Source: Nitrospinaceae bacterium | GTDB lineage: Bacteria > Nitrospinota > Nitrospinia > Nitrospinales > VA-1 | Assembly (NCBI GenBank): GCA_021604505.1 | Contig: BQJC01000001.1 | Span: 186,001 to 250,000, forward strand | DNA: 64,000 bases | Direction of reading: 5' to 3' | In this document: piece by piece, positions 1-64,000 of the stretch | Layout of the letters: every line of letters begins with the position of its first letter | How positions within the stretch are numbered: position 1 is the first letter of the stretch | Notes under the pieces: model-generated | The model's database searches: none | Told to the model about the DNA's origin: nothing | Seen by the model: only the letters and a program-made list of their open reading frames with translations | Position numbers and translations under genes: made by a program

Positions 1-2456
1 TTCTCTTCGGCAAAATCCATCATGCCTTCCAGCGGAATGATGATGTCCATCCCGTCCAGCACTGAAGATGCCGAAGCCTTGGCCTTGACAACCGAAGCAT
101 CGACGGTTCTCAGTTCGACCCTGGCTAACTCATTGATCAATTTGGCGCTGGCTTTGATGAGCAGGGTTTTTGGGGCATCGTCGGTCTTGATATCAAGGGG
201 AACTGTAAGCCCCGGATTGAGATTCATCTCCCCGCGGATATTGCGCGCACTGGTCACAATATCCATCACCAGCCCAAGTTCTTCTTCGATTTTTTCATCC
301 ACTTTCGCGTCATCGTATCTTGGAAACGCCGCGGTCATGATGGTCTTTCCTTCGGCGGGTAATTTCTGCCAGATCTCCTCTGTGATGAAAGGCATGAAAG
401 GATGCAGAAGCTTCAAGCTGGTTTCCAGAACGTGAACCAACACATTTTGCACCGCCTGTTTTTCAGGTCCCTGTTTGAACAAACTGGATTTGGACAATTC
501 TATGTACCAATCGCAAAACTCGTTCCAGATGAATTTATAAACAACCGAGGCGGCTTCATTAAACTTAAATTCTTCCAGAGCTTCGTTGGTTTCCTTGCTG
601 GCGGCATTGAGGCGGCTTAAAATCCACCGGTCCGCCGCAGAACGTTTTAGAGAGTCGTCCAACTCACAAGTGCCCTTATAATCCTCAAGGTTCATGAAAA
701 CGAAACGCGAAGCATTCCATAATTTGTTGCAAAAATTTCGATACCCTTCGATCCTGTCCTCCGCAAGTTTGATGTCCCTTCCTTGAGCGGCGAAGGCGGC
801 CAGGGTGAACCTGAGAGCATCGGTGCCGTACTTTTCCATCATGACCAGAGGGTCGATGACGTTGCCCTTGGTCTTGCTCATCTTTTGTCCTTCCGCATCG
901 CGGATCAACGCGTGGATATAAACCTGGCGGAAAGGGACCTCCTTCATCATTTTGAGACCCATCATGATCATGCGGGCCACCCAGAAAAACAGAATGTCGA
1001 ACCCGGTGCACAGAACCGAAGTCGGATAAAACTTTTTAAGGGTCATGGTTTGGTCCGGCCAGCCGAGGGTGGAAAACGGCCACAGGCCGGAACTGAACCA
1101 GGTATCGAGCACATCGGTTTCCTGAACCAGTTCCTCCGATTCGCAGTGCTGACACCTTTCCGGGGTTTCTCTCGCAACCGTGATTTTTTTGCATTTGGGG
1201 CAATGCCATGCGGGAATCTGATGGCCCCACCAGATTTGCCGTGAGATGCACCAGTCGCGGATATTTTCCATCCATTCAAAATAAGTTTTTTCCCAGAATT
1301 GCGGAACGATTTTGATCGATCCGTTTCTCACCGCTTCCATCGCAGGTTCCGCAAGCGGTTTCGTTTTAACGAACCACTGCTTGGAAAGATAGGGTTCGAC
1401 GACCGTCCGGCACCGGTAGCAGTGGCCTACGGAGTGCATATGATCTTCAATCTTAACAAGCAAACCCTGAGTTTCCAGATCCGCGACTACTTTTTTCCTG
1501 CACTCGTAGCGGTCCAGCCCGGCATAATCCGTGCCGGCTTTCTCGCTCATCGTGCCATCCGGGTTCATGACATTGACCGTGGGAAGTTGATGGCGTTGAC
1601 CGATTTCAAAATCATTGGGGTCGTGCGCAGGGGTGACTTTGAGAGCGCCGGAACCGAACGAGGTGTCGACGTACGAATCTTCAATGACCGGAATTTCACG
1701 GCCTGCCAGCGGAAGGAGCAACGTTTTTCCTCCCAGTCCCTGATAGCGCTCGTCGTCGGGATTGACCGCCACAGCGGTGTCACCGAGCATGGTTTCAGGC
1801 CGGGTGGTGGCGATGGTGAGAAACCGGTCTTCACCCTTTATTTTGTATTTAATGTTATACAGGTGGCCCATGGCATCTTCATACTCTACTTCCAGATCGG
1901 AAAGCGCGGTGTGGCACCGGGGGCACCAGTTGATGATGTAATCTCCCTGGTAAATCAGACCCTCTTCATACAACGAGACAAACACCTCCCGGACCGCGCG
2001 CGACAGACCTTCATCCATCGTGAACCGGTCTCTCTCCCAGTCGAGAGAACAGCCCAGTTTTCTCAGCTGGTTGCCGATGGTTCCCCCCGATTCATCGCGC
2101 CATTTCCAGACCCGTTGGATGAATTCTTCTCTACCCAATGCCTCACGGTCCGTTCCTTCGGCGTGCAGCTGCCGCTCCACAACGTTTTGTGTGGCAATAC
2201 CGGCATGGTCGGTCCCCGGCTGCCAGAGGGCATTGAACCCGGACATGCGTTTCCAGCGAGTCAGGATGTCCTGCAGGGTGTTGTTAAAAGCATGCCCGAT
2301 ATGCAAAGATCCGGTAATATTGGGAGGAGGAATCACGATGGCAAAGGTTTCAGAGTCCAGATTTTCATCGGCGTGATAAAGCCCGTTGTCGAGCCAATAA
2401 GCCCCCCAATGCGCTTCAACTTGTTTGGGATCGTACCTTTTGTCGAGTTGGATCAT
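1..2456 (-). CDS. valS: Valyl-tRNA synthetase, 3' end beyond window
   Basis: Class I aminoacyl-tRNA synthetase that charges tRNA-Val with valine in the cytoplasm. Translated from 2456 down to base 1 the frame stays open for about 818 codons, and the gene runs off the window edge. The HIGH signature appears as HIGHA about 45 residues in. The KMSKS loop appears as KMSKTKGN in the C-terminal half. Zinc-ribbon-like cysteine pairs (WCPRC, CYRC, HCPKC, CQHC) lie in the editing and connective regions. The anticodon-binding domain starts before the cut. The start ATG at 2456 gives an N-terminus MIQLDKRYDP, which fits ValS. It stands alone, with 216 bases separating it from the next gene upstream. ValS is separated from IleS/LeuS by the length and by motifs such as the early WGAYW and PPPNITGSLH. 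Confidence 0.96.
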   Translation of the reverse strand, partial: MIQLDKRYDPKQVEAHWGAYWLDNGLYHADENLDSETFAIVIPPPNITGSLHIGHAFNNTLQDILTRWKRMSGFNALWQPGTDHAGIATQNVVERQLHAEGTDREALGREEFIQRVWKWRDESGGTIGNQLRKLGCSLDWERDRFTMDEGLSRAVREVFVSLYEEGLIYQGDYIINWCPRCHTALSDLEVEYEDAMGHLYNIKYKIKGEDRFLTIATTRPETMLGDTAVAVNPDDERYQGLGGKTLLLPLAGREIPVIEDSYVDTSFGSGALKVTPAHDPNDFEIGQRHQLPTVNVMNPDGTMSEKAGTDYAGLDRYECRKKVVADLETQGLLVKIEDHMHSVGHCYRCRTVVEPYLSKQWFVKTKPLAEPAMEAVRNGSIKIVPQFWEKTYFEWMENIRDWCISRQIWWGHQIPAWHCPKCKKITVARETPERCQHCESEELVQETDVLDTWFSSGLWPFSTLGWPDQTMTLKKFYPTSVLCTGFDILFFWVARMIMMGLKMMKEVPFRQVYIHALIRDAEGQKMSKTKGNVIDPLVMMEKYGTDALRFTLAAFAAQGRDIKLAEDRIEGYRNFCNKLWNASRFVFMNLEDYKGTCELDDSLKRSAADRWILSRLNAASKETNEALEEFKFNEAASVVYKFIWNEFCDWYIELSKSSLFKQGPEKQAVQNVLVHVLETSLKLLHPFMPFITEEIWQKLPAEGKTIMTAAFPRYDDAKVDEKIEEELGLVMDIVTSARNIRGEMNLNPGLTVPLDIKTDDAPKTLLIKASAKLINELARVELRTVDASVVKAKASASSVLDGMDIIIPLEGMMDFAEE

Positions 2457-2672
2457 AAAGAATGTGCAATAATTTTTGCAAATATTAAGGACAAAATCTT
2501 GGAGCAACCTGCTCCGGCCGGGAATCCGCTCTGAAATCCCCGTCCGTCCTTTTAGTATTTATGGATTGTACCGAGTGGGCCGTGAAACAATGTCGCCTGC
2601 CTGCCTCAATCTTTCAACACAATGAAGGGAGTTTTACCTAATAGGAAAATCGAAGTTTGGAAGAGGTAACCG

Positions 2673-4100
2673 CTAACCGTTTTCCTTATTTTTAATTCTA
2701 TCAATTTCCTTTTTAATCATCGATCGGGCAATACCGGGAACGATTTCCCTGACGATTGTTTCTACGGATTGGGTAATCTTTTTAGAAAGCCTGGCAATTT
2801 CCTTTTCCATTTCAGGCGTCAGGGGTTGTTCAATAATTTCCCCGACTTCCTTTCCCATCATCTGCGATAAAAGCTCTTCCTGCGAACTCTGAAACTCACC
2901 GATATTTTCGAAACTTTTTTCCGTTGCCGTATCGGCTTCTTCGGCAGTCGCAAATGGATGAGCCTGCAAATCTTCAACCAGCGTCCCGGACTCCGGCGCC
3001 GTCTCTGCGGCTTCGGGAAGGTCCGCGCTTTGTTCCATGGATTCTTCCGTTGACGGAGAAGGTAAATTCATGCTCCCGCGAATGATTTCATTAAAGGCGG
3101 CCTCCAACTCCTCGGCATTTTCTTCGCTGAGATAATTCACCTCAGCAACCATGGTGTCCATCTCCGCCGTGTCCATGGGGAGAGAGGTTTTCGCGATCCC
3201 ATTGCCTTCCTCGTTACCGTTGGAGGAATTTTTTTTAAGCGCAGTGACTTCCTTAATCATCTCATCGAGAGCTTCCATGGGCTGTAATTCTTCTTCGGCA
3301 CTTTGCTCTCGAATCTCGTCCGATTTTTTGGAAAGCGCTTCCACTCGCCGGATCAATTCTTCCAACGATTCTTCCGGGACCTTTTTTTCTGAAACCACCG
3401 TGCCTTTGACGGGTTCAACGGGAGCGTCATCCGATGAATCTGTGGTGTCGATAGAATCGTCTTCTGAAGCGGGATCCTCGTCCGCTGTTTTGTCTTGTTT
3501 TTCTTCTACTCCCACCACCAGCTCATCTGGCTCAGGATCCTCCAGGAGGATCATCATGTCGTCGTCTGAGAGCTCCAGTTGGACCTCCTCCTCTTCAGGT
3601 GAGTTTTCCTCAGGGGAATTTGTGAGTTGGTCTTTTCCAAGTTCCACAACGGTTTCCTCTTCTAGCTGGTCAGTTGGAGAAAGCTTAATGACATTTTCGG
3701 CTTCGTCCTCTTCAGTCGGCTGAAAGTCATCGGTCTGGCTCAGTAATTCCTTGACCTTGAGGACAATGTCCTCGGATTTGAAAGGTTTCGTGATGTGGTC
3801 ATCGGCCAGAGAATCGCGGAAAAGATCTTCATCAAAATCTTCGAAATCGCTCGTCAGCAGAAGAACGAAAACGGAATTGAATTCACTGGATCGTTTTATT
3901 TTTTGACTCAGCTCAAAACCGTTGAGCCCTGGCATATTGACATCCGCCAAAACAACATCCGGTTTGAATTGTTTGAGTTTTACCAGGGCCTCACTGCCAT
4001 TTCCAACCCCTTCCACGGAAGCATCCTCATTATCAAAGGCCATGCCCACAATTTTTTGGATGGTGATGCTATCGTCGACGACCAGAATTTTGGAAGCCAT
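2673..4100 (-). CDS. Response regulator with REC domain and long acidic C-terminal region
   Basis: 475 residues. Residues 1-120 form a receiver domain: acidic pair D9-D10, phospho-acceptor D53 in the ADVNMPG motif, a switch Thr in LLLTS and the conserved Lys in HITKPF. Residues about 130-430 are low-complexity and very rich in Glu, Asp and Ser, so probably disordered. The last 45 residues are amphipathic (SVETIVREIVPGIARSMIKK), which resembles a tail seen on many deltaproteobacterial gliding and chemosensory response regulators. No DNA-binding or enzymatic output domain is visible, so it may act by protein-protein contacts, for example in motility or polarity. That role is inference. It is transcribed alone; an extended -10 lies upstream at 4212-4220. 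Confidence 0.85.
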   Translation of the reverse strand: MASKILVVDDSITIQKIVGMAFDNEDASVEGVGNGSEALVKLKQFKPDVVLADVNMPGLNGFELSQKIKRSSEFNSVFVLLLTSDFEDFDEDLFRDSLADDHITKPFKSEDIVLKVKELLSQTDDFQPTEEDEAENVIKLSPTDQLEEETVVELGKDQLTNSPEENSPEEEEVQLELSDDDMMILLEDPEPDELVVGVEEKQDKTADEDPASEDDSIDTTDSSDDAPVEPVKGTVVSEKKVPEESLEELIRRVEALSKKSDEIREQSAEEELQPMEALDEMIKEVTALKKNSSNGNEEGNGIAKTSLPMDTAEMDTMVAEVNYLSEENAEELEAAFNEIIRGSMNLPSPSTEESMEQSADLPEAAETAPESGTLVEDLQAHPFATAEEADTATEKSFENIGEFQSSQEELLSQMMGKEVGEIIEQPLTPEMEKEIARLSKKITQSVETIVREIVPGIARSMIKKEIDRIKNKENG

Positions 4101-4211
4101 TCACAATTTCCTTAAAGTCCACGAAGAACCCACAGCAAGCCGAATATCCGATGCGACCCTGTTTGCTCCCAGTTTGAATTGCAAGGATAACTTACTCATT
4201 CTTAAGTTTTT

Positions 4212-4220
4212 ATTATATCA
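4212..4220 (-). promoter_or_regulatory. Candidate extended -10 promoter of the REC-domain regulator gene
   Basis: Read on the minus strand this is TGATATAAT: a perfect TATAAT hexamer preceded by the TGn extension. The -35 position holds only a poor match (TGTGGT), as is common for extended -10 promoters. It would give a leader of about 105 bases before the ATG at 4100. Assigned by eye. Confidence 0.4.
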
Positions 4221-4351
4221 TGAATTAAATTTGTACCACATTTTCAAGTCACAATCAAAAATTGCGTCCACAACAATTTGGAGCCGGGAAGCCAGGGGAT
4301 CAAAAAGCTGTAAAAATCTGGATGCCCAGACTTTTTCCATAAAACCTGCCT

Positions 4352-4379
4352 TTGGCTTTGATTTATTTAATGCTAGTAT
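4352..4379 (+). promoter_or_regulatory. Candidate sigma70-type promoter of the PHP-like/SH3 gene
   Basis: TTGGCT (4352-4357), a 16-base spacer, then TAGTAT (4374-4379), with TG one base before the -10 (extended form). A start about seven bases downstream would leave a leader of about 50 bases before the ATG at 4437. The 336-base interval 4101-4436 holds this and the divergent -10 at 4212, and no credible gene. Confidence 0.4.
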
Positions 4380-4436
4380 AGGCCCGGAATATCCCCATGC
4401 TGAAATTAAATGATTGCCCGCTGAAATTATTAGCCG

Positions 4437-6452
4437 ATGGATGAAGCTCGCGCACAAATAACCCGGGGAGCCGACAACAAACCCATAGTTGTCAGTCTCT
4501 TCAATGGTTTGAGTCAATTTTCCCGCACATTTTTGATGTGGGCAATGATTGTGTGCCAGGGGATGGTCGCGTTGATTCCTGACCTGGCTTTTGGCAAATA
4601 CATTCAATTGGATGGGGTCGCGGACGTTAAAACCAAATACAGCATCGGATGCGCGAATGTCCAGGAAGCCGCCACCATGGCGGAACAGGCCGGACTGGAT
4701 ATTGTTATTTTCAATGATCAGGTAAGAAATTCCATTCAGTATGGAATTTTCCCTCTAAAACGTCTGATAAAAAAGACCATAGAAGGCCCTTCGATTCTCA
4801 GCACCAGCGCCGGTGTGTACCTGTCCAATATTCATGACAAGAACAAACAGTACCGCGAAACCATCCTGATCCCAGGTGCGGATGTTTCTCCTTTTTACTA
4901 CTGGACGGGGGGGGTGCTAAAGAAAAATTTAATCGCCCATAACTGGGACAAGCGTCTGTCCATCATCGGTCTGCAGTACGGTGAAGACTTTGAGCAACTT
5001 CCGATTCTTGATAGTAATTTTTCGACAAATTATTCGGCAAAATTTCAAAACTCTGTCCTGGGGTTTGGTTTGCTTTTTGCCGTCGCCGTGGCGATGGTTT
5101 TTCGAGGTTACTACCGGAAAGCGACCGTTCCCCTGGCCATTCTTTTTATGCTGTTGATTTTCAATAATCATCCTTTTAGAAGTTCTCTATATGATCAGTA
5201 TCATGGTGACCGCGGGATCAACCCCTATCAGGAAGTGATCGATTATGCCGTGTCCAAGGGGGCCATGGTGTTCTGGGACGATGTCGAGGCCGTCAATGGT
5301 CAAAGAGAGTGGGGAACCATCAACCTGGAAACCCTGCCTCATCCGGAAGACCTTGTGTTGTCCCGCAATTATACGGGGTTCCAGGCGGTGGCTGACGAGC
5401 CCGTCTCAATAACCGAACCCGGGAATGTCTGGGATCATGTATTGGTTCAATATCTCAGAGGCGAACGAAATCATCCGGTGTGGGGGTATGGAGCAAACAA
5501 CTTTCAATGTGCGGGAGAATCGGGACCCATCCTGGGAGCCGTGCGAACCATTTTTCTGGTCCGCGAAAAGCAGAAGGAAGCGGTCATGGACGCCATGCGC
5601 AAAGGCAGGATGTATGCAGTGCGCCAACCGGGTCCGCATCGCCTCTCGTTGGATGAGTTTGTTGTCAAGGATGTCGCGACTGGAAAAAAATCCACCATGG
5701 GCGAACAACTCGTCTCCACAGACTTTCCCGAGATTACGTTTAAAGTTCATTCCACGGACGGGAACGAAAAAAGAGCCAAAGTTTTCCTCATTCGAAATGG
5801 CAAAGTGATCAAACGGGAAAGCGTCGTCCTTCCTTATGAGCTTACAATGATCGATTCCCAGGTGGATATGACGGAACCGGTTTATTACCGGTTGAATGTA
5901 ATCGTAAGTTCCGTAGACCATTTGGTTTCCAATCCCGTTTTTGTGAAATTCGGGAAGACCGCATCCGTTGCGTCAACCGTGGCTTCACTTGAAACAGAAC
6001 GCTCCGTACTCACAGAACCGGATCAGCCCCAGACGGAAACTCCGGCACCTCCGAAGGCTCCCGAACCCAGGGAAACGGAGAACCCGCAGGTTGCCAAATT
6101 GGAGCCTCCGGAACCGCCAGCAGTTAAAGAACTGGCTCCCCCCGTGCCGCCTCCGGCTCCGGTGACGGTTCCCGCGCCAGGCCAGCCGGCCAAAATTGAA
6201 ACGCCATTGGCTCCCGTAGCGAAAAGTCCCCCGCCAGCCGGGGGAGAAAAATATGTCCGGGTTTTAATCGACGGGGTTACCTTGAAAAAAGGGCCCGGTG
6301 CGGTGTTCTCGGAAATAGGAAAAGCGAATAAAGGCGATCGCCTCCTTTTGGTCAGGCGGACTAAAGTCGTTTTCAACGATAAAGTCTGGCTGGTGGTCAA
6401 ATCCGGGGATCAATTGGCTTATGTGTGGGAGGGATTGGTTAAAGAAGAATAA
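4437..6452 (+). CDS. Membrane protein with PHP-like domain and C-terminal SH3b domain
   Basis: 671 residues. A hydrophobic segment at about 33-52 is followed by a region that reads like a degenerate PHP (polymerase/histidinol phosphatase) fold, with EAATMAEQAGLDIVIFNDQ where active members carry GLD...TDH. A second hydrophobic stretch (two helices, about 206-245) interrupts it. The fold resumes with the QYHGDRGINPYQEVIDYA and GAMVFWDDVEA motifs. Residues about 515-600 are a Pro/Glu/Ala-rich linker. About 607-671 look like an SH3b domain (VLIDGVTLKKGPGAVFSEIG...), usually a peptidoglycan or cell-wall binding module. Several expected PHP metal-binding histidines are replaced (Q, N or D), so catalytic activity is doubtful. 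A later start (for example the Met at residue 34 or 43) is possible. PHP assignment moderate; SH3b assignment good. Confidence 0.7.
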   Translation: MDEARAQITRGADNKPIVVSLFNGLSQFSRTFLMWAMIVCQGMVALIPDLAFGKYIQLDGVADVKTKYSIGCANVQEAATMAEQAGLDIVIFNDQVRNSIQYGIFPLKRLIKKTIEGPSILSTSAGVYLSNIHDKNKQYRETILIPGADVSPFYYWTGGVLKKNLIAHNWDKRLSIIGLQYGEDFEQLPILDSNFSTNYSAKFQNSVLGFGLLFAVAVAMVFRGYYRKATVPLAILFMLLIFNNHPFRSSLYDQYHGDRGINPYQEVIDYAVSKGAMVFWDDVEAVNGQREWGTINLETLPHPEDLVLSRNYTGFQAVADEPVSITEPGNVWDHVLVQYLRGERNHPVWGYGANNFQCAGESGPILGAVRTIFLVREKQKEAVMDAMRKGRMYAVRQPGPHRLSLDEFVVKDVATGKKSTMGEQLVSTDFPEITFKVHSTDGNEKRAKVFLIRNGKVIKRESVVLPYELTMIDSQVDMTEPVYYRLNVIVSSVDHLVSNPVFVKFGKTASVASTVASLETERSVLTEPDQPQTETPAPPKAPEPRETENPQVAKLEPPEPPAVKELAPPVPPPAPVTVPAPGQPAKIETPLAPVAKSPPPAGGEKYVRVLIDGVTLKKGPGAVFSEIGKANKGDRLLLVRRTKVVFNDKVWLVVKSGDQLAYVWEGLVKEE

Positions 6453-6504
6453 TAATTCATCGTAATGATTTTTTGATTTCTGCTGCTCATAAGGTTTATT
6501 TACC

Positions 6505-7062
6505 TTAAGAATATCGATCCACCTTCACGCCTTTGTCCAATCGGTACATAAAAAGATTCTGCTTTTCATTGCTTTTACTGGGCTGCATGTTGCGCAGGCA
6601 AAACCGGTAAGACACAATGCGCGTGGACGATTTCAGATACGGCAGAATTATGGGAAGCAAGCGGTCGAGTGCCTGATGGGTGAGATAAACGTAAATGATG
6701 TCGGCATCGCGGAAATCAAAATCGTTGAAGTTTTTGCGCAAAAATTTTACCCGGTCGGAAACACCGGCACGCTGGGCCAGAAATCTCGAGATCCAGACCT
6801 TGACCGGGTCGATTTCCAGTCCCACACCCATTACATTGTATTTACGGGCCGCTTCAATCAACACCCGTCCGTCTCCCGATCCCAGATCGTAAATTTTTTC
6901 CCCAGGCTGAAGGGCCGCAAATTCGAGAATGTGCTTTATCGTTCCCGGTTTCAGAGGATGCCAGGGGGAGCCGAATAATGCCGGCATCACCACGATCGTC
7001 AGAAGAAGCAGGAAAAAACCCACCACGAAAATGGAAAGCAGGGTTGTGATCACGATCCCCAT
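6505..7062 (-). CDS. Membrane-anchored class I SAM-dependent methyltransferase
   Basis: 185 residues. One N-terminal transmembrane helix (about residues 5-28, LLSIFVVGFFLLLLTIVVM) anchors a small Rossmann methyltransferase domain in the cytoplasm. Motif I is IYDLGSGDGRVLIEAARK and the acidic post-I position is VGLEIDP. The ADIIYVYL segment corresponds to motif IV. This short membrane-anchored architecture is widespread, and its substrate is not known to me. It follows the DUF255 gene immediately (the next start is one base past this gene's start region), so the two are probably co-transcribed on the minus strand. Confidence 0.85.
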   Translation of the reverse strand: MGIVITTLLSIFVVGFFLLLLTIVVMPALFGSPWHPLKPGTIKHILEFAALQPGEKIYDLGSGDGRVLIEAARKYNVMGVGLEIDPVKVWISRFLAQRAGVSDRVKFLRKNFNDFDFRDADIIYVYLTHQALDRLLPIILPYLKSSTRIVSYRFCLRNMQPSKSNEKQNLFMYRLDKGVKVDRYS

Positions 7063-9228
7063 TCAATTCAAGGAATATTGTTTTCGGTTTTCTATCAACT
7101 TCAAAACTTTGTTTATGTCACCCGTTGGGTATTTGCAAATATTCTTTTCACAGACATAAACCATGGTTTCCCCTTTTTCAGTGTACTTGTCTTTCAGAAT
7201 GGTCAATTGCGAAGTTGTTTTCGGTGGGGCATAGGCAAGAACCTTGTTAGGTATGAAACGGGTATGGAGTTTTTTAAGGATGGCATCTTTCTTTGGCGAA
7301 TCTTGAGGGCCGACCACGGCAATTTCCTTGGACCGATCCAGATAAAAATCCAAGGCGATCAGCATCTGCGAAAATCCGGTAGGAAACTGGTGGATTCTAT
7401 CTCCGGCGGTGCTTAAAATTTTTCGCGCTTTAAGGATATATTTCTCGTCGAACGTCAGGTTATACAGCCTGAGTAAATTTAGAGCCGATACCGCATTACT
7501 ATTGGGGCGCGCGCCATCAGAAAATTCCTTGTTGCGGACGGGCAGGAAGTTGGCGTTTTCTTCGGAAAGAAAATAACCCCCTTCCTTGAGATCCCAGAAC
7601 AATGCATCCTGCTTTGTTTGCAGACTTTCTGCCCAAAGGATCCAGCGTTCATCAAAATCCGACTCGTAAAGGGTGATCAGGCCCTGGATCAAATAGGCGT
7701 AGTCGTCCAGTCCACCGGGGTATTTTGCTTCCTCCTGCCGGAAGCGCCTCAGTAATTTGTCGTTTATGTAAAGATTGCTTTTTATGAACCGGGCGGCGCT
7801 TTGTGCAGCGGCCAGATACTTTTGATCTCCCAAAATCTGGTACGCCTGCGCCATGGAATTCAGCATGAGCCCGTTCCAGGCGGTGATGATTTTATCGTCT
7901 TTAAAGGGATGCTCTCGCTTTTCCCTGGCAGAAAAAAGTTTTTTATGAATCGACCGCACGGCGCGATCGGATTTGATTTTCCACGCGAAACTTTCCTGAA
8001 GCTGGAATATGTTGGTTCCCTCATTAAGGGATCCAAAATTACCGGAGTGGGTCACGCCATAAATTTTAGAGATTTTTTCATATTCTTTCGGGTTCAGTAT
8101 TTTTTTTAAAGCGTCAGAAGCCCAAACATAAAACACCCCTTCTTCGCCTTCACTGTCGGCATCTTCCGCTGAATAAAATCCTCCTTCCGGGCCTGTCATT
8201 TCGCGCAACACATAATCCAGAGTCTCCCGGGCGACCGACTCGAACATCTTATTTTGGGTTCTTTGAAACGCTTCCAGATAAACGGAAGATAACCCGGCCT
8301 GGTTGTAAAGCATTTTTTCGAAGTGCGGCACCATCCAGATACGGTCTGTCGAATAACGGTGGAATCCACCTCCCAGGTGATCGTACATGCCTCCACGGGC
8401 CATGTGATTCAGAGTGGTTTCAACCATGGCAAGCGATTTTTTATCTCCTGTCCGCTGGGCGATGCGCAACAATACTTTTAATTGCATAGTGGGCGGAAAT
8501 TTGGGAGCGCTGCCGAAGCCGCCGTAATCCGAATCAAACCGTTTGCTGAGTTGTTTGTAGAAATTTTTCAGAATCTCCTCATTTAAGGGGGTGATGCTGG
8601 TGGCAATTTCGTTGGAGGACTGCAGGAACTCTTGAACCCTGGCTCCCACCGCGGCAATTTTTTCAGGTTGTTCGGTCCAGGCGGTGCGCAGAGTATTGAG
8701 GAGATGGATCAGCTCCTCTTTGGGAAAATAGGTTCCCCCGAAAAAGGGGTGCCTTTCGGGAGTCATCACCACCGTCATCGGCCAGCCGCCGTTTCCGGTC
8801 ATGGCCTGAACTGCGGTCATATAAATGTGGTCCACATCGGGAAGTTCCTCGCGGTCCACCTTGATGCTGATGAAACTTTCGTTTAACAAATCGCCCACTT
8901 CCTGAGTTTCAAACGATTCCCTTTCCAGGACATGGCACCAATGGCAGGTCGAGTAACCGATGCTGAGAAAAATCGGCTTGTTTTCGGCAACCGCCGCCTG
9001 GAAAGCCTCCTTTCCCCAGGGATACCAAAAGATCGGGTTATTGGCATGCTGTTGCAGGTAAGGACTTTTTTCGTGAATCAGCCGGTTGTATTTTTTGGTT
9101 GCCTGAGTTGCAGGCTTATTATTTGAGGCGGGCTGTTCTTCGCTCTGGACCGGTTTGGGCCCGAACATGCAAAGAAAAATGCCAATCAGGAAGGCAGGGG
9201 AAAATTTATTATAATCCAAGAGGCGCAT
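7063..9228 (-). CDS. Thioredoxin domain-containing DUF255/YyaL-like protein, exported
   Basis: About 721 residues. The family pairs an N-terminal DUF255 thioredoxin-like domain with a C-terminal (alpha/alpha)6 barrel like that of N-acylglucosamine epimerases. Visible signatures: [20 protein letters not shown], the [13 protein letters not shown] redox motif with its Cxx[11 protein letters not shown] and GGWPMTV. Barrel motifs include [17 protein letters not shown] and [20 protein letters not shown] place the start at 9228 rather than the upstream in-frame codon at 9309: the shorter form begins [20 protein letters not shown], a typical signal peptide ending near VQSEE, and the longer form would abut the preceding stop with no gain. 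The protein is therefore probably periplasmic. Biochemical function in bacteria is not established. Confidence 0.9.
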
Positions 9229-9309
9229 AAAGCCCCGCAAATTTTTCTTAGAATGTGTGAATGCGATTATTGTATCTAAAAACGGTTGTGAATGGCAAAA
9301 GAGTCCCAC

Positions 9310-11268
9310 TTATTTATTTGCGAACTCCGCCTCCCATTGATCGATGACGCGGGTGAGTTCGTCCCACTCCTGCATGAGCCGGTCTTCTTCCTTGGAGAGT
9401 TCCTTTTGACGGTGGAGAACTTCAAGTAGCCGTACTTTCTCGCCCGCCTGGTGAATGTCTGGATCTCCCAGTTCCTGTTCGGCCTTGCTCTTTTCAGTTC
9501 CCACCTGTTCCAGGCGTTGTTCCACTTCGCTCAACCGGGATTTCTTAGGTTTTATCTGGCGGTGCTTCTCGCTTCTTTCTTTAGCTTCGGCCCGCTTGCG
9601 TTCTTTGTTCTTTTGGCCGCTTTGATTGTTTTTCTTTGAACCCGTTTCGGAAACTTTCGCCTGCTCCCGTTCCGCTTCCTTGGATTTGAAATATTCGTAA
9701 TCGCTGTAATTGCCGATGTATTCCTTTACGGTGCCGTTTTCAACTTCCCAGACCCGGTTGATGATTCCATCCAGGAAATACCGGTCGTGAGAGATGGCGC
9801 AAAGACTGCCTTCGTAATCGGCCAGAGCGGCGGCCAGAAATTCGGTGGAACGCATGTCGAGATGATTGGTGGGTTCGTCCAGAAGCAGGAAAGAGGCGGG
9901 ATTGGACAATATTCTGGCCAACGCCAGCCGCGAGCGTTCTCCACCGGAAAGAACGCCGACTTTTTTGTTCACATCGTCACCGGAAAACAAAAACGCGCCC
10001 AAAATATTATGCTTCTGAGTGCGCATCAGATGACCCGCCGTTTCTTCCAGGGATTCCAGGACCGTGTGCTCAGGGACCAGGGTTTCCGAATGGTGCTGGG
10101 CGTAATAAGCGCGTGTGACGTTGGCGCCCAGCTTGATTTCACCGTTGTCATGACCCAGGACTCCGGCCATGAGTTTGAGCAGGGTGGACTTTCCCGCTCC
10201 GTTTTCTCCAACCAGCGCTACCTTCGAGCCGCGTTCCAGGCGTGTGGAAAAATTTTTGTACACCTCGACCGGGCCATAACTTTTATCGACATCCGATAGT
10301 TCGATGATCATCCTGCCCGTGCGGGCGGGTTGCGGAAATCGAAAATGAATGGTTCTCGATTTCGTGGCCGTCTCCACCCGGTCCATCTTGCTCAACATTT
10401 TGACCCGGCTCTGCACCTGAGTGGCTTTGCTGGCCTTGGCGCGAAAACGTTCAACGAATTTTTCGATATCGGCGATTTTTTTGCGTTGGTTCACAGCCTC
10501 CGCCTGGAGCTGCTCCTCTCGGGCTTCTTTAAGAGATTCGTAGTTATCGTAATTGCCGGTATAGCGGGTCAAGGATCCCCGGTCCAGCTCTACAATTCCC
10601 TTGATGATACCGTTAAGAAAACGCCGGTCGTGGGAGATGAGAAGAATACTGCCTTCATACGACTTCAAAAACGATTCCAGCCAGATGACGGAGCGCAGGT
10701 CCAGGTGGTTGGTGGGCTCGTCAAGAAGCAGAACGTCAGGCTTGCGAGATAGTAACCGGGCGAGTTCCACCCGCATGCGCCAGCCGCCGGAAAATTCCGA
10801 AAGAGGTTTTTCCCATTGATCCGCTTTGAACCCGAGACCGGATAAAATCGTCTGCGCTCTGGATTCGCGTTCGTAACCGTGCAGGCGTTCAAACTCATGC
10901 TGAAGTTCGCCGTATTGCCGGCTCCATTTTTCCGGAGATTCCTCGTGAAGCCGGGTATTTTTTTCCAGGGAATGCATTTTCCGGCTGACGTCTGCGAAAT
11001 GCGCGTCCCCCATCACCACACGTTCCAGAATAGTTTCTCCGTCGCTGGTGAGTTCCTGGGCCAGCATGGCCAACTGGGCGCCTTTTCGAACAACCACCTG
11101 TCCTGAATCAGCGGACTCCATTTGCGTGATGACGCGAAACAGGGTGGTTTTCCCCATGCCGTTTTCACCGATCAATCCCAGCTTTTCTTTGGGGCGCAGG
11201 TGCAGGTTGACATCTTTAAAGAGAATTTTCTTGCCGTATTGTTTATTCAGGTTTTGCAGATAAATCAT
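9310..11268 (-). CDS. ABC-F family ATPase (ribosome-associated type)
   Basis: 652 residues with two ABC domains and no membrane segments, the ABC-F architecture. Domain 1 has Walker A GENGMGKTT and Walker B LLLDEPTNHLD. Domain 2 has GENGAGKST, signature LSGGERSRLALAR and again LLLDEPTNHLD. The inter-domain linker (about residues 240-300) is long, charged and helical, as in the P-site tRNA interaction motif. The C-terminal about 110 residues form a Lys/Glu-rich coiled coil like that of Uup or YheS. ABC-F proteins act on stalled ribosomes or in translation; I cannot say which subfamily. Located between the DUF255 gene and oppC, it is not the ATPase for the adjacent permeases, because it lacks transporter-type accessory regions. 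Confidence 0.93.
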   Translation of the reverse strand: MIYLQNLNKQYGKKILFKDVNLHLRPKEKLGLIGENGMGKTTLFRVITQMESADSGQVVVRKGAQLAMLAQELTSDGETILERVVMGDAHFADVSRKMHSLEKNTRLHEESPEKWSRQYGELQHEFERLHGYERESRAQTILSGLGFKADQWEKPLSEFSGGWRMRVELARLLSRKPDVLLLDEPTNHLDLRSVIWLESFLKSYEGSILLISHDRRFLNGIIKGIVELDRGSLTRYTGNYDNYESLKEAREEQLQAEAVNQRKKIADIEKFVERFRAKASKATQVQSRVKMLSKMDRVETATKSRTIHFRFPQPARTGRMIIELSDVDKSYGPVEVYKNFSTRLERGSKVALVGENGAGKSTLLKLMAGVLGHDNGEIKLGANVTRAYYAQHHSETLVPEHTVLESLEETAGHLMRTQKHNILGAFLFSGDDVNKKVGVLSGGERSRLALARILSNPASFLLLDEPTNHLDMRSTEFLAAALADYEGSLCAISHDRYFLDGIINRVWEVENGTVKEYIGNYSDYEYFKSKEAEREQAKVSETGSKKNNQSGQKNKERKRAEAKERSEKHRQIKPKKSRLSEVEQRLEQVGTEKSKAEQELGDPDIHQAGEKVRLLEVLHRQKELSKEEDRLMQEWDELTRVIDQWEAEFANK

Positions 11269-11313
11269 GAGAGTATTAAATTCTGGATAATTATGAAAAG
11301 AAAGAGTCGCTTG

Positions 11314-12285
11314 TTACCGGGTCTCGCGCAGTTTGGGGTTGAACGCTTCGCGCAAACCTTCTCCGCACAGATTGAATGCCAGCACCACGATGAGGATGGT
11401 GATTCCCGGAATAAAGGTCAGCCACGGGGCATCGAAGATAAACGCTTTACCATCAGATAAAATATTTCCCCAGGTGGCGTCCGGTGGTTGCACGCCGAAC
11501 CCGAGAAAACTCAAACTCGACTCGGTGAGAATGGCCGAAGCGACACCAATGGTCGCAGATACCAGGACCGGAGCCATGGCGTTTGGCACCATATGAACAA
11601 AAATAATCCGCCATTCGGGAATGGCCTGGCTGCGTGCCGCCGCCACGTAGTCCAACTCCCGCAAGGACAGAAATTCGGCACGGACGAAGCGGGCGGTTCC
11701 CATCCAACTGGTAAGCCCGATGATGATCATGATGTTATAAATACTCGGAGGCAGAAGAGCCACAACAGTCAGAATCAAAAAGAAGGTAGGAAAACAAAGC
11801 ATGATATCGACAAACCGCATGATCAGGGTATCAACGGTGATGAACCCCAGTTTCACCCGGCCATAAAACCCGGCAAGACCTCCCAAAAAAATACCTACGG
11901 TTATGGAAATGCCCACGGCGATGAAACCCACCGTGAGGGATACAGAGGTTCCTTCCAGCATGCGGGCAAACACATCGCGTCCCAATTCGTCTGTTCCCAT
12001 CAAATAGATTCCAAAAGTCGGCGCATCTTCTTTAGGAGTGATCTCGCTGGAAAATGTTGTGAGCGGCGGGAGAAACTTTTCCGAAAGCCGCACGACCTTT
12101 GGGTCGAACACAACAATAGTGCTGGTAAACACTTTCCCGAGAACCGCAAGGGCCAGCAAGACCCCGAGGAAAAGGAAACTGAAATAGGCCATGGGGTTGT
12201 GTTTGAAAATCTCCCAGCGTTCCTGGAAGAGCCCCATCTGCGGGGGCAGGGTTTCGGCTTCTATGATTTGTGCTTGCTGGTTCAT
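11314..12285 (-). CDS. OppC/DppC-type ABC transporter permease
   Basis: 323 residues. Inner-membrane permease of the oligopeptide/dipeptide/nickel ABC uptake family. It has an N-terminal helix (about 36-56), a periplasmic loop containing LMGTDELGRDVFARML (the OppC N-terminal signature) and five further helices. The EAA cytoplasmic loop, which contacts the ATPase, reads ELDYVAAARSQAIPEWRIIF. The C-terminal FGVQPPDATWGNILSDG motif is also typical. Pairs with the OppB-type gene 10 bases upstream. No substrate-binding protein or OppD/OppF ATPase is present nearby, so the pair is an orphan in this window. Confidence 0.93.
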   Translation of the reverse strand: MNQQAQIIEAETLPPQMGLFQERWEIFKHNPMAYFSFLFLGVLLALAVLGKVFTSTIVVFDPKVVRLSEKFLPPLTTFSSEITPKEDAPTFGIYLMGTDELGRDVFARMLEGTSVSLTVGFIAVGISITVGIFLGGLAGFYGRVKLGFITVDTLIMRFVDIMLCFPTFFLILTVVALLPPSIYNIMIIIGLTSWMGTARFVRAEFLSLRELDYVAAARSQAIPEWRIIFVHMVPNAMAPVLVSATIGVASAILTESSLSFLGFGVQPPDATWGNILSDGKAFIFDAPWLTFIPGITILIVVLAFNLCGEGLREAFNPKLRETR

Positions 12286-12295
12286 GTTTCGTTTA

Positions 12296-13255
12296 TCAAA
12301 ATTTTATTCTAGGATCGACCACCGCATACAGAAGGTCCGAGACGAATGTTCCTATCAGTACCAGAATGGCCGAGATGAAATTTAACGTTAGAATGACGGG
12401 GAAATCCCTCGATAAAATAGCTTCATAGCCCAACCGTCCCATCCCAGGCCAGGCGAAGATGGTTTCAAAGATGACGGAGCCGCCGATCAAACCGGGAATG
12501 GTCAGGCCGAACATGGTGATAAAGGGTAACAGCGCGTTCCTTAAGCCGTGGCGGTAAATGACCACGTCGTTCGACCAACCCACAGCCCTTGCGGTGCGGA
12601 TATAATCCTGATTGATCACTTCCAGCATCTGCGAACGCACATAGCGGGACAATATGGCCGTCCCTACAATTGCCGACATAAGGGCGGGAATGGTCAGATG
12701 CCATATCCGGTCCATCGACTGGAAAATCAGCGCGGAATCTTCCAGTCCGAAAGTACGCATGCCGATCACCGGCACATCAAAGGTTTTGACCATGAATATA
12801 ATGACGATATAAGAAAGAAAGAACCCTGGGATGGAGATCATGGCGTAAGACAAAAAAGTGCTGGTTTTGTCAAAAGCCGATCCGCGTCGAATCGCCGCTT
12901 GAATGCCCACGGGAAATGCCAGAAACCAGGTGATCAATGTTCCAAGGACAAACAGGGGGAGAGAATTCAGGAACCGGTCCCATATCTTTCCAAGCACCGG
13001 TTGGTTGTCCTTGAACGATTTGAGTTCGCCGGTAAAAAGATCCTTCAGCCAGTACACGTACTGAATGTGCAAGGGTTCATCCAGATGAAACGCCGCCCGG
13101 ATGCGTTGAATGTCTTCCGCCTTCATGCGCGGATTGGACGGATCGACCAGGCTTGGTTCCCCCGGTGCTAGGTGCACGATAGCGTGAGAAATAATCGAAA
13201 TGAAAAACAGCAGGACAATCCGCTGAACAATATTTTTTATAATGAAGTTGGTCAT
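12296..13255 (-). CDS. OppB/DppB-type ABC transporter permease
   Basis: 319 residues. Partner permease of the OppC-like protein. The N-terminus has one helix (about 10-30), then the periplasmic loop found in OppB with APGEPSLVDPSNPRM. Further helices follow, with the EAA loop NQDYIRTARAVGWSNDVVIY and the ending GDLLYAVVDPR. Start ATG at 13255 is 52 bases from the divergently transcribed Nif3-family gene. Co-transcribed with oppC (10-base gap). Ligand cannot be deduced: Opp-family permeases move peptides, nickel, sugars or siderophores depending on the binding protein, which is not encoded here. Confidence 0.93.
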   Translation of the reverse strand: MTNFIIKNIVQRIVLLFFISIISHAIVHLAPGEPSLVDPSNPRMKAEDIQRIRAAFHLDEPLHIQYVYWLKDLFTGELKSFKDNQPVLGKIWDRFLNSLPLFVLGTLITWFLAFPVGIQAAIRRGSAFDKTSTFLSYAMISIPGFFLSYIVIIFMVKTFDVPVIGMRTFGLEDSALIFQSMDRIWHLTIPALMSAIVGTAILSRYVRSQMLEVINQDYIRTARAVGWSNDVVIYRHGLRNALLPFITMFGLTIPGLIGGSVIFETIFAWPGMGRLGYEAILSRDFPVILTLNFISAILVLIGTFVSDLLYAVVDPRIKF

Positions 13256-13294
13256 GACTCTTTAAAAACCATTTTTCCCTGAGCGGGATTCCGT

Positions 13295-13300
13295 TATACT
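13295..13300 (+). promoter_or_regulatory. Candidate -10 hexamer very close to the Nif3-family start codon
   Basis: TATACT ends seven bases before the ATG at 13308. No Shine-Dalgarno-like purine run fits between them, so transcription starting from this hexamer would yield an essentially leaderless mRNA. The -35 region is weak. Inference from spacing only. Confidence 0.3.
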
Positions 13301-13307
13301 CCCCGGT

Positions 13308-14057
13308 ATGGATATTCTACAACTCAGCCACTATCTCGATGATTTGCTGGATATTGCGTCCATCAAGGACTCGCCCAATGCCGTCAACGGCCTGCAGGTG
13401 CAAAACACCGGCGAGATTCAAAAAATCGGTCTCGCCGTTGACTTGTGTCAGGCGACCATCGATTTGGCGGTCGAAAAAAATTGTAACATGATGTTCGTCC
13501 ATCATGGGATGTTTTGGGGCGGCGTCCAGCCCATTCGCGGAAGTCATTACGACAAACTGGCGGCCATGTTTCGCGCCAACCTGGGATTATATTCCGCTCA
13601 CATCCCCCTGGACATGCACCCGGTGCTGGGCAACAACCGCGCACTCGCCGACCTTATTGGGCTGGAGCATCTGGAACCTTTTGGCGAATACGGCGGCGAA
13701 AAAATCGGGTTGAAGGGCCGCATCCAGCCACAATCCGCCGATTCCCTGGGACAACTATTGGAAACAAAGTTGGGGGCGTCCGTCAAGGTCATCGGCAAAG
13801 GGGAAGTGCAAACGGTGGGTTTGGTGACCGGCGGCGCGGCGGACATCCTGAGTCAGGCTAAAAATGAACCGCTGGATTGCTACATCACCGGAGAAGGCGC
13901 CAATCATCACTTTCATGAAGCCATAGAGGGCCGCTGTGTTCTCATATTAGCCGGGCATTACGCAACGGAAACGGGAGGGGTGAAGGCAGTGGGCCGCCAC
14001 CTGGAAGAAAAATTCCAAGTGCAAACGGAGTTCCTCGATTACCCCACGGGGATGTAG
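13308..14057 (+). CDS. Nif3-like dinuclear metal centre protein (YbgI/GTP cyclohydrolase I type 2 family)
   Basis: 249 residues, the usual length for the single-domain bacterial form. The family forms hexameric rings with a dinuclear metal site per subunit; its cellular role is unsettled. Metal-ligand signatures are visible: FVHHGMFWGG (H65-H66), HIPLDMHPVLGNN (Asp/His) and near the C-terminus the GHYATETGGV motif with His and Glu. Other family features are the early VNGLQVQN and the GLVTGGAAD glycine-rich loop. Single gene, divergent from the OppBC operon and convergent with the small membrane peptide and PCP_red gene. Confidence 0.93.
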   Translation: MDILQLSHYLDDLLDIASIKDSPNAVNGLQVQNTGEIQKIGLAVDLCQATIDLAVEKNCNMMFVHHGMFWGGVQPIRGSHYDKLAAMFRANLGLYSAHIPLDMHPVLGNNRALADLIGLEHLEPFGEYGGEKIGLKGRIQPQSADSLGQLLETKLGASVKVIGKGEVQTVGLVTGGAADILSQAKNEPLDCYITGEGANHHFHEAIEGRCVLILAGHYATETGGVKAVGRHLEEKFQVQTEFLDYPTGM

Positions 14058-14090
14058 AAAATCACGGAGCTTCTGCCAGGAGCTTGCTGA

Positions 14091-14216
14091 TTACCTGCGC
14101 TTGCGGCTGTCCTTGATGCGAATGGGAGCTTGTTTTAGGCGGTTTGCCATGAATACGATGAAACTTGTCAATAGGCCCAGGCCAACAGGAACGATCCAAT
14201 CTGCAGTCAGTGTCAT
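14091..14216 (-). CDS. 41-residue single-span membrane peptide downstream of the PCP_red gene
   Basis: A short open frame starts with ATG at 14216, preceded by a good ribosome-binding site (GGGGA about six bases upstream), and stops at 14091. The product begins MTLTADWIVPVGLGLLTSF, continues through a hydrophobic stretch to VFMAN, and ends in a positively charged tail (IRIKDSRKRR). The charge pattern predicts one transmembrane helix with a cytoplasmic C-terminus. It lies 14 bases after the PCP_red gene's stop on the same strand, so it is probably co-transcribed and may be a partner or anchor of that protein. I do not recognise a family. Confidence rests on RBS, spacing and composition. Confidence 0.55.
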   Translation of the reverse strand: MTLTADWIVPVGLGLLTSFIVFMANRLKQAPIRIKDSRKRR

Positions 14217-14230
14217 GAGAATCCCCAGAA

Positions 14231-15055
14231 TTAAAAGGTGAACCGGTATTTTTGAAATAATTCTTCCGTAACGACTTCTTTCCCTTCTTTAGCAACCTCC
14301 TGTTCGATGCGCTTGATCGCCATATTGCGGATAAACTCGATGGGAATGCGCTTGACCTTAGCCAGTGCATCGTCATCCCATTGCAGGGAAAGCTCCGGCG
14401 GCTTTTCCGGCTCCTTGGCTTTTTCTTCATCGCGCTTATAGTCTTCCTCAGACACCTCCATGCCCATGGCTTCTTTAGCGGAGGCTGGCATGATATTGGT
14501 GAACACTTCTTCGATCATGTCGGGGGTGATCATCTTGTCCCCGCGTTCACGGGCGCGCCCTTCGATGGTCTGCTTGGCCATGCCGAGGACGAAAGGCGGA
14601 ACCTTTTCCATTTTCGCCAAGGCTTCCTTGCTCCAGGGCATCCCCTGCGTGGGAGCGACATCCATATAGTTTTTGAACTTTTCAATGATGTCGTCCTTTT
14701 TCTCGGTTCGGAGGGCCAGAAAATCCTGAATTTCTTCGATCACTTCCACCTTGCGGGGGCTTTCCTTCATTTTTTCCTTGGCTTCGTCGAAAGCGCCCAT
14801 CGACAGTTCTTCGAAACCGAACTGCCGGACCCGTTTGGAAACCAGCATCATCGATTCATTGCGGATCTCGGTCAGAAAATCTGAAGTGACGTATTTGAAC
14901 CCGCGCTTGACTGCGCGTTGCACCATCAGTTTCTTGATCCCGGGGCGCACGAATTCCGGTGCGTGTTTGACCCGCTCCCACGCTTCTTCAGTCCACTCGA
15001 CGCCATTTTCTTTGGCGTAGGGATGATCCATTTTGTCAACGTTGGATTTTTCCAT
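14231..15055 (-). CDS. Protein with three tandem PCP_red domains
   Basis: 274 residues. Three copies of a roughly 48-residue motif resemble the PCP_red domain (PF08369), the C-terminal segment of light-independent protochlorophyllide reductase subunit B. Copies lie at about 19-66 (WTEEAWERVKHAPEFVRPGI), 139-186 (WSKEALAKMEKVPPFVLGMA) and 225-271 (WDDDALAKVKRIPIEFIRNM). Each starts with W and two or three acidic residues, then hydrophobic-P-FV/I, a basic helix (R/K...A/E..RG or EG), and an IT/VT-D/E turn. There are no cysteines, so no iron-sulphur cluster. The linkers are charged and helical. Stand-alone PCP_red proteins are found in non-photosynthetic bacteria with unknown role. Divergent from the MFS/spermidine-synthase fusion gene and followed by a 41-residue membrane peptide. 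Confidence 0.8.
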   Translation of the reverse strand: MEKSNVDKMDHPYAKENGVEWTEEAWERVKHAPEFVRPGIKKLMVQRAVKRGFKYVTSDFLTEIRNESMMLVSKRVRQFGFEELSMGAFDEAKEKMKESPRKVEVIEEIQDFLALRTEKKDDIIEKFKNYMDVAPTQGMPWSKEALAKMEKVPPFVLGMAKQTIEGRARERGDKMITPDMIEEVFTNIMPASAKEAMGMEVSEEDYKRDEEKAKEPEKPPELSLQWDDDALAKVKRIPIEFIRNMAIKRIEQEVAKEGKEVVTEELFQKYRFTF

Positions 15056-15196
15056 AATATTGAAGCCCCTTGAGGGGGACTGTGGTAAATGATTTTCAAT
15101 CGTTTCCTATACTAAAAAACTACTTGATACCGCCTCTGATGTCAATTATTTTGGAGGTTTTCCATTGCCTGCAAACTGGTGTATAAATAATAATTT

Positions 15197-18100
15197 ATGA
15201 AACGTTCCCCGATCATTTACTTTCTCTTCTTCGGTTCCGGCATCACCGCCCTGATCTACGAGATCGTCTGGACCCGGATGCTCACCCTGGTGTTCGGACA
15301 TACGGTATTTTCCGTGTCAGTGGTGTTGGCGGCTTTCATGGCTGGGCTGGGTTTCGGCAGTTACCTGTTCGGGACCGCGATCGACCATTTGACCCGGCCC
15401 GTGGGTCCCGGCAACGAAATTGAGAAGAAGCCTCAGGAACAAGGATTGCAGGGACCGGATCACACCCCTCTCTTGGTTTATGGGTGGATCGAAATCGGTC
15501 TTTTTGTCATCTGCGGTCTTCTTTCATTACTCCTGGCGAATTTTTCCTCTTTTTACGCCTGGATTCATGTCTGGCTCCCGGATTCCATAATCGTCCAAAA
15601 CGCCGTAAAAGCAGTTCTGGCGTTCGTGCTGATTTTTATTCCGACGACACTGATGGGTGCCACTCTGCCGATCATCAGCAAATATTATGTGACCGACAAC
15701 GCCCGGTTGGGGACCCAGATCGGAATTTTATACGGTATCAATACACTGGGAGCGGTGGTCGGATGTCTCCTCACCGGATTTTTATTGATCAGTGTGCTGG
15801 GGGTTCTGCAAACAGTTCTCATGACTGCTTTCGTGAACCTGTTTATCGGAATCAGCGCCATCCGCGTTTACCAGGAATCTGGAGGGGAGGGGACGTTGAG
15901 TGTCCGGCCGCCAAAATTTGCATTTCCTTCACTTTCGGCCAACCCGGAACAAAAATTCTGGATGGGAGTCAGCTTCATTTGCGGTTTCACGGCCCTGGCG
16001 TATGAAGTGGTGTGGACCCGGCTTCTGGTGTTCAGCATTTCCAGCACAGTGTATTCCTTCAGCATGATGCTGGCGGTCTTCCTTCTGGGAATCGTTCTGG
16101 GAAGCTGGCTGGTCATTCCGGTGATTTCACGCGTCGCCAACCTGAGAACGGTCCTGATCTTTCTACAGGTGGGGATCGGTTTGTTCGTGATCGGTTCGCT
16201 TTACAATATGGAGCACCTGCTCTCGCCACCGTGGAACAGTTACCGGCTGACCGACCCTGCGGCCACCTTGTTTCGTTATTTTATGGATTCCTCAAGCCTG
16301 ATGCTGATCCCCACGCTGTTTTTGGGAATGAGCTTTCCTCTGTTGATCAAGACCGTTTCCGGAGGGCACGAACATATCGGACGCGGGACGGGGCAGATCT
16401 ATGCTTCCAACACCCTCGGTGCCATCCTGGGATCGTTATTGATGGGGTTCTGGGTCCTTCCCGAACTGGGAAGTCAGAAAAGTCTGATGCTCGTCGCCTC
16501 GTTGAATTTTCTTCTCGGAATCCTGCTTTTTCTTAAAGGAAATTATTTGGGAGCCGCCGTTCGCCGCGGACTTGCGGTTGCTTTTGCAGCGGTTCTTATA
16601 TTTATAAATTTTGCCATTCCAGGCGATCTTTTGGACAAGTTTTTTATGCGCGACAGTGTCGGGCAGCGCAGCACCAAAGCGCTTCTATATTTCGAAGAGG
16701 GTCTGACGGATACCGTTGCGGTTTTTAAAGATACCTATGGAATCCTGGACCCGGAGGCAAAAAGACTGATCACCAACGGGATATCCATGTCGGCGTCGAA
16801 CGTCATCGCCTCCCGGTATATGAAGCTGTTTGCTCACGTTCCGATTTTATTGGTGGATTCGCCGGAGGACGTGCTCGTGGTTTGCTTTGGCACCGGGCAG
16901 ACCACCGGCGCCGCGGGAATTCATCCCAGCATCCGCTCCGTGGACAGTCTGGATTTATCGCCCAGCGTGATCCGGGCCGGGACCGTCTTTGCCTCGGAAA
17001 ATCACGACGTGCTCAACAATCCGAAGGTGAATATTATTTTGCAGGACGGCAGGAATCATCTTTTGACCACCGATAAAAAGTACGACGTGATCACCTCAGA
17101 ACCCCCGCCTCCACGAACGGCTTTCACTGTCAACCTCTATACAAAGGAATATTACGAGCTGTCCAGGAAGCGGCTGAAACCCGGCGGCATCGTGGCGCAA
17201 TGGATTCCGCTTCACAGCCAGGGCGAAAAAGAAGTCGCAATGCACTTCAAAACCTTCCGCGAGGTGTTTCCCCACGCGCTCGCCTGGATGTCGGTGGCCA
17301 ACGAGATCCTGATCATCGGTTCGGATCAGCCGATCGATTTGGATTTTAAAAAATTGCAACAACGCTTAGAGGAGCCTGTTGTCCGCCAAGCCCTTGCCGA
17401 AATCGAAATACCAGACGCATATTCTTTCCTGAGCAACCTCTGGTTTCTTGAAGAGCAGATCGCAGCGGTTGCAGAAGGTTACGGTGTGATCACCGACAAT
17501 CACCCGGTCATAGAATTTTATCTCGACCTCGGAGCCACGATTGGATTGTCGGGAAAAGAAAAATATGTTTTCAACCGCACTCCCTTTGAGGACATTGCCC
17601 GGCGTATCCATCATCTTTCAGAACAGGACCGTTCGATCCTGAACCGTCATTACCGCATGATGGATCTGTATCAGCGGGGCGTTATGTACAGCAACCGCGG
17701 GCAACTGTTAAAGGCCCTGTCCCTGGTGGAAGACAACAATCTCATTCGTTACCATTTGCAGGCCGGAAAAAATCAGGTCGCCCGTTTGATTCGGGAAGTG
17801 GAAAACGAACCGGACAATATCGAAGCCCTTCTGAATCTCGGTCACGCTTATTATCAGATCGGGCAGTATCAGAAGAGCATCGCTGTTTTGGAAAAAGTTC
17901 CGCCCAATATTCCAAGCCGAAGTTTTGCTGATATGTACGTAGGCTACAGTCTGATGGAATTGGGCCGGATTAAAATGGCAAAGGAGAAATTTGATGCCGT
18001 TGCGAAAAACGATCCCCGTCAAATACGCGTGATGATGCAGGAAGTCGGATTGGTGGAATTATTGAAAAGACTTGAGGAGAACCCGGAAAACCCCGGCCTG

Positions 18101-18466
18101 ATTCTTTCAGCGGCACAGTATTACAATATGAAAAAAGAGTTTTTTAAAGCGCTGGACTATTCATTGGTCGCCCTGGATAAAGAGCCCTTAAATGTTCAGG
18201 TTCTGCAAAGCATCGTGTACAGTTACCGCGGGCTCGGGGAACCCGGAAACGTGCTGGATTACGCGACCCGCTACAGCATGGTGGATCAGGAGGACATGCA
18301 CCTGCAATACATTCTGGGAGAGATGTATGCCAAAACCCTTCGTTGCCAAAAAGCCCTTCCACATTTGGAAGCCGTCCTTAAGAAAAATGATTCCTACCGC
18401 AACACCAACGAACTTCTGGACGGTTGTAAAAATAAAAAAAGCGTAGTGGCGATAGGTTCCTCTTAA
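15197..18466 (+). CDS. Fused MFS-like / spermidine synthase-like / TPR protein
   Basis: 1089 residues. The N-terminal about 480 residues contain two blocks of hydrophobic helices, each beginning with FGSGITALIYEIVWTRML or the related FICGFTALAYEVVWTRLL: an internal duplication typical of the fused MFS/spermidine-synthase family. Residues about 540-760 are a Rossmann domain of the aminopropyltransferase type: glycine loop VVCFGTGQTTGA, SLDLSP in place of the usual E(L/I)DP, ILQDGRNHL, YDVITSEPPPP. About 860-1089 are TPR-like helical repeats. The acidic substrate Asp normally following the aspartate of motif IV is replaced by a Ser-Glu-Pro run, so true polyamine synthesis is unlikely; a methyltransferase-like or regulatory role is possible. 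The start ATG has little leader sequence (TATAAA/TAATAA-like runs immediately upstream). Confidence 0.85.
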   Translation: MKRSPIIYFLFFGSGITALIYEIVWTRMLTLVFGHTVFSVSVVLAAFMAGLGFGSYLFGTAIDHLTRPVGPGNEIEKKPQEQGLQGPDHTPLLVYGWIEIGLFVICGLLSLLLANFSSFYAWIHVWLPDSIIVQNAVKAVLAFVLIFIPTTLMGATLPIISKYYVTDNARLGTQIGILYGINTLGAVVGCLLTGFLLISVLGVLQTVLMTAFVNLFIGISAIRVYQESGGEGTLSVRPPKFAFPSLSANPEQKFWMGVSFICGFTALAYEVVWTRLLVFSISSTVYSFSMMLAVFLLGIVLGSWLVIPVISRVANLRTVLIFLQVGIGLFVIGSLYNMEHLLSPPWNSYRLTDPAATLFRYFMDSSSLMLIPTLFLGMSFPLLIKTVSGGHEHIGRGTGQIYASNTLGAILGSLLMGFWVLPELGSQKSLMLVASLNFLLGILLFLKGNYLGAAVRRGLAVAFAAVLIFINFAIPGDLLDKFFMRDSVGQRSTKALLYFEEGLTDTVAVFKDTYGILDPEAKRLITNGISMSASNVIASRYMKLFAHVPILLVDSPEDVLVVCFGTGQTTGAAGIHPSIRSVDSLDLSPSVIRAGTVFASENHDVLNNPKVNIILQDGRNHLLTTDKKYDVITSEPPPPRTAFTVNLYTKEYYELSRKRLKPGGIVAQWIPLHSQGEKEVAMHFKTFREVFPHALAWMSVANEILIIGSDQPIDLDFKKLQQRLEEPVVRQALAEIEIPDAYSFLSNLWFLEEQIAAVAEGYGVITDNHPVIEFYLDLGATIGLSGKEKYVFNRTPFEDIARRIHHLSEQDRSILNRHYRMMDLYQRGVMYSNRGQLLKALSLVEDNNLIRYHLQAGKNQVARLIREVENEPDNIEALLNLGHAYYQIGQYQKSIAVLEKVPPNIPSRSFADMYVGYSLMELGRIKMAKEKFDAVAKNDPRQIRVMMQEVGLVELLKRLEENPENPGLILSAAQYYNMKKEFFKALDYSLVALDKEPLNVQVLQSIVYSYRGLGEPGNVLDYATRYSMVDQEDMHLQYILGEMYAKTLRCQKALPHLEAVLKKNDSYRNTNELLDGCKNKKSVVAIGSS

Positions 18467-18509
18467 AAAACGACAATGAAAATTTCTGTCTAAAAATCCC
18501 CTGGATCTC

Positions 18510-19085
18510 TTATCGTAATTCCTTATATCGAAAACAATCCGTGGTGTGATCGTTGACCAAACCGGTCGCCTGCATGAACGCATAGCAGATGGTAGGGCCG
18601 ACAAATTTAAACCCGCGTTTTTTTAAATCCGCGCTCATGGCGTCGGATTCTTTGGTGGTGGCAGGGACCTCCTTCATCGATTTCCATTTGTTTTGAATGG
18701 TTTCGCCCCTGACAAATCCCCAGATATACTTGTCGAAACTGCCGAATTCTTTTTGCACCTTTAAAAATGCTTTTGCATTGTCGACGGACGCCGTTACTTT
18801 CAGACGATTGCGGATGATGCCTTCGTTTTGCAAAAGTTTCTGTTGCTTCGCCGCATTATATTTCGCAACTTTTGCAGGATCGAAATGGTCATACGCCTTG
18901 CGGTAGGTGTCCCGTTTTTTCAGAATCGTTGTCCAGCTCAGGCCCGCCTGCGCACCTTCTAAAATAAGAAACTCAAATAACAGCCTGTCATCGTGGACAG
19001 GGACCCCCCATTCCTCGTCGTGATATTTTGTGTCCAGTTCATTCTCTTTTCCATGATAACCGGGCCACGCGCATCTTTTTTTCAT
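18510..19085 (-). CDS. tag: DNA-3-methyladenine glycosylase I
   Basis: 191 residues, the standard Tag length. It removes 3-methyladenine from alkylated DNA as the first step of base excision repair. Family signatures: N-terminal CAWPG (zinc-ligand Cys), YHDEEWGVPVHDDRLLFE, LILEGAQAGLSWTTILKKR (substrate pocket), GFKFVGPTICYAFMQATGLVNDHTTDCFR with the catalytic-region His and Cys ligands. Convergent with the large fusion gene (43 bases between stops). Two VOC-fold genes lie upstream on the same strand, the nearest 18 bases away, so they may be co-transcribed. Confidence 0.96.
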   Translation of the reverse strand: MKKRCAWPGYHGKENELDTKYHDEEWGVPVHDDRLLFEFLILEGAQAGLSWTTILKKRDTYRKAYDHFDPAKVAKYNAAKQQKLLQNEGIIRNRLKVTASVDNAKAFLKVQKEFGSFDKYIWGFVRGETIQNKWKSMKEVPATTKESDAMSADLKKRGFKFVGPTICYAFMQATGLVNDHTTDCFRYKELR

Positions 19086-19103
19086 GAGTCGTCTCGAAAA
19101 TAT

Positions 19104-19454
19104 TTATTCCGACCACACGGCAAGCTGATTTCCATTGGGGTCGCTAAAATGGAATCGTTTTCCTCCCGGAAATTCAAAGGTCGGTTTGGTGATTTTCCCC
19201 CCGGCTTTTTTCACGGCCTCCAACTTTTGGTCGAGATCCTTTGCGTACAGGACCACAAGAACCCCCGAGCTGGACACCTCAGCGTCACCTTCTCCATTGA
19301 AACCACCATCGATACTGGCCCCGGAAAAACCGATATAGTTTGGCCCCCAGTCGGTGAACTCCCAACCAAACACCTGATGGTAGAACTTTTTGGTCTCGGC
19401 ATTTTTGACCATCGGCAATTCAATATAATTGATGCTGTTGTCTTTGTTGCTCAT
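19104..19454 (-). CDS. VOC (glyoxalase/bleomycin-resistance fold) family protein
   Basis: 116 residues, a single vicinal-oxygen-chelate domain. Visible features: NSINYIELPMVKNAETKKFYHQVFGWEF at the N-terminus, a central FSGASIDGGFNG, and the C-terminal GKRFHFSDPNGNQLAVWSE motif common to this family. Metal-ligand positions (Glu in IELP, a His, the terminal Glu) are only partly conserved; substrate is unknown. Starts 19 bases upstream of tag's start on the same strand. Preceded by a hairpin-rich interval and a truncated reading frame. Confidence 0.85.
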   Translation of the reverse strand: MSNKDNSINYIELPMVKNAETKKFYHQVFGWEFTDWGPNYIGFSGASIDGGFNGEGDAEVSSSGVLVVLYAKDLDQKLEAVKKAGGKITKPTFEFPGGKRFHFSDPNGNQLAVWSE

Positions 19455-19480
19455 GATAGTTTCCTTGCTGTTGATTTTTT

Positions 19481-19518
19481 AGAAAGCAGTCGGCATGTTT
19501 TTTTGCCGACCGCTTTCT
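19481..19518. repeat. Long hairpin-forming inverted repeat upstream of the VOC gene
   Basis: The left arm AGAAAGCAGTCGGCA and right arm TGCCGACCGCTTTCT pair over 15 positions with one mismatch around a short T-rich loop. No T tract follows on either strand, so it does not read as a classical terminator. It could be a recombination scar or a leader structure for the gene at 19454. Confidence 0.6.
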
Positions 19519-19526
19519 AGATAATA

Positions 19527-19558
19527 AAGCAGGGTTATGCCGACTCACAGCCCTGCTT
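19527..19558. repeat. Second inverted repeat next to the 19481 hairpin
   Basis: AAGCAGGG (19527-19534) pairs with CCCTGCTT (19551-19558) over 8 bases around a 16-base loop. The loop contains GCCGACT, a sequence also present in the neighbouring hairpin, suggesting that the two are related or compete for pairing. Confidence 0.45.
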
Positions 19559-19616
19559 CATCTTTGTTCTGCCATGCGGTTGTCATCTGTTTTACAATTT
19601 CAATTAAGTCAGACAT
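19545..19616 (-). pseudogene. 23-codon remnant of a small NTF2/SnoaL-like gene (candidate)
   Basis: ATG at 19616 is preceded by AAGGAAG, a good ribosome-binding site. The frame encodes MSDLIEIVKQMTTAWQNK and five more residues, then stops inside the hairpin region. The peptide reads like the first helix of a SnoaL/NTF2-type protein cut off after about 23 residues. Either the rest was deleted, leaving two inverted repeats, or it is a short leader peptide. Family resemblance is weak at this length. Confidence 0.35.
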
Positions 19617-19660
19617 CGTGTTCTTCCTTTGATTGAGGTTAATTGAAGTGTTGATTTTAG

Positions 19661-20113
19661 TCAGCCAGCCATACTTTTAATGGCTTCCTGCAATTCTTCC
19701 GGTGAGACATCGCGTATGTGTTGCGCAAGGGTCCATTCCACATTAAACGGATCTCTAAGTGTTCCCATACGGTCCCCCCAGAACATTTCCTCAACCTCTT
19801 TTTTTACTGACATGCCGGCAGATTTACCTTTGTTAAAGGAAGCCTCCAGATCCTCCACATACACATAGAATGATATGGGAGAGCCGTCTAAACTTTTGGC
19901 TGATTTTGCATCATCGTCCGGGCAGGGACTGCCGATCATCATTCGGGCGTTGCCGACCTGAAATTCAACATACATTGCCCCGCCCTCCGGCGTAGGAAAA
20001 CGCATTTTTTCCTCCGCTCCCAGCGCTTTTTTATAAAACTCAATCGCCGCAACCGGATCGTCCATGACGATATACGGGGTTACGGAAGTAAACCCTTCTG
20101 GAATCGTTGTCAT
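19661..20113 (-). CDS. VOC family protein, PhnB-like
   Basis: 150 residues from the ATG at 20113, which has GGAGG seven bases upstream; a longer frame from 20176 would add 21 residues without an RBS. PhnB-like glyoxalase-fold proteins start as here, with VTPYIVMDDPVAAIEFYKKALGAEE. The GGAMYVEFQVGNARMMIG and SFYVYVEDLEASFNKG motifs follow, then FWGDRMGTLRDPFNVEWTLAQH, close to the family ending (WG.R.G...DPFG..W). Substrate unknown. Divergent from a WYL-type regulator, with paired inverted repeats between them that could be its operator. Confidence 0.88.
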   Translation of the reverse strand: MTTIPEGFTSVTPYIVMDDPVAAIEFYKKALGAEEKMRFPTPEGGAMYVEFQVGNARMMIGSPCPDDDAKSAKSLDGSPISFYVYVEDLEASFNKGKSAGMSVKKEVEEMFWGDRMGTLRDPFNVEWTLAQHIRDVSPEELQEAIKSMAG

Positions 20114-20183
20114 CTTTGGCCTCCATTCGTTAAAAGTTGACTCATTAATTGCGCATCGATTCTTTGTATTGTGCATGACTCTG

Positions 20184-20218
20184 CTGACAGCATATTGTCA
20201 GTAGTATGGCAGTATGCT
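20184..20218. promoter_or_regulatory. Overlapping inverted repeats in the VOC/WYL divergent promoter region
   Basis: CTGACAGCATATTGTCAG (20184-20201) has perfect 6-base arms. Overlapping it, AGCATA (20189-20194) pairs with TATGCT (20213-20218). The position between divergent genes suits an operator for the WYL/HTH regulator encoded at 20341. Binding is inferred, not shown. Confidence 0.45.
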
Positions 20219-20340
20219 AAAACTAAAACCCACTGGTGGATTTTATTCCCCGAAGCTTGTTAGGGTTTTTGAATAAAAATCCTTGCGGGTTACATCGTCC
20301 GCTTGCGGCGGGGGCGTTGATTCAAAAACAGGAAATTGCC

Positions 20341-21018
20341 ATGCGTCGAGCGGATCGGTTGTTCCGTATTGTCGAATATTTAAAAGCCCGCAGACAGGTG
20401 GTCACAGCAAGCTCACTTGCTGAGGAACTGGGAGTGAGCGTACGAACCATCTACCGCGACATCGCGGATCTGGGAACCTCAGGCGTGCCGATTATCGGGG
20501 AAGCCGGTGTCGGTTACATGCTCGATAAAGATTACGTTGTGCGCCCGCTGATGTTCGATGTCGAGGAATTGGATGCGCTCATGTTGGGCGCTCAAATGGT
20601 CCAGAGCTGGGGGGATAAGGAACTGGCAAACGCGGCCAACCAGGCACTGGATAAAATCGGCTCGGTACTTCCGGAAAGATTGCAGAAAGAAATATCGGAG
20701 ACCTTTTTATTTTCCCTGACCTCTAAAAGCGAGGTAAAAATTCATATCGATTTTACCGGCCTGCGCCGGGCTATTCGCGGCAAGAACATCGTGGAATTCA
20801 GCTATACCAGGGAAGATGGCGAACATTCCACCCGTCGGGTCCGGCCTTTGTGTCTGGTTTTTTTCAGCCCGGTATGGTTGCTTTCGGCATGGTGTGAGAT
20901 GCGCAAAGATTTCCGAAACTTTCGTCTGGACCGAATACAGAATTTGCAAATAAAAGAAGAGCGTTTCCGCGATGAGGTGGGAAAAAGGCTTTCGGACTAT
21001 ATGCAACAGATGTGCTAA
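20341..21018 (+). CDS. WYL-domain HTH transcriptional regulator (YafY/DeoR-like)
   Basis: 225 residues from the ATG at 20341 (AGGAAA about eight bases upstream); an in-frame codon at 20236 would add 35 residues without an RBS. The N-terminal about 60 residues form a winged helix-turn-helix: RRADRLFRIVEYLKARRQV, then SLAEELGVSVRTIYRDI and the wing. The C-terminal half is a WYL domain, a presumed ligand-sensing module: IVEFSYTRE, RRVRPLCLVFFSPVWLLSAW, CEMRKDFRNFRLDRI. The canonical W-Y-L triad reads W-L-L. WYL regulators respond to DNA damage, nucleotides or c-di-GMP in other bacteria. Divergent from the VOC/tag cluster, it is likely its regulator. Confidence 0.9.
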   Translation: MRRADRLFRIVEYLKARRQVVTASSLAEELGVSVRTIYRDIADLGTSGVPIIGEAGVGYMLDKDYVVRPLMFDVEELDALMLGAQMVQSWGDKELANAANQALDKIGSVLPERLQKEISETFLFSLTSKSEVKIHIDFTGLRRAIRGKNIVEFSYTREDGEHSTRRVRPLCLVFFSPVWLLSAWCEMRKDFRNFRLDRIQNLQIKEERFRDEVGKRLSDYMQQMC

Positions 21019-21162
21019 GGCCGATAATACCCCTGAGATGTCCAAATATTTTACAATTTGAGCGGAATGCATTTATGCTAAGGTACGTCACCCTGTTAGA
21101 TGCAATTCTAATTGGTTTTTGTGAACGTTAAATTCCAACAAATGCTGGAGGACAGAAAATAA

Positions 21163-21663
21163 ATGGCAAGCAAAAGTTGTTCATTTGATATTGTATCCGA
21201 AATCAATCTGGAAGAAGTACAGAACGCCGTGAACCAGGCGATGGCGGAGATCCGTCAGCGGTTCGATTTCAAAGGCAGTAAAAGCGAAATCACGCTGGAA
21301 AGAAAAGAGAGCAAGGTCGTCGTCCTTTCGGATGACGAATCCAAATTAAAATCCGTGATCGACATTCTGCAAGGCAAACTCGTCAAACGCAAAGTTTCTT
21401 TAAAAGGTCTTGAGTACGGCAAAGTAGAATCCGCCGCTGGGGATAGCGTTCGTCAAAGCATTCAAATCCAGCAGGGCATCCCTCAGGAAAAAGGCAAGGA
21501 AATCGGTAAGGCCATCAAGGGCATGGGTCTTAAAGTTCAAAGTCAGATCATGGACGACCAGTTGCGGGTCACGGGAAAGAACAAGGACGATCTGCAGGAG
21601 GTGATGGCAAAATTGAAAGAAAAAGATTTTGGAATCGCCATGAACTTCACCAACTATCGCTGA
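21163..21663 (+). CDS. yajQ: YajQ family nucleotide (cyclic di-GMP) binding protein
   Basis: 166 residues, the typical length. Two ferredoxin-like (RNP-like) halves. Signatures: [14 protein letters not shown] at the start, [45 protein letters not shown], and the ending [12 protein letters not shown]. Family members bind c-di-GMP or nucleotides in Xanthomonas and others and affect virulence gene expression; function here is unknown. It sits in a stretch rich in c-di-GMP-linked genes (two HD-GYP proteins follow within 1.5 kb). RBS is AGGACAG just upstream. Confidence 0.94.
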
Positions 21664-21841
21664 AGTTTTGAAAGCCTGTTCCTAAGCATCCATCATTTTC
21701 GCCAACCCCCAGGCCCGACGGACCGCGCAGTGAAAAACCCCACCTGTTCCCGATCACCTTTGTTTGCCTAAAACGGTCCTGCTCTGAGCGGTTATCTCCT
21801 GCTGGCATTGGGAATATTTTTATCACCGGAGGATCATACCA

Positions 21842-21958
21842 ATGGATGCGCACCTGCCATCGGCAAACGAAATTTGGTTGCCGCGTCGGACGGAAAAGCT
21901 TGATATTGTGTTTGTTGATCCGATGCGCCTGCGGTGTCGAGCAAAAGGGAAGCAGTAG
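21842..21958 (+). CDS. Possible 38-residue peptide in the yajQ-CBS gap
   Basis: ATG at 21842 follows GGAGG by nine bases and the frame runs 38 codons to TAG at 21958 (MDAHLPSANEIWLPRRTEK...). No family is recognisable and composition is not telling. The interval 21664-22026 (363 bases) holds nothing else I can support, so this is the only candidate. Confidence 0.25.
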   Translation: MDAHLPSANEIWLPRRTEKLDIVFVDPMRLRCRAKGKQ

Positions 21959-22026
21959 GTTGGCATTGCTCCAAAGCGAAAAAACCGCTATCCTGAATAA
22001 AGGTTGCAACCAAAAGGAGGAAAAAA

Positions 22027-22389
22027 ATGGATGAAATTCGTGACTTTATGCGTTCTCCTGTCGTCAGTGTTGATCCGCAGACGACCGCTCAAGAGGCCGC
22101 AAAAATAATGGGTGAAAAGGTGATCAGCTCACTTTTAGTGAAAGAGAACGATGAGTTTTTGGGAATTGTGACCAAGACCGATTTGGTGAAAAAAGTATTG
22201 GCCGGCGGTCTTGACCCACAGGCGACTCGCGTTTATTCGATCATGTCGAAGCCCATTTTGACCCAGGATTATTTCATCACCCGAAGCGAAGCCAATGAAT
22301 TGATGTTGAGAAAAAGAATCAAGCACCTTGCAGTCACTAAGCACGGGGAAATTGTAGGGATGTTGACAACGAAGGATATGGTTTCCTGA
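22027..22389 (+). CDS. Two-CBS-domain protein
   Basis: 120 residues, consisting only of a CBS pair. CBS 1 reads MRSPVVSVDPQTTAQEAAKIMGEKVISSLLVKE...FLGIVTKTDLV. CBS 2 reads MSKPILTQDYFITRSEANELMLRKRIKHLAVTK...IVGMLTTKDMV. Such stand-alone proteins bind adenosyl ligands (AMP, ATP, SAM or c-di-AMP) and act as sensors. A strong RBS (AGGAGG, seven bases upstream) supports the ATG at 22027. The partner is not obvious. Convergent with the first HD-GYP gene. Confidence 0.92.
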   Translation: MDEIRDFMRSPVVSVDPQTTAQEAAKIMGEKVISSLLVKENDEFLGIVTKTDLVKKVLAGGLDPQATRVYSIMSKPILTQDYFITRSEANELMLRKRIKHLAVTKHGEIVGMLTTKDMVS

Positions 22390-22515
22390 AGGACCGCAGA
22401 ATCCTCCAGGAAATTTTGAAAATCATTTCAGTCAGGATTCCGTTGAGAGCACTTCATCATGAAGGAGTTCCTGTCGTATTAACACTATAGAATCAGTATG
22501 AAGAAGGGGCGCGGC

Positions 22516-23628
22516 TCAATTGGGCGCAGGGCGGAAGTGATCGAGGACGGTTGCGGGGTCCTGTTCGGAGAATTGTTCCGCCGCTTCTTTAATGTCTGGT
22601 AAAGCTCGCTTAAAAGCCGCAACCACTTCAGGGTCGAATTCGATTCCACTTTTTTGTTCCACTTTTTGAATAGCTTCTTCAATGGAATAGGACGTTGAAT
22701 TAAGAAAGCCGGGGTTGATCATTTGATCAAATTTATCGCATACGGCAACGACCCTTCCTTCAATAGGGATCTCTTCGCCTTTCAAGCCGCAAGGATAACC
22801 GGAGCCATCCCATCTTTCTTCGTGGGATTTGCAAATCGATTCCGCTAATTGCAAAAGTTTGGAATCACTGCCCGACAAAATTTCCGCGCCGACGATAGGC
22901 GAAAGTTTCACGATTTTCCATTCATTTGCGCTTAATTCCCCCTTTTTGCTCAGAATTTCATCAGGAATCCCAACGTGTCCGATGTCGTGTAAAGGGCTGG
23001 CAAGATGCAAGAGATTCGTTTGCTCGTGAGGCATGCCCAATTCTTCCGCCAGAATGGAGCAAAAATGACTGACGCGGATGCCGTGCATGTTCGTGGCATT
23101 GCCCCGGAACTCGGAAGCCCGGACAAGACGGTGAATGATATCCATTCGGGACTCTTCAAGTTCCTGAGTACGTTTTTTGACCCGGTATTCCAGCTCAACG
23201 TTGTTGTCCCTGACCTCATTGTGAAGCAGTCGCACTTCCAGCATATTCCTAACCCGTGTGAGCGCCTCCGTCATTTCAAAAGGTTTTGAAATAAAATCCT
23301 TGGCTCCGGATTCCAGTGCCAAAAGACGGGCGGAATCATCCCGCTGAGCGGTGAGAACCAGAATGGGCAAATAAGATTTGGTCTCCACCTCTTTCAGTGC
23401 CGCCATGACTCCAAAACCATCCAGCTTAGGCATTTTCAAATCCAAAAGTATCAGGTCCGGGCGGAACGATTGATAGGTTTCCACAGCCATCAGAGGATCG
23501 GTGATACTGATGACATTGTTAAAGCCCGCCCCTTTCAGCACACGCATAAAAATACGAACGTTTCCGGGTTCGTCATCGATTATGAGAATTTTTCCGTCTT
23601 CAATTTTATTTTTCAACATAATCGCCAT
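22516..23628 (-). CDS. Response regulator with HD-GYP c-di-GMP phosphodiesterase domain (paralog 1)
   Basis: 370 residues. Receiver domain at about 14-135: acidic DDE cluster, phospho-acceptor D63 in LLDLKMPK, FISKPF for the conserved Lys. A helical linker (about 140-175) leads to the HD-GYP domain at about 180-350. Key motifs are HDIGHVGIPDEIL (HD) and HEERWDGSGYPCGLKGEEIP (GYP), with VVAVCDKFDQM. The domain hydrolyses c-di-GMP; the residues needed for metal binding look intact. Start may be M4 (23619), which aligns with the paralog; both fit. The next gene on the same strand is a close paralog, with duplicated promoter sequence, indicating tandem duplication. No histidine kinase is adjacent. 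Confidence 0.93.
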   Translation of the reverse strand: MAIMLKNKIEDGKILIIDDEPGNVRIFMRVLKGAGFNNVISITDPLMAVETYQSFRPDLILLDLKMPKLDGFGVMAALKEVETKSYLPILVLTAQRDDSARLLALESGAKDFISKPFEMTEALTRVRNMLEVRLLHNEVRDNNVELEYRVKKRTQELEESRMDIIHRLVRASEFRGNATNMHGIRVSHFCSILAEELGMPHEQTNLLHLASPLHDIGHVGIPDEILSKKGELSANEWKIVKLSPIVGAEILSGSDSKLLQLAESICKSHEERWDGSGYPCGLKGEEIPIEGRVVAVCDKFDQMINPGFLNSTSYSIEEAIQKVEQKSGIEFDPEVVAAFKRALPDIKEAAEQFSEQDPATVLDHFRPAPN

Positions 23629-23677
23629 CTTCAGTATAGGGAGAGTAAAAATTTAAAAGTGGGGAAGAAATTTAAGT

Positions 23678-23731
23678 TTACATTAACTTACCCAATTAAT
23701 CCATAATAAGCCATAATTGGGCTTGGGTCAA
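23678..23731 (-). promoter_or_regulatory. Sigma70-type promoter and downstream motif of HD-GYP paralog 1
   Basis: On the minus strand: TTGACC (23726-23731), a 17-base spacer, TATTAT (23703-23708). Twelve bases further on is AAGTTAATGTAAA (23678-23690). The same arrangement precedes paralog 2, making this a strong candidate. Start of transcription would be near 23697, leaving a leader of about 70 bases. Confidence 0.6.
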
Positions 23732-23809
23732 TCATTTTTGTATATTAAGAGTAAATCTAATCGGAGGGAATGGGAAGAAACAAAAGGAGCAGAATTTTAT
23801 CGGGCAAAT

Positions 23810-24901
23810 TCAATCGCCCAGAACGGATTCTATTTCGAGGTTCCCGGAACGGTATCCAACCGTCGCCTCTTTAATATCAGGTAAAACCAGTTGGAACGCC
23901 TCCACCACTTCCGGATCAAAATGGGTTCCGCTGTCCTGTTTTATTTTTTCCATGGCTTCCTCGATGGTTGCAGGGGGGGCATCCTGTTTAACAGGATGGA
24001 TCATCTCGTCGAATTTATCACAGACGGCCAGAATCCTTCCTTCAATGGGAATTTCCTTGCCCTTCAATCCACTGGGATAGCCCGATCCATCCCATTTTTC
24101 CCCGTGGGTTCGGCAAAGAGATTCCGCCAATTGCAAAAGACGAGAATCACTGCCCGATAAAATCTCGGCGCCGATGATGGGGGACAGGTTCATCATTTTC
24201 CGTTCCGCTCTATTTAACTCATTTTGTTTATGAAGGATCTCATCCGGAATCCCGATTTTACCAATATCGTGCAAAGGGCTGGCCAGATGCATCAAATTGC
24301 TTTGTTCATTGGACATGCCCATCTGTTCGGCCACTATTAAGCAAAAGTGGCTGACGCGGACACCGTGCAGGCTGGTGGAGTCATTCCGGTATTCAGCGGC
24401 CCTGACAAGCCTGTGAAGAATATCCCGTCGGGATTCTTCGAGTTCCCGGGTGCGTTCCCGAACTCTGGATTCCAGTTGAGCATTATGCTCTCGCACTTCA
24501 TTGTGGAGCATTCGCACCTCCAGCATGTTTCGCACTCGGGTGAGTGCTTCCGTCGTCTCAAAAGGCTTGGAAATAAAATCCTTTGCCCCGGATTCGAGGG
24601 CACGAAGCCGGGTTGCATCATCTCTTTGGGCGGTGAGAACCAAAATGGGTAGATAAGTTTCTGTTTCTACCTTCTTTAGCGCGCTCATGACGCCGAACCC
24701 GTCCAGCTTCGGCATTTTTAAATCCAGAAGAATCAGGTCCGGGCGGAAGTTTTGATAAGTGGTTACCGCCAGGAGCGAATCGGTAATGCCGGTGACATTT
24801 TTAAAACCGGCTTCCTTAAGGATGCGCACAAAAATGCGTACGTTTCCAGGCTCATCATCGATCAGGAGAATTTTTCCGTCCAGAATTCTATTTTTAAACA
24901 T
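23810..24901 (-). CDS. Response regulator with HD-GYP c-di-GMP phosphodiesterase domain (paralog 2)
   Basis: 363 residues, strongly similar to the gene downstream at 22516 over its whole length. Receiver domain with DDE cluster and D60 in LLDLKMPK, then a coiled linker and HD-GYP domain: HDIGKIGIPDEIL and HGEKWDGSGYPSGLKGKEIP, followed by ILAVCDKFDEM. C-terminal tails differ between the two paralogs, which is where their regulation or partners could diverge. Metal ligands appear intact, so phosphodiesterase activity is expected from the family. 181 bases separate it from paralog 1, enough for paralog 1's own promoter. Confidence 0.93.
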   Translation of the reverse strand: MFKNRILDGKILLIDDEPGNVRIFVRILKEAGFKNVTGITDSLLAVTTYQNFRPDLILLDLKMPKLDGFGVMSALKKVETETYLPILVLTAQRDDATRLRALESGAKDFISKPFETTEALTRVRNMLEVRMLHNEVREHNAQLESRVRERTRELEESRRDILHRLVRAAEYRNDSTSLHGVRVSHFCLIVAEQMGMSNEQSNLMHLASPLHDIGKIGIPDEILHKQNELNRAERKMMNLSPIIGAEILSGSDSRLLQLAESLCRTHGEKWDGSGYPSGLKGKEIPIEGRILAVCDKFDEMIHPVKQDAPPATIEEAMEKIKQDSGTHFDPEVVEAFQLVLPDIKEATVGYRSGNLEIESVLGD

Positions 24902-24957
24902 TCTCGCTTTTCCATTTAGTGGGAGAAGAGGGGCAACGGGATGAAGGTGATATAAAT

Positions 24958-25011
24958 TTACATTAACTTTGGGAATTATTTAATGGTAAGTTAGGATGAG
25001 GACGTGGTCAA
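24958..25011 (-). promoter_or_regulatory. Sigma70-type promoter and downstream motif of HD-GYP paralog 2
   Basis: On the minus strand: TTGACC (25006-25011), a 17-base spacer, TACCAT (24983-24988), then 12 bases and AAGTTAATGTAAA (24958-24970). Spacing is the same as for paralog 1, which argues that the shared 13-mer is functional or that the duplication is recent. Confidence 0.55.
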
Positions 25012-25080
25012 TTATTTTTGCAGGCGATTGCGATGAATTGGGGGGGGGGCTGGGAAGCTTTTCGGGGGATTTTCAAAACG

Positions 25081-26289
25081 TTATCCTGGAAAAAATTTTT
25101 TAAAAAACTGGAAGGCTGATTTCGCAAAATTTATAACTTTATTTTTTAAATAGCCTTTTCGGTCAAACAGCTCTGCGTGTGTTTCCATTAATAGTTTTGG
25201 AATGTTCAGGTTTTCCGGGCAACGCGGCAGGCAGTCGCCGCATTCCGTGCATTTGAAAGCAAAATTACCGGGAAACCAATGGCCTTTTCCCTCCAGCATG
25301 TTGTAGCGGAATTTTCCGTAGTCCACCATGTCATAGGCTCTCAGAAGGTTCCTAAAGCGGAGAATTTCCGGAATATGGATGTCCTCAGGACAGGGCAGGC
25401 ATTGGTCGCAAAGCGTGCAACGATCGGCAGTGGAGCTCAGGAAAGAGTCCATTTCGGTTTTTTTTGTTTCATCTGCCGAAGAAAAATAGGTTTCGTCATT
25501 CAATATCGCCAGGTTCTGGGAAAAATGTTCGGGTTGGTGCATGCCCATACTCAGAGTCGTCACTTCAGGATGGCTCAAGCAGAACCGGCCACTGAATTGA
25601 ATGGCCGTCATCGGTTGGATTGCCTGCCTGACTTTTTCCGAAGGCTTCCACAGCAGTCCTCCCTTTTCATTAGGCGAAATGATGAACACACCGATATCCT
25701 TTTCCCCCGCCAGCTTCACCGCCGGCAAATGGCGCTGGAAAAAATAGTAAAAGTGTAAATTGACGAAGCTGAACAAATCCGTATTCAGCGCCTCCAGAAT
25801 GATATCCAGCGGCGCATGCGTGGAAAATCCGATATGGCGAACCAGCCCCTGCTCCTTTAAACGGTGCAGGGTTTCCACCGGCCCTCCGGTTTTTACCGCC
25901 GCCTGCAACCGCTCCTGATTGTTGATGCCGTGCCACCCGTAGAAATCCACATAGTCCATTTGCAGGGCTTTTAACTGACTCTCAACCAGTTCCTTGGTTT
26001 CATCGGCGGTCATGGGCGCGCCCTTGGTCATCATTTTGACCTGATCGCGGGGAACGGCCAGCTCTTTAAGCGCCACACCGTAGAGATGCTCGCTCTTGAC
26101 ATAGCCATGCGCGGTTTCGATGTGATTGATTCCCAACTGCAAGGCCTGGCGTGTGGTTTCCAGGCAGTTTTTTACGGATTCCGCGGGCAGATGATCGCGC
26201 GGCGGAATCCAGCCATGCGTGAAGCGCATGCCTCCGAGAGTGATTACGGAAAGCATTTCATTGGTTTGTCCGAAGCGGCGGTATTCCAT
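25081..26289 (-). CDS. Aldo/keto reductase with C-terminal 4Fe-4S ferredoxin-type domain
   Basis: 402 residues. Residues 1-280 are an aldo/keto reductase TIM barrel: GGMRFTHGW, INHIETAHGYVKSEHLYGVAL (the catalytic Tyr in its usual context), the MDYVDFYGWHGIN lane-3 motif, and VRHIGFSTHAP. About 295-380 carry two cysteine clusters: CTLCDQCLPCPEDIHIP and CTECGDCLPRCPENLNIP, each able to hold a 4Fe-4S cluster. This AKR-plus-ferredoxin architecture is common in anaerobes and in some marine bacteria and suggests an oxidoreductase coupled to electron carriers; substrate unknown. Monocistronic, with the promoter of HD-GYP paralog 2 downstream of its stop. Confidence 0.9.
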   Translation of the reverse strand: MEYRRFGQTNEMLSVITLGGMRFTHGWIPPRDHLPAESVKNCLETTRQALQLGINHIETAHGYVKSEHLYGVALKELAVPRDQVKMMTKGAPMTADETKELVESQLKALQMDYVDFYGWHGINNQERLQAAVKTGGPVETLHRLKEQGLVRHIGFSTHAPLDIILEALNTDLFSFVNLHFYYFFQRHLPAVKLAGEKDIGVFIISPNEKGGLLWKPSEKVRQAIQPMTAIQFSGRFCLSHPEVTTLSMGMHQPEHFSQNLAILNDETYFSSADETKKTEMDSFLSSTADRCTLCDQCLPCPEDIHIPEILRFRNLLRAYDMVDYGKFRYNMLEGKGHWFPGNFAFKCTECGDCLPRCPENLNIPKLLMETHAELFDRKGYLKNKVINFAKSAFQFFKKFFPG

Positions 26290-26456
26290 GAGTTTTCAAA
26301 CTTTACATGGTGAGAGGACGTCTATTGCATCTAAGATGGTGCCAATCTTCGACCGATTCAACCAAAAAGGATTGATATTGACAGAACCCTCCCTGCCAAG
26401 TAGGATTTTTACCTTGATCCAGCAGTTTTAATTTTTTTCGCGGTTATTGGCACCCT

Positions 26457-26990
26457 ATGTTTGATCCTGTTTATTTCAGCCTGTTTGAAGGTATTCCAGA
26501 GGGTCCGGTCACCATTTTCAATGAAGGGCAGTGGACGCTCGATAACCAGGTCGAGCTTGAGACTTGCATCATAGGGAAAAGTCATCGTGTGACCAGCCGG
26601 GGAAACGGAGTGTCGCTCACAGAATTCATCGCTTGTTCTTCCGGTGAATTGACAGGAAAGTCATTGGATCATTTTCCGCTGAAGCCCGGGAAAACCTATT
26701 CCAAAGAGTATCAAGTGGGAAATATTCAGTATGGGGTAGACATTGAAATGGTTCCCAGTCTGTTTGATGATATGGAGGGTTTTCTGCGCTCCATGGGAGA
26801 GGTTCCTCCCATGAAAATATTGACCCATCGTTTTGAAGCTTCAAAAATTTCGAATGCTACCAAACCCTTTACAGGGGTCGCGGTTGATCCTGCGGCGAAC
26901 CGGTTTTTCACCATTCACACGTATCCTGAAAACAGGTTATCCATCGTCAGTAAAACCTGCCTATTCACTTCAACGGGGGCAACAGCGTGA
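26457..26990 (+). CDS. DUF2617 family protein
   Basis: 177 residues. The CIIGKSHRV...SLTEFIACSSG block, then a strand-rich middle, and the C-terminal FFTIHTYPENRLSIVSKT match my recollection of DUF2617 (PF10936), where GASH and HAYPQ-like motifs occupy those places. In actinobacteria DUF2617 genes lie with DUF4178 and a polyamine aminopropyltransferase. Here it heads an operon with J-domain, YbjN-like, PspA and DUF4178 genes, which supports the assignment. Function unknown. Its stop overlaps the next start (TGATG). Confidence 0.6.
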   Translation: MFDPVYFSLFEGIPEGPVTIFNEGQWTLDNQVELETCIIGKSHRVTSRGNGVSLTEFIACSSGELTGKSLDHFPLKPGKTYSKEYQVGNIQYGVDIEMVPSLFDDMEGFLRSMGEVPPMKILTHRFEASKISNATKPFTGVAVDPAANRFFTIHTYPENRLSIVSKTCLFTSTGATA

Positions 26991-27349
26991 TGTTCAAACG
27001 ATTGGTCGATATCGCGCGCGCCAGTTTAAACGGCTGCATTGACAAAAAATCCGGCGAAAAATTTGCTGAAGGTGCGGCACACGAAACGTCTTTTAATTTT
27101 GCAGAACAGCAAGAAAACCACCGGCCCGAGGAGCCATCAGACCCGTTAGCCCAATATTACGCAAACCTGGAAATCCCCGCAGGGTCGGACCGCGAGGCGG
27201 TGAAGTCGGCCTGGAAGCGAATGCTGAAAAAATATCATCCGGATCTGCACGATGCCGATCGCGAGAAAAGAAAAGTCGCCGATGAATTGACCCGGCGGTT
27301 GACCGAAAGTTACCGTATATTAGATGAAGAACTGTCAAAACGCGAATGA
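26990..27349 (+). CDS. Small J-domain protein in the PspA operon
   Basis: About 119 residues. The N-terminal about 45 residues are without recognisable fold; then PLAQYYANLEIPAGSDREAVKSAW opens a J-domain with the HPD tripeptide (KKYHPDLHDADRE) needed to stimulate DnaK-type ATPases. There are no zinc-finger or client-binding domains, so it resembles type III J-proteins that recruit Hsp70 to one partner. Start: ATG at 26990 overlaps the upstream stop by one base; a GTG at 26987 is also possible. It probably couples an Hsp70 to the membrane-stress module encoded around it, which is inference. Confidence 0.85.
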   Translation: MFKRLVDIARASLNGCIDKKSGEKFAEGAAHETSFNFAEQQENHRPEEPSDPLAQYYANLEIPAGSDREAVKSAWKRMLKKYHPDLHDADREKRKVADELTRRLTESYRILDEELSKRE

Positions 27350-27359
27350 GGAGTCGAGA

Positions 27360-27746
27360 ATGGCCAATTTTGAAAACGTGAAAGAGTATCTGCTGGACAT
27401 GGGGTTCTCCATCGAACAGGAAGATTCCAATGAAGAACTGGTGGTGGTCAACGACGAGGAACGCGGCGTCAACCATCTGGTCGTCGATTGCGAGGACCCG
27501 ATCGTGATTTTAGAACAGGTGATCCTGCCTCTGCCAAAAGGAACGGCTGAGGTGTACAAACGCTTATTGCAGATCAACCGCACACTGGTGCACGGCGCTT
27601 TTGTTCTGGATGATAAAGGCACGACACTTTTGTTCCGGGACACCCTGCAACTGGAAAACCTCGACCGCAATGAGCTGGAAGGCAGTATCGACGCATTGAG
27701 CCTGGCGTTGGGGGAATACAGCGGCGAACTGCTTTCATTCAAATAA
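27360..27746 (+). CDS. YbjN / Tir-chaperone-like small protein
   Basis: 128 residues from ATG at 27360 (GAGGAG eight to thirteen bases upstream); the frame is open further upstream but only inside the previous gene. The body resembles the YbjN or CesT/type III chaperone fold: VKEYLLDMGFSIEQED at the start, then VILPLPKGTAEVYKRLLQIN, RTLVHGAFVLDD, LQLENLDRNELEGSI. YjfI (DUF2170), found beside PspA-like YjfJ in E. coli, has a similar organisation, so it may belong there. Possibly an adaptor for the PspA homologue. Assignment moderate. Confidence 0.65.
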   Translation: MANFENVKEYLLDMGFSIEQEDSNEELVVVNDEERGVNHLVVDCEDPIVILEQVILPLPKGTAEVYKRLLQINRTLVHGAFVLDDKGTTLLFRDTLQLENLDRNELEGSIDALSLALGEYSGELLSFK

Positions 27747-27781
27747 AATTACCGTCATCGACATAAAGGGAGAAAATCAAC

Positions 27782-28492
27782 ATGGCAGGACTACTTTCCA
27801 GAATTTTTAGCTTGGGCAAAGCCGAAGCTCATTCGCTGGTGGACCAGATCGAAGATCCCATCAAAATGACCGAGCAGGGCATCCGCGATCTGAAAAAAGA
27901 TCTGACCACGTCCATGCAAAGCCTGGCGCAAGTCAAGGGCATCGTCATCCGCATGCGTAACGATTCCGAGAACAAGAAAAAACTCGCGGCGGATTATGAA
28001 AGCAAAGCCATGGCGCTCTTGCAAAAGGGTCAAAGCGGGTCCCTGGACATGGCCGAGGCCGAACGCCTGGCGACCGAAGCGCTGTCAAGAAAAGAAACCG
28101 CCGCCAAAGAGGCCGTCCGCTTGAGCACGGAGATGACGGCGCAGGAAAACATGTCCAACCAACTGCAGAAAAATGTCGATAAACTACGGTCCACGATTCA
28201 ACGCTACGAAAACGATCTGATCACACTCAGAGCCCGCGCAAAAACCGCGTCCGCGACCAAAAAACTGAACGCGCAAATCGCCCAGGTCGATGCCGGCGGC
28301 ACCATCGCCATGCTGGAAAAAATGCGCGCCAAAGTCGAAGAGGACGAGTCCCTCGCCACTGCCTATGGGGATATTGCCGACACCAACACCAGCATCGACG
28401 ATGAAATCACCAAGGCCCTCGGCACAGGATCACAACTTCCGGCGGCGTCCGACAGTCTGGCGGCATTGAAAGCCAAAATGAAAATCTCCTGA
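27782..28492 (+). CDS. PspA/IM30 family membrane-stress protein
   Basis: 236 residues, almost wholly helical with heptad-like hydrophobic spacing, as in PspA and YjfJ. The N-terminal amphipathic segment (MAGLLSRIFSLGKAEAHSLV) binds membranes in family members. The coiled-coil hairpin core spans about 30-200, with ENDLITLRARAKTASATKKL in the second arm. These proteins oligomerise and protect the inner membrane under envelope stress. Here it lies in the middle of a five-gene operon and lacks PspBC or PspF partners, so control differs from the enterobacterial system. GGAGA provides a ribosome-binding site eight bases upstream. Confidence 0.9.
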   Translation: MAGLLSRIFSLGKAEAHSLVDQIEDPIKMTEQGIRDLKKDLTTSMQSLAQVKGIVIRMRNDSENKKKLAADYESKAMALLQKGQSGSLDMAEAERLATEALSRKETAAKEAVRLSTEMTAQENMSNQLQKNVDKLRSTIQRYENDLITLRARAKTASATKKLNAQIAQVDAGGTIAMLEKMRAKVEEDESLATAYGDIADTNTSIDDEITKALGTGSQLPAASDSLAALKAKMKIS

Positions 28493-28493
28493 C

Positions 28494-29033
28494 ATGGTCT
28501 TCGATTTTTTTAAAAATAAAAAAGACGAACAACCCAAGCTAGAGGACCTCGTTCTCTCCAAACTGAAACCCGGTTTTCTGGTCGATCGCGACATGAAAAC
28601 CCATCAGGTCCTGGCGCGCAATCACTACAAATGGGAAGAGGGCGGGGTGACCGACGAGTGGGAATTGAAACAGGGGTCCGAATTGTGGTTTCTCGAGCGC
28701 GTGGAAGAAGACGGTGAGGTCGAATGGTCCCTTTGTCAGAAAAAACCCATCTCTCTCCTTGAGGGAGACATCGCCCAACACATCATCAAAAACGAAGACC
28801 CCCCAGAACAGGTCGTTTACGAAGGAGAGACTTTTTATTACGAGACCGATGACATCGGCGAGTATTTTAAAGGCGACGCTAAAGAAGGACTGCCTTTCGT
28901 GGTGTGGGATTACGCCGATGAACAAGGCGAGCGGTTTTTATCCATCGAGCAATGGGGGGAAACCAAATTCGACATGACCATCGGTTTCGATGTCGAAGAG
29001 TACCAGTTCACCAACATCCTGCCTGGGGAGTGA
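28494..29033 (+). CDS. DUF4178-like protein, last gene of PspA operon
   Basis: 179 residues. Begins one base after the PspA stop. The central pattern LKPGFLVDRDMKTHQVLARN, then KWEEGGVTDEWELKQGSELWFLERVEEDG with an aromatic-rich Trp-Leu/Phe strand, matches DUF4178, which is often found near PspA, DUF350 and spermidine-synthase-like genes; YjfK (DUF2491) is an alternative. It is strongly acidic, probably all-beta, with no signal peptide or transmembrane helix, so presumably a cytoplasmic partner of PspA. Function unknown. Confidence 0.6.
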   Translation: MVFDFFKNKKDEQPKLEDLVLSKLKPGFLVDRDMKTHQVLARNHYKWEEGGVTDEWELKQGSELWFLERVEEDGEVEWSLCQKKPISLLEGDIAQHIIKNEDPPEQVVYEGETFYYETDDIGEYFKGDAKEGLPFVVWDYADEQGERFLSIEQWGETKFDMTIGFDVEEYQFTNILPGE

Positions 29034-29047
29034 TCTTTTTTCCCATA

Positions 29048-29202
29048 CGTCATTGCGAGAAGCCAACGGCGACGAAGCCGTGAAAATATTCCTAAGTTTT
29101 CGTGCCCACAGGGGTATGTGGTATTTTACCCTTGCCTTCATGCCCCGAAGGGGTGAATCCAGACGGTCTGGATCGCTGCGCCGCTATGCGGCTCGCGATG
29201 AC
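29048..29202. repeat. Dispersed MITE-like repeat, copy A
   Basis: 155 bases with imperfect terminal inverted repeats CGTCATTGCGAG and CTCGCGATGAC. The reverse complement matches copy B at 51323 over its terminal and several internal segments (CGAGCCGCA-AGCGGCG, TCTGGATT, GGGGCACGA, AACTTAGG). No coding content that I believe; a 72-codon open frame across it is probably incidental. It fills most of the 254-base gap before mpl. Confidence 0.75.
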
Positions 29203-29287
29203 AAGTGACCAAAGGTCTCTTCACTAAACGACCCATAGATCAGGTGCCTTGACTTTATACTGGTCTACCTCTAAAATTTCCAACCGG

Positions 29288-30691
29288 ATGAATCCTCAAG
29301 ATATTAAAAAAATTTACATTATCGCGATTTGTGGGACGGGTATGGCCTCGCTTGCCGGGCTCCTTAAAGAGTCGGGCTTTGATGTGACAGGCTCCGATGC
29401 CAATATTTATCCGCCCATGAGCACGCTCCTGGCCGATCTTAAGATTCCCGTCAAACCCGGTTTCAAACGCGAAAATATCACCAAAGACATCGACCTGGTC
29501 ATCGTCGGCAACGCGATTTCCAAAACCAATGAAGAGGCGCAAGCCGTTCTTGATCTTGGTATTCCCTACACGTCGTTTCCCGATGCGCTGGCCCGTTTTT
29601 ATCTTGAAGGCCGCAAGTCGCTGGTGGTGACGGGCACGCATGGCAAAACCACGACCACCGCTCTTTTGAGCTGGGTGCTTCATGCCTGCGGAAAAAAACC
29701 GGGATTCATGGTCGGCGGCTGGCTGAAAAATTTCGACCGCAACTACCGGGTCCCGGAAGGTGACTATTTTGTCACTGAAGGAGATGAATACGACACCGCG
29801 TTTTTTGATAAGGGGCCGAAGTTTTTGCATTACCGCCCTCTGGCCGCCATCCTCACAGGAATCGAGTTTGACCATGCGGATATTTACGACGATCTCGATC
29901 ATTTCAAGTCCTCGTTCCGAAAATTTGTAGAAATAATCGACCCTCAGGGCTTTTTGCTGGTAAGATTTGCAGATGAAAATGTGACGGATGTTTTAAAAAA
30001 CGCCACCTGTCCGGTGGAAACCTACGGGTTGACCGAAGGGGCGGACTGGTTGGGAGCCGATTATTGTTTTGAAGATGGAAACGGCTGTTTCACCCTTCGC
30101 CACAAAGGCAAGGATGTCGGGCAAATTCGTCTCCCCATGGTGGGACGGCACAATGTGGAAAACACCGTGGCGGTTTCCGCGTTGGCGATCAAGCTTGGCA
30201 TTCCCGCTGAGGAGGTTTGCCGGTCGTTTGCCGGTTTCAAAGGGATCAAGCGCCGGCAGGAAGTGGTCGGGGAAAAAAACGGCGTGGTGGTGATCGACGA
30301 TTTCGCGCATCATCCCACTGCGATCGGATTGACCATCGAAGGGGTGCAAGAGGCGTATCCCGGTGCGCGGGTTTGGGCGGTGTTTGAACCCCGTTCGGCC
30401 ACCTCGCGCCGCAATGTGTTTCAGGAAACTTTTCCATCCAGTTTCGCCCAGGCGGACGAAGTCATTATCGCCCAGCCGTATGCGACTGAGAAAATTCCGC
30501 CGCAAGAACGGTTGGACCCAAAACGGCTTGTGGACGATATCGATCGAATGGGAACGAAGGCGCACTATATTCCGGAGGTTGCAGATATCGTCGAATTCAT
30601 AGCGGAAAAGAACCGCTCGCAGGATGTTGTGCTCATCATGTCTTCCGGCGGGTTTTCCGGGATTCATCAGAAATTGTTGGACCGTTTATAA
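29288..30691 (+). CDS. mpl: UDP-N-acetylmuramate:L-alanyl-gamma-D-glutamyl-meso-diaminopimelate ligase
   Basis: 467 residues from ATG at 29288 (an in-frame TTG/GTG-type extension to 29249 lacks an RBS). Mur ligase that re-attaches recycled murein tripeptide to UDP-MurNAc for peptidoglycan recycling. Signatures: N-terminal ICGTGMASLAGLLKESGF (Rossmann loop), ATP-binding GTHGKTTTTALLSW, YRVPEGDYFVTEGDEYDTAFFDKGPKF typical of Mpl rather than MurC, the FDHADIYDDLDHFKSSF motif, DDFAHHPTAIGLTIEG (family hallmark) and FEPRSATSRRNVFQ. Gram-negative recycling fits the rest of the window. Followed by an unknown gene 12 bases away, likely co-transcribed. Confidence 0.95.
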   Translation: MNPQDIKKIYIIAICGTGMASLAGLLKESGFDVTGSDANIYPPMSTLLADLKIPVKPGFKRENITKDIDLVIVGNAISKTNEEAQAVLDLGIPYTSFPDALARFYLEGRKSLVVTGTHGKTTTTALLSWVLHACGKKPGFMVGGWLKNFDRNYRVPEGDYFVTEGDEYDTAFFDKGPKFLHYRPLAAILTGIEFDHADIYDDLDHFKSSFRKFVEIIDPQGFLLVRFADENVTDVLKNATCPVETYGLTEGADWLGADYCFEDGNGCFTLRHKGKDVGQIRLPMVGRHNVENTVAVSALAIKLGIPAEEVCRSFAGFKGIKRRQEVVGEKNGVVVIDDFAHHPTAIGLTIEGVQEAYPGARVWAVFEPRSATSRRNVFQETFPSSFAQADEVIIAQPYATEKIPPQERLDPKRLVDDIDRMGTKAHYIPEVADIVEFIAEKNRSQDVVLIMSSGGFSGIHQKLLDRL

Positions 30692-30703
30692 ACACTAGAA
30701 ATT

Positions 30704-31873
30704 GTGAATGCCTTGAACTCATCGCGGGGGTTAAAAGCCGGTCAGCGCGTCAAAACCTACGGCCAGTTGAAATTGGGACTGATCCAGCGCGGACTGTTCA
30801 TTCCGCCTGAGATTCTTGAGAATCCCGATGTCGCCTGCGGTGTGTGTCCCGGCGCGCCCGGTGAGGAAGTGGCGCTGGCCCTGGCGGAAAATTTCATCGT
30901 TAAAACCATCCTGAGAACCGAAGACCAGGCTCGCATGAAACTAAACACCCGGGACGGAGGTTTGTTTCTCAATTCGGGAGATGGCCAGGAGGTGGAAGTC
31001 GGGATCATTCCGTTACCGGGGTTTCTCAAGGATTTGATGAAGAAAAGAACGCCGTTTTCCGAGAACATCTGCCTGGATGGGTATTGCCTGAACATTTTTC
31101 TGCGCGCCGTGGACAAGGGGAAAAAACTGAATATGTCGACGGATTATGTCCTCTCGATTGTTCAGTCCGCTTTTGAAGAAGGCGCGGCGGATCTGGTTCA
31201 GCTCAACATGGATTATTGCGACGACAAAGACCGCGGTTTTCAACTGCTTTCCCCGATCGTGGAGGGGATCAAAAAAAAATTTAAAACCTTTGTTGCCTTG
31301 AAAGGATTTCCTCCCCAGGAAAAGCGAACCATCGACCTGATGTACGCGGCGGGGTTCGATCTTCTGGATTTCCCCCTGGGCGGGTTTGCCGGTTCGGATA
31401 CCCAGGGAAATCTCGTTCCGGCGCATCAGGTGAATGAGGCGTTGGAATATGCTGTGGGAATTTTCCCTCAGGGAACGGTGTGGACGGAATTGATTTTGGG
31501 CACGGAATCGCAGGATCTGGTCCGGAAAAAAATTGATCACCTGATTCAGCGGGGAATCGTTCCACAATTGAAACTGTTGGCCACGAGTTTTAATAGCGAG
31601 AGGGATTTTACACGGGTGAAGGAAGTGGCCCAGTATTTGCGTGATGCCGCGGAACGGGAACGGTTGACCTTGAAGTGGCTGTACCCCAATTGCCGGTGTT
31701 TGAGTCCGCTGGACACGAAATTTTTCACTGAGGAATCGAAATCAGCCCAATTGGCCACCAACCCCATTTACCGGTCCCGGCTGGGGAAAAAAGCCTCCGA
31801 AGGTTTTGCCGCTTTCCGCCGCAAACTTAGGATCAAAAACATCAGCGATTCCTACGAATCAGCGGGACTGTAG
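30704..31873 (+). CDS. Unrecognised 389-residue protein downstream of mpl
   Basis: Starts with GTG at 30704 (no strong ribosome-binding site; the first Met is far downstream). I cannot name a family. The pattern of alternating strands and helices from about residue 150 (AADLVQLNMDYCDD; TFVALKGFPPQEKRTIDLMY; FDLLDFPLGGF; TVWTELILGTESQDLVRKK; VPQLKLLATSF) resembles a TIM barrel of the radical SAM or biotin-synthase type. The CxxxCxxC cluster motif is missing: the N-terminal CGVCPG has only two cysteines, and NCRC occurs near the end. Probably a degenerate or cofactor-free barrel. It shares an operon with mpl, so a role in the envelope or in metabolism is possible. A radical SAM gene follows after 263 bases. 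Confidence 0.75.
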   Translation: MNALNSSRGLKAGQRVKTYGQLKLGLIQRGLFIPPEILENPDVACGVCPGAPGEEVALALAENFIVKTILRTEDQARMKLNTRDGGLFLNSGDGQEVEVGIIPLPGFLKDLMKKRTPFSENICLDGYCLNIFLRAVDKGKKLNMSTDYVLSIVQSAFEEGAADLVQLNMDYCDDKDRGFQLLSPIVEGIKKKFKTFVALKGFPPQEKRTIDLMYAAGFDLLDFPLGGFAGSDTQGNLVPAHQVNEALEYAVGIFPQGTVWTELILGTESQDLVRKKIDHLIQRGIVPQLKLLATSFNSERDFTRVKEVAQYLRDAAERERLTLKWLYPNCRCLSPLDTKFFTEESKSAQLATNPIYRSRLGKKASEGFAAFRRKLRIKNISDSYESAGL

Positions 31874-32136
31874 CGCCTGCGCGGAGGACGAGTTTGGTCA
31901 CGACGCACTGCGCTTAGGGGTCAGGTTCGAACTTTTTCCGTAGAGGCGCATCCTTGCGGAAAATGTGTTTTCTCCAATGTTCCCAAATTCCCCTGACCCT
32001 CTGTTTCCTCTTGATAATCGGGCTTTTCTCGAATCCCTGTTGTAAGTTTTTGAAAGCTCACTCGACTGAAAAGTTCAAGGTGCCTCCAGGTCGGGTATCG
32101 ATTGCAAAGCGTGTTGTCCTTTGTTAGGGTTAAATC

Positions 32137-33045
32137 ATGGAATCCTTAGATCGCGAAAGAAACTCAACCGTAAAAAATCCTGTCGGTAAAGTTCCTGAAG
32201 TCCCCCTCACCAGGCTCGAGACCCTGTGGATGCAGGTGGGTGGCACGCTGTGCAATCTGCAATGCACCCATTGCTTCATCAGCTGCGGTCCTAAAAACCA
32301 CAGTCACGAGATGATGACGCTTCATCAGGTGCAGAAAACCCTGGAAGAAGCGAAAGAACTGGGCGTTAAGGATTATTACATCACCGGTGGCGAGGTGTTC
32401 ATCAACCCGGAGATTTTTGAAATATTAGAAACAATCCTATCCTATGGCCCCTTGGATGTTCTCACCAACGGAACCTTGATCACTGCGGAAAAATCCGCGA
32501 GGCTCCGGGAAATTCAGGACCGGTCTTCCTTTCCCTTGCAGTTTCGTGTCAGCATGGAAAATTTTGACGAGGAAGAAAACAATAAGGTTCGGGGAAAAGA
32601 CGCTTATCGCCGGGCATTGGGGGGAATCCGCAACCTTTCCGAATCTGGATTTTCGCCTATTCTGACCATCACCCGCAGTTGGGATGAAGAGCAGGACGCT
32701 GCCATGGAAAGTAAATTTCTGGAGTTTTTGCGTCAGCTCAACGTTCCTCAGCCGCGAATCAAGGTGCTTCCCGGATTTCTTCTCGGAAGGCTGGCGGAAA
32801 ACATTCGTCAATACGACGAAGACGAGCACGTCACCGAAAAATGTTTCGAGTCCTACGACATCACTAATCTGCAATGTTCTTCCTCCCGTATGGCGACGGG
32901 AAAAGGGGTTTATGTCTGTCCCATTCTCGTGGAACACGATGAAGCCCGAATGGGAGACTCGCTTAAGGACACTCTGCATCCCTTTCCTCTGACCCAGTCC
33001 GCATGCTACACCTGCCGCGTCACCGGCATGACCTGTAAATCCTGA
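32137..33045 (+). CDS. Radical SAM protein
   Basis: 302 residues. The cluster motif CNLQCTHC (C39, C43, C46) coordinates the 4Fe-4S that cleaves S-adenosylmethionine. GGEVFINPEIFEILE is the GGE motif for SAM binding, followed by VLTNGTLIT. C-terminal cysteines (CSSS, VCPILVE, ACYTCRVTGMTC) could hold an auxiliary cluster, though the spacing is not a clear SPASM motif. Substrate unknown. It is preceded by a 263-base gap (31874-32136) in which I see no gene and followed by a thioredoxin-fold gene on the same strand. Confidence 0.88.
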   Translation: MESLDRERNSTVKNPVGKVPEVPLTRLETLWMQVGGTLCNLQCTHCFISCGPKNHSHEMMTLHQVQKTLEEAKELGVKDYYITGGEVFINPEIFEILETILSYGPLDVLTNGTLITAEKSARLREIQDRSSFPLQFRVSMENFDEEENNKVRGKDAYRRALGGIRNLSESGFSPILTITRSWDEEQDAAMESKFLEFLRQLNVPQPRIKVLPGFLLGRLAENIRQYDEDEHVTEKCFESYDITNLQCSSSRMATGKGVYVCPILVEHDEARMGDSLKDTLHPFPLTQSACYTCRVTGMTCKS

Positions 33046-33258
33046 CCTCGTCACCGGTCGCTGTTCAAGATGAGATTCTTTGGCCTGCAAATCCCCACAT
33101 CCTGCCCGGGTTTGTGCTAACCGTTTTCTATTGAGTTGCTTAGGAGAAGCTGATAGCATTCGCCTTGTAAATTCAAATCAATACAATTATTCAACGGTTT
33201 GTTTATAACAATAACCGCGTCACGGTAATTTTCGTCCAACGGCAAAAGGAAATCGCGC

Positions 33259-33813
33259 ATGGCTTTGATGCATTCCACGATGGTACCGCTGAGAGAGCCG
33301 GCTCACGAGTTTTCTCTTCCGGGTGTGGATGGCAGGCAATACACCCTCGATAGTTTTAAAAATAAGCGCATTTTGGTCGTTATTTTCATGTGCAACCACT
33401 GCCCTTACGTGAAAGCCGTTCTTTCCCGATTGATCGACTTGCAAAACCAGATGGCGGCTGAGGGGGTGCAACTGGTGGGCATCAACTCCAACGACGCTAC
33501 CCGGTACCCGGATGACTCCCTGGAGAATATGAAAAAGATTTCAGAGGAAAAGAAAATCCCTTTTCCTTACCTGTTCGATGAAACGCAGGAAATCGCCAAA
33601 GCCTACGATGCCGTCTGCACCCCAGATATTTATGTTTATGGCGAGGACCGGACTTTGTTGTACCGCGGGCGGATCGACGACAATTGGGAAGTTCCGGAGA
33701 AGGTGACCCGAACGGATCTTAAAGAAGCGGTCGAAGCGGCCCTTGCCGGAGAGAAAATAACAGAAGAGCAGATCCCGTCTATGGGTTGTTCTATCAAATG
33801 GAAACAGAATTGA
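33259..33813 (+). CDS. Thioredoxin-fold protein, AhpC/TSA (redoxin) family
   Basis: 184 residues. Begins MALMHSTMVPLREPAHEFSLPGVDGRQYTLDSFKNKRI, a redoxin N-terminus. The active-site segment FMCNHCPYVKAV carries CxxC (Cys-Asn-His-Cys). GINSNDATRYPDDSLENM and the cis-Pro region VCTPDIYVYGEDRTLLYRGRIDDNW complete the thioredoxin-like fold of a known uncharacterised redoxin subfamily (Cys-x-x-Cys with PDY/PDI). No signal peptide, so cytoplasmic. Ten bases before the UPF0182 gene; likely co-transcribed. Confidence 0.92.
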   Translation: MALMHSTMVPLREPAHEFSLPGVDGRQYTLDSFKNKRILVVIFMCNHCPYVKAVLSRLIDLQNQMAAEGVQLVGINSNDATRYPDDSLENMKKISEEKKIPFPYLFDETQEIAKAYDAVCTPDIYVYGEDRTLLYRGRIDDNWEVPEKVTRTDLKEAVEAALAGEKITEEQIPSMGCSIKWKQN

Positions 33814-33823
33814 GAAGGAATCA

Positions 33824-36601
33824 ATGGATAAAATAAAAAAATGGTTGTTTATTTTAACGGGTGCCGTCGTCGTGGGTTCTTTATTCGCCGATAAAATCCT
33901 GGTTTTTTATATCGACTGGCTTTGGTTCGAAAGCCTCGGATTCCAATCGGTTCTGTGGACCACCGTCGGCTCTCAAATGGGTTTGGGACTATTAGTCGGA
34001 GGTTTATTTTTCGCGGTCACTTGTCTTTTTCTTCGCCATACTTTCAAAAAGACCTCGCATCTTCCGGTATTGCTTTCCGATCAGGTGAAAAGAGACCTTC
34101 CATTTTTGGATCTGATGGCCACCAATTTAAAACCGCTGATCATTTTAGGCCCTCTGGTGATCGCCTCCATGACAGGTCTTGTGATGTCTCAAAAGTGGGA
34201 CATTCTCTTGATGTTTTTCAATGGGGTTTCCTTTGGCGGTTCCGACCCGGTTTTTGGCAAGGACTTTTCCTTTTATTTATTCGTCCTGCCATTTTGGGTG
34301 CTTTTTAAATCGGTTTTATGGGAAGCCCTGGTGGTGATCGCCATCGGTGTCGGCCTGATTTATTTTTTCAAACGATTTATCTACCTTGGCCCTTCAGGCG
34401 TGGTTGTTCTCCCCGAGGCCCGGCGGACCCTGTTGCTCCTTGCAGGCTTTTTCTTTTTGCTGTTAGCAGTCGATTTCTATTTTCAACGTTATGGTTTGCT
34501 GACCAAAGGCAATGGCGTTGTGACCGGTATTGGTTTTTCCGACGACTATGGACGTCTTCCTTTGCTCACTGCGATGTCCGTGGTTGCGGTTTTGGGAGCG
34601 GTGTTGAGTTTCCTCAGTATTATCAAAGGAGGGTTTAAAAAGGTCGTTATGACGGCTGGCGGTCTGACGATTCTTTTTTTTGCCGGCAACATTTACCCCA
34701 CCATTTTACAGAAATTCATCGTGACCCCAAACGAACTGATAAAGGAGGCGCCCTACATCGAACACACTATCGCCGGTTCGCTTGCAGGTTACGGCCTGGA
34801 CCAAACCGAAACCCATGCGCTGAAGGGGTCCACGTCCCTCACCGCCGAACTTATTGAGGCCAACGCCGCAACCATAGAAAATATCCGGCTTTGGGACCAG
34901 GAACCGTTGCTGGACACTTTGGGCCAGATTCAGGAAATCAGGACGTATTATCAGTTCAACTCAGTGGACAATGACCGTTATATGATCAACGGCAACTATC
35001 GGCAGACCCTGTTGTCGCCCAGAGAACTTTTATCGAGCAGTCTTCCCAACCGCACCTGGATCAATGAGCACCTGACTTTCACCCACGGCTATGGAGTGTC
35101 TCTTAGCCCGGTGAATCATGTGACTCCCGAAGGCTTGCCGGTTTTATTTATTAAGGACATCCCTCCCCGGTCAGAGGTGGATTTAGAAATCACCCGTCCG
35201 GAGATTTATTTTGGCGAACTTTCCAACGACCATGTGTTTGTCAATACGGGCACTAAGGAATTCGACTATCCCGAGGGAGAAAAGAACGTCTATAAAAACT
35301 ATGAGGGCAAAGGCGGTTTCGCTATTGGGTCTTTCATTCGTAAAGCCCTTCTGGCCGCCCGGTTCAAGACGATGAAAATCCTCTTCTCAGAGGATATCGA
35401 AAATGAAAGCCGCGTTCTGATGTACCGCAACATCACCGAGCGCGTGCAAAAAGTGGCGCCCTTTCTCAAGCTGGATAAGGACCCCTATCTGGTCATATCC
35501 AATGGCGGGCTGTTCTGGATATACGACGCGTATACCGTGAGCGATCGGTTCCCCTATTCACAAATGATCGCAATCCCTCAAAAAGCAAATTATATAAGAA
35601 ATTCAGTAAAAATCGTGATCGACGCCTATGAAGGTTCCATGAACTTTTATATTTCCGATCCCAAGGACCCGGTCATCCTCACCTATCAGCGTATCTTTCC
35701 CAATCTGTTCCAGGACTTGAAAGAGATGAACGAGGACTTGAAAAGCCACATCCGTTATCCTTCCGACCTGTTCGCGATTCAAACCGCCCTTTATGCGACG
35801 TACCACATGAAAACCCCGCAGGTTTTCTATAACAAAGAGGACCAATGGGAAATTCCCAAGATTGACGGAAAGTTCATGCTTCCTTATTACACCATCATGA
35901 AGCTTCCCTCCAAGGAAAAGGAAGAGTATATTCTCATGCTTCCCTTCACTCCGCAGGGTAAGAGCAACCTTTCGGCCTGGATGGTGGCCCGAAGTGACGG
36001 CGAAGACTACGGCAAACTGGTTGTATACACCTTTCCCAAACAAAAACTGGTATACGGCCCCAGCCAGATCGTTGCCCGCATCAATCAGGAAGCGGAGATT
36101 TCCCGTCAGGTTTCCCTGTGGGACCAGCGCGGGTCCAGCGTCATTCAGGGAACCCTGCTGGTCATTCCCGTTGAAGAGGCCCTGCTCTATGTCCGTCCCC
36201 TGTATCTCAAGGCCGATGCGGGAAAAATCCCCGAGTTGAAACGGGTCATTGTCGGTTATGAGGACAACATCGCCATGGAGCCGACCCTCGATCAGGCCCT
36301 GCAGAAGATTTTCGGCGGCCTTATGGGAAAAGAACCCAGGGAAGGGATGGTGGATGAAAGACGGGATTTGCCTGAAGGACAACGGTCTTCCGACGGTGAA
36401 AACGTCGTGCTCCGTCAATCCGATTATATGAAGATCAAAAGCATCTTTGACCGGGTGATGCAGTCACAACAGGATCTGGACAAGACCCTGGCCGATTACA
36501 AAAAAGATCTCCGGTCTCTGGGGGAAGTGTTAGGAGAAGCGGAGGCGAAGGAATCCGAAAAAACCGTCAGCCCTGAACAAGTGGGAACAAGCTCCAAATA
36601 A
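33824..36601 (+). CDS. UPF0182 family large membrane protein
   Basis: 925 residues. UPF0182 (COG1615) proteins carry about seven N-terminal transmembrane helices (here about residues 8-290) and a large extracytoplasmic region. Signatures: ADKILVFYIDWLWFESLGFQ near the start, GKDFSFYLFVLPFW, KFIVTPNELIKEAPYIEHTI, LDTLGQIQEIRTYYQFNSVDNDRY, RTWINEHLTFTHGYG, PPRSEVDLEITRPEIYFGE, VSDRFPYSQ and DLFAIQTALYATYHM. The C-terminal about 90 residues form a charged coiled-coil tail. Function unknown; the family is widespread in actinobacteria, cyanobacteria and deltaproteobacteria. Confidence 0.95.
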   Translation: MDKIKKWLFILTGAVVVGSLFADKILVFYIDWLWFESLGFQSVLWTTVGSQMGLGLLVGGLFFAVTCLFLRHTFKKTSHLPVLLSDQVKRDLPFLDLMATNLKPLIILGPLVIASMTGLVMSQKWDILLMFFNGVSFGGSDPVFGKDFSFYLFVLPFWVLFKSVLWEALVVIAIGVGLIYFFKRFIYLGPSGVVVLPEARRTLLLLAGFFFLLLAVDFYFQRYGLLTKGNGVVTGIGFSDDYGRLPLLTAMSVVAVLGAVLSFLSIIKGGFKKVVMTAGGLTILFFAGNIYPTILQKFIVTPNELIKEAPYIEHTIAGSLAGYGLDQTETHALKGSTSLTAELIEANAATIENIRLWDQEPLLDTLGQIQEIRTYYQFNSVDNDRYMINGNYRQTLLSPRELLSSSLPNRTWINEHLTFTHGYGVSLSPVNHVTPEGLPVLFIKDIPPRSEVDLEITRPEIYFGELSNDHVFVNTGTKEFDYPEGEKNVYKNYEGKGGFAIGSFIRKALLAARFKTMKILFSEDIENESRVLMYRNITERVQKVAPFLKLDKDPYLVISNGGLFWIYDAYTVSDRFPYSQMIAIPQKANYIRNSVKIVIDAYEGSMNFYISDPKDPVILTYQRIFPNLFQDLKEMNEDLKSHIRYPSDLFAIQTALYATYHMKTPQVFYNKEDQWEIPKIDGKFMLPYYTIMKLPSKEKEEYILMLPFTPQGKSNLSAWMVARSDGEDYGKLVVYTFPKQKLVYGPSQIVARINQEAEISRQVSLWDQRGSSVIQGTLLVIPVEEALLYVRPLYLKADAGKIPELKRVIVGYEDNIAMEPTLDQALQKIFGGLMGKEPREGMVDERRDLPEGQRSSDGENVVLRQSDYMKIKSIFDRVMQSQQDLDKTLADYKKDLRSLGEVLGEAEAKESEKTVSPEQVGTSSK

Positions 36602-36614
36602 ACCGGGCGGTTAT

Positions 36615-38027
36615 TTATTGCTGAGGGGCCATGAACAGGTCCAACTGCTCGGTATCGGATTCTTGATCCTCGATTTTCACCGGATAATTCCCGTCGAAAC
36701 AGGCGGTGCAGTAGTCTCCACTATGATCCTTGAAAACCGATAGCATTTTCTCGATACTGATGTAGTGAACCGAGTCGGCCTGTAGAAATTCCTTGATTCC
36801 ATTAAGATCGTGCTTGGATGCGAGCAACTCGCTTTTGTTGGGCGTGTCGATTCCGTAAAAACAGGAAAACAGGATCGGCGGCGAACTGATGCGGATATGG
36901 ACTTCCTTAGCTCCGGCATCGCGAATCATTTTCACGATTTTTCGGCTGGTGGTTCCGCGCACGATCGAATCATCGATGATCACGACTTTCTTTCCTTCAA
37001 GAACCGGTTTGACCGCATTCAATTTTACTTTGACCCCAAAATGACGAATCTGCGATTGCGGTTCGATGAACGTCCGTCCCACATAATGATTTCGGATGAG
37101 GCCCATGTCGTAGGGAATTCCAGACTCCTCAGAAAACCCCATAGCTGAAATCACGCCGGAGTCGGGAACGGGAACCACGATGTCCGCATCCGCAGGGTGT
37201 TCCTGTGCCAACGCTCGGCCCATTTCCTTTCTGGTTTCATAGACGGATTTGTTGAACAGATAACTGTCTGGCCTGGAAAAGTAAATGTGTTCGAAGACAC
37301 ATTGCCGGGTTTGGGTTTTCTGAAAAGGAAAGTAAGATTTTAAACCGTCTTTATTGATGAGCAGTAACTCTCCGGGCTCTAACTCGCGGATGAATTCCCC
37401 TTCGATCAAGTCAAAGGCACAGGATTCGGAAGCGACCATGTAGGCGTCATCCAGCTTTCCCAGACACAAAGGACGAAAGCCCTGCGGATCGCGTGCGGCG
37501 ATCATCTCGTCTTCGGTCATTAAAATGAGAGAATAAGCCCCTTTCACTTCTGTCAGTGCGGTGGCGGCGCGATCGACAAAGGTCTCGTCCTTGGCCCGGG
37601 CCATCAAATGGACGATGACTTCGCTGTCGTTCGTGGACTGGAATATCGAACCCGAAGCGGCGAGCCGTTGACGGATGGACACAGCATTCACCAGGTTTCC
37701 ATTGTGCGCCAGAGCCAGTGAGCCTTCCGAGTAATTGGTCAGGCAGGGTTGCGCATTTTGTAAAGCGCTGTCGCCGGCGGTGGAATAACGATTGTGCCCG
37801 AGGGCCATAGGACCTGAAAGTTTTAGCAGACGGTCGCCTTGAAATACATCGGCCACCAGACCCATACCGACTTCCAGATGCAGCTTCCCATCGCGGCTGG
37901 AAGCGATACCCGCGCTTTCCTGTCCCCGGTGTTGAAGCGAATAAAGCCCGAGATAAACCAGATTCGCGGCTTCCGGATGGCCATAAACCCCCACCACTCC
38001 ACATTCATCATGAAATTTATCGAGCAT
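36615..38027 (-). CDS. purF: Amidophosphoribosyltransferase
   Basis: 470 residues. First committed step of purine synthesis: PRPP plus glutamine gives 5-phosphoribosylamine. N-terminal Ntn-glutaminase: the catalytic Cys follows a short propeptide in [36 protein letters not shown]. The PRPP-binding loop is [18 protein letters not shown]. Cysteines near the C-terminus (SCFYGID, DYCTACF) match the 4Fe-4S-containing Bacillus-type enzyme. Overlaps the purL end by 11 bases, the last gene of the purS-Q-L-F block on the minus strand, so translationally coupled. No repressor site recognisable. Confidence 0.97.
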
Positions 38028-40263
38028 AATCCCCTAGGGTGTTTTTCCAGATATTTTTCAAAGTCTGAATATCCTGATGAACGTATTCAGCGTTATTTAT
38101 ATTGACTGTGAAATGAGAGCCTCCAACTTCACCGATGACGGTAAAGGGCACCTCTTTTTTTTGCGCCATTTTAGCTATCGATTCCCGGTTTTTCTCTTTA
38201 AAAGAAACGAGAATACGGGATTGGGATTCACCAAATAACAGCGAGTCTTTTCTGAGGGTGGAATCCAGGTTTATAGTCGCTCCCAGGGAACCATCCGGCC
38301 CGGTAATGCAGGATTCCACGACCGCCACACCCAATCCTCCATCGGAACAATCGTGAGCCGAGTGAATCCATTTTTCCTGTATCAACTCCAGGCAAACTTC
38401 TTGAACGGCTTTTTCCTGTTTTTTATCCAGAGAAGGGGGGGTTCCACGGCACAAATCAAAGGTCTGCTGGACATACTCACTGCCCGCGATTTCCTCCAGA
38501 GTCATCCCAAGAAGGCCGATCCGGTCTCCTGAATTTTTAAACCATTGCGTACAATGCTGATCCAGGTTTTCTAAAAGCCCCACCACCGCAACCGTAGGAG
38601 TGGGGAAAATTGCAGCTCCTTTAGTTTCATTATAAAGACTGACATTGCCACTGACCACAGGAATATCAAAAAACCTGCACGCCTCCGAAATTCCCCGCAC
38701 GGCCTCAACAAATTGCCACATGATTTCCGGTTTTTCCGGATTGCCAAAATTAAGACAATTCGTCAATCCGATAGGAGTTGCACCGGAACAGACGACATTT
38801 CGGGAGCATTCCGCAACCGCGATTTGCGCTCCCATGAAGGGGTCGAGGTAACAATAGCGGCTGTTGCAGTCCACGGAAAGCGCAATCGCTTTGCGGGTAT
38901 TTTTAATACGCATGACGGCGGCATCGGACCCCGGCAAAACCAGCGTGTTGAGACGCACCATATGGTCGTATTGTTCGTACACCCATTCCTTGCTGGCAAT
39001 GTTGGGGCTGGACAGTAGTTTTTTGAGCGCGTTATCGCCGCGTTCGGGTTCCACCAGCTCGGTAAGATCGAGATGCGCCACCTCGTCCAGATATTGCGGT
39101 TTACTGACCGGACGTTTGAGGTTGAGCGCGCCATCCACCACCGGGGAAATCGGCAGGTTGACGACTTCTTCCCCCTGATACGAGATGCGGACTTCCGGGG
39201 ATTCGATCACCCGGCCAATGACGGCGCCATCGAGACCCCATTTATTTAAAATTTCCAAAGTTTCCTCTTCATGCCCTTGTTCGACGACGAACAACATGCG
39301 CTCCTGAGATTCGGAAAGCAGGATTTCATAAGCCGTCATGCCTTCTTCGCGGAGCGGGACTTTGGAAAGATCGAATTCGATTCCCGTTCCGGCGCGGCCC
39401 GCCATTTCAAAGGATGAAGAAGTCAGTCCCGCCGCGCCCATATCTTGAACGCCGACGATCCAGTCTTTTTTCATCAATTCCAGACAGGTCTCGATGAGCA
39501 GTTTTTCCGTAAACGGGTCGCCCACCTGGACCGTCGGGCGTTTTTCCTCGGTGGTTTCGTCGAACTCGGAAGACGCAAGCAGGCTGGCGCCGTGAATTCC
39601 GTCGCGCCCGGTTTTGGAACCGACATAGATCACCGGATTGCCCACGCCGCCGGCGTTGGCGAGAAACACTTTGTCCGATTTAACCAGCCCAAGGCAGAAG
39701 GCGTTGACCAGGATGTTGCCGTTGTAACAGGAGTCAAAGTAAACTTCTCCTCCTACGGTGGGAACTCCGGTACAGTTGCCATAGCTGGAGATGCCACCGA
39801 CCACGCCGTTTAATAAATATCGGGTTCGGGGATCTTCCAGATCGCCGAATCGTAAGGAATTTAAAAGCGCGATGGGCCGTGCCCCCATAGTGAAGATGTC
39901 GCGCATGATCCCTCCAACGCCGGTGGCCGCACCCTGGTGCGGTTCGATGAAAGAAGGGTGGTTATGGCTTTCTATTTTGAAAACCACGGCCAGCCCGTCG
40001 CCGATGTCGACCACGCCTGCGTTTTCTCCGGGGCCTTGCAAAACGCGTGGGCCTTCAGTGGGCAGTTGTTTCAAATAAGGGCGAGAACTTTTGTAACTGC
40101 AATGTTCGCTCCACATGACCGAGAAGATTCCCAGTTCCGTGAAGTTGGGCGCCCGGCCCAGTAAATCGAGGATGCGTTGGTATTCCGAAAGGGTCAATCC
40201 GTGTTGTTTCACTACATCGGGAGTGACTTCAGGCATCGGCTGAAATTTTTGTGGAGGAGGCAC
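38017..40263 (-). CDS. purL: Phosphoribosylformylglycinamidine synthase subunit PurL
   Basis: 748 residues, the small PurL form that works with PurS and PurQ. It makes FGAM from FGAR, ATP and ammonia delivered by PurQ. Signatures: [114 protein letters not shown]-like [13 protein letters not shown]. The frame begins with GTG at 40263; ATG at 40236 (residue 10) gives the more usual N-terminus and neither has a clear RBS, so the start is unsettled. Eight bases after purQ, overlapping purF by 11 bases. Confidence 0.97.
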
Positions 40264-40271
40264 GGGTTCGG

Positions 40272-40961
40272 TCAGAGCGATTGGATGAGGGATTTAAAAA
40301 TGAGTTGACCGTCTAAGTTCGGCCAAAGCGGATCGGCGCAGCGTTCGGGATGCGGCATCATTCCCATCACATTCTTTTTTTCATTGGTTACGCCGGCGAT
40401 GTTTTGGACGGATCCGTTGGGGTTCGACAGGTCGGAGATTTCTCCGTTCGAATCGCAGTATCTGAAAACGATCTGACCCTTTTCCTGCATTTGTTTCAGG
40501 GTTTCCGAAGGGGCAAAATAATTGCCTTCGTGGTGCGCGATGGGAATTTTCAGCGCCGGCTCGTTTTTGCATAAATGGGTGAAAGGCGTGTCCGCCGCTT
40601 CCACGCGGGTAAACACGGTCCTGCAGATAAATTTCTGTGAACGGTTTTGAATGAGCGCTCCTGGCAAAAGACCCGCTTCGACGAGAATCTGGAATCCGTT
40701 GCAAATTCCCAGAACCCGTCCGCCTTTGCTCGCAAAACGGACGACGGCTTTCATGACCGGAGAAAATTTGGAGATGGCCCCCGCTCTGAGATAATCGCCA
40801 TAGGAAAACCCGCCGGGAAGAACGATAAAATCCAATTCATCCAGATTGGCATTGTCCTTATGCCATATCCACCGGGTATCGATCTCAAAAACGTGTTTGA
40901 GGATATGGTAACAATCGTGGTCACAATTGGACCCTGGAAATACAACAACCCCGCATTTCAT
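40272..40961 (-). CDS. purQ: Phosphoribosylformylglycinamidine synthase subunit PurQ
   Basis: 229 residues. Class I glutamine amidotransferase that supplies ammonia to PurL. Signatures: [19 protein letters not shown] at the start, [16 protein letters not shown], catalytic Cys in [23 protein letters not shown], and the His/Glu partner in [14 protein letters not shown] start at 40961, 27 bases after purS. Its length and motifs are typical of the separate subunit found in Gram-positives and deltaproteobacteria, as opposed to the long enterobacterial fusion. Confidence 0.97.
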
Positions 40962-40988
40962 ACAGTTTTCATCAATAAAAGGAGAAAT

Positions 40989-41237
40989 TCATTCCGCAGA
41001 GGACAAAGTGACCTGGTAGGATTCGATCACCGTGTTGGCCAGCAATTTTTCGCACATTTCCCGGACCCGGCCCTCGGCCTCCTGCTCGGTCAGGCCTTCA
41101 ATACGGACTTCCATGTATTTGCCCACATTCACCTGTTTCACTTCATTATAACCCAGGTTGGTGAGAGCATGATGGACCGCCTGACCTTGCGGGTCCAGGA
41201 CGCCTTTTTTGTAGGTAACGTGAATTTTCGCCAGCAT
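40989..41237 (-). CDS. purS: Phosphoribosylformylglycinamidine synthase subunit PurS
   Basis: 82 residues. The small structural subunit that bridges PurQ and PurL. Signatures: MLAKIHVTYKKGVLDPQGQAVHHALTNLGYNEV (first strand-helix), then VRIEGLTEQEAEGRVREMCEKLLANTVIESY. Heads the purS-Q-L-F block. Its ATG lies 104 bases from the divergent glycosyltransferase-like gene. No riboswitch or PurR-like box can be identified upstream. Confidence 0.93.
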   Translation of the reverse strand: MLAKIHVTYKKGVLDPQGQAVHHALTNLGYNEVKQVNVGKYMEVRIEGLTEQEAEGRVREMCEKLLANTVIESYQVTLSSAE

Positions 41238-41341
41238 GGTGCCGAGAGGTTAACACACAATCCAAAAATTTTCCTAACGGTTTTCTGAAAAGAAATGCTT
41301 GCGTTTTGACCGCGGGTACAATTTATGATAATCAAAATCGC

Positions 41342-42871
41342 ATGAAGCTTAAAACCATCCGACTGAATTTGGGTTCCAGACAAAAAAAACGACTGACGGT
41401 TTTTCTATTTTTCTTATCCGTTTATCTGCTGACAGGGCAGGGGTCCATCCAATCCGCCGACGGCAGGATCATGTACCTTCTCACACAAAGCATGGTTGAA
41501 AATCACAGCCTGAGTTTTACCGAACGCGTCAGTCAAGACGACCCGGAAGGAGAAAAGTTTTCCAAATACGGCATCGGAATGAGCGTGCTGGCGGTGCCGT
41601 TTTATCTTGCCGGAAAAGCCCTGTCCTGGGTGCTTCCCGTCGAGCCGTCTTTTGCCACGTTATTCAGCGTGAGCATGATCAATGCCTTCGTCACCGCTCT
41701 GAGTTGTTTGTTGATTTACCGTTTTGGGGATGAACGCTTCGGTTTTTCCCACCGGACATCGGTTTTTTTGGCTTTGGGTTATGGATTGTCCACCATTGCC
41801 TGGTTTTATTCCGAAGATTTCATGAGCGAGCCTGTAACTTCATTGTTTATGCTGGCGGCGGTATTTATAATGACAGGAAGCCATGGAGTTGAAAACCAAC
41901 GCAGCCTTCTGTGGGCTGGAGTGTTTATCGGCCTGGCGCTGACCTGCCGGTTGGCGGCGCTGGTGGCGATTCCCGGATTTTTGATTTTCCTGATGCTCGA
42001 TAAGCAAAACCCAGAGCATCCGCCAATGAAAGACTGGGTATCGGATGCGGTGAGATTTCTGATTCCCATTGCCTGCTTTGTCTTATTTATCTTTTTATAC
42101 AATTACGTGCGATTCGGGAATATCTTTGAAACCGGGTACGAAAAAGGATTTGGAACGGAAGGCTGGACGGGATTGCTCGGCATTCTTTTTTCCCCTGGGA
42201 AATCCATTTTTTTATATAATCCCCTGCTCATAATAGGTTGTCTAGCATTCCCGGCGTTTTATAAGGCCAAAAGGGAAATGGCCTGGCTTTTTGGGTGGGT
42301 CATTCTGATTCAGCTGTTGCTTTTTTCTTTCTGGCACAGCTGGTATGGCGGCACGGGATGGGGTCCCCGGTTGATGCTGGTCGCGCTTCCCTACCTGATT
42401 CTTCCGGTGGGTTTTATTCTGGAGAGGCCGGGACCGAAAGCCAAAGCAGGAATTGTGGCTGTTCTGGTGTTGGGAGTTCTCATTCAGATCCCCTCAGTGA
42501 CGGTCAATGTTTCCCGTTACTATTACGATTTGCGGCACCAGTATCAGGATAAGGCTCACGACATGCTGTTGTATTCTCCGGCGCACTCGCCGCTCATTGG
42601 CCAGGTGAAGCAGGTGGGCAAAGTATTTGCACGATTCCAGGACAAGGAATTTGTGGGTCAGCTGGTATCCGAGGCCCGGTCTGGAAGGAAATTTATTGGA
42701 AGCTCTGATAAAGCAGTTCTGGAAAAAGGACTCGCCGTCAATGCACCCAATTTCTGGTGGGTTTTCATGTATCTGTTCGGGTATTCCGCCTTGTTCACTT
42801 TTTTGCCAGCCATTGGCCTCTTGTCCGTCAGCCTGTTTTGCGGGTATAAGTTATATGCTAGTCAAAAATGA
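41342..42871 (+). CDS. Multi-spanning glycosyltransferase-like membrane protein (GT39/ArnT-like)
   Basis: 509 residues from ATG at 41342; an alternative codon at 41306 adds 12 residues. About 10 transmembrane helices are readable, starting with LTVFLFFLSVYLLTGQG. The periplasmic loop after helix 1 (SADGRIMYLLTQSMVENHSL...DDPEGEKFSKYGIGMSVLAVPFYL) resembles the acidic first loop of GT-C fold transferases, which use a lipid-linked sugar donor. The acceptor and donor are unknown. No glycan-synthesis genes nearby. Function inferred only from topology and loop pattern. Confidence 0.7.
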   Translation: MKLKTIRLNLGSRQKKRLTVFLFFLSVYLLTGQGSIQSADGRIMYLLTQSMVENHSLSFTERVSQDDPEGEKFSKYGIGMSVLAVPFYLAGKALSWVLPVEPSFATLFSVSMINAFVTALSCLLIYRFGDERFGFSHRTSVFLALGYGLSTIAWFYSEDFMSEPVTSLFMLAAVFIMTGSHGVENQRSLLWAGVFIGLALTCRLAALVAIPGFLIFLMLDKQNPEHPPMKDWVSDAVRFLIPIACFVLFIFLYNYVRFGNIFETGYEKGFGTEGWTGLLGILFSPGKSIFLYNPLLIIGCLAFPAFYKAKREMAWLFGWVILIQLLLFSFWHSWYGGTGWGPRLMLVALPYLILPVGFILERPGPKAKAGIVAVLVLGVLIQIPSVTVNVSRYYYDLRHQYQDKAHDMLLYSPAHSPLIGQVKQVGKVFARFQDKEFVGQLVSEARSGRKFIGSSDKAVLEKGLAVNAPNFWWVFMYLFGYSALFTFLPAIGLLSVSLFCGYKLYASQK

Positions 42872-42882
42872 AGAAGATTCGT

Positions 42883-42920
42883 CCTCTCCCCTCAGGGGAG
42901 AGGATTTAGGTGAGGGGGGA
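42883..42920. repeat. Dispersed hairpin repeat, copy 1
   Basis: CCTCTCCCCTCAGGGGAGAGG (a perfect palindrome with 10-base arms) followed by ATTTAGGTGAGGGG. A second copy is at 51456, and both carry the same downstream TTAGGTGAGGGG. The element lies in the 139-base gap between the glycosyltransferase-like gene and the aldolase/dehydrogenase gene. Such palindromes are common dispersed repeats in proteobacterial genomes. Confidence 0.75.
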
Positions 42921-43010
42921 TGTTGGGTCTTTTTTATTTTTTGCCAAGTTCCCCTTTAGGAAAAACCACTTCGTAAACTAAAGCCAATTATTTAGGAATA
43001 AATTTTCACG

Positions 43011-45071
43011 ATGAATAATAGATGGAAGGATTCCGACGCCAAAGCGGCGATCGAAACTTATAAAAACTATTCTGAAGACCTTGCGCTTCGCGTGTACACC
43101 TCTCGGTTGATCGGGGCCGACGCGGCGCTGGTCATTCATGGCGGCGGCAACACGTCAGTCAAGTCGACTGCCAGGACAAAGGTGGGAGAAGAAGTCCAGG
43201 TCCTGTATGTCAAGGGCAGCGGCTGGGACCTCGACACGCTGGAGCCACCCGGTCTTCCGGGAGTTAAATTGGACCCGCTTCAAAAACTCAGGCAACTGGA
43301 CAGCCTGAGCGATGAAGACATGGTCAATGAGCAGAGGATCAATCTGCTGGACGCGTCCTCCCCCAACCCGTCGGTGGAAACCTTGTTGCATGCCTTTCTG
43401 CCGCATAAATTTGTCGACCATTCTCACGCCGATGCCAGTTTGGTGATCGTCAACCAGCCGAACGCCGAAGAGTTATGCCGGGAGATTTATGGCGATACGC
43501 TGGGGCTGGTTCCCTACATCATGCCCGGATTCCTGCTAGCCAAGGCCGCCGCGGAAGCCTATGAGAAAAACCCGAACGTAAAAGGGCTGATGCTGATCAA
43601 CCACGGCTTGTTTACCTTTGGTGAGACCGCGAAAGAAAGTTACGACCGCCACATCGACGCCGTGACCCTCGCTGAAAAATTCATCGCTGGACAAAAGAAA
43701 AAAGCTTTAACGCCATTTAAAAAACCAGAAACTGTTTCGGGTAGTGAAGAGTTTCTCGTTAAAGTCGCCCCGGTCCTGCGCGGATTGTATGCTGAAAAGA
43801 CAGGGGTTTCCTGGACGCTCCATCACCGCGAGGATGCGTACGCGCTGGAATTTGCCGGCAGTGAAGAAGTTTCCACTTGGTCGCAGATCGGCACGGTCAC
43901 CCCGGATCACGTCATCCGCACCAAACAAAAACCGTTGTTGTTAAATCCACAACGCTTGGATGATACGAATGCACTGTGGAAAGAAGTGTCCGAGGCCCTG
44001 AATCAGTACATAGAAAACTATCATCATTATTTTCAAACCAACGTTCAGGCGAAGAAAGAGGACAAAAAGGAACTCGATCCGCTTCCCCGCGTGATCTTGC
44101 TGGCCGGCGTGGGTCTCATCACGATCGGCAAGACCACCAAGGAAACTGGGATTTCAGCGGATATCTACCAGCACACGATGGACGTCATTCATAAGGCCTT
44201 TTCCATCGGGGAGTACAGGCCTCTAAATGACGGCGATCTGTTCGACATGGAATACTGGTCGCTGGAACAGGCGAAGCTGGGAAAAAATAAGCCCAAAAAA
44301 CTGCAAGGAAAAATCGTTCTTGTATCCGGCGCGGCCTCCGGCATCGGCCTGGCCACCGCCTGGCTGTTTGCCGAGCACGGCGCCAATCTATTTCTGATCG
44401 ACAGGGACGGAGAAAAACTGGAGGAGGCCAAAGAGGGTCTAAAAAAAGATTTGCAAGCCAGCGTTGTCACCCAGGCGATGGATGTGACCGATGAACAGGC
44501 CATCAAAAAAGCTTTCGATCGTCTGGTGCGAGAGTTTGGCGGGCTGGACATTCTGATCTCAAACGCCGGCAATGCGATGCAGGGAAGAATCGGCGATGTC
44601 GATGCCTCCGCTTTACGCGCCAGCTTCGATCTCAACTTCTTCGCCCATCAGGCGCTTGCCTCGCAGGCGGTGAAACTGTTTTTAAAACAGCGGACCGGAG
44701 GCGTGCTTCTATTCAACGCGTCCAAGGCCGCCTTCAACCCAGGGAAAAACTTTGGCCCTTATGCTTTGCCGAAAGCCGCCGTCGTTGCCCTCGCCAAACA
44801 ATACGCCCTGGACTACGGCAAACAAGGAATCCGTGCCAACGCGATAAACGCCGACCGGGTGCGAACAGGGTTGTTCACCCGCGATGTGATTAAAGAGCGC
44901 GCCCAAGCCCGCGGTTTGACGGCGGACGATTATTTCAAAAACAATCTGCTGGAGAAGGAAGTTTACGACACCGATGTAGCGCAAGGCTTCCTCGACCTCG
45001 CATTGGCTGAGAAAACCACAGGAAGCGTCATCACCATCGACGGCGGCAACATCGCCGCCAGTCCGAGATAA
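43011..45071 (+). CDS. Bifunctional class II aldolase / short-chain dehydrogenase
   Basis: 686 residues. Residues 1-400 are a class II aldolase domain with HGGGNTSVK, FVDHSHADASLV (zinc His pair), and MLINHGLFTFGE. About 415-686 are a short-chain dehydrogenase: glycine loop VLVSGAASGIGLATAW, NAG motif in ISNAGNAMQG, catalytic region FNASKAAFNPGKNFGPYALPKAA (Ser, Tyr, Lys) and the terminal GSVITIDGGNIAAS. This fusion is annotated in other bacteria as rhamnulose-1-phosphate aldolase/lactaldehyde dehydrogenase (RhaEW/RhaD-like), probably for L-rhamnose catabolism. Here no other rhamnose genes are adjacent, so the substrate is open. Confidence 0.92.
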   Translation: MNNRWKDSDAKAAIETYKNYSEDLALRVYTSRLIGADAALVIHGGGNTSVKSTARTKVGEEVQVLYVKGSGWDLDTLEPPGLPGVKLDPLQKLRQLDSLSDEDMVNEQRINLLDASSPNPSVETLLHAFLPHKFVDHSHADASLVIVNQPNAEELCREIYGDTLGLVPYIMPGFLLAKAAAEAYEKNPNVKGLMLINHGLFTFGETAKESYDRHIDAVTLAEKFIAGQKKKALTPFKKPETVSGSEEFLVKVAPVLRGLYAEKTGVSWTLHHREDAYALEFAGSEEVSTWSQIGTVTPDHVIRTKQKPLLLNPQRLDDTNALWKEVSEALNQYIENYHHYFQTNVQAKKEDKKELDPLPRVILLAGVGLITIGKTTKETGISADIYQHTMDVIHKAFSIGEYRPLNDGDLFDMEYWSLEQAKLGKNKPKKLQGKIVLVSGAASGIGLATAWLFAEHGANLFLIDRDGEKLEEAKEGLKKDLQASVVTQAMDVTDEQAIKKAFDRLVREFGGLDILISNAGNAMQGRIGDVDASALRASFDLNFFAHQALASQAVKLFLKQRTGGVLLFNASKAAFNPGKNFGPYALPKAAVVALAKQYALDYGKQGIRANAINADRVRTGLFTRDVIKERAQARGLTADDYFKNNLLEKEVYDTDVAQGFLDLALAEKTTGSVITIDGGNIAASPR

Positions 45072-45135
45072 TCTTATAGTAGCGAAGGTAATTTAATATC
45101 TATTGATTTTTACAAATAAAAAATGAGAGCAAATT

Positions 45136-45483
45136 ATGACCGTAACCATTTATCACAATCCGAAATGTTCTAAATCCCGCCAGACTCTGGAATTGCTTAA
45201 CGAAAACAGCATCACACCCACCATCGTGGAATATCTCAAAACCCCGCCAACAGCAGAGCAGCTGAAAGCCATTCTTGCCCAACTTGGGTTCACACCCCGC
45301 GATCTGATGCGCAAGAAAGAAAGCGAATACGCCGAATACAAACTCGACAATCCGTCTTTAACGGATGACGACCTGATCGGTTTCATGATCGAGCACCCCA
45401 TCCTCATCGAACGTCCCATCGTGCTTGCCAAGGGCAAAGCCGCAATCGGTCGTCCGCCGGAAAAGGTGCTGGAAATTCTTTGA
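45136..45483 (+). CDS. ArsC/Spx-family arsenate reductase-like protein
   Basis: 115 residues, thioredoxin-like fold. The catalytic Cys lies in VTIYHNPKCSKSRQTLELL, the ArsC (glutaredoxin-dependent) pattern. The arginine trio expected in arsenate reductase is present in part: the RPIV motif at HPILIERPIVLAKGKAAIGRP and upstream residues in FTPRDLMRKKE. Likely reduces arsenate to arsenite. No other ars genes flank it, so a general ArsC-type oxidoreductase (YffB/YfgD-like) is also possible. Downstream is a strong bidirectional terminator. Confidence 0.9.
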   Translation: MTVTIYHNPKCSKSRQTLELLNENSITPTIVEYLKTPPTAEQLKAILAQLGFTPRDLMRKKESEYAEYKLDNPSLTDDDLIGFMIEHPILIERPIVLAKGKAAIGRPPEKVLEIL

Positions 45484-45546
45484 TCGAGTGCCGCTTCAAC
45501 CGATCGACGCTACACATGCGTTCAATCTATCTGCGTTATTACAAAT

Positions 45547-45586
45547 AAAAAAGGGGAGGCCTTTAAATAGGCTCCTCCCCTTTTTT
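45547..45586. terminator. Bidirectional rho-independent terminator between arsC-like and nrdJ
   Basis: A GC-rich hairpin (GGGGAGGCC ... GGCTCCTCCCC, with a small bulge) is flanked by six A residues on the left and six T residues on the right. It therefore terminates transcription from the arsC-like gene on the plus strand and from nrdJ on the minus strand. Clear by eye. Confidence 0.85.
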
Positions 45587-45619
45587 CAAACTATTTTTTC
45601 TGCGGAACTTAATTATTTT

Positions 45620-48600
45620 TTACGAACAACCCGATGTCGCGCCGCAGGTCAGGCACTTTAGACAGGTGCCGTTTCTCACCAGCGTCAACTGTCCGCATTC
45701 GGTGCACGGGTCGCCTTCATATCCCTTCAGCCGGGCAATAGTCGCAGTGGATGCCGCGCTCATTGTCGTCTGCACGCCGTTTCCAGCGGCTTTCGGTGGA
45801 TCGATCACTTGACTTCCATTGCCGCTGGATTTCAGCACCGCTTCGGAAACCGCATGTCCATTGCCGTTTCCATTTCCTGAGCCATTGGAGTGCTTGAGTT
45901 CGCTCTTTGGCTCAGGGATCGTAGGGGGGGTCGATGGACCTTCCTCTTTTTCGCCCACCGTTTTATCGGTTTTGCCGATGGCGTCGCCGCGCAGATCGTC
46001 CGGGGTCACCTGCGCCAGGTCGTAGCGGCCCAGGTAGTTGATCGCCAGATCGCGGAAGATATAGTCGATGGTCGAGGTCGCCATGGTGATCCGGTCGTTG
46101 CCCGTGACAATGCCGTTGGGTTCAAAGCGGGTGAAGACGAAGGCGTCCACGAATTCCTCGAGCGGAACCCCATGCTGAAGGCCCAGGGAAATGGCGATGG
46201 CGAAGCAGTTCATCAGACTTCGAAAGGCCGCGCCTTCCTTGTGCATATCGATAAAGATCTCGCCCAGCGCGCCTTCTTTATATTCTCCGGTGCGCAGATA
46301 AACTTTGTGGCCGCCGATGGAGGCCTTCTGGGTATATCCCTGCCTGCGATGCGGCAGAGGATTTCGCTTGTGCTCACGAATCACCTGGACAATCTTCTCG
46401 GCAATTTTTTGCGGTTCCTTTTCTTCCATGAGCTCCATCTTCAAGTGACTGAAATCCTCGCTGGCCATGCTGTTCAAAGGCTGACTCAATTTGGAGCCGT
46501 CCCGGTAAACAGCAGTTCCCTTCAGCATGAGTTTCCAGCTCAACAGGTGCGCTTTTTCCACGTCTTTGATGGTGGCGTGGTTGGGCATGTTGATGGTTTT
46601 GGAAATCGCGCCGGAAAGAAACGGTTGCGCCGCCGCCATCATGCGGATATGCGCTTCCGGCCGGATATACCTTTCACCGTATTTTCCGCATTTGTTGGCG
46701 CAATCAAAAATGGGGTAATGCTCCTGTTTGAGATGCGGAGCGTTTTCGATGGTCATGGTGCCGCAAATGGCATCGTTGGCCTTTCTGATCTCTTCCTTGT
46801 TGAACCCAAGATGCTCAAGCATGCTGAACTCAAAGGAGTTCAATTGTTCCTCGGTCAAATGCAGAACGTTTTTACAGAAATCGTCCCCAAGAACGTATTT
46901 ATTAAAAGCAAAGGTGATGTCAAACACTTTGGGAAGCTCGGCCTGAATCTTGTCGAGAACATCTACCGTGAAACCTTTTTCCTTGAGCGTCTCGCGATTG
47001 ATGTGCGGCGCCGATTCCAGCCGCGCTGAACCCACGCAATAGTTGACGATCTCGCGGATGGCTTCCTCGTTGTACCCCAAACGTTTCAAGGCCATCGGAA
47101 CGGACTGATTGATGATCTTGAAATACCCGCCGCCCGCAAGTTTTTTGTATTTGACCAGGGCATAGTCGGGTTCGATTCCCGTGGTATCGCAATCCATCAA
47201 CAAACCGATCGTGCCGGTTGGGGCGATACAGGTGGTCTGGGCGTTCCGGTACCCATAGCGTTGCCCAAGCTCCAGAGCGTCCGCCCATTCCTTGGCGGCG
47301 GCGCTTTGAAGGTAAGCCGGACAAAACTCAGTGGAAACCCCCTGCGGATAAATCGTCAACCCTTCGTATTCGTGAACCTCGGCGTTTTGGATTGCCCGGC
47401 GGTGATTGCGCAACACGCGGAGCATGTGTTTCTTATTTTTTTTGTATTCCTGAAACGGACTCAGTTCGTGCGCCATTTCAGCCGACATGGCATAGGACGC
47501 GCCGGTGGTCAGGGCCGTAATGGCACCGGCGATCGCCCGGCCTTTTTCAGAGTCGTAGGGTATTCCCAACACCATGAGCAGGGCACCCAGATTGGCGTAT
47601 CCCAGGCCGAGAGTGCGGTATTCGTGGCTTTTTCTTGCGATCCTCTCGTTGGGGAATTGTGCCATCGAAACGGAAATTTCCAGGGTCAGGGTCCAGAGAC
47701 GGCAGGCATGCCGGTAATCTTCGACTTCAAACCGGCCTTTTTCTTCATCGTGAAAGCGAATCAAATTGATGGACGCGAGATTGCAGGCGGTGTCGTCCAG
47801 AAACATGTACTCGGAACACGGGTTGGAAGCGCGGATCCGGTTTTCCTCCGGGCAGGTGTGCCACTCGTTGATGGTGGAATCGAATTGCAACCCAGGATCG
47901 GCGCTCGCCCAGGAAGCTTCGTTCACTCTTTCCCAGAGCTCTCTCGCTTCCAGAGTTTTGCTGATCTTTCCATCTGTGCGGCGGACCAGGTTCCAGTCTC
48001 CGTCGCATTCGACCGCCCGCATGAACTCGTTGCTCAAGCGGACCGAGTTGTTGGAGTTTTGCCCTGAAACGGTGGTGTAGCCTTCCGAATTCCAGCAGGT
48101 GTCAAACTCTTCGAACTCGATTTCCTTCGCCCCTTGTTTGGCAAGCTGAATCACGCGGTAGATGTAGTTTTCGGGAACGCCTGCCTCAATGGACTTCCAG
48201 ACCGCCTTTTTCAATCCTTTGTTCTTTTTGATGTCGAAGCGGCTGTCTTCATCATTTTCCTCTGCCCAGCAGGCTTTGACGATACTTTTAAGCATGCGCC
48301 GGCAGATGCGGCTTCCGGTGGCCAGTGCCGCGACTTTACGCTCCTCGCGGACCTTCCATTCTATGAACTCTTCGATGTCCGGGTGATCGATGTCGAGGGT
48401 GACCATCTTTGCCGCCCGCCTTGTGGTTCCGCCGGATTTGATCGCGCCTGCGGCGCGGTCTCCGATTTTTAAGAAACTCATCAACCCGGAAGACTTCCCG
48501 CCGCCGGATAGGGATTCACCCGCTCCGCGAAGCGTGGAAAAATTACTGCCGGTTCCGGAGCCGTATTTGAATAAACGGGCTTCCTGGCGCCAGAGATCCA

Positions 48601-49243
48601 TGATACCCCCGTCGCCCACCAGGTCGTCTTTAACGGAAAGAATGAAACAGGCGTGCGGTTGCGGATGTTCGTAGGCGTTTTTGGATTTTTCAATCGCGGC
48701 GGTTTCCGGGTTGAAAAAATAATGCCCCTGAGCGGGACCGCCCAAACCGTAAGCCCAATGGAGCCCCGTGTTGAACCATTGCGGAGAGTTCGGGGCGGCG
48801 TATTGCCGGGCCAGCATGAAGCTCATCTCGTCATAGTAATTGCGGGCGTCTTCTTCCGTTTGGAAGCATTTATTTTTCCAGCCCCAATAGGTCCAGCAAC
48901 CGGCCAGACGATGAAACACCTGACGGGAATCGGTCTCCCGCACATATTTCTGGGACTCCCCCAATGGATCCAAAGCTTCGGTGTCAGGCTCGGAAGGGCA
49001 CAACCACTCCGGGACACCGCTTTCATATTTTCTTTTCAACCGCGCCGGAACCCCTGCTTTGCGAAAATACTTCTGCGCCATGATATCGACCGCCACCTGG
49101 GACCAGAAATCCGGCACCATCACATGCCTGATCTCAGATACAACCGAACCATCCGCATTGTTGATCCTGGAAGTCCTTTCGACAAAATTGATACCCTGGT
49201 AGGGGTCTTGGCTGTTTTTAGAAAAAACGCGGTTGATTCGCAT
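45620..49243 (-). CDS. nrdJ: Vitamin B12-dependent (class II) ribonucleotide reductase
   Basis: 1207 residues. Reduces ribonucleotides to deoxyribonucleotides using adenosylcobalamin, giving the organism an oxygen-independent dNTP supply. Signatures: [16 protein letters not shown] and [20 protein letters not shown] in the N-terminal half, active-site [21 protein letters not shown] (Asn, Cys, Glu), and [14 protein letters not shown] and [24 protein letters not shown] with further key cysteines. The C-terminal CTECGQLT...[17 protein letters not shown] is a zinc-ribbon/swinging-Cys tail. A low-complexity Asn/Gly linker precedes it. The start ATG at 49243 has AGAGGCG-type RBS upstream. Regulated by the promoter and NrdR box at 49408-49462. 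Confidence 0.97.
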
Positions 49244-49407
49244 AAATCGCCTCTCCGGAAAGAATAATTACCTTGCACTTATCGCTTAGGAATTATGGGT
49301 TGCCTGTAGTTAATCTAGGGTCTGTTTGGAAAAAAAGAAAGGGCCGGCACGCTCCCCCTGAAAGAGAGGTGCAACGTCCTGCATGTATTTGTTTTTTTTA
49401 ACAAAAA

Positions 49408-49423
49408 ACACTGTATTTAGTGT
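49408..49423 (-). promoter_or_regulatory. NrdR box over the nrdJ transcription start
   Basis: ACACTGTATTTAGTGT matches the NrdR consensus acaCwAtATaTwGtgt at 14 of 16 positions by my count, within the longer palindrome AACACTGTATTTAGTGTT (49407-49424). It lies 11 bases downstream of the -10, directly over the expected start site, suggesting repression by the ATP/dATP-sensing NrdR protein. A second box at the usual three-turn spacing is not evident. NrdR itself is not encoded here. Confidence 0.7.
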
Positions 49424-49433
49424 TCACGACGGA

Positions 49434-49462
49434 ACTATATACAACATATTGGGGTAGGTCAA
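49434..49462 (-). promoter_or_regulatory. nrdJ promoter
   Basis: On the minus strand: TTGACC (49457-49462), a 17-base spacer, TATAGT (49434-49439). The leader to the ATG at 49243 is about 185 bases, long enough for a riboswitch, but I find no B12 box in it. A 9-base inverted repeat (AACATATTG / CAATATGTT at 49443-49451 and 49460-49468) overlaps the -35. The whole 49244-49673 gap (430 bases) contains these elements and no credible gene. Confidence 0.65.
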
Positions 49463-49673
49463 TATGTTTTTTGCGATTAATTTTTAGAAAGTTCGGAACC
49501 CCAATATCTAAAAGGGTCTGGGAAAATAAAATAATATTTCAAAAATAAGCGAAAGTAAAGCGAAAGTAAAAATCCGCAATTTCATCCGCCCGATATTACC
49601 AAACTTTTAAAGGAAAAGTAAAAAATGAGAGGGTGTACCGAAGAGGGATGGGTTGGGAAAAAACTTTAAAAAC

Positions 49674-51146
49674 TTAGTTTTCAAGCAATTCAATTTGTAC
49701 TTTGCCGACGAACTCCATCAGCTTAAACTGGTCGTCCTTTTGACCCTCAGAAAGTTTGATGTGCGTGGCATCCACTAAACTCTGCCCAAAGGTGGGGTCG
49801 AGCGCCCGCCATTCGCCCACGTACACTTCAGGCCAGGCGTGATAAAGAAATCCCTGGTATTTAGGGGAATACACCAGGCCGTTGACGATCTTCGTGGGAA
49901 TTCCCGCCGCCCGCGCAATCGCCGTGAAAAGATAAGTGTGCGACTGGCATTCGCCGCGCCGTTCTTTAAGCGCATTGAGGGCGCTGGCGGAATCGACCAA
50001 CACTTTTTCCAAATTACGGAACACCCATTCGTTTATCTTCTGCGACGCCTTCCAGGCGTCTTGAGTATCGCCCACCAGCTCTTTCGCCAAAGACCGGATC
50101 TGAGGATGTTTGGACTGAACTTCCGCGGAGTCTTCCAGATACTCCGGCTGGGAAAAGGAAGACACCGGTCGAAGAACCGGCTGCCGCACTTTTTGAGGCT
50201 CGGCATTCACGAGAAGCACCGAAGCGTAAGTGCCATCGGCTGATTTTTCCGACTGCAACACCTTTTGGCGATGATCCTGGGGGATCAAGTCGGGCGATCG
50301 CATTTTGGACAGCTTCATTTTCATCTGGCGTTTTTTGCCCGGTCGAGAAATAATTTTTCCCGGTTTCACCAGGCTCAGCGTGATCAGACTGCTGACCGTC
50401 ATCGCTTCCTCGCCAAGGTCTGTTGCGATGTGTTCCGGTTCCTTGCGTGATTCAAAGCCCTGCGAAGTCATCTCCCGCATCACACTGCCGTCAGCGGTCA
50501 CCCACAGGGTCGATTCCATTCCTGCCACCCGGTGGAACACCACAAACGTATCCACTGACTTCCCCTGATACTCAAACGGTTCTTTGCGCAGAACGTTGTA
50601 TTCGACATCCATCAACATCTGGAACGGTTCCATGAAAATAGGAACCTTGCCTTTTTTCCCGATCACCAGTCCGTCCTTGATGATATTCAGCAAAAACGTC
50701 GAAGCCGGCGCCATGTTCGGCGAAAAGGGGATGGTCTTGGTTTTATCGAACCCCAGTCCGGTGACGCGGTAGATGAGCTTGCCGTTTTTGATGTGCGCAT
50801 CCACCTTCTGCCGGCTCCCCATGATCACCTGCACCAGGGAAAAATCTTTTAGACTGAGGTCTGGGTTGAGATTTGTGTTCTGCGAAAAGGTCGTCGACTG
50901 ATTGGCGCCTCCGGCCTTCAAACGAAAAAAGACTTTCGAGTCCACCGTGATCCCGTCGTCGGAGACCTGCATCCTGGCAAAGGTGAATCCCAGTTTTTTG
51001 CCCTTGAAATACGTTCCCATCCATTCCGTGGTTTCCCCCGGAGCAAACAGAGGGTGGGCCGGTTCCTTGGCAAACGCCCAAACCGGCCAGGCCAGAAAAA
51101 TGATGAGAATAAAAGTCAGCGGAGTGGTTTTGTGTATAAATTTCAT
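49674..51146 (-). CDS. Exported transglutaminase-like cysteine peptidase family protein
   Basis: 490 residues from ATG at 51146, where a signal peptide is read: MKFIHKTTPLTFILIIFLAW with cleavage near FAKEPA; a longer frame starts at 51194. The C-terminal region (about 385-470) is a transglutaminase-like domain with catalytic Cys in ERRGECQSHTYLFTAIARAAGIP, His in GFLYHAWPEVYVGEW and Asp in RALDPTFGQ. The N-terminal about 300 residues form a beta-rich, otherwise unassigned region. Secreted or periplasmic, with peptidase or cross-linking activity expected from the triad. Monocistronic, opposite to the restriction gene. Confidence 0.88.
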   Translation of the reverse strand: MKFIHKTTPLTFILIIFLAWPVWAFAKEPAHPLFAPGETTEWMGTYFKGKKLGFTFARMQVSDDGITVDSKVFFRLKAGGANQSTTFSQNTNLNPDLSLKDFSLVQVIMGSRQKVDAHIKNGKLIYRVTGLGFDKTKTIPFSPNMAPASTFLLNIIKDGLVIGKKGKVPIFMEPFQMLMDVEYNVLRKEPFEYQGKSVDTFVVFHRVAGMESTLWVTADGSVMREMTSQGFESRKEPEHIATDLGEEAMTVSSLITLSLVKPGKIISRPGKKRQMKMKLSKMRSPDLIPQDHRQKVLQSEKSADGTYASVLLVNAEPQKVRQPVLRPVSSFSQPEYLEDSAEVQSKHPQIRSLAKELVGDTQDAWKASQKINEWVFRNLEKVLVDSASALNALKERRGECQSHTYLFTAIARAAGIPTKIVNGLVYSPKYQGFLYHAWPEVYVGEWRALDPTFGQSLVDATHIKLSEGQKDDQFKLMEFVGKVQIELLEN

Positions 51147-51322
51147 AGCTAATAGCGTAGCACAAGATTGAAAAACAAGGGCCTGATTGTGCAAGGATTT
51201 TTAACCGCAAATCGCAAAGGGATTGATAAACCGCATCTTTAATTTTGGCCTTCACCGTAACACTCGTGGGGTGACGGCGTGGAGGGCGCAAAGGAAATCA
51301 AAGAAAGGGAGGAGGTTTTTTT

Positions 51323-51444
51323 CGTCATCGCGAGCCGCAAAGCGGCGTGGCGATCCAGTATCTTTTATGGCTTTCTGGATTTACCCCTGTGGGGCACGAG
51401 AACTTAGGTAAGTTATTACGCCTTCGCTAGCGCTCGCAATGACG
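51323..51444. repeat. Dispersed MITE-like repeat, copy B
   Basis: CGTCATCGCGAG at the left end and CTCGCAATGACG at the right form terminal inverted repeats. Internal blocks GCGGCGTGGCGATCCAG, TCTGGATT, GGGGCACGAGAACTTAGG are shared with copies A and C. Same orientation as copy C at 54707, so the restriction gene lies between two direct copies. Confidence 0.75.
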
Positions 51445-51455
51445 AAAATATAATT

Positions 51456-51490
51456 CCTCTCCCCTTCAAGGGGAGAGGTTAGGTGAGGGG
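51456..51490. repeat. Dispersed hairpin repeat, copy 2
   Basis: CCTCTCCCCTTCAAGGGGAGAGG palindrome followed by TTAGGTGAGGGG, matching copy 1 at 42883. It sits 12 bases from MITE-like copy B. Just after it (51499-51519) is ACCACCGATGGACACAGATGG, another sequence type that recurs as a dispersed repeat in many genomes. Confidence 0.75.
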
Positions 51491-51633
51491 ATGGTTGGAA
51501 CCACCGATGGACACAGATGGAGAATTGTCGGTCTCCGATCTGCTTTGTTTGCCTTGATTTTTAATCTTTCGCCCATCGAGTCCGAATAACTTATAATATC
51601 TCCGTTTGCCCAATTCACCCTTTGGAACCCACG

Positions 51634-54600
51634 ATGCCCGAATTAAACAAACTGAATGACCTCGTTGAAAGATTTGACAGAAACCGCGAGGCCTATCTTT
51701 CAGGACAATACAACGAAACCAGAGTCCGGGTGGAGTTCATCGACCCTTTCTTCAAACTGCTGGGCTGGGACGTAAGTAACAAATCCGGGCATGCGGAAGC
51801 CTATAAGGACGTTTATCACGAAGACGCTATCAAGATAGGGGGCGCGACCAAAGCCCCGGATTACTCGTTCCGCATCGGCGGCACGCGCAAGTTTTTTCTG
51901 GAAGCGAAAAAACCGTCCGTCAATATCAAGGAGGATGTCAGCCCCGCCTACCAGCTTCGCCGCTACGCCTGGTCAGCCAAGCTCCCGTTGAGCATCCTCA
52001 CCGATTTCGAGGAATTCGCGGTTTACGACTGCCGCATCAAACCCGCGCAAAACGACAAGGCCTCCACCGCCCGCATCCAGTATCTGAAATACACCGAGTA
52101 CGCGGAAAAATGGGAGGAGATTCATGCCGTTTTTTCCAAGGACGCGATCCTCAAGGGGTCCTTCGACAAATACGCCGAATCGAAAAAGGGGAAAAGGGGA
52201 ACCGCCGAGGTGGACGCCGCCTTTCTCAGGGAAATGGAGACCTGGAGAGAAAACCTGGCCCGCAATCTCGCGCTGCGCAATTCACGGTTGGGAAAGCGTG
52301 ACCTTAATTTCGCGGTGCAGAAAATCATGGACCGCATCATATTCTTGAGAATGTGCGAAGACCGAGGGGTTGAAAACTATGGTCAGCTTCAAGGTCTACA
52401 AAACGGCGCCGGGATTTATCCGCGCCTGTGCCAGCTATTCCATAATGCGGACGACCGCTACAACTCCGGTCTGTTTCATTTCAAGGAGGAAAAAGGCCGC
52501 CCAACCCCGCCCGACCACCTGACGCTCGATCTGAATCTCGACGATAAAATTCTCAAGGATATCCTCAAAAGTCTGTACTACCCCCAAAGCCCTTACGAAT
52601 TTTCCGTCCTGCCCACGGAAATTTTAGGCCAGGTCTATGAGCAATTTCTGGGAAAAGTGATCCGCCTGACCTCCGGTCACCGCGCCATCGTCGAGGAAAA
52701 ACCCGAGGTCAAGAAAGCCGGCGGCGTGTATTACACCCCCTCCTACATCGTCGACTACATCGTCAAACAAACCGTGGGCAAACTGCTGGAAGGCAAGAAA
52801 CCGGGAGCCCGGAGCGCCGTCCACAAGATCAAGATACTCGACCCCGCCTGCGGCTCAGGGTCGTTTTTAATCGGCGCGTACCAGTTTCTGCTCGACTGGC
52901 ACCGCGACCGCTATGTGGAGATGGACCCGAAGAAACACAAAAAAGCGCTGTACCAGGGGCCTAAGGGAGAATGGCGGCTGACCACCGCCGAGCGCAAACG
53001 CATCCTGCTCACCCACATTTACGGAGTGGACATCGACCCGCAGGCGGTGGAGACCACCAAACTATCCCTGCTCCTCAAAGTGCTGGAAGGCGAACGGCAG
53101 ATAGACCTTTTCCGTGAACGGGCACTGCCCGATCTGGGCGACAACATCAAATGCGGCAACTCGCTGATCGGGCCGGATTTTTACGACCACCAGCAGACCG
53201 ATCTGTTCGACGAAGAAGAACGCTACCGCATCAACGTCTTCGACTGGCAGGCCGAGTTTCCCGAGATCATGCAATCGGGAGGGTTCGACGCAGTGATCGG
53301 CAACCCGCCTTATGTAAGAATTCAAACATTAAAAGAATTTGCTCCAATTGAAGTGGAATTTTATAAGGATTATTACCATTCAGCCAGCAAAGGAAATTAC
53401 GATATTTATTTGTTATTTGTTGAGCGTGGATTTCAGTTACTTAACGCCAAAGGCCTTTTTGGATTCATCCTTCCTCATAAGTTTTTTAACGCGAAATATG
53501 GTGAGCCGCTTCGCAACATCATTTCGCAAGGAAATCATTTGCAAGAAGTAGTTCATTTTGGTGATCAACAAATTTTTTCAGGTGCAACAACTTATACTTG
53601 TCTCTTGTTTTTAAGTAGAATTGGTAAAGGCTTAACTCAGGTAATAAAGGTTCACAACTTGGTTGCTTGGCGTAATAACTCAAATGATATTAAAAAAGAA
53701 ACAATATCTACCAAAAAAATAACAGCTCGAGAATGGAATTTTGTAGTGGGTAAAGCAGGAGATTTATTTTCTAAATTAGAAAAAATGGAAATTAAATTAA
53801 ACGATGTAACAAATAGAATTTTTCAAGGAATTAAAACAAGTGCTGACAAAATTTACATCGTTGAAGAAAAGAAGTGGGGGAAAAATAAAGTAAAAATCTA
53901 CTCTCGAGAAAAGGATTCTGAATATTGGATCGAAACAAATTTGTTACACCCGCTGATAAAGGGCGGTGATAGCAAGCGATATTCTCTAAAACCTACAAAT
54001 CGATTAATTCTTTTCCCTTATGAGAAAAAAAATGGTGGCAAAGCACAATTAATTTCAGAAACCAATTTAAAAACATTTTATCCACTCACATGGACCTATT
54101 TAAAAGATAATAAAAGGTTTCTTGAAAACAGAGAAAACGGGAAAATGGTAGGGGCTGGATGGTTCGGGTATGTGTATCCAAAAGCACTTGATGTCATGGC
54201 ACTTCCAAAAATATTTACACCCGATATTGCAGATCGCGCATCTTTTTCTTTTGACAAAACAGGAGAATTATTTTTTACAGGAGGTGTATCGGGAGGTTAT
54301 GGAATCCTTGTTTCGCCACAATTCTCAAATCAATATATTTTAGGATTACTAAATAGCAAGGTATTAGAATGGTTTATTCGGCAATCCGCTACGCAAATGC
54401 GTGGAGGATATTACAGTTATGAATCTCGCTTTATCAAATATCTTCCCATCCGCACCATCGACTTTTCCAATGCCGAAGACAAAGCCCGGCACGACCAGAT
54501 GGTGCAATTGGTCGAGCGCATGCTGGACCTCCACAAAAAACTGGCCTCCGCCAACACCGGGCACGACAAGACCGTTCTTAAACGCCAGATCGACGCCACG

Positions 54601-54687
54601 GACCAGCAAATCGACCGTCTGGTCTATGAACTTTATGACTTGACGGATGCGGAAATCGCCATCGTCGAGGAAAGCGTGAAGAAATAA
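51634..54687 (+). CDS. Single-polypeptide Type IIG restriction-modification enzyme (Eco57I/BcgI-like)
   Basis: 1017 residues from ATG at 51634. N-terminal nuclease: RVEFIDPFFKLLGWDVS, APDYSFRIGG (D76) and FFLEAKKPS (E90, K92) form a PD-(D/E)XK core. Central gamma-class N6-adenine methyltransferase: motif I LDPACGSGSFLIG (about residue 401) and motif IV GNPPYVR (about 557). The following about 360 residues form a target-recognition region with the C-terminal TaqI-like specificity fold (about residues 560-930). Ending LYDLTDAEIAIVEESVKK is typical. It cuts and methylates DNA as one protein, without partner. The specificity region is markedly AT-rich relative to both flanks. Repeats bracket the gene. 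Confidence 0.93.
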   Translation: MPELNKLNDLVERFDRNREAYLSGQYNETRVRVEFIDPFFKLLGWDVSNKSGHAEAYKDVYHEDAIKIGGATKAPDYSFRIGGTRKFFLEAKKPSVNIKEDVSPAYQLRRYAWSAKLPLSILTDFEEFAVYDCRIKPAQNDKASTARIQYLKYTEYAEKWEEIHAVFSKDAILKGSFDKYAESKKGKRGTAEVDAAFLREMETWRENLARNLALRNSRLGKRDLNFAVQKIMDRIIFLRMCEDRGVENYGQLQGLQNGAGIYPRLCQLFHNADDRYNSGLFHFKEEKGRPTPPDHLTLDLNLDDKILKDILKSLYYPQSPYEFSVLPTEILGQVYEQFLGKVIRLTSGHRAIVEEKPEVKKAGGVYYTPSYIVDYIVKQTVGKLLEGKKPGARSAVHKIKILDPACGSGSFLIGAYQFLLDWHRDRYVEMDPKKHKKALYQGPKGEWRLTTAERKRILLTHIYGVDIDPQAVETTKLSLLLKVLEGERQIDLFRERALPDLGDNIKCGNSLIGPDFYDHQQTDLFDEEERYRINVFDWQAEFPEIMQSGGFDAVIGNPPYVRIQTLKEFAPIEVEFYKDYYHSASKGNYDIYLLFVERGFQLLNAKGLFGFILPHKFFNAKYGEPLRNIISQGNHLQEVVHFGDQQIFSGATTYTCLLFLSRIGKGLTQVIKVHNLVAWRNNSNDIKKETISTKKITAREWNFVVGKAGDLFSKLEKMEIKLNDVTNRIFQGIKTSADKIYIVEEKKWGKNKVKIYSREKDSEYWIETNLLHPLIKGGDSKRYSLKPTNRLILFPYEKKNGGKAQLISETNLKTFYPLTWTYLKDNKRFLENRENGKMVGAGWFGYVYPKALDVMALPKIFTPDIADRASFSFDKTGELFFTGGVSGGYGILVSPQFSNQYILGLLNSKVLEWFIRQSATQMRGGYYSYESRFIKYLPIRTIDFSNAEDKARHDQMVQLVERMLDLHKKLASANTGHDKTVLKRQIDATDQQIDRLVYELYDLTDAEIAIVEESVKK

Positions 54688-54706
54688 TATCGTCCCACCC
54701 GTTATT

Positions 54707-54787
54707 CGTCATCGCGAGACGCTGAAAGCGGCGTGGCGATCCAGGGACTCTGGATTGCTTCGTCACCATTGGCTCCTCGCAATGACG
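54707..54787. repeat. Dispersed MITE-like repeat, copy C
   Basis: 81 bases starting CGTCATCGCGAG and ending CTCGCAATGACG, with internal GCGGCGTGGCGATCCAG. Same orientation as copy B at 51323. It begins 19 bases after the restriction gene stop. Confidence 0.75.
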
Positions 54788-54849
54788 TTTGCTCCTTAGG
54801 TGGGCTCATCCTGGAATTTCTTTGCGTTCTCTGCGCCTTTGCGGTGAAA
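54749..54849. repeat. Direct repeat, first copy
   Basis: About 101 bases repeated almost identically at 54931 (differences include an inserted A and T-to-C). It joins the right end of MITE-like copy C to a TCTGCGCCTTTGCGGTGAA-type segment that is a widespread dispersed sequence. Intergenic region 54688-55330 (643 bases) consists largely of such repeats, with no gene I would support. Confidence 0.8.
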
Positions 54850-54891
54850 TCAATTCCCCCCGGCCCCTGTTAAATCCCCTGCATTTGCCTT

Positions 54892-54969
54892 CATGCCCCG
54901 CAGGGGTAAATCCAGAAAGTTACAAAAAATTCTGGATTGCTTCGTCACCATTGGCTCCTCGCAATGACG
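54892..54969. repeat. Dispersed MITE-like repeat, copy D (partial)
   Basis: Begins at an internal block (CATGCCCCGCAGGGGTAAATC) also present in reverse in copies A and B, and ends with the terminal CTCGCAATGACG. It lacks the left terminal repeat, so it is truncated. Confidence 0.65.
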
Positions 54970-55032
54970 TTTGCTCCTTAAGGTGGGCTCATCCTGGAAT
55001 TTCTCTGCGTTCTCTGCGCCTTTGCGGTGAAA
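54931..55032. repeat. Direct repeat, second copy
   Basis: Copy of 54749-54849. The duplication of MITE end plus adjacent segment suggests a local recombination or slippage event after insertion. Confidence 0.8.
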
Positions 55033-55075
55033 AATGGTTTCAGGTTGTTTCATTACCCCTTGAAATCCCCCTAAG

Positions 55076-55092
55076 CCCCTTTAGTAAAGGGG
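55076..55092. repeat. CCCCTTTA/TAAAGGGG palindrome
   Basis: CCCCTTTAGTAAAGGGG with perfect 8-base arms and one central base, embedded in a C-rich/G-rich setting typical of a dispersed palindromic repeat. Not followed by a T tract. It lies between the direct repeats and guaB. Confidence 0.55.
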
Positions 55093-55330
55093 GGACATTT
55101 TCTCCCCCTTCTGTGAAGTAAACGTGCCGGGCATGCGGGCTAAGGAAGGGATATCACGGGGGGCGAGGGGATTTAAATCTTTTCCTTGATTTCCCCCTGT
55201 TTACAGGGCTCAAGCGGTTTTTCGCATTTATTGAGTGAATTCCACTTTTCGGTCGTGATATATTGTCTGTTTCACCCGATGCAATTGATATACGATCAAC
55301 CCAAGCCTTCTCGAACTGCCAAATAAAATT

Positions 55331-56797
55331 ATGCTGGACCCGGAAAAAATAAAAACTTACCTCACTTTTGACGACGTTCTGCTGTTGCCTGGGCATTCCA
55401 AGGTGCTCCCCAACGAGGTGGATGTCGCCACTCAGTTGACGCAGGGCATCCGGCTGAACTGCCCGCTGGTCAGCTCACCCATGGACACGGTCACCGAGGC
55501 CGGCCTCGCCATCGCTCTGGCGCAGGAGGGGGGCATCGGCATCATCCACCGCAACCTGACGGCGGACAGGCAACGCAAGATGGTGGAAAAGGTCAAGCGC
55601 TCGGTCAGCGTCATGATTCCCGACCCCATCACCATGCAGCCGGACCAGAAGATTAACGAGGCGCTGGATGTGATGGAAAAATACAACATCTCCGGCATTC
55701 CCATCACCAACGAGAAAAAGCTGGTCGGTATTCTGACCAATCGCGATTTGCGCTTCGAGACCGACCTGGATAAACCGATCCGCTCGCTGATGACCACCGA
55801 AAAACTGGTGACCATCCCGGAAGGCACGCCTCTGGAGAAATCCAAACAACTTTTGCACAACAACCGTATCGAGAAACTGCTGGTGGTCAACGGCGAAGGC
55901 ACGTTGAAAGGCTTGATCACCATCAAGGACATCGAAAAAGCCGGGAAATACCCCCGCGCCGCCAAGGATGCCAAGGGCCGCCTGCTGGTGGGCGCGGCTT
56001 TGGGCGTCGCCACAAGCCCGATGGACCACGTGGAAACCCTGATCCGGGTGGGGCTGGATGTTCTGGTGATCGACAGCGCGCACGGGCATTCGGAGAAAGT
56101 CTTGCAGACCATCCGCGACATCAAGAACAATTTTCCGGACCTTCAAGTCATCGGCGGCAACGTGGCGACCGCCGAGGGAACCAAAGCCCTGATCAAGGCG
56201 GGAGCCGATGCGGTCAAGGTCGGTGTCGGGCCGGGGTCGATCTGCACGACACGCATCGTCACGGGAGTCGGCGTCCCGCAAATCACCGCCATCGCGGAAT
56301 GCGTGAAAACGGCGGCGAAATACGGGATTCCGGTGATTTCCGACGGCGGCATCAAATATTCCGGCGACATTCCCAAAGCCATCGCCGCAGGGGCGCATTC
56401 GGTCATGATCGGGTCGTTGTTTGCCGGGACGGAGGAAAGTCCGGGGGAAAAAATCCTCTATCAGGGACGAAGCTACAAGGAATACCGCGGAATGGGGTCC
56501 CTGGGCGCTATGTCTCAAGGATCGAGCGAGCGTTATTTCCAGGAACGGGAATTGTCTGAAAGCAAGCTGGTGCCGGAAGGCGTTGAGGCAAGAATTCCCT
56601 ACCGGGGTGTTCTGTCGTTCACGGTTCACCAGCTTCTGGGCGGACTGCGCGCCGCGATGGGTTATTGCGGTTGCAAGGATATTCAAGAACTGCGCGACAA
56701 AGCCACCTTCATCCGCATCACTTCCTCCGGATTGAGGGAAAGCCACGTGCACGACGTGATCGTGACCAAAGAGGCTCCCAATTACCATATCGAATAG
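55331..56797 (+). CDS. guaB: Inosine-5'-monophosphate dehydrogenase
   Basis: 488 residues. Oxidises IMP to XMP with NAD, the committed step to GMP. Signatures: [16 protein letters not shown] at the start, [24 protein letters not shown], a CBS pair at about 95-200, [13 protein letters not shown], the active loop [20 protein letters not shown] with the catalytic Cys and [23 protein letters not shown]. The flap region with [18 protein letters not shown] is complete. Followed 86 bases later by guaA. Upstream of the ATG the last 230 bases contain repeats and no clear regulatory motif. Confidence 0.97.
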
Positions 56798-56883
56798 CCG
56801 CCTGATCCCACTGCGATCTGGGACTGCTGAACTTACTTCTAAATAATTGAAAACTTCATTCCCCCTGTTGAAAATTCTCAGAC

Positions 56884-58437
56884 ATGACGACTGACGAACT
56901 GCACGAACAGAAAATCCTGATTCTGGATTTCGGTTCGCAGTACACACAAAATATCGCACGCAAGGTTAGAGAATGTCAGGTCTATTGCGAGATTCACCCT
57001 TGCACCTGGACTCTGAAAGAAATCCTCGATTTCAAGCCTAAAGGAATCATCCTGTCGGGTGGGCCAGCCAGCGTCCTGACACCCGGCTCCCCGCTATGCG
57101 ACCGCGAGCTTTTTCAATCGAAAATCCCCATCCTGGGAATCTGCTATGGAATGCAGTTGATCACCCACACGCTGAACGGCAATGTGGACCCTTCCGCGCA
57201 TCGGGAATTCGGACGTGCGGAATTGATGATCCGGGAGTTCTCCCATCTGTTTTCAGACGTCAAAAACAATTCCATCGTGTGGATGAGCCATGGGGACAAA
57301 ATATCTAAAATGCCGCCCGGATTCTCTGCAACGGCTTTCACGATCAACTCCCCCATCGCCGCGATCGAAAATCGCATCGACAAAATTTACGGCCTGCAAT
57401 TTCATCCGGAAGTGGTTCATACCGCCGAGGGAAAGAAAATTTTGCAAAATTTTCTGTTCAAAATTTGCGGCTGCAAAGCCAATTGGAAAATAGACTCCCT
57501 GGCGGAATTTTCCATCAACGAAATTAAAAAGAAGGTCGGCAGATCGAAAGTGCTGTGCGCCCTGAGCGGCGGGGTCGATTCCTCGGTGGTGGCCATCCTG
57601 GCGCACAAGGCCATCGGTGACAAGCTGACCTGCATCTTCATCGACAACGGACTTTTGCGCACGGGAGAACGGGACAAGGTCGAAAAAACGTTCCGGGATA
57701 ACTTTCACATCAACCTGGACGTGGTGGACGCCGCCGATCAATTTCTGCTTCGCCTGGAAAACGTGACCGACCCGGAGGAAAAAAGAAAAATCATCGGAAA
57801 CGTCTTTATCGAAGTGTTCGAGAAGGAAGCCAAGCGGGTAGGAGATTTTAAGTTTCTGGCGCAGGGGACTCTGTATCCGGATGTCATCGAGTCGGTTTCC
57901 TTCAAAGGGCCGTCGGCGGTCATCAAGACCCATCACAACGTCGGCGGCCTGCCGGAAAAAATGGATCTCAAACTTCTGGAACCTCTGCGCGAATTGTTCA
58001 AGGACGAAGTCCGCGTCATGGGACGGGAGCTGGGAATCCCCGAAGAAATCATCGGCAGGCAGCCCTTTCCCGGTCCGGGCCTCGCGATCCGCATTCTTGG
58101 AGAAATCACCGGAGAACGGCTGACCATTCTTCGAGCCGCCGACAAGATCATCATCGAGGAAATCAAGTTGGCGGGGTTGTATAACCAGATCTGGCAGGCG
58201 TTCGCGGTGCTTTTGCCCATAAAAACCGTCGGCGTCATGGGCGACTCCCGAACCTACGAAAACGTCATCGCCATCCGCGCAGTGTCCAGCAGCGACGGCA
58301 TGACGGCGGACTGGGTGCATCTGCCTTACGACCTTTTGGGCAAACTCTCCAACCGCATCATCAACGAAGTGCAAGGCGTCAACCGCGTCGTCTACGACAT
58401 CAGCTCCAAACCCCCCAGCACGATCGAGTGGGAATGA
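56884..58437 (+). CDS. guaA: GMP synthase (glutamine-hydrolysing)
   Basis: 517 residues. Converts XMP to GMP using glutamine and ATP. N-terminal class I amidotransferase: [19 protein letters not shown], catalytic Cys in [12 protein letters not shown] and the His/Glu in [14 protein letters not shown]-pyrophosphatase domain: P-loop [19 protein letters not shown]-terminal dimerisation domain: [34 protein letters not shown], and the terminal PSTIEWE. Forms the guaB-guaA operon and completes the purine supply encoded by the pur genes further left. Confidence 0.97.
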
Positions 58438-58604
58438 CAAAAAATCTATTAAAAAACCGTATCGGATGGTTTTGGAGGGTCTGAGCGGCTTTTTGGGGCT
58501 TTTTTCGCTACCGATGAAAGAGAGCGAATAAAAGAAAAATCGGCTGACAACTCGATTGCAAAGGAGAGGTCTCAAACCCTGGCTTACCTGACGGCGCAAA
58601 TGTT

Positions 58605-58795
58605 ACGCACCGCATTCCAAACGGGACAGATTTATCATAACACTCGCAAGCAAAGCTCAATGCGATAGCCCGCCAGTTAAATAAACGGCCACGTAAAACG
58701 TTGGAGCATGAAACGCCAGCAGAAAGATTTAATGCCTGTTGCATCGACCGCTTGCAGTCGCCGTCGAAAGCGGTCTTTCGGCACTCGAGAACGTC
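58605..58795 (+). pseudogene. IS30-family transposase remnant (C-terminal fragment)
   Basis: In one plus frame the bases encode RIPNGTDLS, a stop, then HSQAKLNAIARQLNKRPRKT and LEHETPAERFNAC. This is the IS30-type transposase C-terminus (typical form RFFPKGTDLS..SQ..L..IA..LN.RPRKTL....PAE.F). An internal stop and missing N-terminal two-thirds mark it as dead. Boundaries are approximate. No terminal inverted repeats could be defined. It accounts for part of the 404-base interval 58438-58841; I see nothing else there. Confidence 0.8.
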
Positions 58796-58841
58796 TGACA
58801 CAGTCAGGCAGATCGTGGCGACTAATACATTTGTGTATTTT

Positions 58842-59789
58842 TTAAATAGATTGCGCGCAACGAAAGCCGACGGTTGGATTTTTCATGGACGGGTAGACAA
58901 CGTTTCGAAAGGAAATACGGGCGGACTGTTTGTCGCTGGTCCATCCCCCGCCCTTGATGATGCGAAGGGGGGGCGCTTCCGGTCCCTGCCTGGAAGGAAG
59001 GAAGGCGGTGCTGACCCATTCCCAGACATTTCCCGTCATGTCCAAAAGACCGTAGGGACTGGCCCCCTGTGGATAGGAACCGACCGGTGCGGCCTGCAAG
59101 GACCCGTCATCGTTTCCCCAAAGATTGGCCCGTTCGGAAGAAAATGTATTCCCCCAGGGCCAGAGGTTGCCGGATTCTCCCGAAGCGGCGGCGACCCATT
59201 CCGCTTCTGTCGGCAAACGCTTGCCGGCCCACAGGCAATATTGATGGGCCCCCGTCCAGTCGATTCCCATCGCCGGGCACTTTGGGCATTCCTTGCCGTC
59301 TGTAAAAAGCTTTTCGTCATAGCGGTTGTCAAAAATCTTGTATTGCTCGACGGTGATTTCCAAACGATCCAAATAGAATGCCGACGGATGGATTGCGCCG
59401 GAACCCTGCTTGCCCGGTTGCAGGGTGCCTCGTGGAAGATCGAGAAGGCTCACCCGATTCACGCCCGAATTGACTAAAACCATGAGGGACTGGTCTTTTG
59501 CGTTGAGGATCGTTGGCAGGAGAATTCCTGTGTCGGACGTTTGGAGGGAAAAGTCCGTGCGCCTGCCCTGGGTTTTGTTAGAAGCGGTTTTAACCCTTTG
59601 ACCGTTGGATCGATCGTTGCCGGCATTGTTAAAGAACGACGAGTTGGCAGTTTCGTTTTTAAAGGAGGGATTTGCGTTTTTCTTCGCCGCGCCGCGGTTT
59701 TTGTAAGGTCCGGAGTTTGAGTGAGGCGGGTTGGAAGCGCAGGCGGAAATAAAAAGTAACGTAAGACTGATGAGTAAGAGAGATCTCAA
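58842..59789 (-). CDS. SUMF1/formylglycine-generating-enzyme-domain lipoprotein
   Basis: 315 residues from a TTG start at 59789 (no nearer Met). Lipoprotein signal with lipobox LLFISACASN. The C-terminal about 190 residues form the SUMF1-like domain: VTVEQYKIFDNRYD, GIDWTGAHQYCLWAGKRLPTEAEW, LWPWGNTFSSERANLWG, SPYGLLDMTGNVWEWVS, and GGGWTSDKQSARISFRN...VGFRCAQ. The two active-site cysteines of true FGE are not evident, so a structural or different enzymatic role (for example like EgtB-related domains) is likelier. Overlaps the TPR gene upstream by four bases (TTGA), implying translational coupling. Confidence 0.88.
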   Translation of the reverse strand: MRSLLLISLTLLFISACASNPPHSNSGPYKNRGAAKKNANPSFKNETANSSFFNNAGNDRSNGQRVKTASNKTQGRRTDFSLQTSDTGILLPTILNAKDQSLMVLVNSGVNRVSLLDLPRGTLQPGKQGSGAIHPSAFYLDRLEITVEQYKIFDNRYDEKLFTDGKECPKCPAMGIDWTGAHQYCLWAGKRLPTEAEWVAAASGESGNLWPWGNTFSSERANLWGNDDGSLQAAPVGSYPQGASPYGLLDMTGNVWEWVSTAFLPSRQGPEAPPLRIIKGGGWTSDKQSARISFRNVVYPSMKNPTVGFRCAQSI

Positions 59790-60196
59790 CGTGTTTCAGA
59801 ATCCTTTTTGACCATGGAATCAAACTTTTTTTTCATTTCCCGGTACCGTTGATATTCTTTTTCCGATTCTTCTTTCATGCCCAGCATTTCGTAGGTGTAG
59901 CCTAAGCTGTAGCGGGCATCCATATGCGTGGGATCGAGCTGGATGGCCATTTTGAAGACTTGCTCGGCGTCGTGATACATTTCTTTATAGTTGTAAATCC
60001 CACCCAGCCCGTAATACCCTTCCGGATTTTTGGGGCTTTTCTGAATGGCTTTCAGGAAGGCTTCCACCGCTTTGTCATATTCCTGCTGGTTGGTGTATTC
60101 TATTCCCGCTTTGACGTAGTCATCGGGTTCCTTTTCGGCACAACTGGAAAAAATCAGCGGCAGAAGCAATAGAAAAGTTATTTGTAGGAATCGCAC
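59786..60196 (-). CDS. TPR-repeat lipoprotein
   Basis: 136 residues. Lipoprotein signal with lipobox IFSSCAEKE. Three TPR motifs are readable: YVKAGIEYTNQQEYDKAVEAFLKAI, PEGYYGLGGIYNYKEMYHDAEQVFKMAI and DARYSLGYTYEMLGMKEESEKEY. Outer-membrane or periplasmic scaffold expected. Forms a coupled pair with the SUMF1-domain lipoprotein downstream. Confidence 0.88.
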   Translation of the reverse strand: MRFLQITFLLLLPLIFSSCAEKEPDDYVKAGIEYTNQQEYDKAVEAFLKAIQKSPKNPEGYYGLGGIYNYKEMYHDAEQVFKMAIQLDPTHMDARYSLGYTYEMLGMKEESEKEYQRYREMKKKFDSMVKKDSETR

Positions 60197-60379
60197 TTAA
60201 AAGGCTCGATTTTTGGATCGCAGGATCCGGAAATAATCCTTCAAGACAATAATATAGCATTAGCCGGCATCGATCTCCACACATACTGCGGCCTGTCGGA
60301 CATAAAATGATTGCGGTTTTCAATCCATTAGAACCTATTTGACCGTTCAGGCGACATCGACAGGCATGCCTCGAAATTT

Positions 60380-61663
60380 ATGACCGATCCTCTGCAATTC
60401 ATTCTTTTGATGGTGGCTTTTACCCTGACCGCGGGATTGGCATTCGCCACGGTTAAAGGATCTGGCCTGGTCAAAATCGGCTGGTTGAATTTTTCCCGGT
60501 TGAAAGAACTCAGCCGGCAGAAAGTAGATACAGAAAACCGGCCCAGACAAATGGCATTGCAGGCAGTGATAGAACACTGCCAGAGTTTGCAAAAGCAATG
60601 GATTCTCCGTGCGCCTGATCTTGATATCTCCAGGAACACACATGCTTTATTGGAACAGATCGCATCCACCTTCCACCCGCAATCGAAGGCTCCTCTTATG
60701 GAGGCCCGTCTGGGGAAACTCCTGGAAGCGTTTCTGGAATTGAAGAACAGAATTTTGGTTTTCAGCCGTATCAAAGGGGTTCGAAGGTTCACGCAATTTC
60801 GTTTGCGTCACGTTCACTATTTATCCCGCGCATGGCAGAAAAAGCAACAATGGCAGGAGTCTGCCGTGGGTCGGGCTTTTTCCCGTTACAAGCTGGCAGG
60901 TTTGTTTCAATGGCTTTATTTGCTGATCCGCTTTATGGATCTCACATTCTGGATGTTCAAAATGCTGGGTTACATCCTGCACGATATTGTCTTGAAAATT
61001 TTATTGATTCGCTGGTACCTGACCCTTGGGGAACTGGCGATTGCGGTTTATTCAGAACAAAGTGAAGACCCTGAGTTGCAGGCGGATGAGTTGCTTTCGC
61101 AATTAGGTTCCATTCCGGAACAGGAAATTCCTGATGAACTTCCTTCCGGGGTCCGGGAAATTGCCGACGCTTCACGAAACGGGCTGATGTTCAAAATGAG
61201 TTCCCTGGAGTGGGGTGAAGCGAAGGGTATTTATGCTTGCCTGGTGAAGAACATCGCAGGGCATTATTTTCCGCAAGCTGACCAACCGCTATATGAAGTC
61301 AAACTTTATCCTTTGATAATGGCGGTTTCCCGCCTTTCCGATCAGGTGGCGTCGATTCGCAATAAACCGGTTTTGAACAAGCTTCTGGGGATCCGTGTTT
61401 CTCATCTTCTGCTGGCCAAGGATGCCATGGACTTTGTCAACGAGAGCGAGCTTGGGGCCTGGCTGAAAAAATATCCGATTGGCCGGTTCATGAAAATCTC
61501 CCGGCTGCTGTATCAAACCGTCCAGAAAAAACATCCTGGCGTTTTGTTCAAGGATTTTGCTTTTTTCCTGGTCAAGGAAGCAGGAAAGCGATGGATATTG
61601 GTCTATTTGCACGATAAAATTGCCCTGGAAGCGAATCATGCCTGTAAAGAAAGCCTTCCCTGA
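60380..61663 (+). CDS. Unrecognised membrane protein, 427 residues
   Basis: I do not recognise the family. Hydrophobic segments: residues about 6-28 (FILLMVAFTLTAGLAFA) and about 170-230 (LAGLFQWLYLLIRFMDLTFWM and ILHDIVLKILLIRWYLTLG), giving perhaps three or four transmembrane helices. The rest, about 40-165 and 240-427, is charged and helical, with no catalytic motif. No close neighbours on the same strand. A charged cytoplasmic or periplasmic partner domain is possible. Confidence 0.8.
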   Translation: MTDPLQFILLMVAFTLTAGLAFATVKGSGLVKIGWLNFSRLKELSRQKVDTENRPRQMALQAVIEHCQSLQKQWILRAPDLDISRNTHALLEQIASTFHPQSKAPLMEARLGKLLEAFLELKNRILVFSRIKGVRRFTQFRLRHVHYLSRAWQKKQQWQESAVGRAFSRYKLAGLFQWLYLLIRFMDLTFWMFKMLGYILHDIVLKILLIRWYLTLGELAIAVYSEQSEDPELQADELLSQLGSIPEQEIPDELPSGVREIADASRNGLMFKMSSLEWGEAKGIYACLVKNIAGHYFPQADQPLYEVKLYPLIMAVSRLSDQVASIRNKPVLNKLLGIRVSHLLLAKDAMDFVNESELGAWLKKYPIGRFMKISRLLYQTVQKKHPGVLFKDFAFFLVKEAGKRWILVYLHDKIALEANHACKESLP

Positions 61664-61664
61664 A

Positions 61665-62537
61665 TCACTTTTCCTCATCAGAATTGCTCGCCGACAGGCG
61701 GTAGGAGATGCGGATGCCGCTGGAATAGACGTCCGACCAATGCGAGGCCTGTTTCTGTTCGGGGGTGGAAAGATCGCGGAACGAACAGGAGCGAACGCTG
61801 TAGTCGGACCAATCGAGAAATTTAAATGCGATTGCCAGCCGTTGAAACCACAGCTCCAAAAGCGCCCGGCTGGGTAAGGTGATCATCGAGAGATCCTTGC
61901 CCCGGTAATCGAAGAATTCGGTGAGGCGGTAATCTTTTTTTTCGGGCTGAGTCAAAGAGACGATCATCAATGGCAGATCCAGAGTTTCATCCTTGATGTT
62001 TGGGTAGACGCTGGCGGCGTCTTTTCCCTGGACCGCGGCATAACCGGCGGTGAAGGTGTCGAGCAGGATGGTTTCCCGTGCGGCGCGGTTCATCAGTGTG
62101 AGCAGGCGGAGAGGTTCCGAGGTGTAATACAGCATCCCAAAGCAAAACACCGTGTCGAAGCTGTTTTCCGGAGTCGATTCGAGAAAGCGGAACACGTCAC
62201 CCACCTCAAAGTGGTAGGAAGCTTCGGGAACGTTTTGCCCCTCAAAAAGCTGCCGGCTTTTTTCCACCATTTTTTTTTCCACTTCGATTCCCTGCACAAA
62301 ACCGGCCCCCATCTGGTGCGCCGCGTAGGCAAAGGTTCCCATGTGAGACCCGACATCCAGTATTTTTTTCCCCGTGACCGCGTCCTTTTGTTTACCCAAA
62401 AGATTGTCAATCCGGGCGTTCAGGCACTCCAGGCTGTATGGGATGGCCCAGCGGTTTTTCCGGGTATCAGTGGTTAAAAAAGGTGACTCTTCCGGGATGT
62501 AAATTTGAACGGGCTTCAAGGGGTGTTTATTCTCCAT
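61665..62537 (-). CDS. Class I SAM-dependent methyltransferase
   Basis: 290 residues from the ATG at 62537; an open frame extends to 62714 but the extra 59 residues do not look like a methyltransferase N-terminus. Motif I is KKILDVGSHMGTFAYAAHQMGA, the acidic residue VQGIEVEKKMVEKS, FEVGDVFRF and FDTVFCFGMLYYTSEPL (motif IV-V). Similar to CmoB/DUF1698-like and other tRNA or small-molecule methyltransferases; substrate unknown. Convergent with the 427-residue membrane protein (two bases between stops), and divergent from the J-domain protein. Confidence 0.82.
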   Translation of the reverse strand: MENKHPLKPVQIYIPEESPFLTTDTRKNRWAIPYSLECLNARIDNLLGKQKDAVTGKKILDVGSHMGTFAYAAHQMGAGFVQGIEVEKKMVEKSRQLFEGQNVPEASYHFEVGDVFRFLESTPENSFDTVFCFGMLYYTSEPLRLLTLMNRAARETILLDTFTAGYAAVQGKDAASVYPNIKDETLDLPLMIVSLTQPEKKDYRLTEFFDYRGKDLSMITLPSRALLELWFQRLAIAFKFLDWSDYSVRSCSFRDLSTPEQKQASHWSDVYSSGIRISYRLSASNSDEEK

Positions 62538-62679
62538 TTCAAGATAGAAAATGCATTTCGTTCTAAGCCGCGAAGGTGATATAATAGCCCTGATTTTATA
62601 GGGCTTAGCATTTATCACGCAACCCTTAAAAACGGAGTTTTCAACGATTTTTAAAGAAAGTACCTCAGCTGTCACTCCC

Positions 62680-63441
62680 GTGATTTCCCCCGAGGAGGAA
62701 GAACTCAGACTCAAGCGGCGGGATCTGGCTCAATTGGAACAGGACCTTGCCGATAAGGAGTTGGAGCTTTCCACCCTCAATGGAGAGCTTCACCTGTTTG
62801 AAAAGCGCTACCAACTGGTGGTGGGTGCCAAGTATACCGAACTCGACGAGGTGAAAGCCCAGATTCTGGAACTGGCGTCGCGATTGTACCCGCGTTCCGA
62901 TGAATTCAGGGCGGGCGCCCGGTCGGCCCGGGAACGGGCGCAAAGCTCCGCCGAAGGAGCCGATGATATTGAATTGGACCTGCCAAAGGAAGAAGCGTTC
63001 GAACCCACCGAAAATTTAAAAAAACTGTTCCGCGAGGTTGCCAAGAAAATCCATCCGGATTTAGCCTCGAACGACAAGGAGAAAGCCCGGCGGCACGAAC
63101 TGATGGCCCGGTTGAATCAGGCCTACGACCGATTGGATGAGGAAGGGATTCACGCCGTACTTCAGGATTGGGAAGCGGGGGACCAGCCGGAAAAAAAAGA
63201 AACGCTGGGAGTCCGGTTGGTTCGAACCGTCCGGCAAATTTCACAAATTAAAAAGCGTTTGCAAAAGATTGACGAAGAAATGGCGGAGATCAAAAATTCA
63301 GGAATGTATCAATTGATGAATAAAATAGCCACCGCTGGAAAAATAGGTGGCGATATACTTGAGGAAATGGCCGCCAGTGTCGATGAAAAGATAGCTTCGA
63401 TCAAATCCAAAGTACGCGACCTTGCAGGAGAGTTTGATTAA
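62680..63441 (+). CDS. Coiled-coil protein with embedded J-domain
   Basis: 253 residues from GTG at 62680. Residues 1-75 are a heptad-rich helix (LKRRDLAQLEQDLADKELEL), about 105-165 a J-domain-like segment with HPD (LFREVAKKIHPDLASND), and about 180-253 another helical stretch with a coiled-coil pattern (QISQIKKRLQKIDEEMAEIK). Start is uncertain: no Shine-Dalgarno precedes the GTG, while GGAG at 62634-62637 would fit an ATT codon at 62647 giving FKESTSAVTPV- before the same protein. It may recruit Hsp70 to a partner. Next gene is a Sel1-repeat protein 27 bases on. Confidence 0.8.
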   Translation: MISPEEEELRLKRRDLAQLEQDLADKELELSTLNGELHLFEKRYQLVVGAKYTELDEVKAQILELASRLYPRSDEFRAGARSARERAQSSAEGADDIELDLPKEEAFEPTENLKKLFREVAKKIHPDLASNDKEKARRHELMARLNQAYDRLDEEGIHAVLQDWEAGDQPEKKETLGVRLVRTVRQISQIKKRLQKIDEEMAEIKNSGMYQLMNKIATAGKIGGDILEEMAASVDEKIASIKSKVRDLAGEFD

Positions 63442-63468
63442 TGAGCATTGCGATCGATATCCACCGAT

Positions 63469-64000
63469 ATGACTAAACAGGTTGTTCCCTCCACCCCATC
63501 CAAAACCGCTCCCGCAGAATTTTCATCCCCTGCATTTTCCAACATTTCTCTCAAAGGTCTGGATTTTCTATCCAGGGAAAACGAGGAGGCCGGCGCGGAA
63601 CTGGTGTATCAAAAAACCGACGGCTCCCTGGATGCCATCAGCCCGAAAGAAGCGGCCCGCTGGTTTAAAGAAGCCGAGCGCGGCAAGCCGCAGGCGCAAT
63701 ACAATGTCGGGGTGATTTTTTTTAAGGGCGTCGGCGTTGCCCGCAACGACAAGGAAGCCTTCAAATGGTTCCGCAAGTCGGCGGAAAAAGGTTCCGCCAA
63801 TGGTCAGGGGTTCCTTGGCATCATGTATGAGAACGGGCTGGGCATAGCCGAGGACCATGAAAAGAGCGTGCATTGGTACAAAAAAGCCGCGGAGCAGGGG
63901 GACCCCGTAGCGCAGTTCAATCTGGGACGCATGTATTACTTCGGCAAAGGGGTCGATAAAGCGCCTGAAGAAGCGGCCAAATGGTTTTATGAAGTGGCGC
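63469..64000 (+). CDS. Sel1-repeat (TPR-like) protein, 3' end beyond window
   Basis: At least 177 residues; the frame is open at the window edge. The N-terminal about 60 residues are variable. From there Sel1-like repeats follow: SPKEAARWFKEAERGKPQAQ..GVIFFKGVGV, NDKEAFKWFRKSAEKGSANG..LGIMYENGLGI, DHEKSVHWYKKAAEQGDPVAQ..LGRMYYFGKGV. Adaptor proteins of this type scaffold signalling or chaperone complexes. The J-domain gene immediately upstream suggests cooperation. No signal peptide is evident. Confidence 0.88.
   Translation, partial: MTKQVVPSTPSKTAPAEFSSPAFSNISLKGLDFLSRENEEAGAELVYQKTDGSLDAISPKEAARWFKEAERGKPQAQYNVGVIFFKGVGVARNDKEAFKWFRKSAEKGSANGQGFLGIMYENGLGIAEDHEKSVHWYKKAAEQGDPVAQFNLGRMYYFGKGVDKAPEEAAKWFYEVA

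Follow-up and report, generated by a model that had tools for sequence, protein, structure and literature searches.

A putative DnaK-recruiting J-domain protein with a PspA alpha0-like N-terminus encoded in CesT-PspA-DUF4178 operons of Nitrospinota and other bacteria

ATP-driven remodelling of a polymer of the PspA superfamily is exemplified by ESCRT-III and Vps4, the latter being an AAA ATPase. In chloroplasts, VIPP1 is both assembled and disassembled by CDJ2, HSP70B and CGE1, according to a passage of PMC10602608 that cites Liu et al. 2005 and 2007. No homolog of CDJ2 was found in cyanobacteria (PMC3720927), and the Vipp1 protein of Synechocystis binds DnaK2 and DnaK3 (PMC4297356). Among bacterial operons, those encoding CesT/Tir, PspA, DUF4178, spermine synthase and DUF350 constitute a known PSP-type system, as described in the main text of Ravi et al. 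2024 (PMC11237479), and CesT/Tir-like proteins are already-known partners of PspA; that main text contains no mention of DnaJ. The BacA (YjfI/DUF2170)-PspA operon of Pseudomonas (PMC10948618) also places a gene for a CesT/YbjN-fold protein just before that for PspA, although it belongs to the DUF2170 family rather than PF22550, as at the locus described here, and no J-protein is reported there.

The window, a stretch of 64,000 nucleotides from a Nitrospinaceae genome, contains five open reading frames on the + strand that are separated by junctions of -1, 10, 35 and 1 nt (Table 1). An earlier note on this sequence had proposed a five-gene operon with overlapping or nearly touching start and stop codons, and both points hold: all five frames are present and their order is kept in relatives, a conservation which implies that the arrangement is not the product of chance. 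The ATG of the J gene overlaps the stop codon of the DUF2617 gene by one base (TGATG). While the list of open reading frames puts the start at a GTG at 26987 instead, the ATG at 26990 is probably the true start of the gene, as the same start and one-base overlap occur in most DUF2617-bearing relatives. The stretch containing the sigma70-like promoter is shared with L002 and L003, the two nearest relatives. A sigma54-like reading of a TGGCAC half-site at the start of the DUF2617 gene was dropped, the -12 GC being missing by eye.

Table 1. Features of the operon and their coordinates within the window
Feature	Position	Strand	Basis
Sigma70-like promoter TTGACA-17-TAGGAT, 5' of DUF2617 gene	26378-26406	+	10/12 consensus match
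DUF2617 protein, 177 aa	26457-26990	+	Pfam DUF2617 E=1e-7
J-domain protein, 119 aa	26990-27349	+	Pfam DnaJ 5e-9, family alignment A2, AF2 model
PspA-alpha0-like amphipathic segment, J-protein N-terminus (MFKRLVDIARASLNGCI)	26990-27040	+	Two-way matrix tests, hydrophobic moment
J-domain	27149-27343	+	HPD triad at 27236-27244; H, P and D invariant in 39 sequences; fold
CesT/Tir-like chaperone (PF22550), YbjN-related, 128 aa	27360-27746	+	Pfam CesT_Tir_1 E=3e-51
PspA/IM30 family protein, 236 aa	27782-28492	+	Pfam PspA_IM30 E=5e-46
DUF4178 protein, 179 aa	28494-29033	+	Pfam E=5e-18; found in 70/81 PspA loci

The label 'YbjN-like', previously given to the third protein of the operon, captures a relationship to YbjN but not the family, since the match to CesT_Tir_1 is far stronger (173 bits, against 32 bits and E=1e-7 for YbjN). 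The PspA protein is full length and includes alpha0, with the PspA_IM30 (PF04012) match spanning residues 3-233, and is matched by Vipp1/PspA structures. It finds only itself within the 3.64-Mb genome, and its closest relatives come from records named Nitrospinaceae or Nitrospinota, with 92% identity in JAJDAZ010000012.1.

The locus resembles the operons of Ravi et al. in combining a CesT-PspA dyad with DUF4178 in a single operon, as in the second of their groups, and in having relatives with spermine synthase, DUF350 and ion channel genes nearby. It differs in the presence of the J gene before that for CesT and, in Nitrospinota, of a DUF2617 gene before the J gene. The window operon also lacks the adjoining spermine synthase, DUF350 and lipoprotein genes of that second group, a Mur ligase gene following DUF4178 instead. 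At two related loci, L002 and L010, the region 3' of DUF4178 contains spermine synthase and DUF350 genes in opposite orientation, and beyond these come a further open reading frame and a gene for an ion-channel protein (as checked with Pfam in L002), whereas the window locus has no such cassette at that place. In their surroundings, L002 and L010 mix features of the second group of Ravi et al. with those of the third. A gene at 15197-18466, encoding a fusion of an MFS/membrane region, spermidine synthase and TPR (1089 aa), does exist in the window as noted earlier, but its suggested connection to the operon was rejected: some 8 kb separate the two, and the fusion shares only ~25-28% identity with the operon-adjoining synthase of relatives, of which it is not an ortholog. 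Elsewhere, the J-CesT-PspA triad occurs with an ion channel in L073 and has a Band_7 (SPFH) protein directly 5' of it in L045 (3284-4741). SpeD-like proteins (ESH..IHTWPE) are encoded no more than a few kb from CesT-PspA in three loci (L057:1518-1937, L067:5229-5729 and L078:8092-8481), constituting another link to polyamines.

A scan of genome contigs based on PspA yielded 80 loci, or 81 with that of the window, in which neighbouring genes were called with HMMs made for each of the five operon proteins of the window. CesT adjoins PspA in every one, and DUF4178 is present in most. The J gene lies directly 5' of CesT in 27 of the 81 loci, 20 from Nitrospinota and seven from elsewhere: KSB1 (2), Calditrichia, Chloroherpetonaceae, Holophagae, Acanthopleuribacter pedis and Trueperaceae. 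The J-CesT-PspA order is found in all 20 Nitrospinota loci with sufficient upstream sequence, the other two ending near CesT, and also in about 30 genomes from five further phyla. Most CesT-PspA loci outside the J-bearing groups are without a J gene, hence the J gene is not obligatory.

The J-family profile A1 was also searched alone, with a threshold of E<=1e-18, in samples of six phyla. It matched 27/77 in Nitrospinota, one of these being weak and without the alpha0-like part, 11/82 in the phylum of the KSB1 record, 6/40 in that of Calditrichia, 9/296 in that of Chloroherpetonaceae, 3/247 (one weak) in that of Holophagae and 7/111 in that of Trueperaceae. Weak matches without an alpha0-like N-terminus (G011; L102, L103 and L105) were left out of membership; two of these, L102 and L103 from a proteobacterial MAG (G084), contain two tandem J-domain-like segments in one protein. 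This search revealed 30 new loci outside Nitrospinota, one of which was uninformative as the contig ended. CesT is directly 3' of J in 23 of the remaining 29, and PspA is next wherever the contig extends that far. Six loci depart from this pattern: L105 and, in the phylum of the Trueperaceae record, L106 and L108-L111. Near the J genes of those last five, neither CesT nor PspA was found, even when larger stretches were examined. Three of the five (L106, L109 and L111) encode family members that do have alpha0-like N-termini. The linkage of J-domain and PspA genes, on whose recurrence in other genomes the earlier note had staked its proposal, is thus present across six phyla.

One explanation for this pattern is that a spare class C J-protein is merely carried along in a conserved string of genes, performing no work on PspA. 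The patchiness of the distribution is as such passive linkage would predict, and so are the members that stand alone in the phylum to which the Trueperaceae record belongs, yet the triad remains the same in six phyla despite differing flanking genes, and the J-protein has an alpha0-like N-terminus. Furthermore, of 77 Nitrospinota genomes, 25 have both J and PspA, one J only, two PspA only and 49 neither (Fisher p=8e-17, a value that overstates the independence of these genomes, as they are related); the two with PspA only are probably contig-edge effects, as in L005 and L016. Passive linkage is therefore considered very improbable. The distances between J, CesT and PspA proteins are correlated (Mantel, r 0.85-0.91), to a degree that shared ancestry alone could yield. 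A search of the main texts of open-licence papers found no account of a bacterial J-protein linked to PspA, and the J gene apparently represents a new, undescribed co-chaperone subunit of a known PSP-type system.

The J-protein consists of three parts in alignment A2 (n=39): an N-terminal motif, M-x-(x)-R-[LIV]-x-x-[IL]-[AVL]-[RK]-[AS], a linker that varies between members, and a J-domain in which HPD is invariant. In the AF2 model, a helix at residues 3-13 is of low confidence, as is the unstructured region of approximately 14-53, while the helices of the J-domain at 54-118 are confident; the Foldseek matches to this model are J-domains, including the DnaK-bound 5nro. As it has a J-domain with HPD but no G/F, zinc or DnaJ_C domains, the protein belongs to class C. 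No client-binding domain is found in it, which implies that its specificity is set by location.

The N-terminal motif resembles alpha0, the membrane anchor of PspA (PMC12358876), over about 17 residues, as can be seen by comparing the J-protein of L063, MSIFSRLKDIVRANVHA, with the Vipp1 chain in 9eom, GLFDRLGRVVRANLNDLV. A matrix derived from 86 PspA alpha0 windows and slid freely over 57 J-profile matches scores highest at the J N-terminus in approximately 50 of them, with the register unchanged; the median for J is 3.7, against -4.5 for background open reading frames, although the window's own J-protein ranks only in the top 6% of that background. The reverse matrix, from 38 J N-termini, finds alpha0 in exact register as the best window in 114 of 116 PspAs, and still in 110 when built without the Nitrospinota J-proteins. 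By comparison, column-shuffled J matrices do so in a mean of 1.03 and a maximum of 31 of the 116, and matrices from other blocks of the J-protein in 0-4. The hydrophobic moment of the segment from the window (0.52) is above the 95th percentile of the background (0.47) and similar to those of Vipp1 (0.54-0.57). A match between positions 1-21 of Pfam PspA_IM30 and residues 2-22 of the L063 protein was rejected as proof of alpha0 homology, being the sole one among 39 J-proteins and too weak (E=0.025), and the matrix tests were used instead. The likeness between the two N-termini is read as real, and either common descent or the convergence of amphipathic helices could account for it.

On balance, the favoured explanation is that the operon is a CesT-PspA-DUF4178 envelope-stress system with its own Hsp70 recruiter, in which a membrane-tethered J-protein would bring DnaK to assemblies of PspA and CesT. 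That this J-protein directs Hsp70 to PspA had been suggested before, and is still the best reading; what had been missed is the alpha0-like N-terminus, which would serve as an anchor. This segment would insert into stressed patches of the inner membrane bound by the alpha0 of PspA or, alternatively, occupy an alpha0 place inside the PspA coat. PspA could then receive DnaK-ATP from the flexibly attached J-domain, either on its own or in a complex with CesT, which would serve as handover chaperone, and DnaK would assemble, remodel or dismantle the polymer, recycling its protomers. Its task would be akin to that of Vps4 on ESCRT-III, with the difference that the proposed motor is DnaK rather than an AAA ATPase, or of CDJ2-HSP70B-CGE1 on VIPP1. 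As in the chloroplast, the genes suggest a specialised J-protein pairing Hsp70 with a PspA-family polymer; unlike the chloroplast CDJ2, this J-protein is bacterial, of ~120 aa, encoded by an operon-linked gene and equipped with an alpha0-like N-terminus. The cyanobacterial case likewise joins a bacterial Hsp70 to a PspA-family protein, as would the system proposed here, but names no dedicated J-protein, 'DnaJ' being absent from the text of PMC4297356. A wider proposal, advanced tentatively, is that several bacterial phyla possess an Hsp70 branch dedicated to ESCRT-III-like polymers, in which J-proteins carrying a copy or mimic of alpha0 co-assemble at PspA coats and DnaK is the Vps4-like motor.

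The genome encodes one full-length DnaK (G000:C5:22676), with dnaJ downstream, and has 11 J-domain matches; an additional weak DnaJ-like match at 63007-63141 of the window (26 bits) falls under the cut-off. This complement bears on an alternative in which the clients to which the J-protein recruits DnaK are membrane proteins rather than PspA, with PspA and CesT acting as a sub-membrane scaffold at sites of damage where misfolded proteins are refolded or extracted. An anchor and a J-domain without a client domain would fit this model equally, the Band_7 gene in L045 is in keeping with it, and in their main text Ravi et al. (PMC11237479) propose a general assembly-chaperone role for the CesT, band-7 and TPM partners of PspA. 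However, other J-proteins are available for general clients, and the near-perfect co-occurrence of J and PspA, along with the PspA-like N-terminus, points to PspA as the client or dock, making this alternative unlikely. A third possibility is that the J-protein acts on CesT, controlling the delivery or release of CesT-held PspA monomers and hence the supply of PspA rather than its polymer. It accords with the position of the J gene immediately before that for CesT in the order J, CesT, PspA, and with the role of CesT-like proteins in type III secretion, where they hold partners that are not yet assembled (PMC10948618), but is rendered rather improbable by the fact that most CesT-PspA pairs outside the J-bearing groups do without this J. 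In Desulfobacterales, a class B DnaJ (DnaJ and DnaJ_C) is encoded shortly after PspA-DUF4178 (L037:3622-4521 and L038:8308-9153), which is perhaps an independent invention of a J-PspA link.

The first gene of the operon has a narrower distribution. DUF2617, PspA and DUF4178 had been described as genomic associates of one another; the pairing of PspA with DUF4178 is indeed of the known PSP type, but DUF2617 is found beside PspA only in Nitrospinota (18 of the 81 loci), and was previously reported in a variant without PspA. The AF2 model of DUF2617 (pLDDT 88) has AdoMet decarboxylase as its best PDB match in Foldseek (E=0.05; probability 0.89 for T. maritima SpeD), with low TM-scores, and a sequence search of the PDB gave no match. 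Pfam AdoMet_dc matches one of the 18 members (E=4.5e-4), and TIGR03330 weakly (0.09). In hhalign, the H.F...G and HT[YW]PE segments of DUF2617 align with those of three SpeDs from other PspA loci (E=1e-4), while control profiles gave nothing (probability below 0.5%). The Glu-Ser self-cleavage site, E-S-H in SpeD before HTYPE, is absent from all 18 members, meaning that pyruvoyl presumably cannot form. Hence the DUF2617 proteins of the window and L002-L022 probably adopt a divergent version of the AdoMet-decarboxylase (SpeD) fold, from which the self-cleaving serine is missing. A search of the genome for SpeD gave no match. DUF2617 is a candidate sensor, perhaps of polyamines or AdoMet, or a prozyme-like partner, and together with DUF4178 may be a regulatory or metabolic companion of the system.

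The proposed mechanism is in strong analogy with the chloroplast system, and would parallel VIPP1, whose link to Hsp70 came from biochemistry. The polyamine-linked PSP systems would gain an Hsp70 arm as well as a protein with a probable AdoMet-decarboxylase fold, while the alpha0-like N-terminus of the J-protein offers a concrete handle that can be mutated. If the proposal is true, this Hsp70 branch would explain the disassembly of those PspAs that have no AAA partner, with a dedicated, PspA-linked J-protein implying a testable bacterial answer: DnaK.
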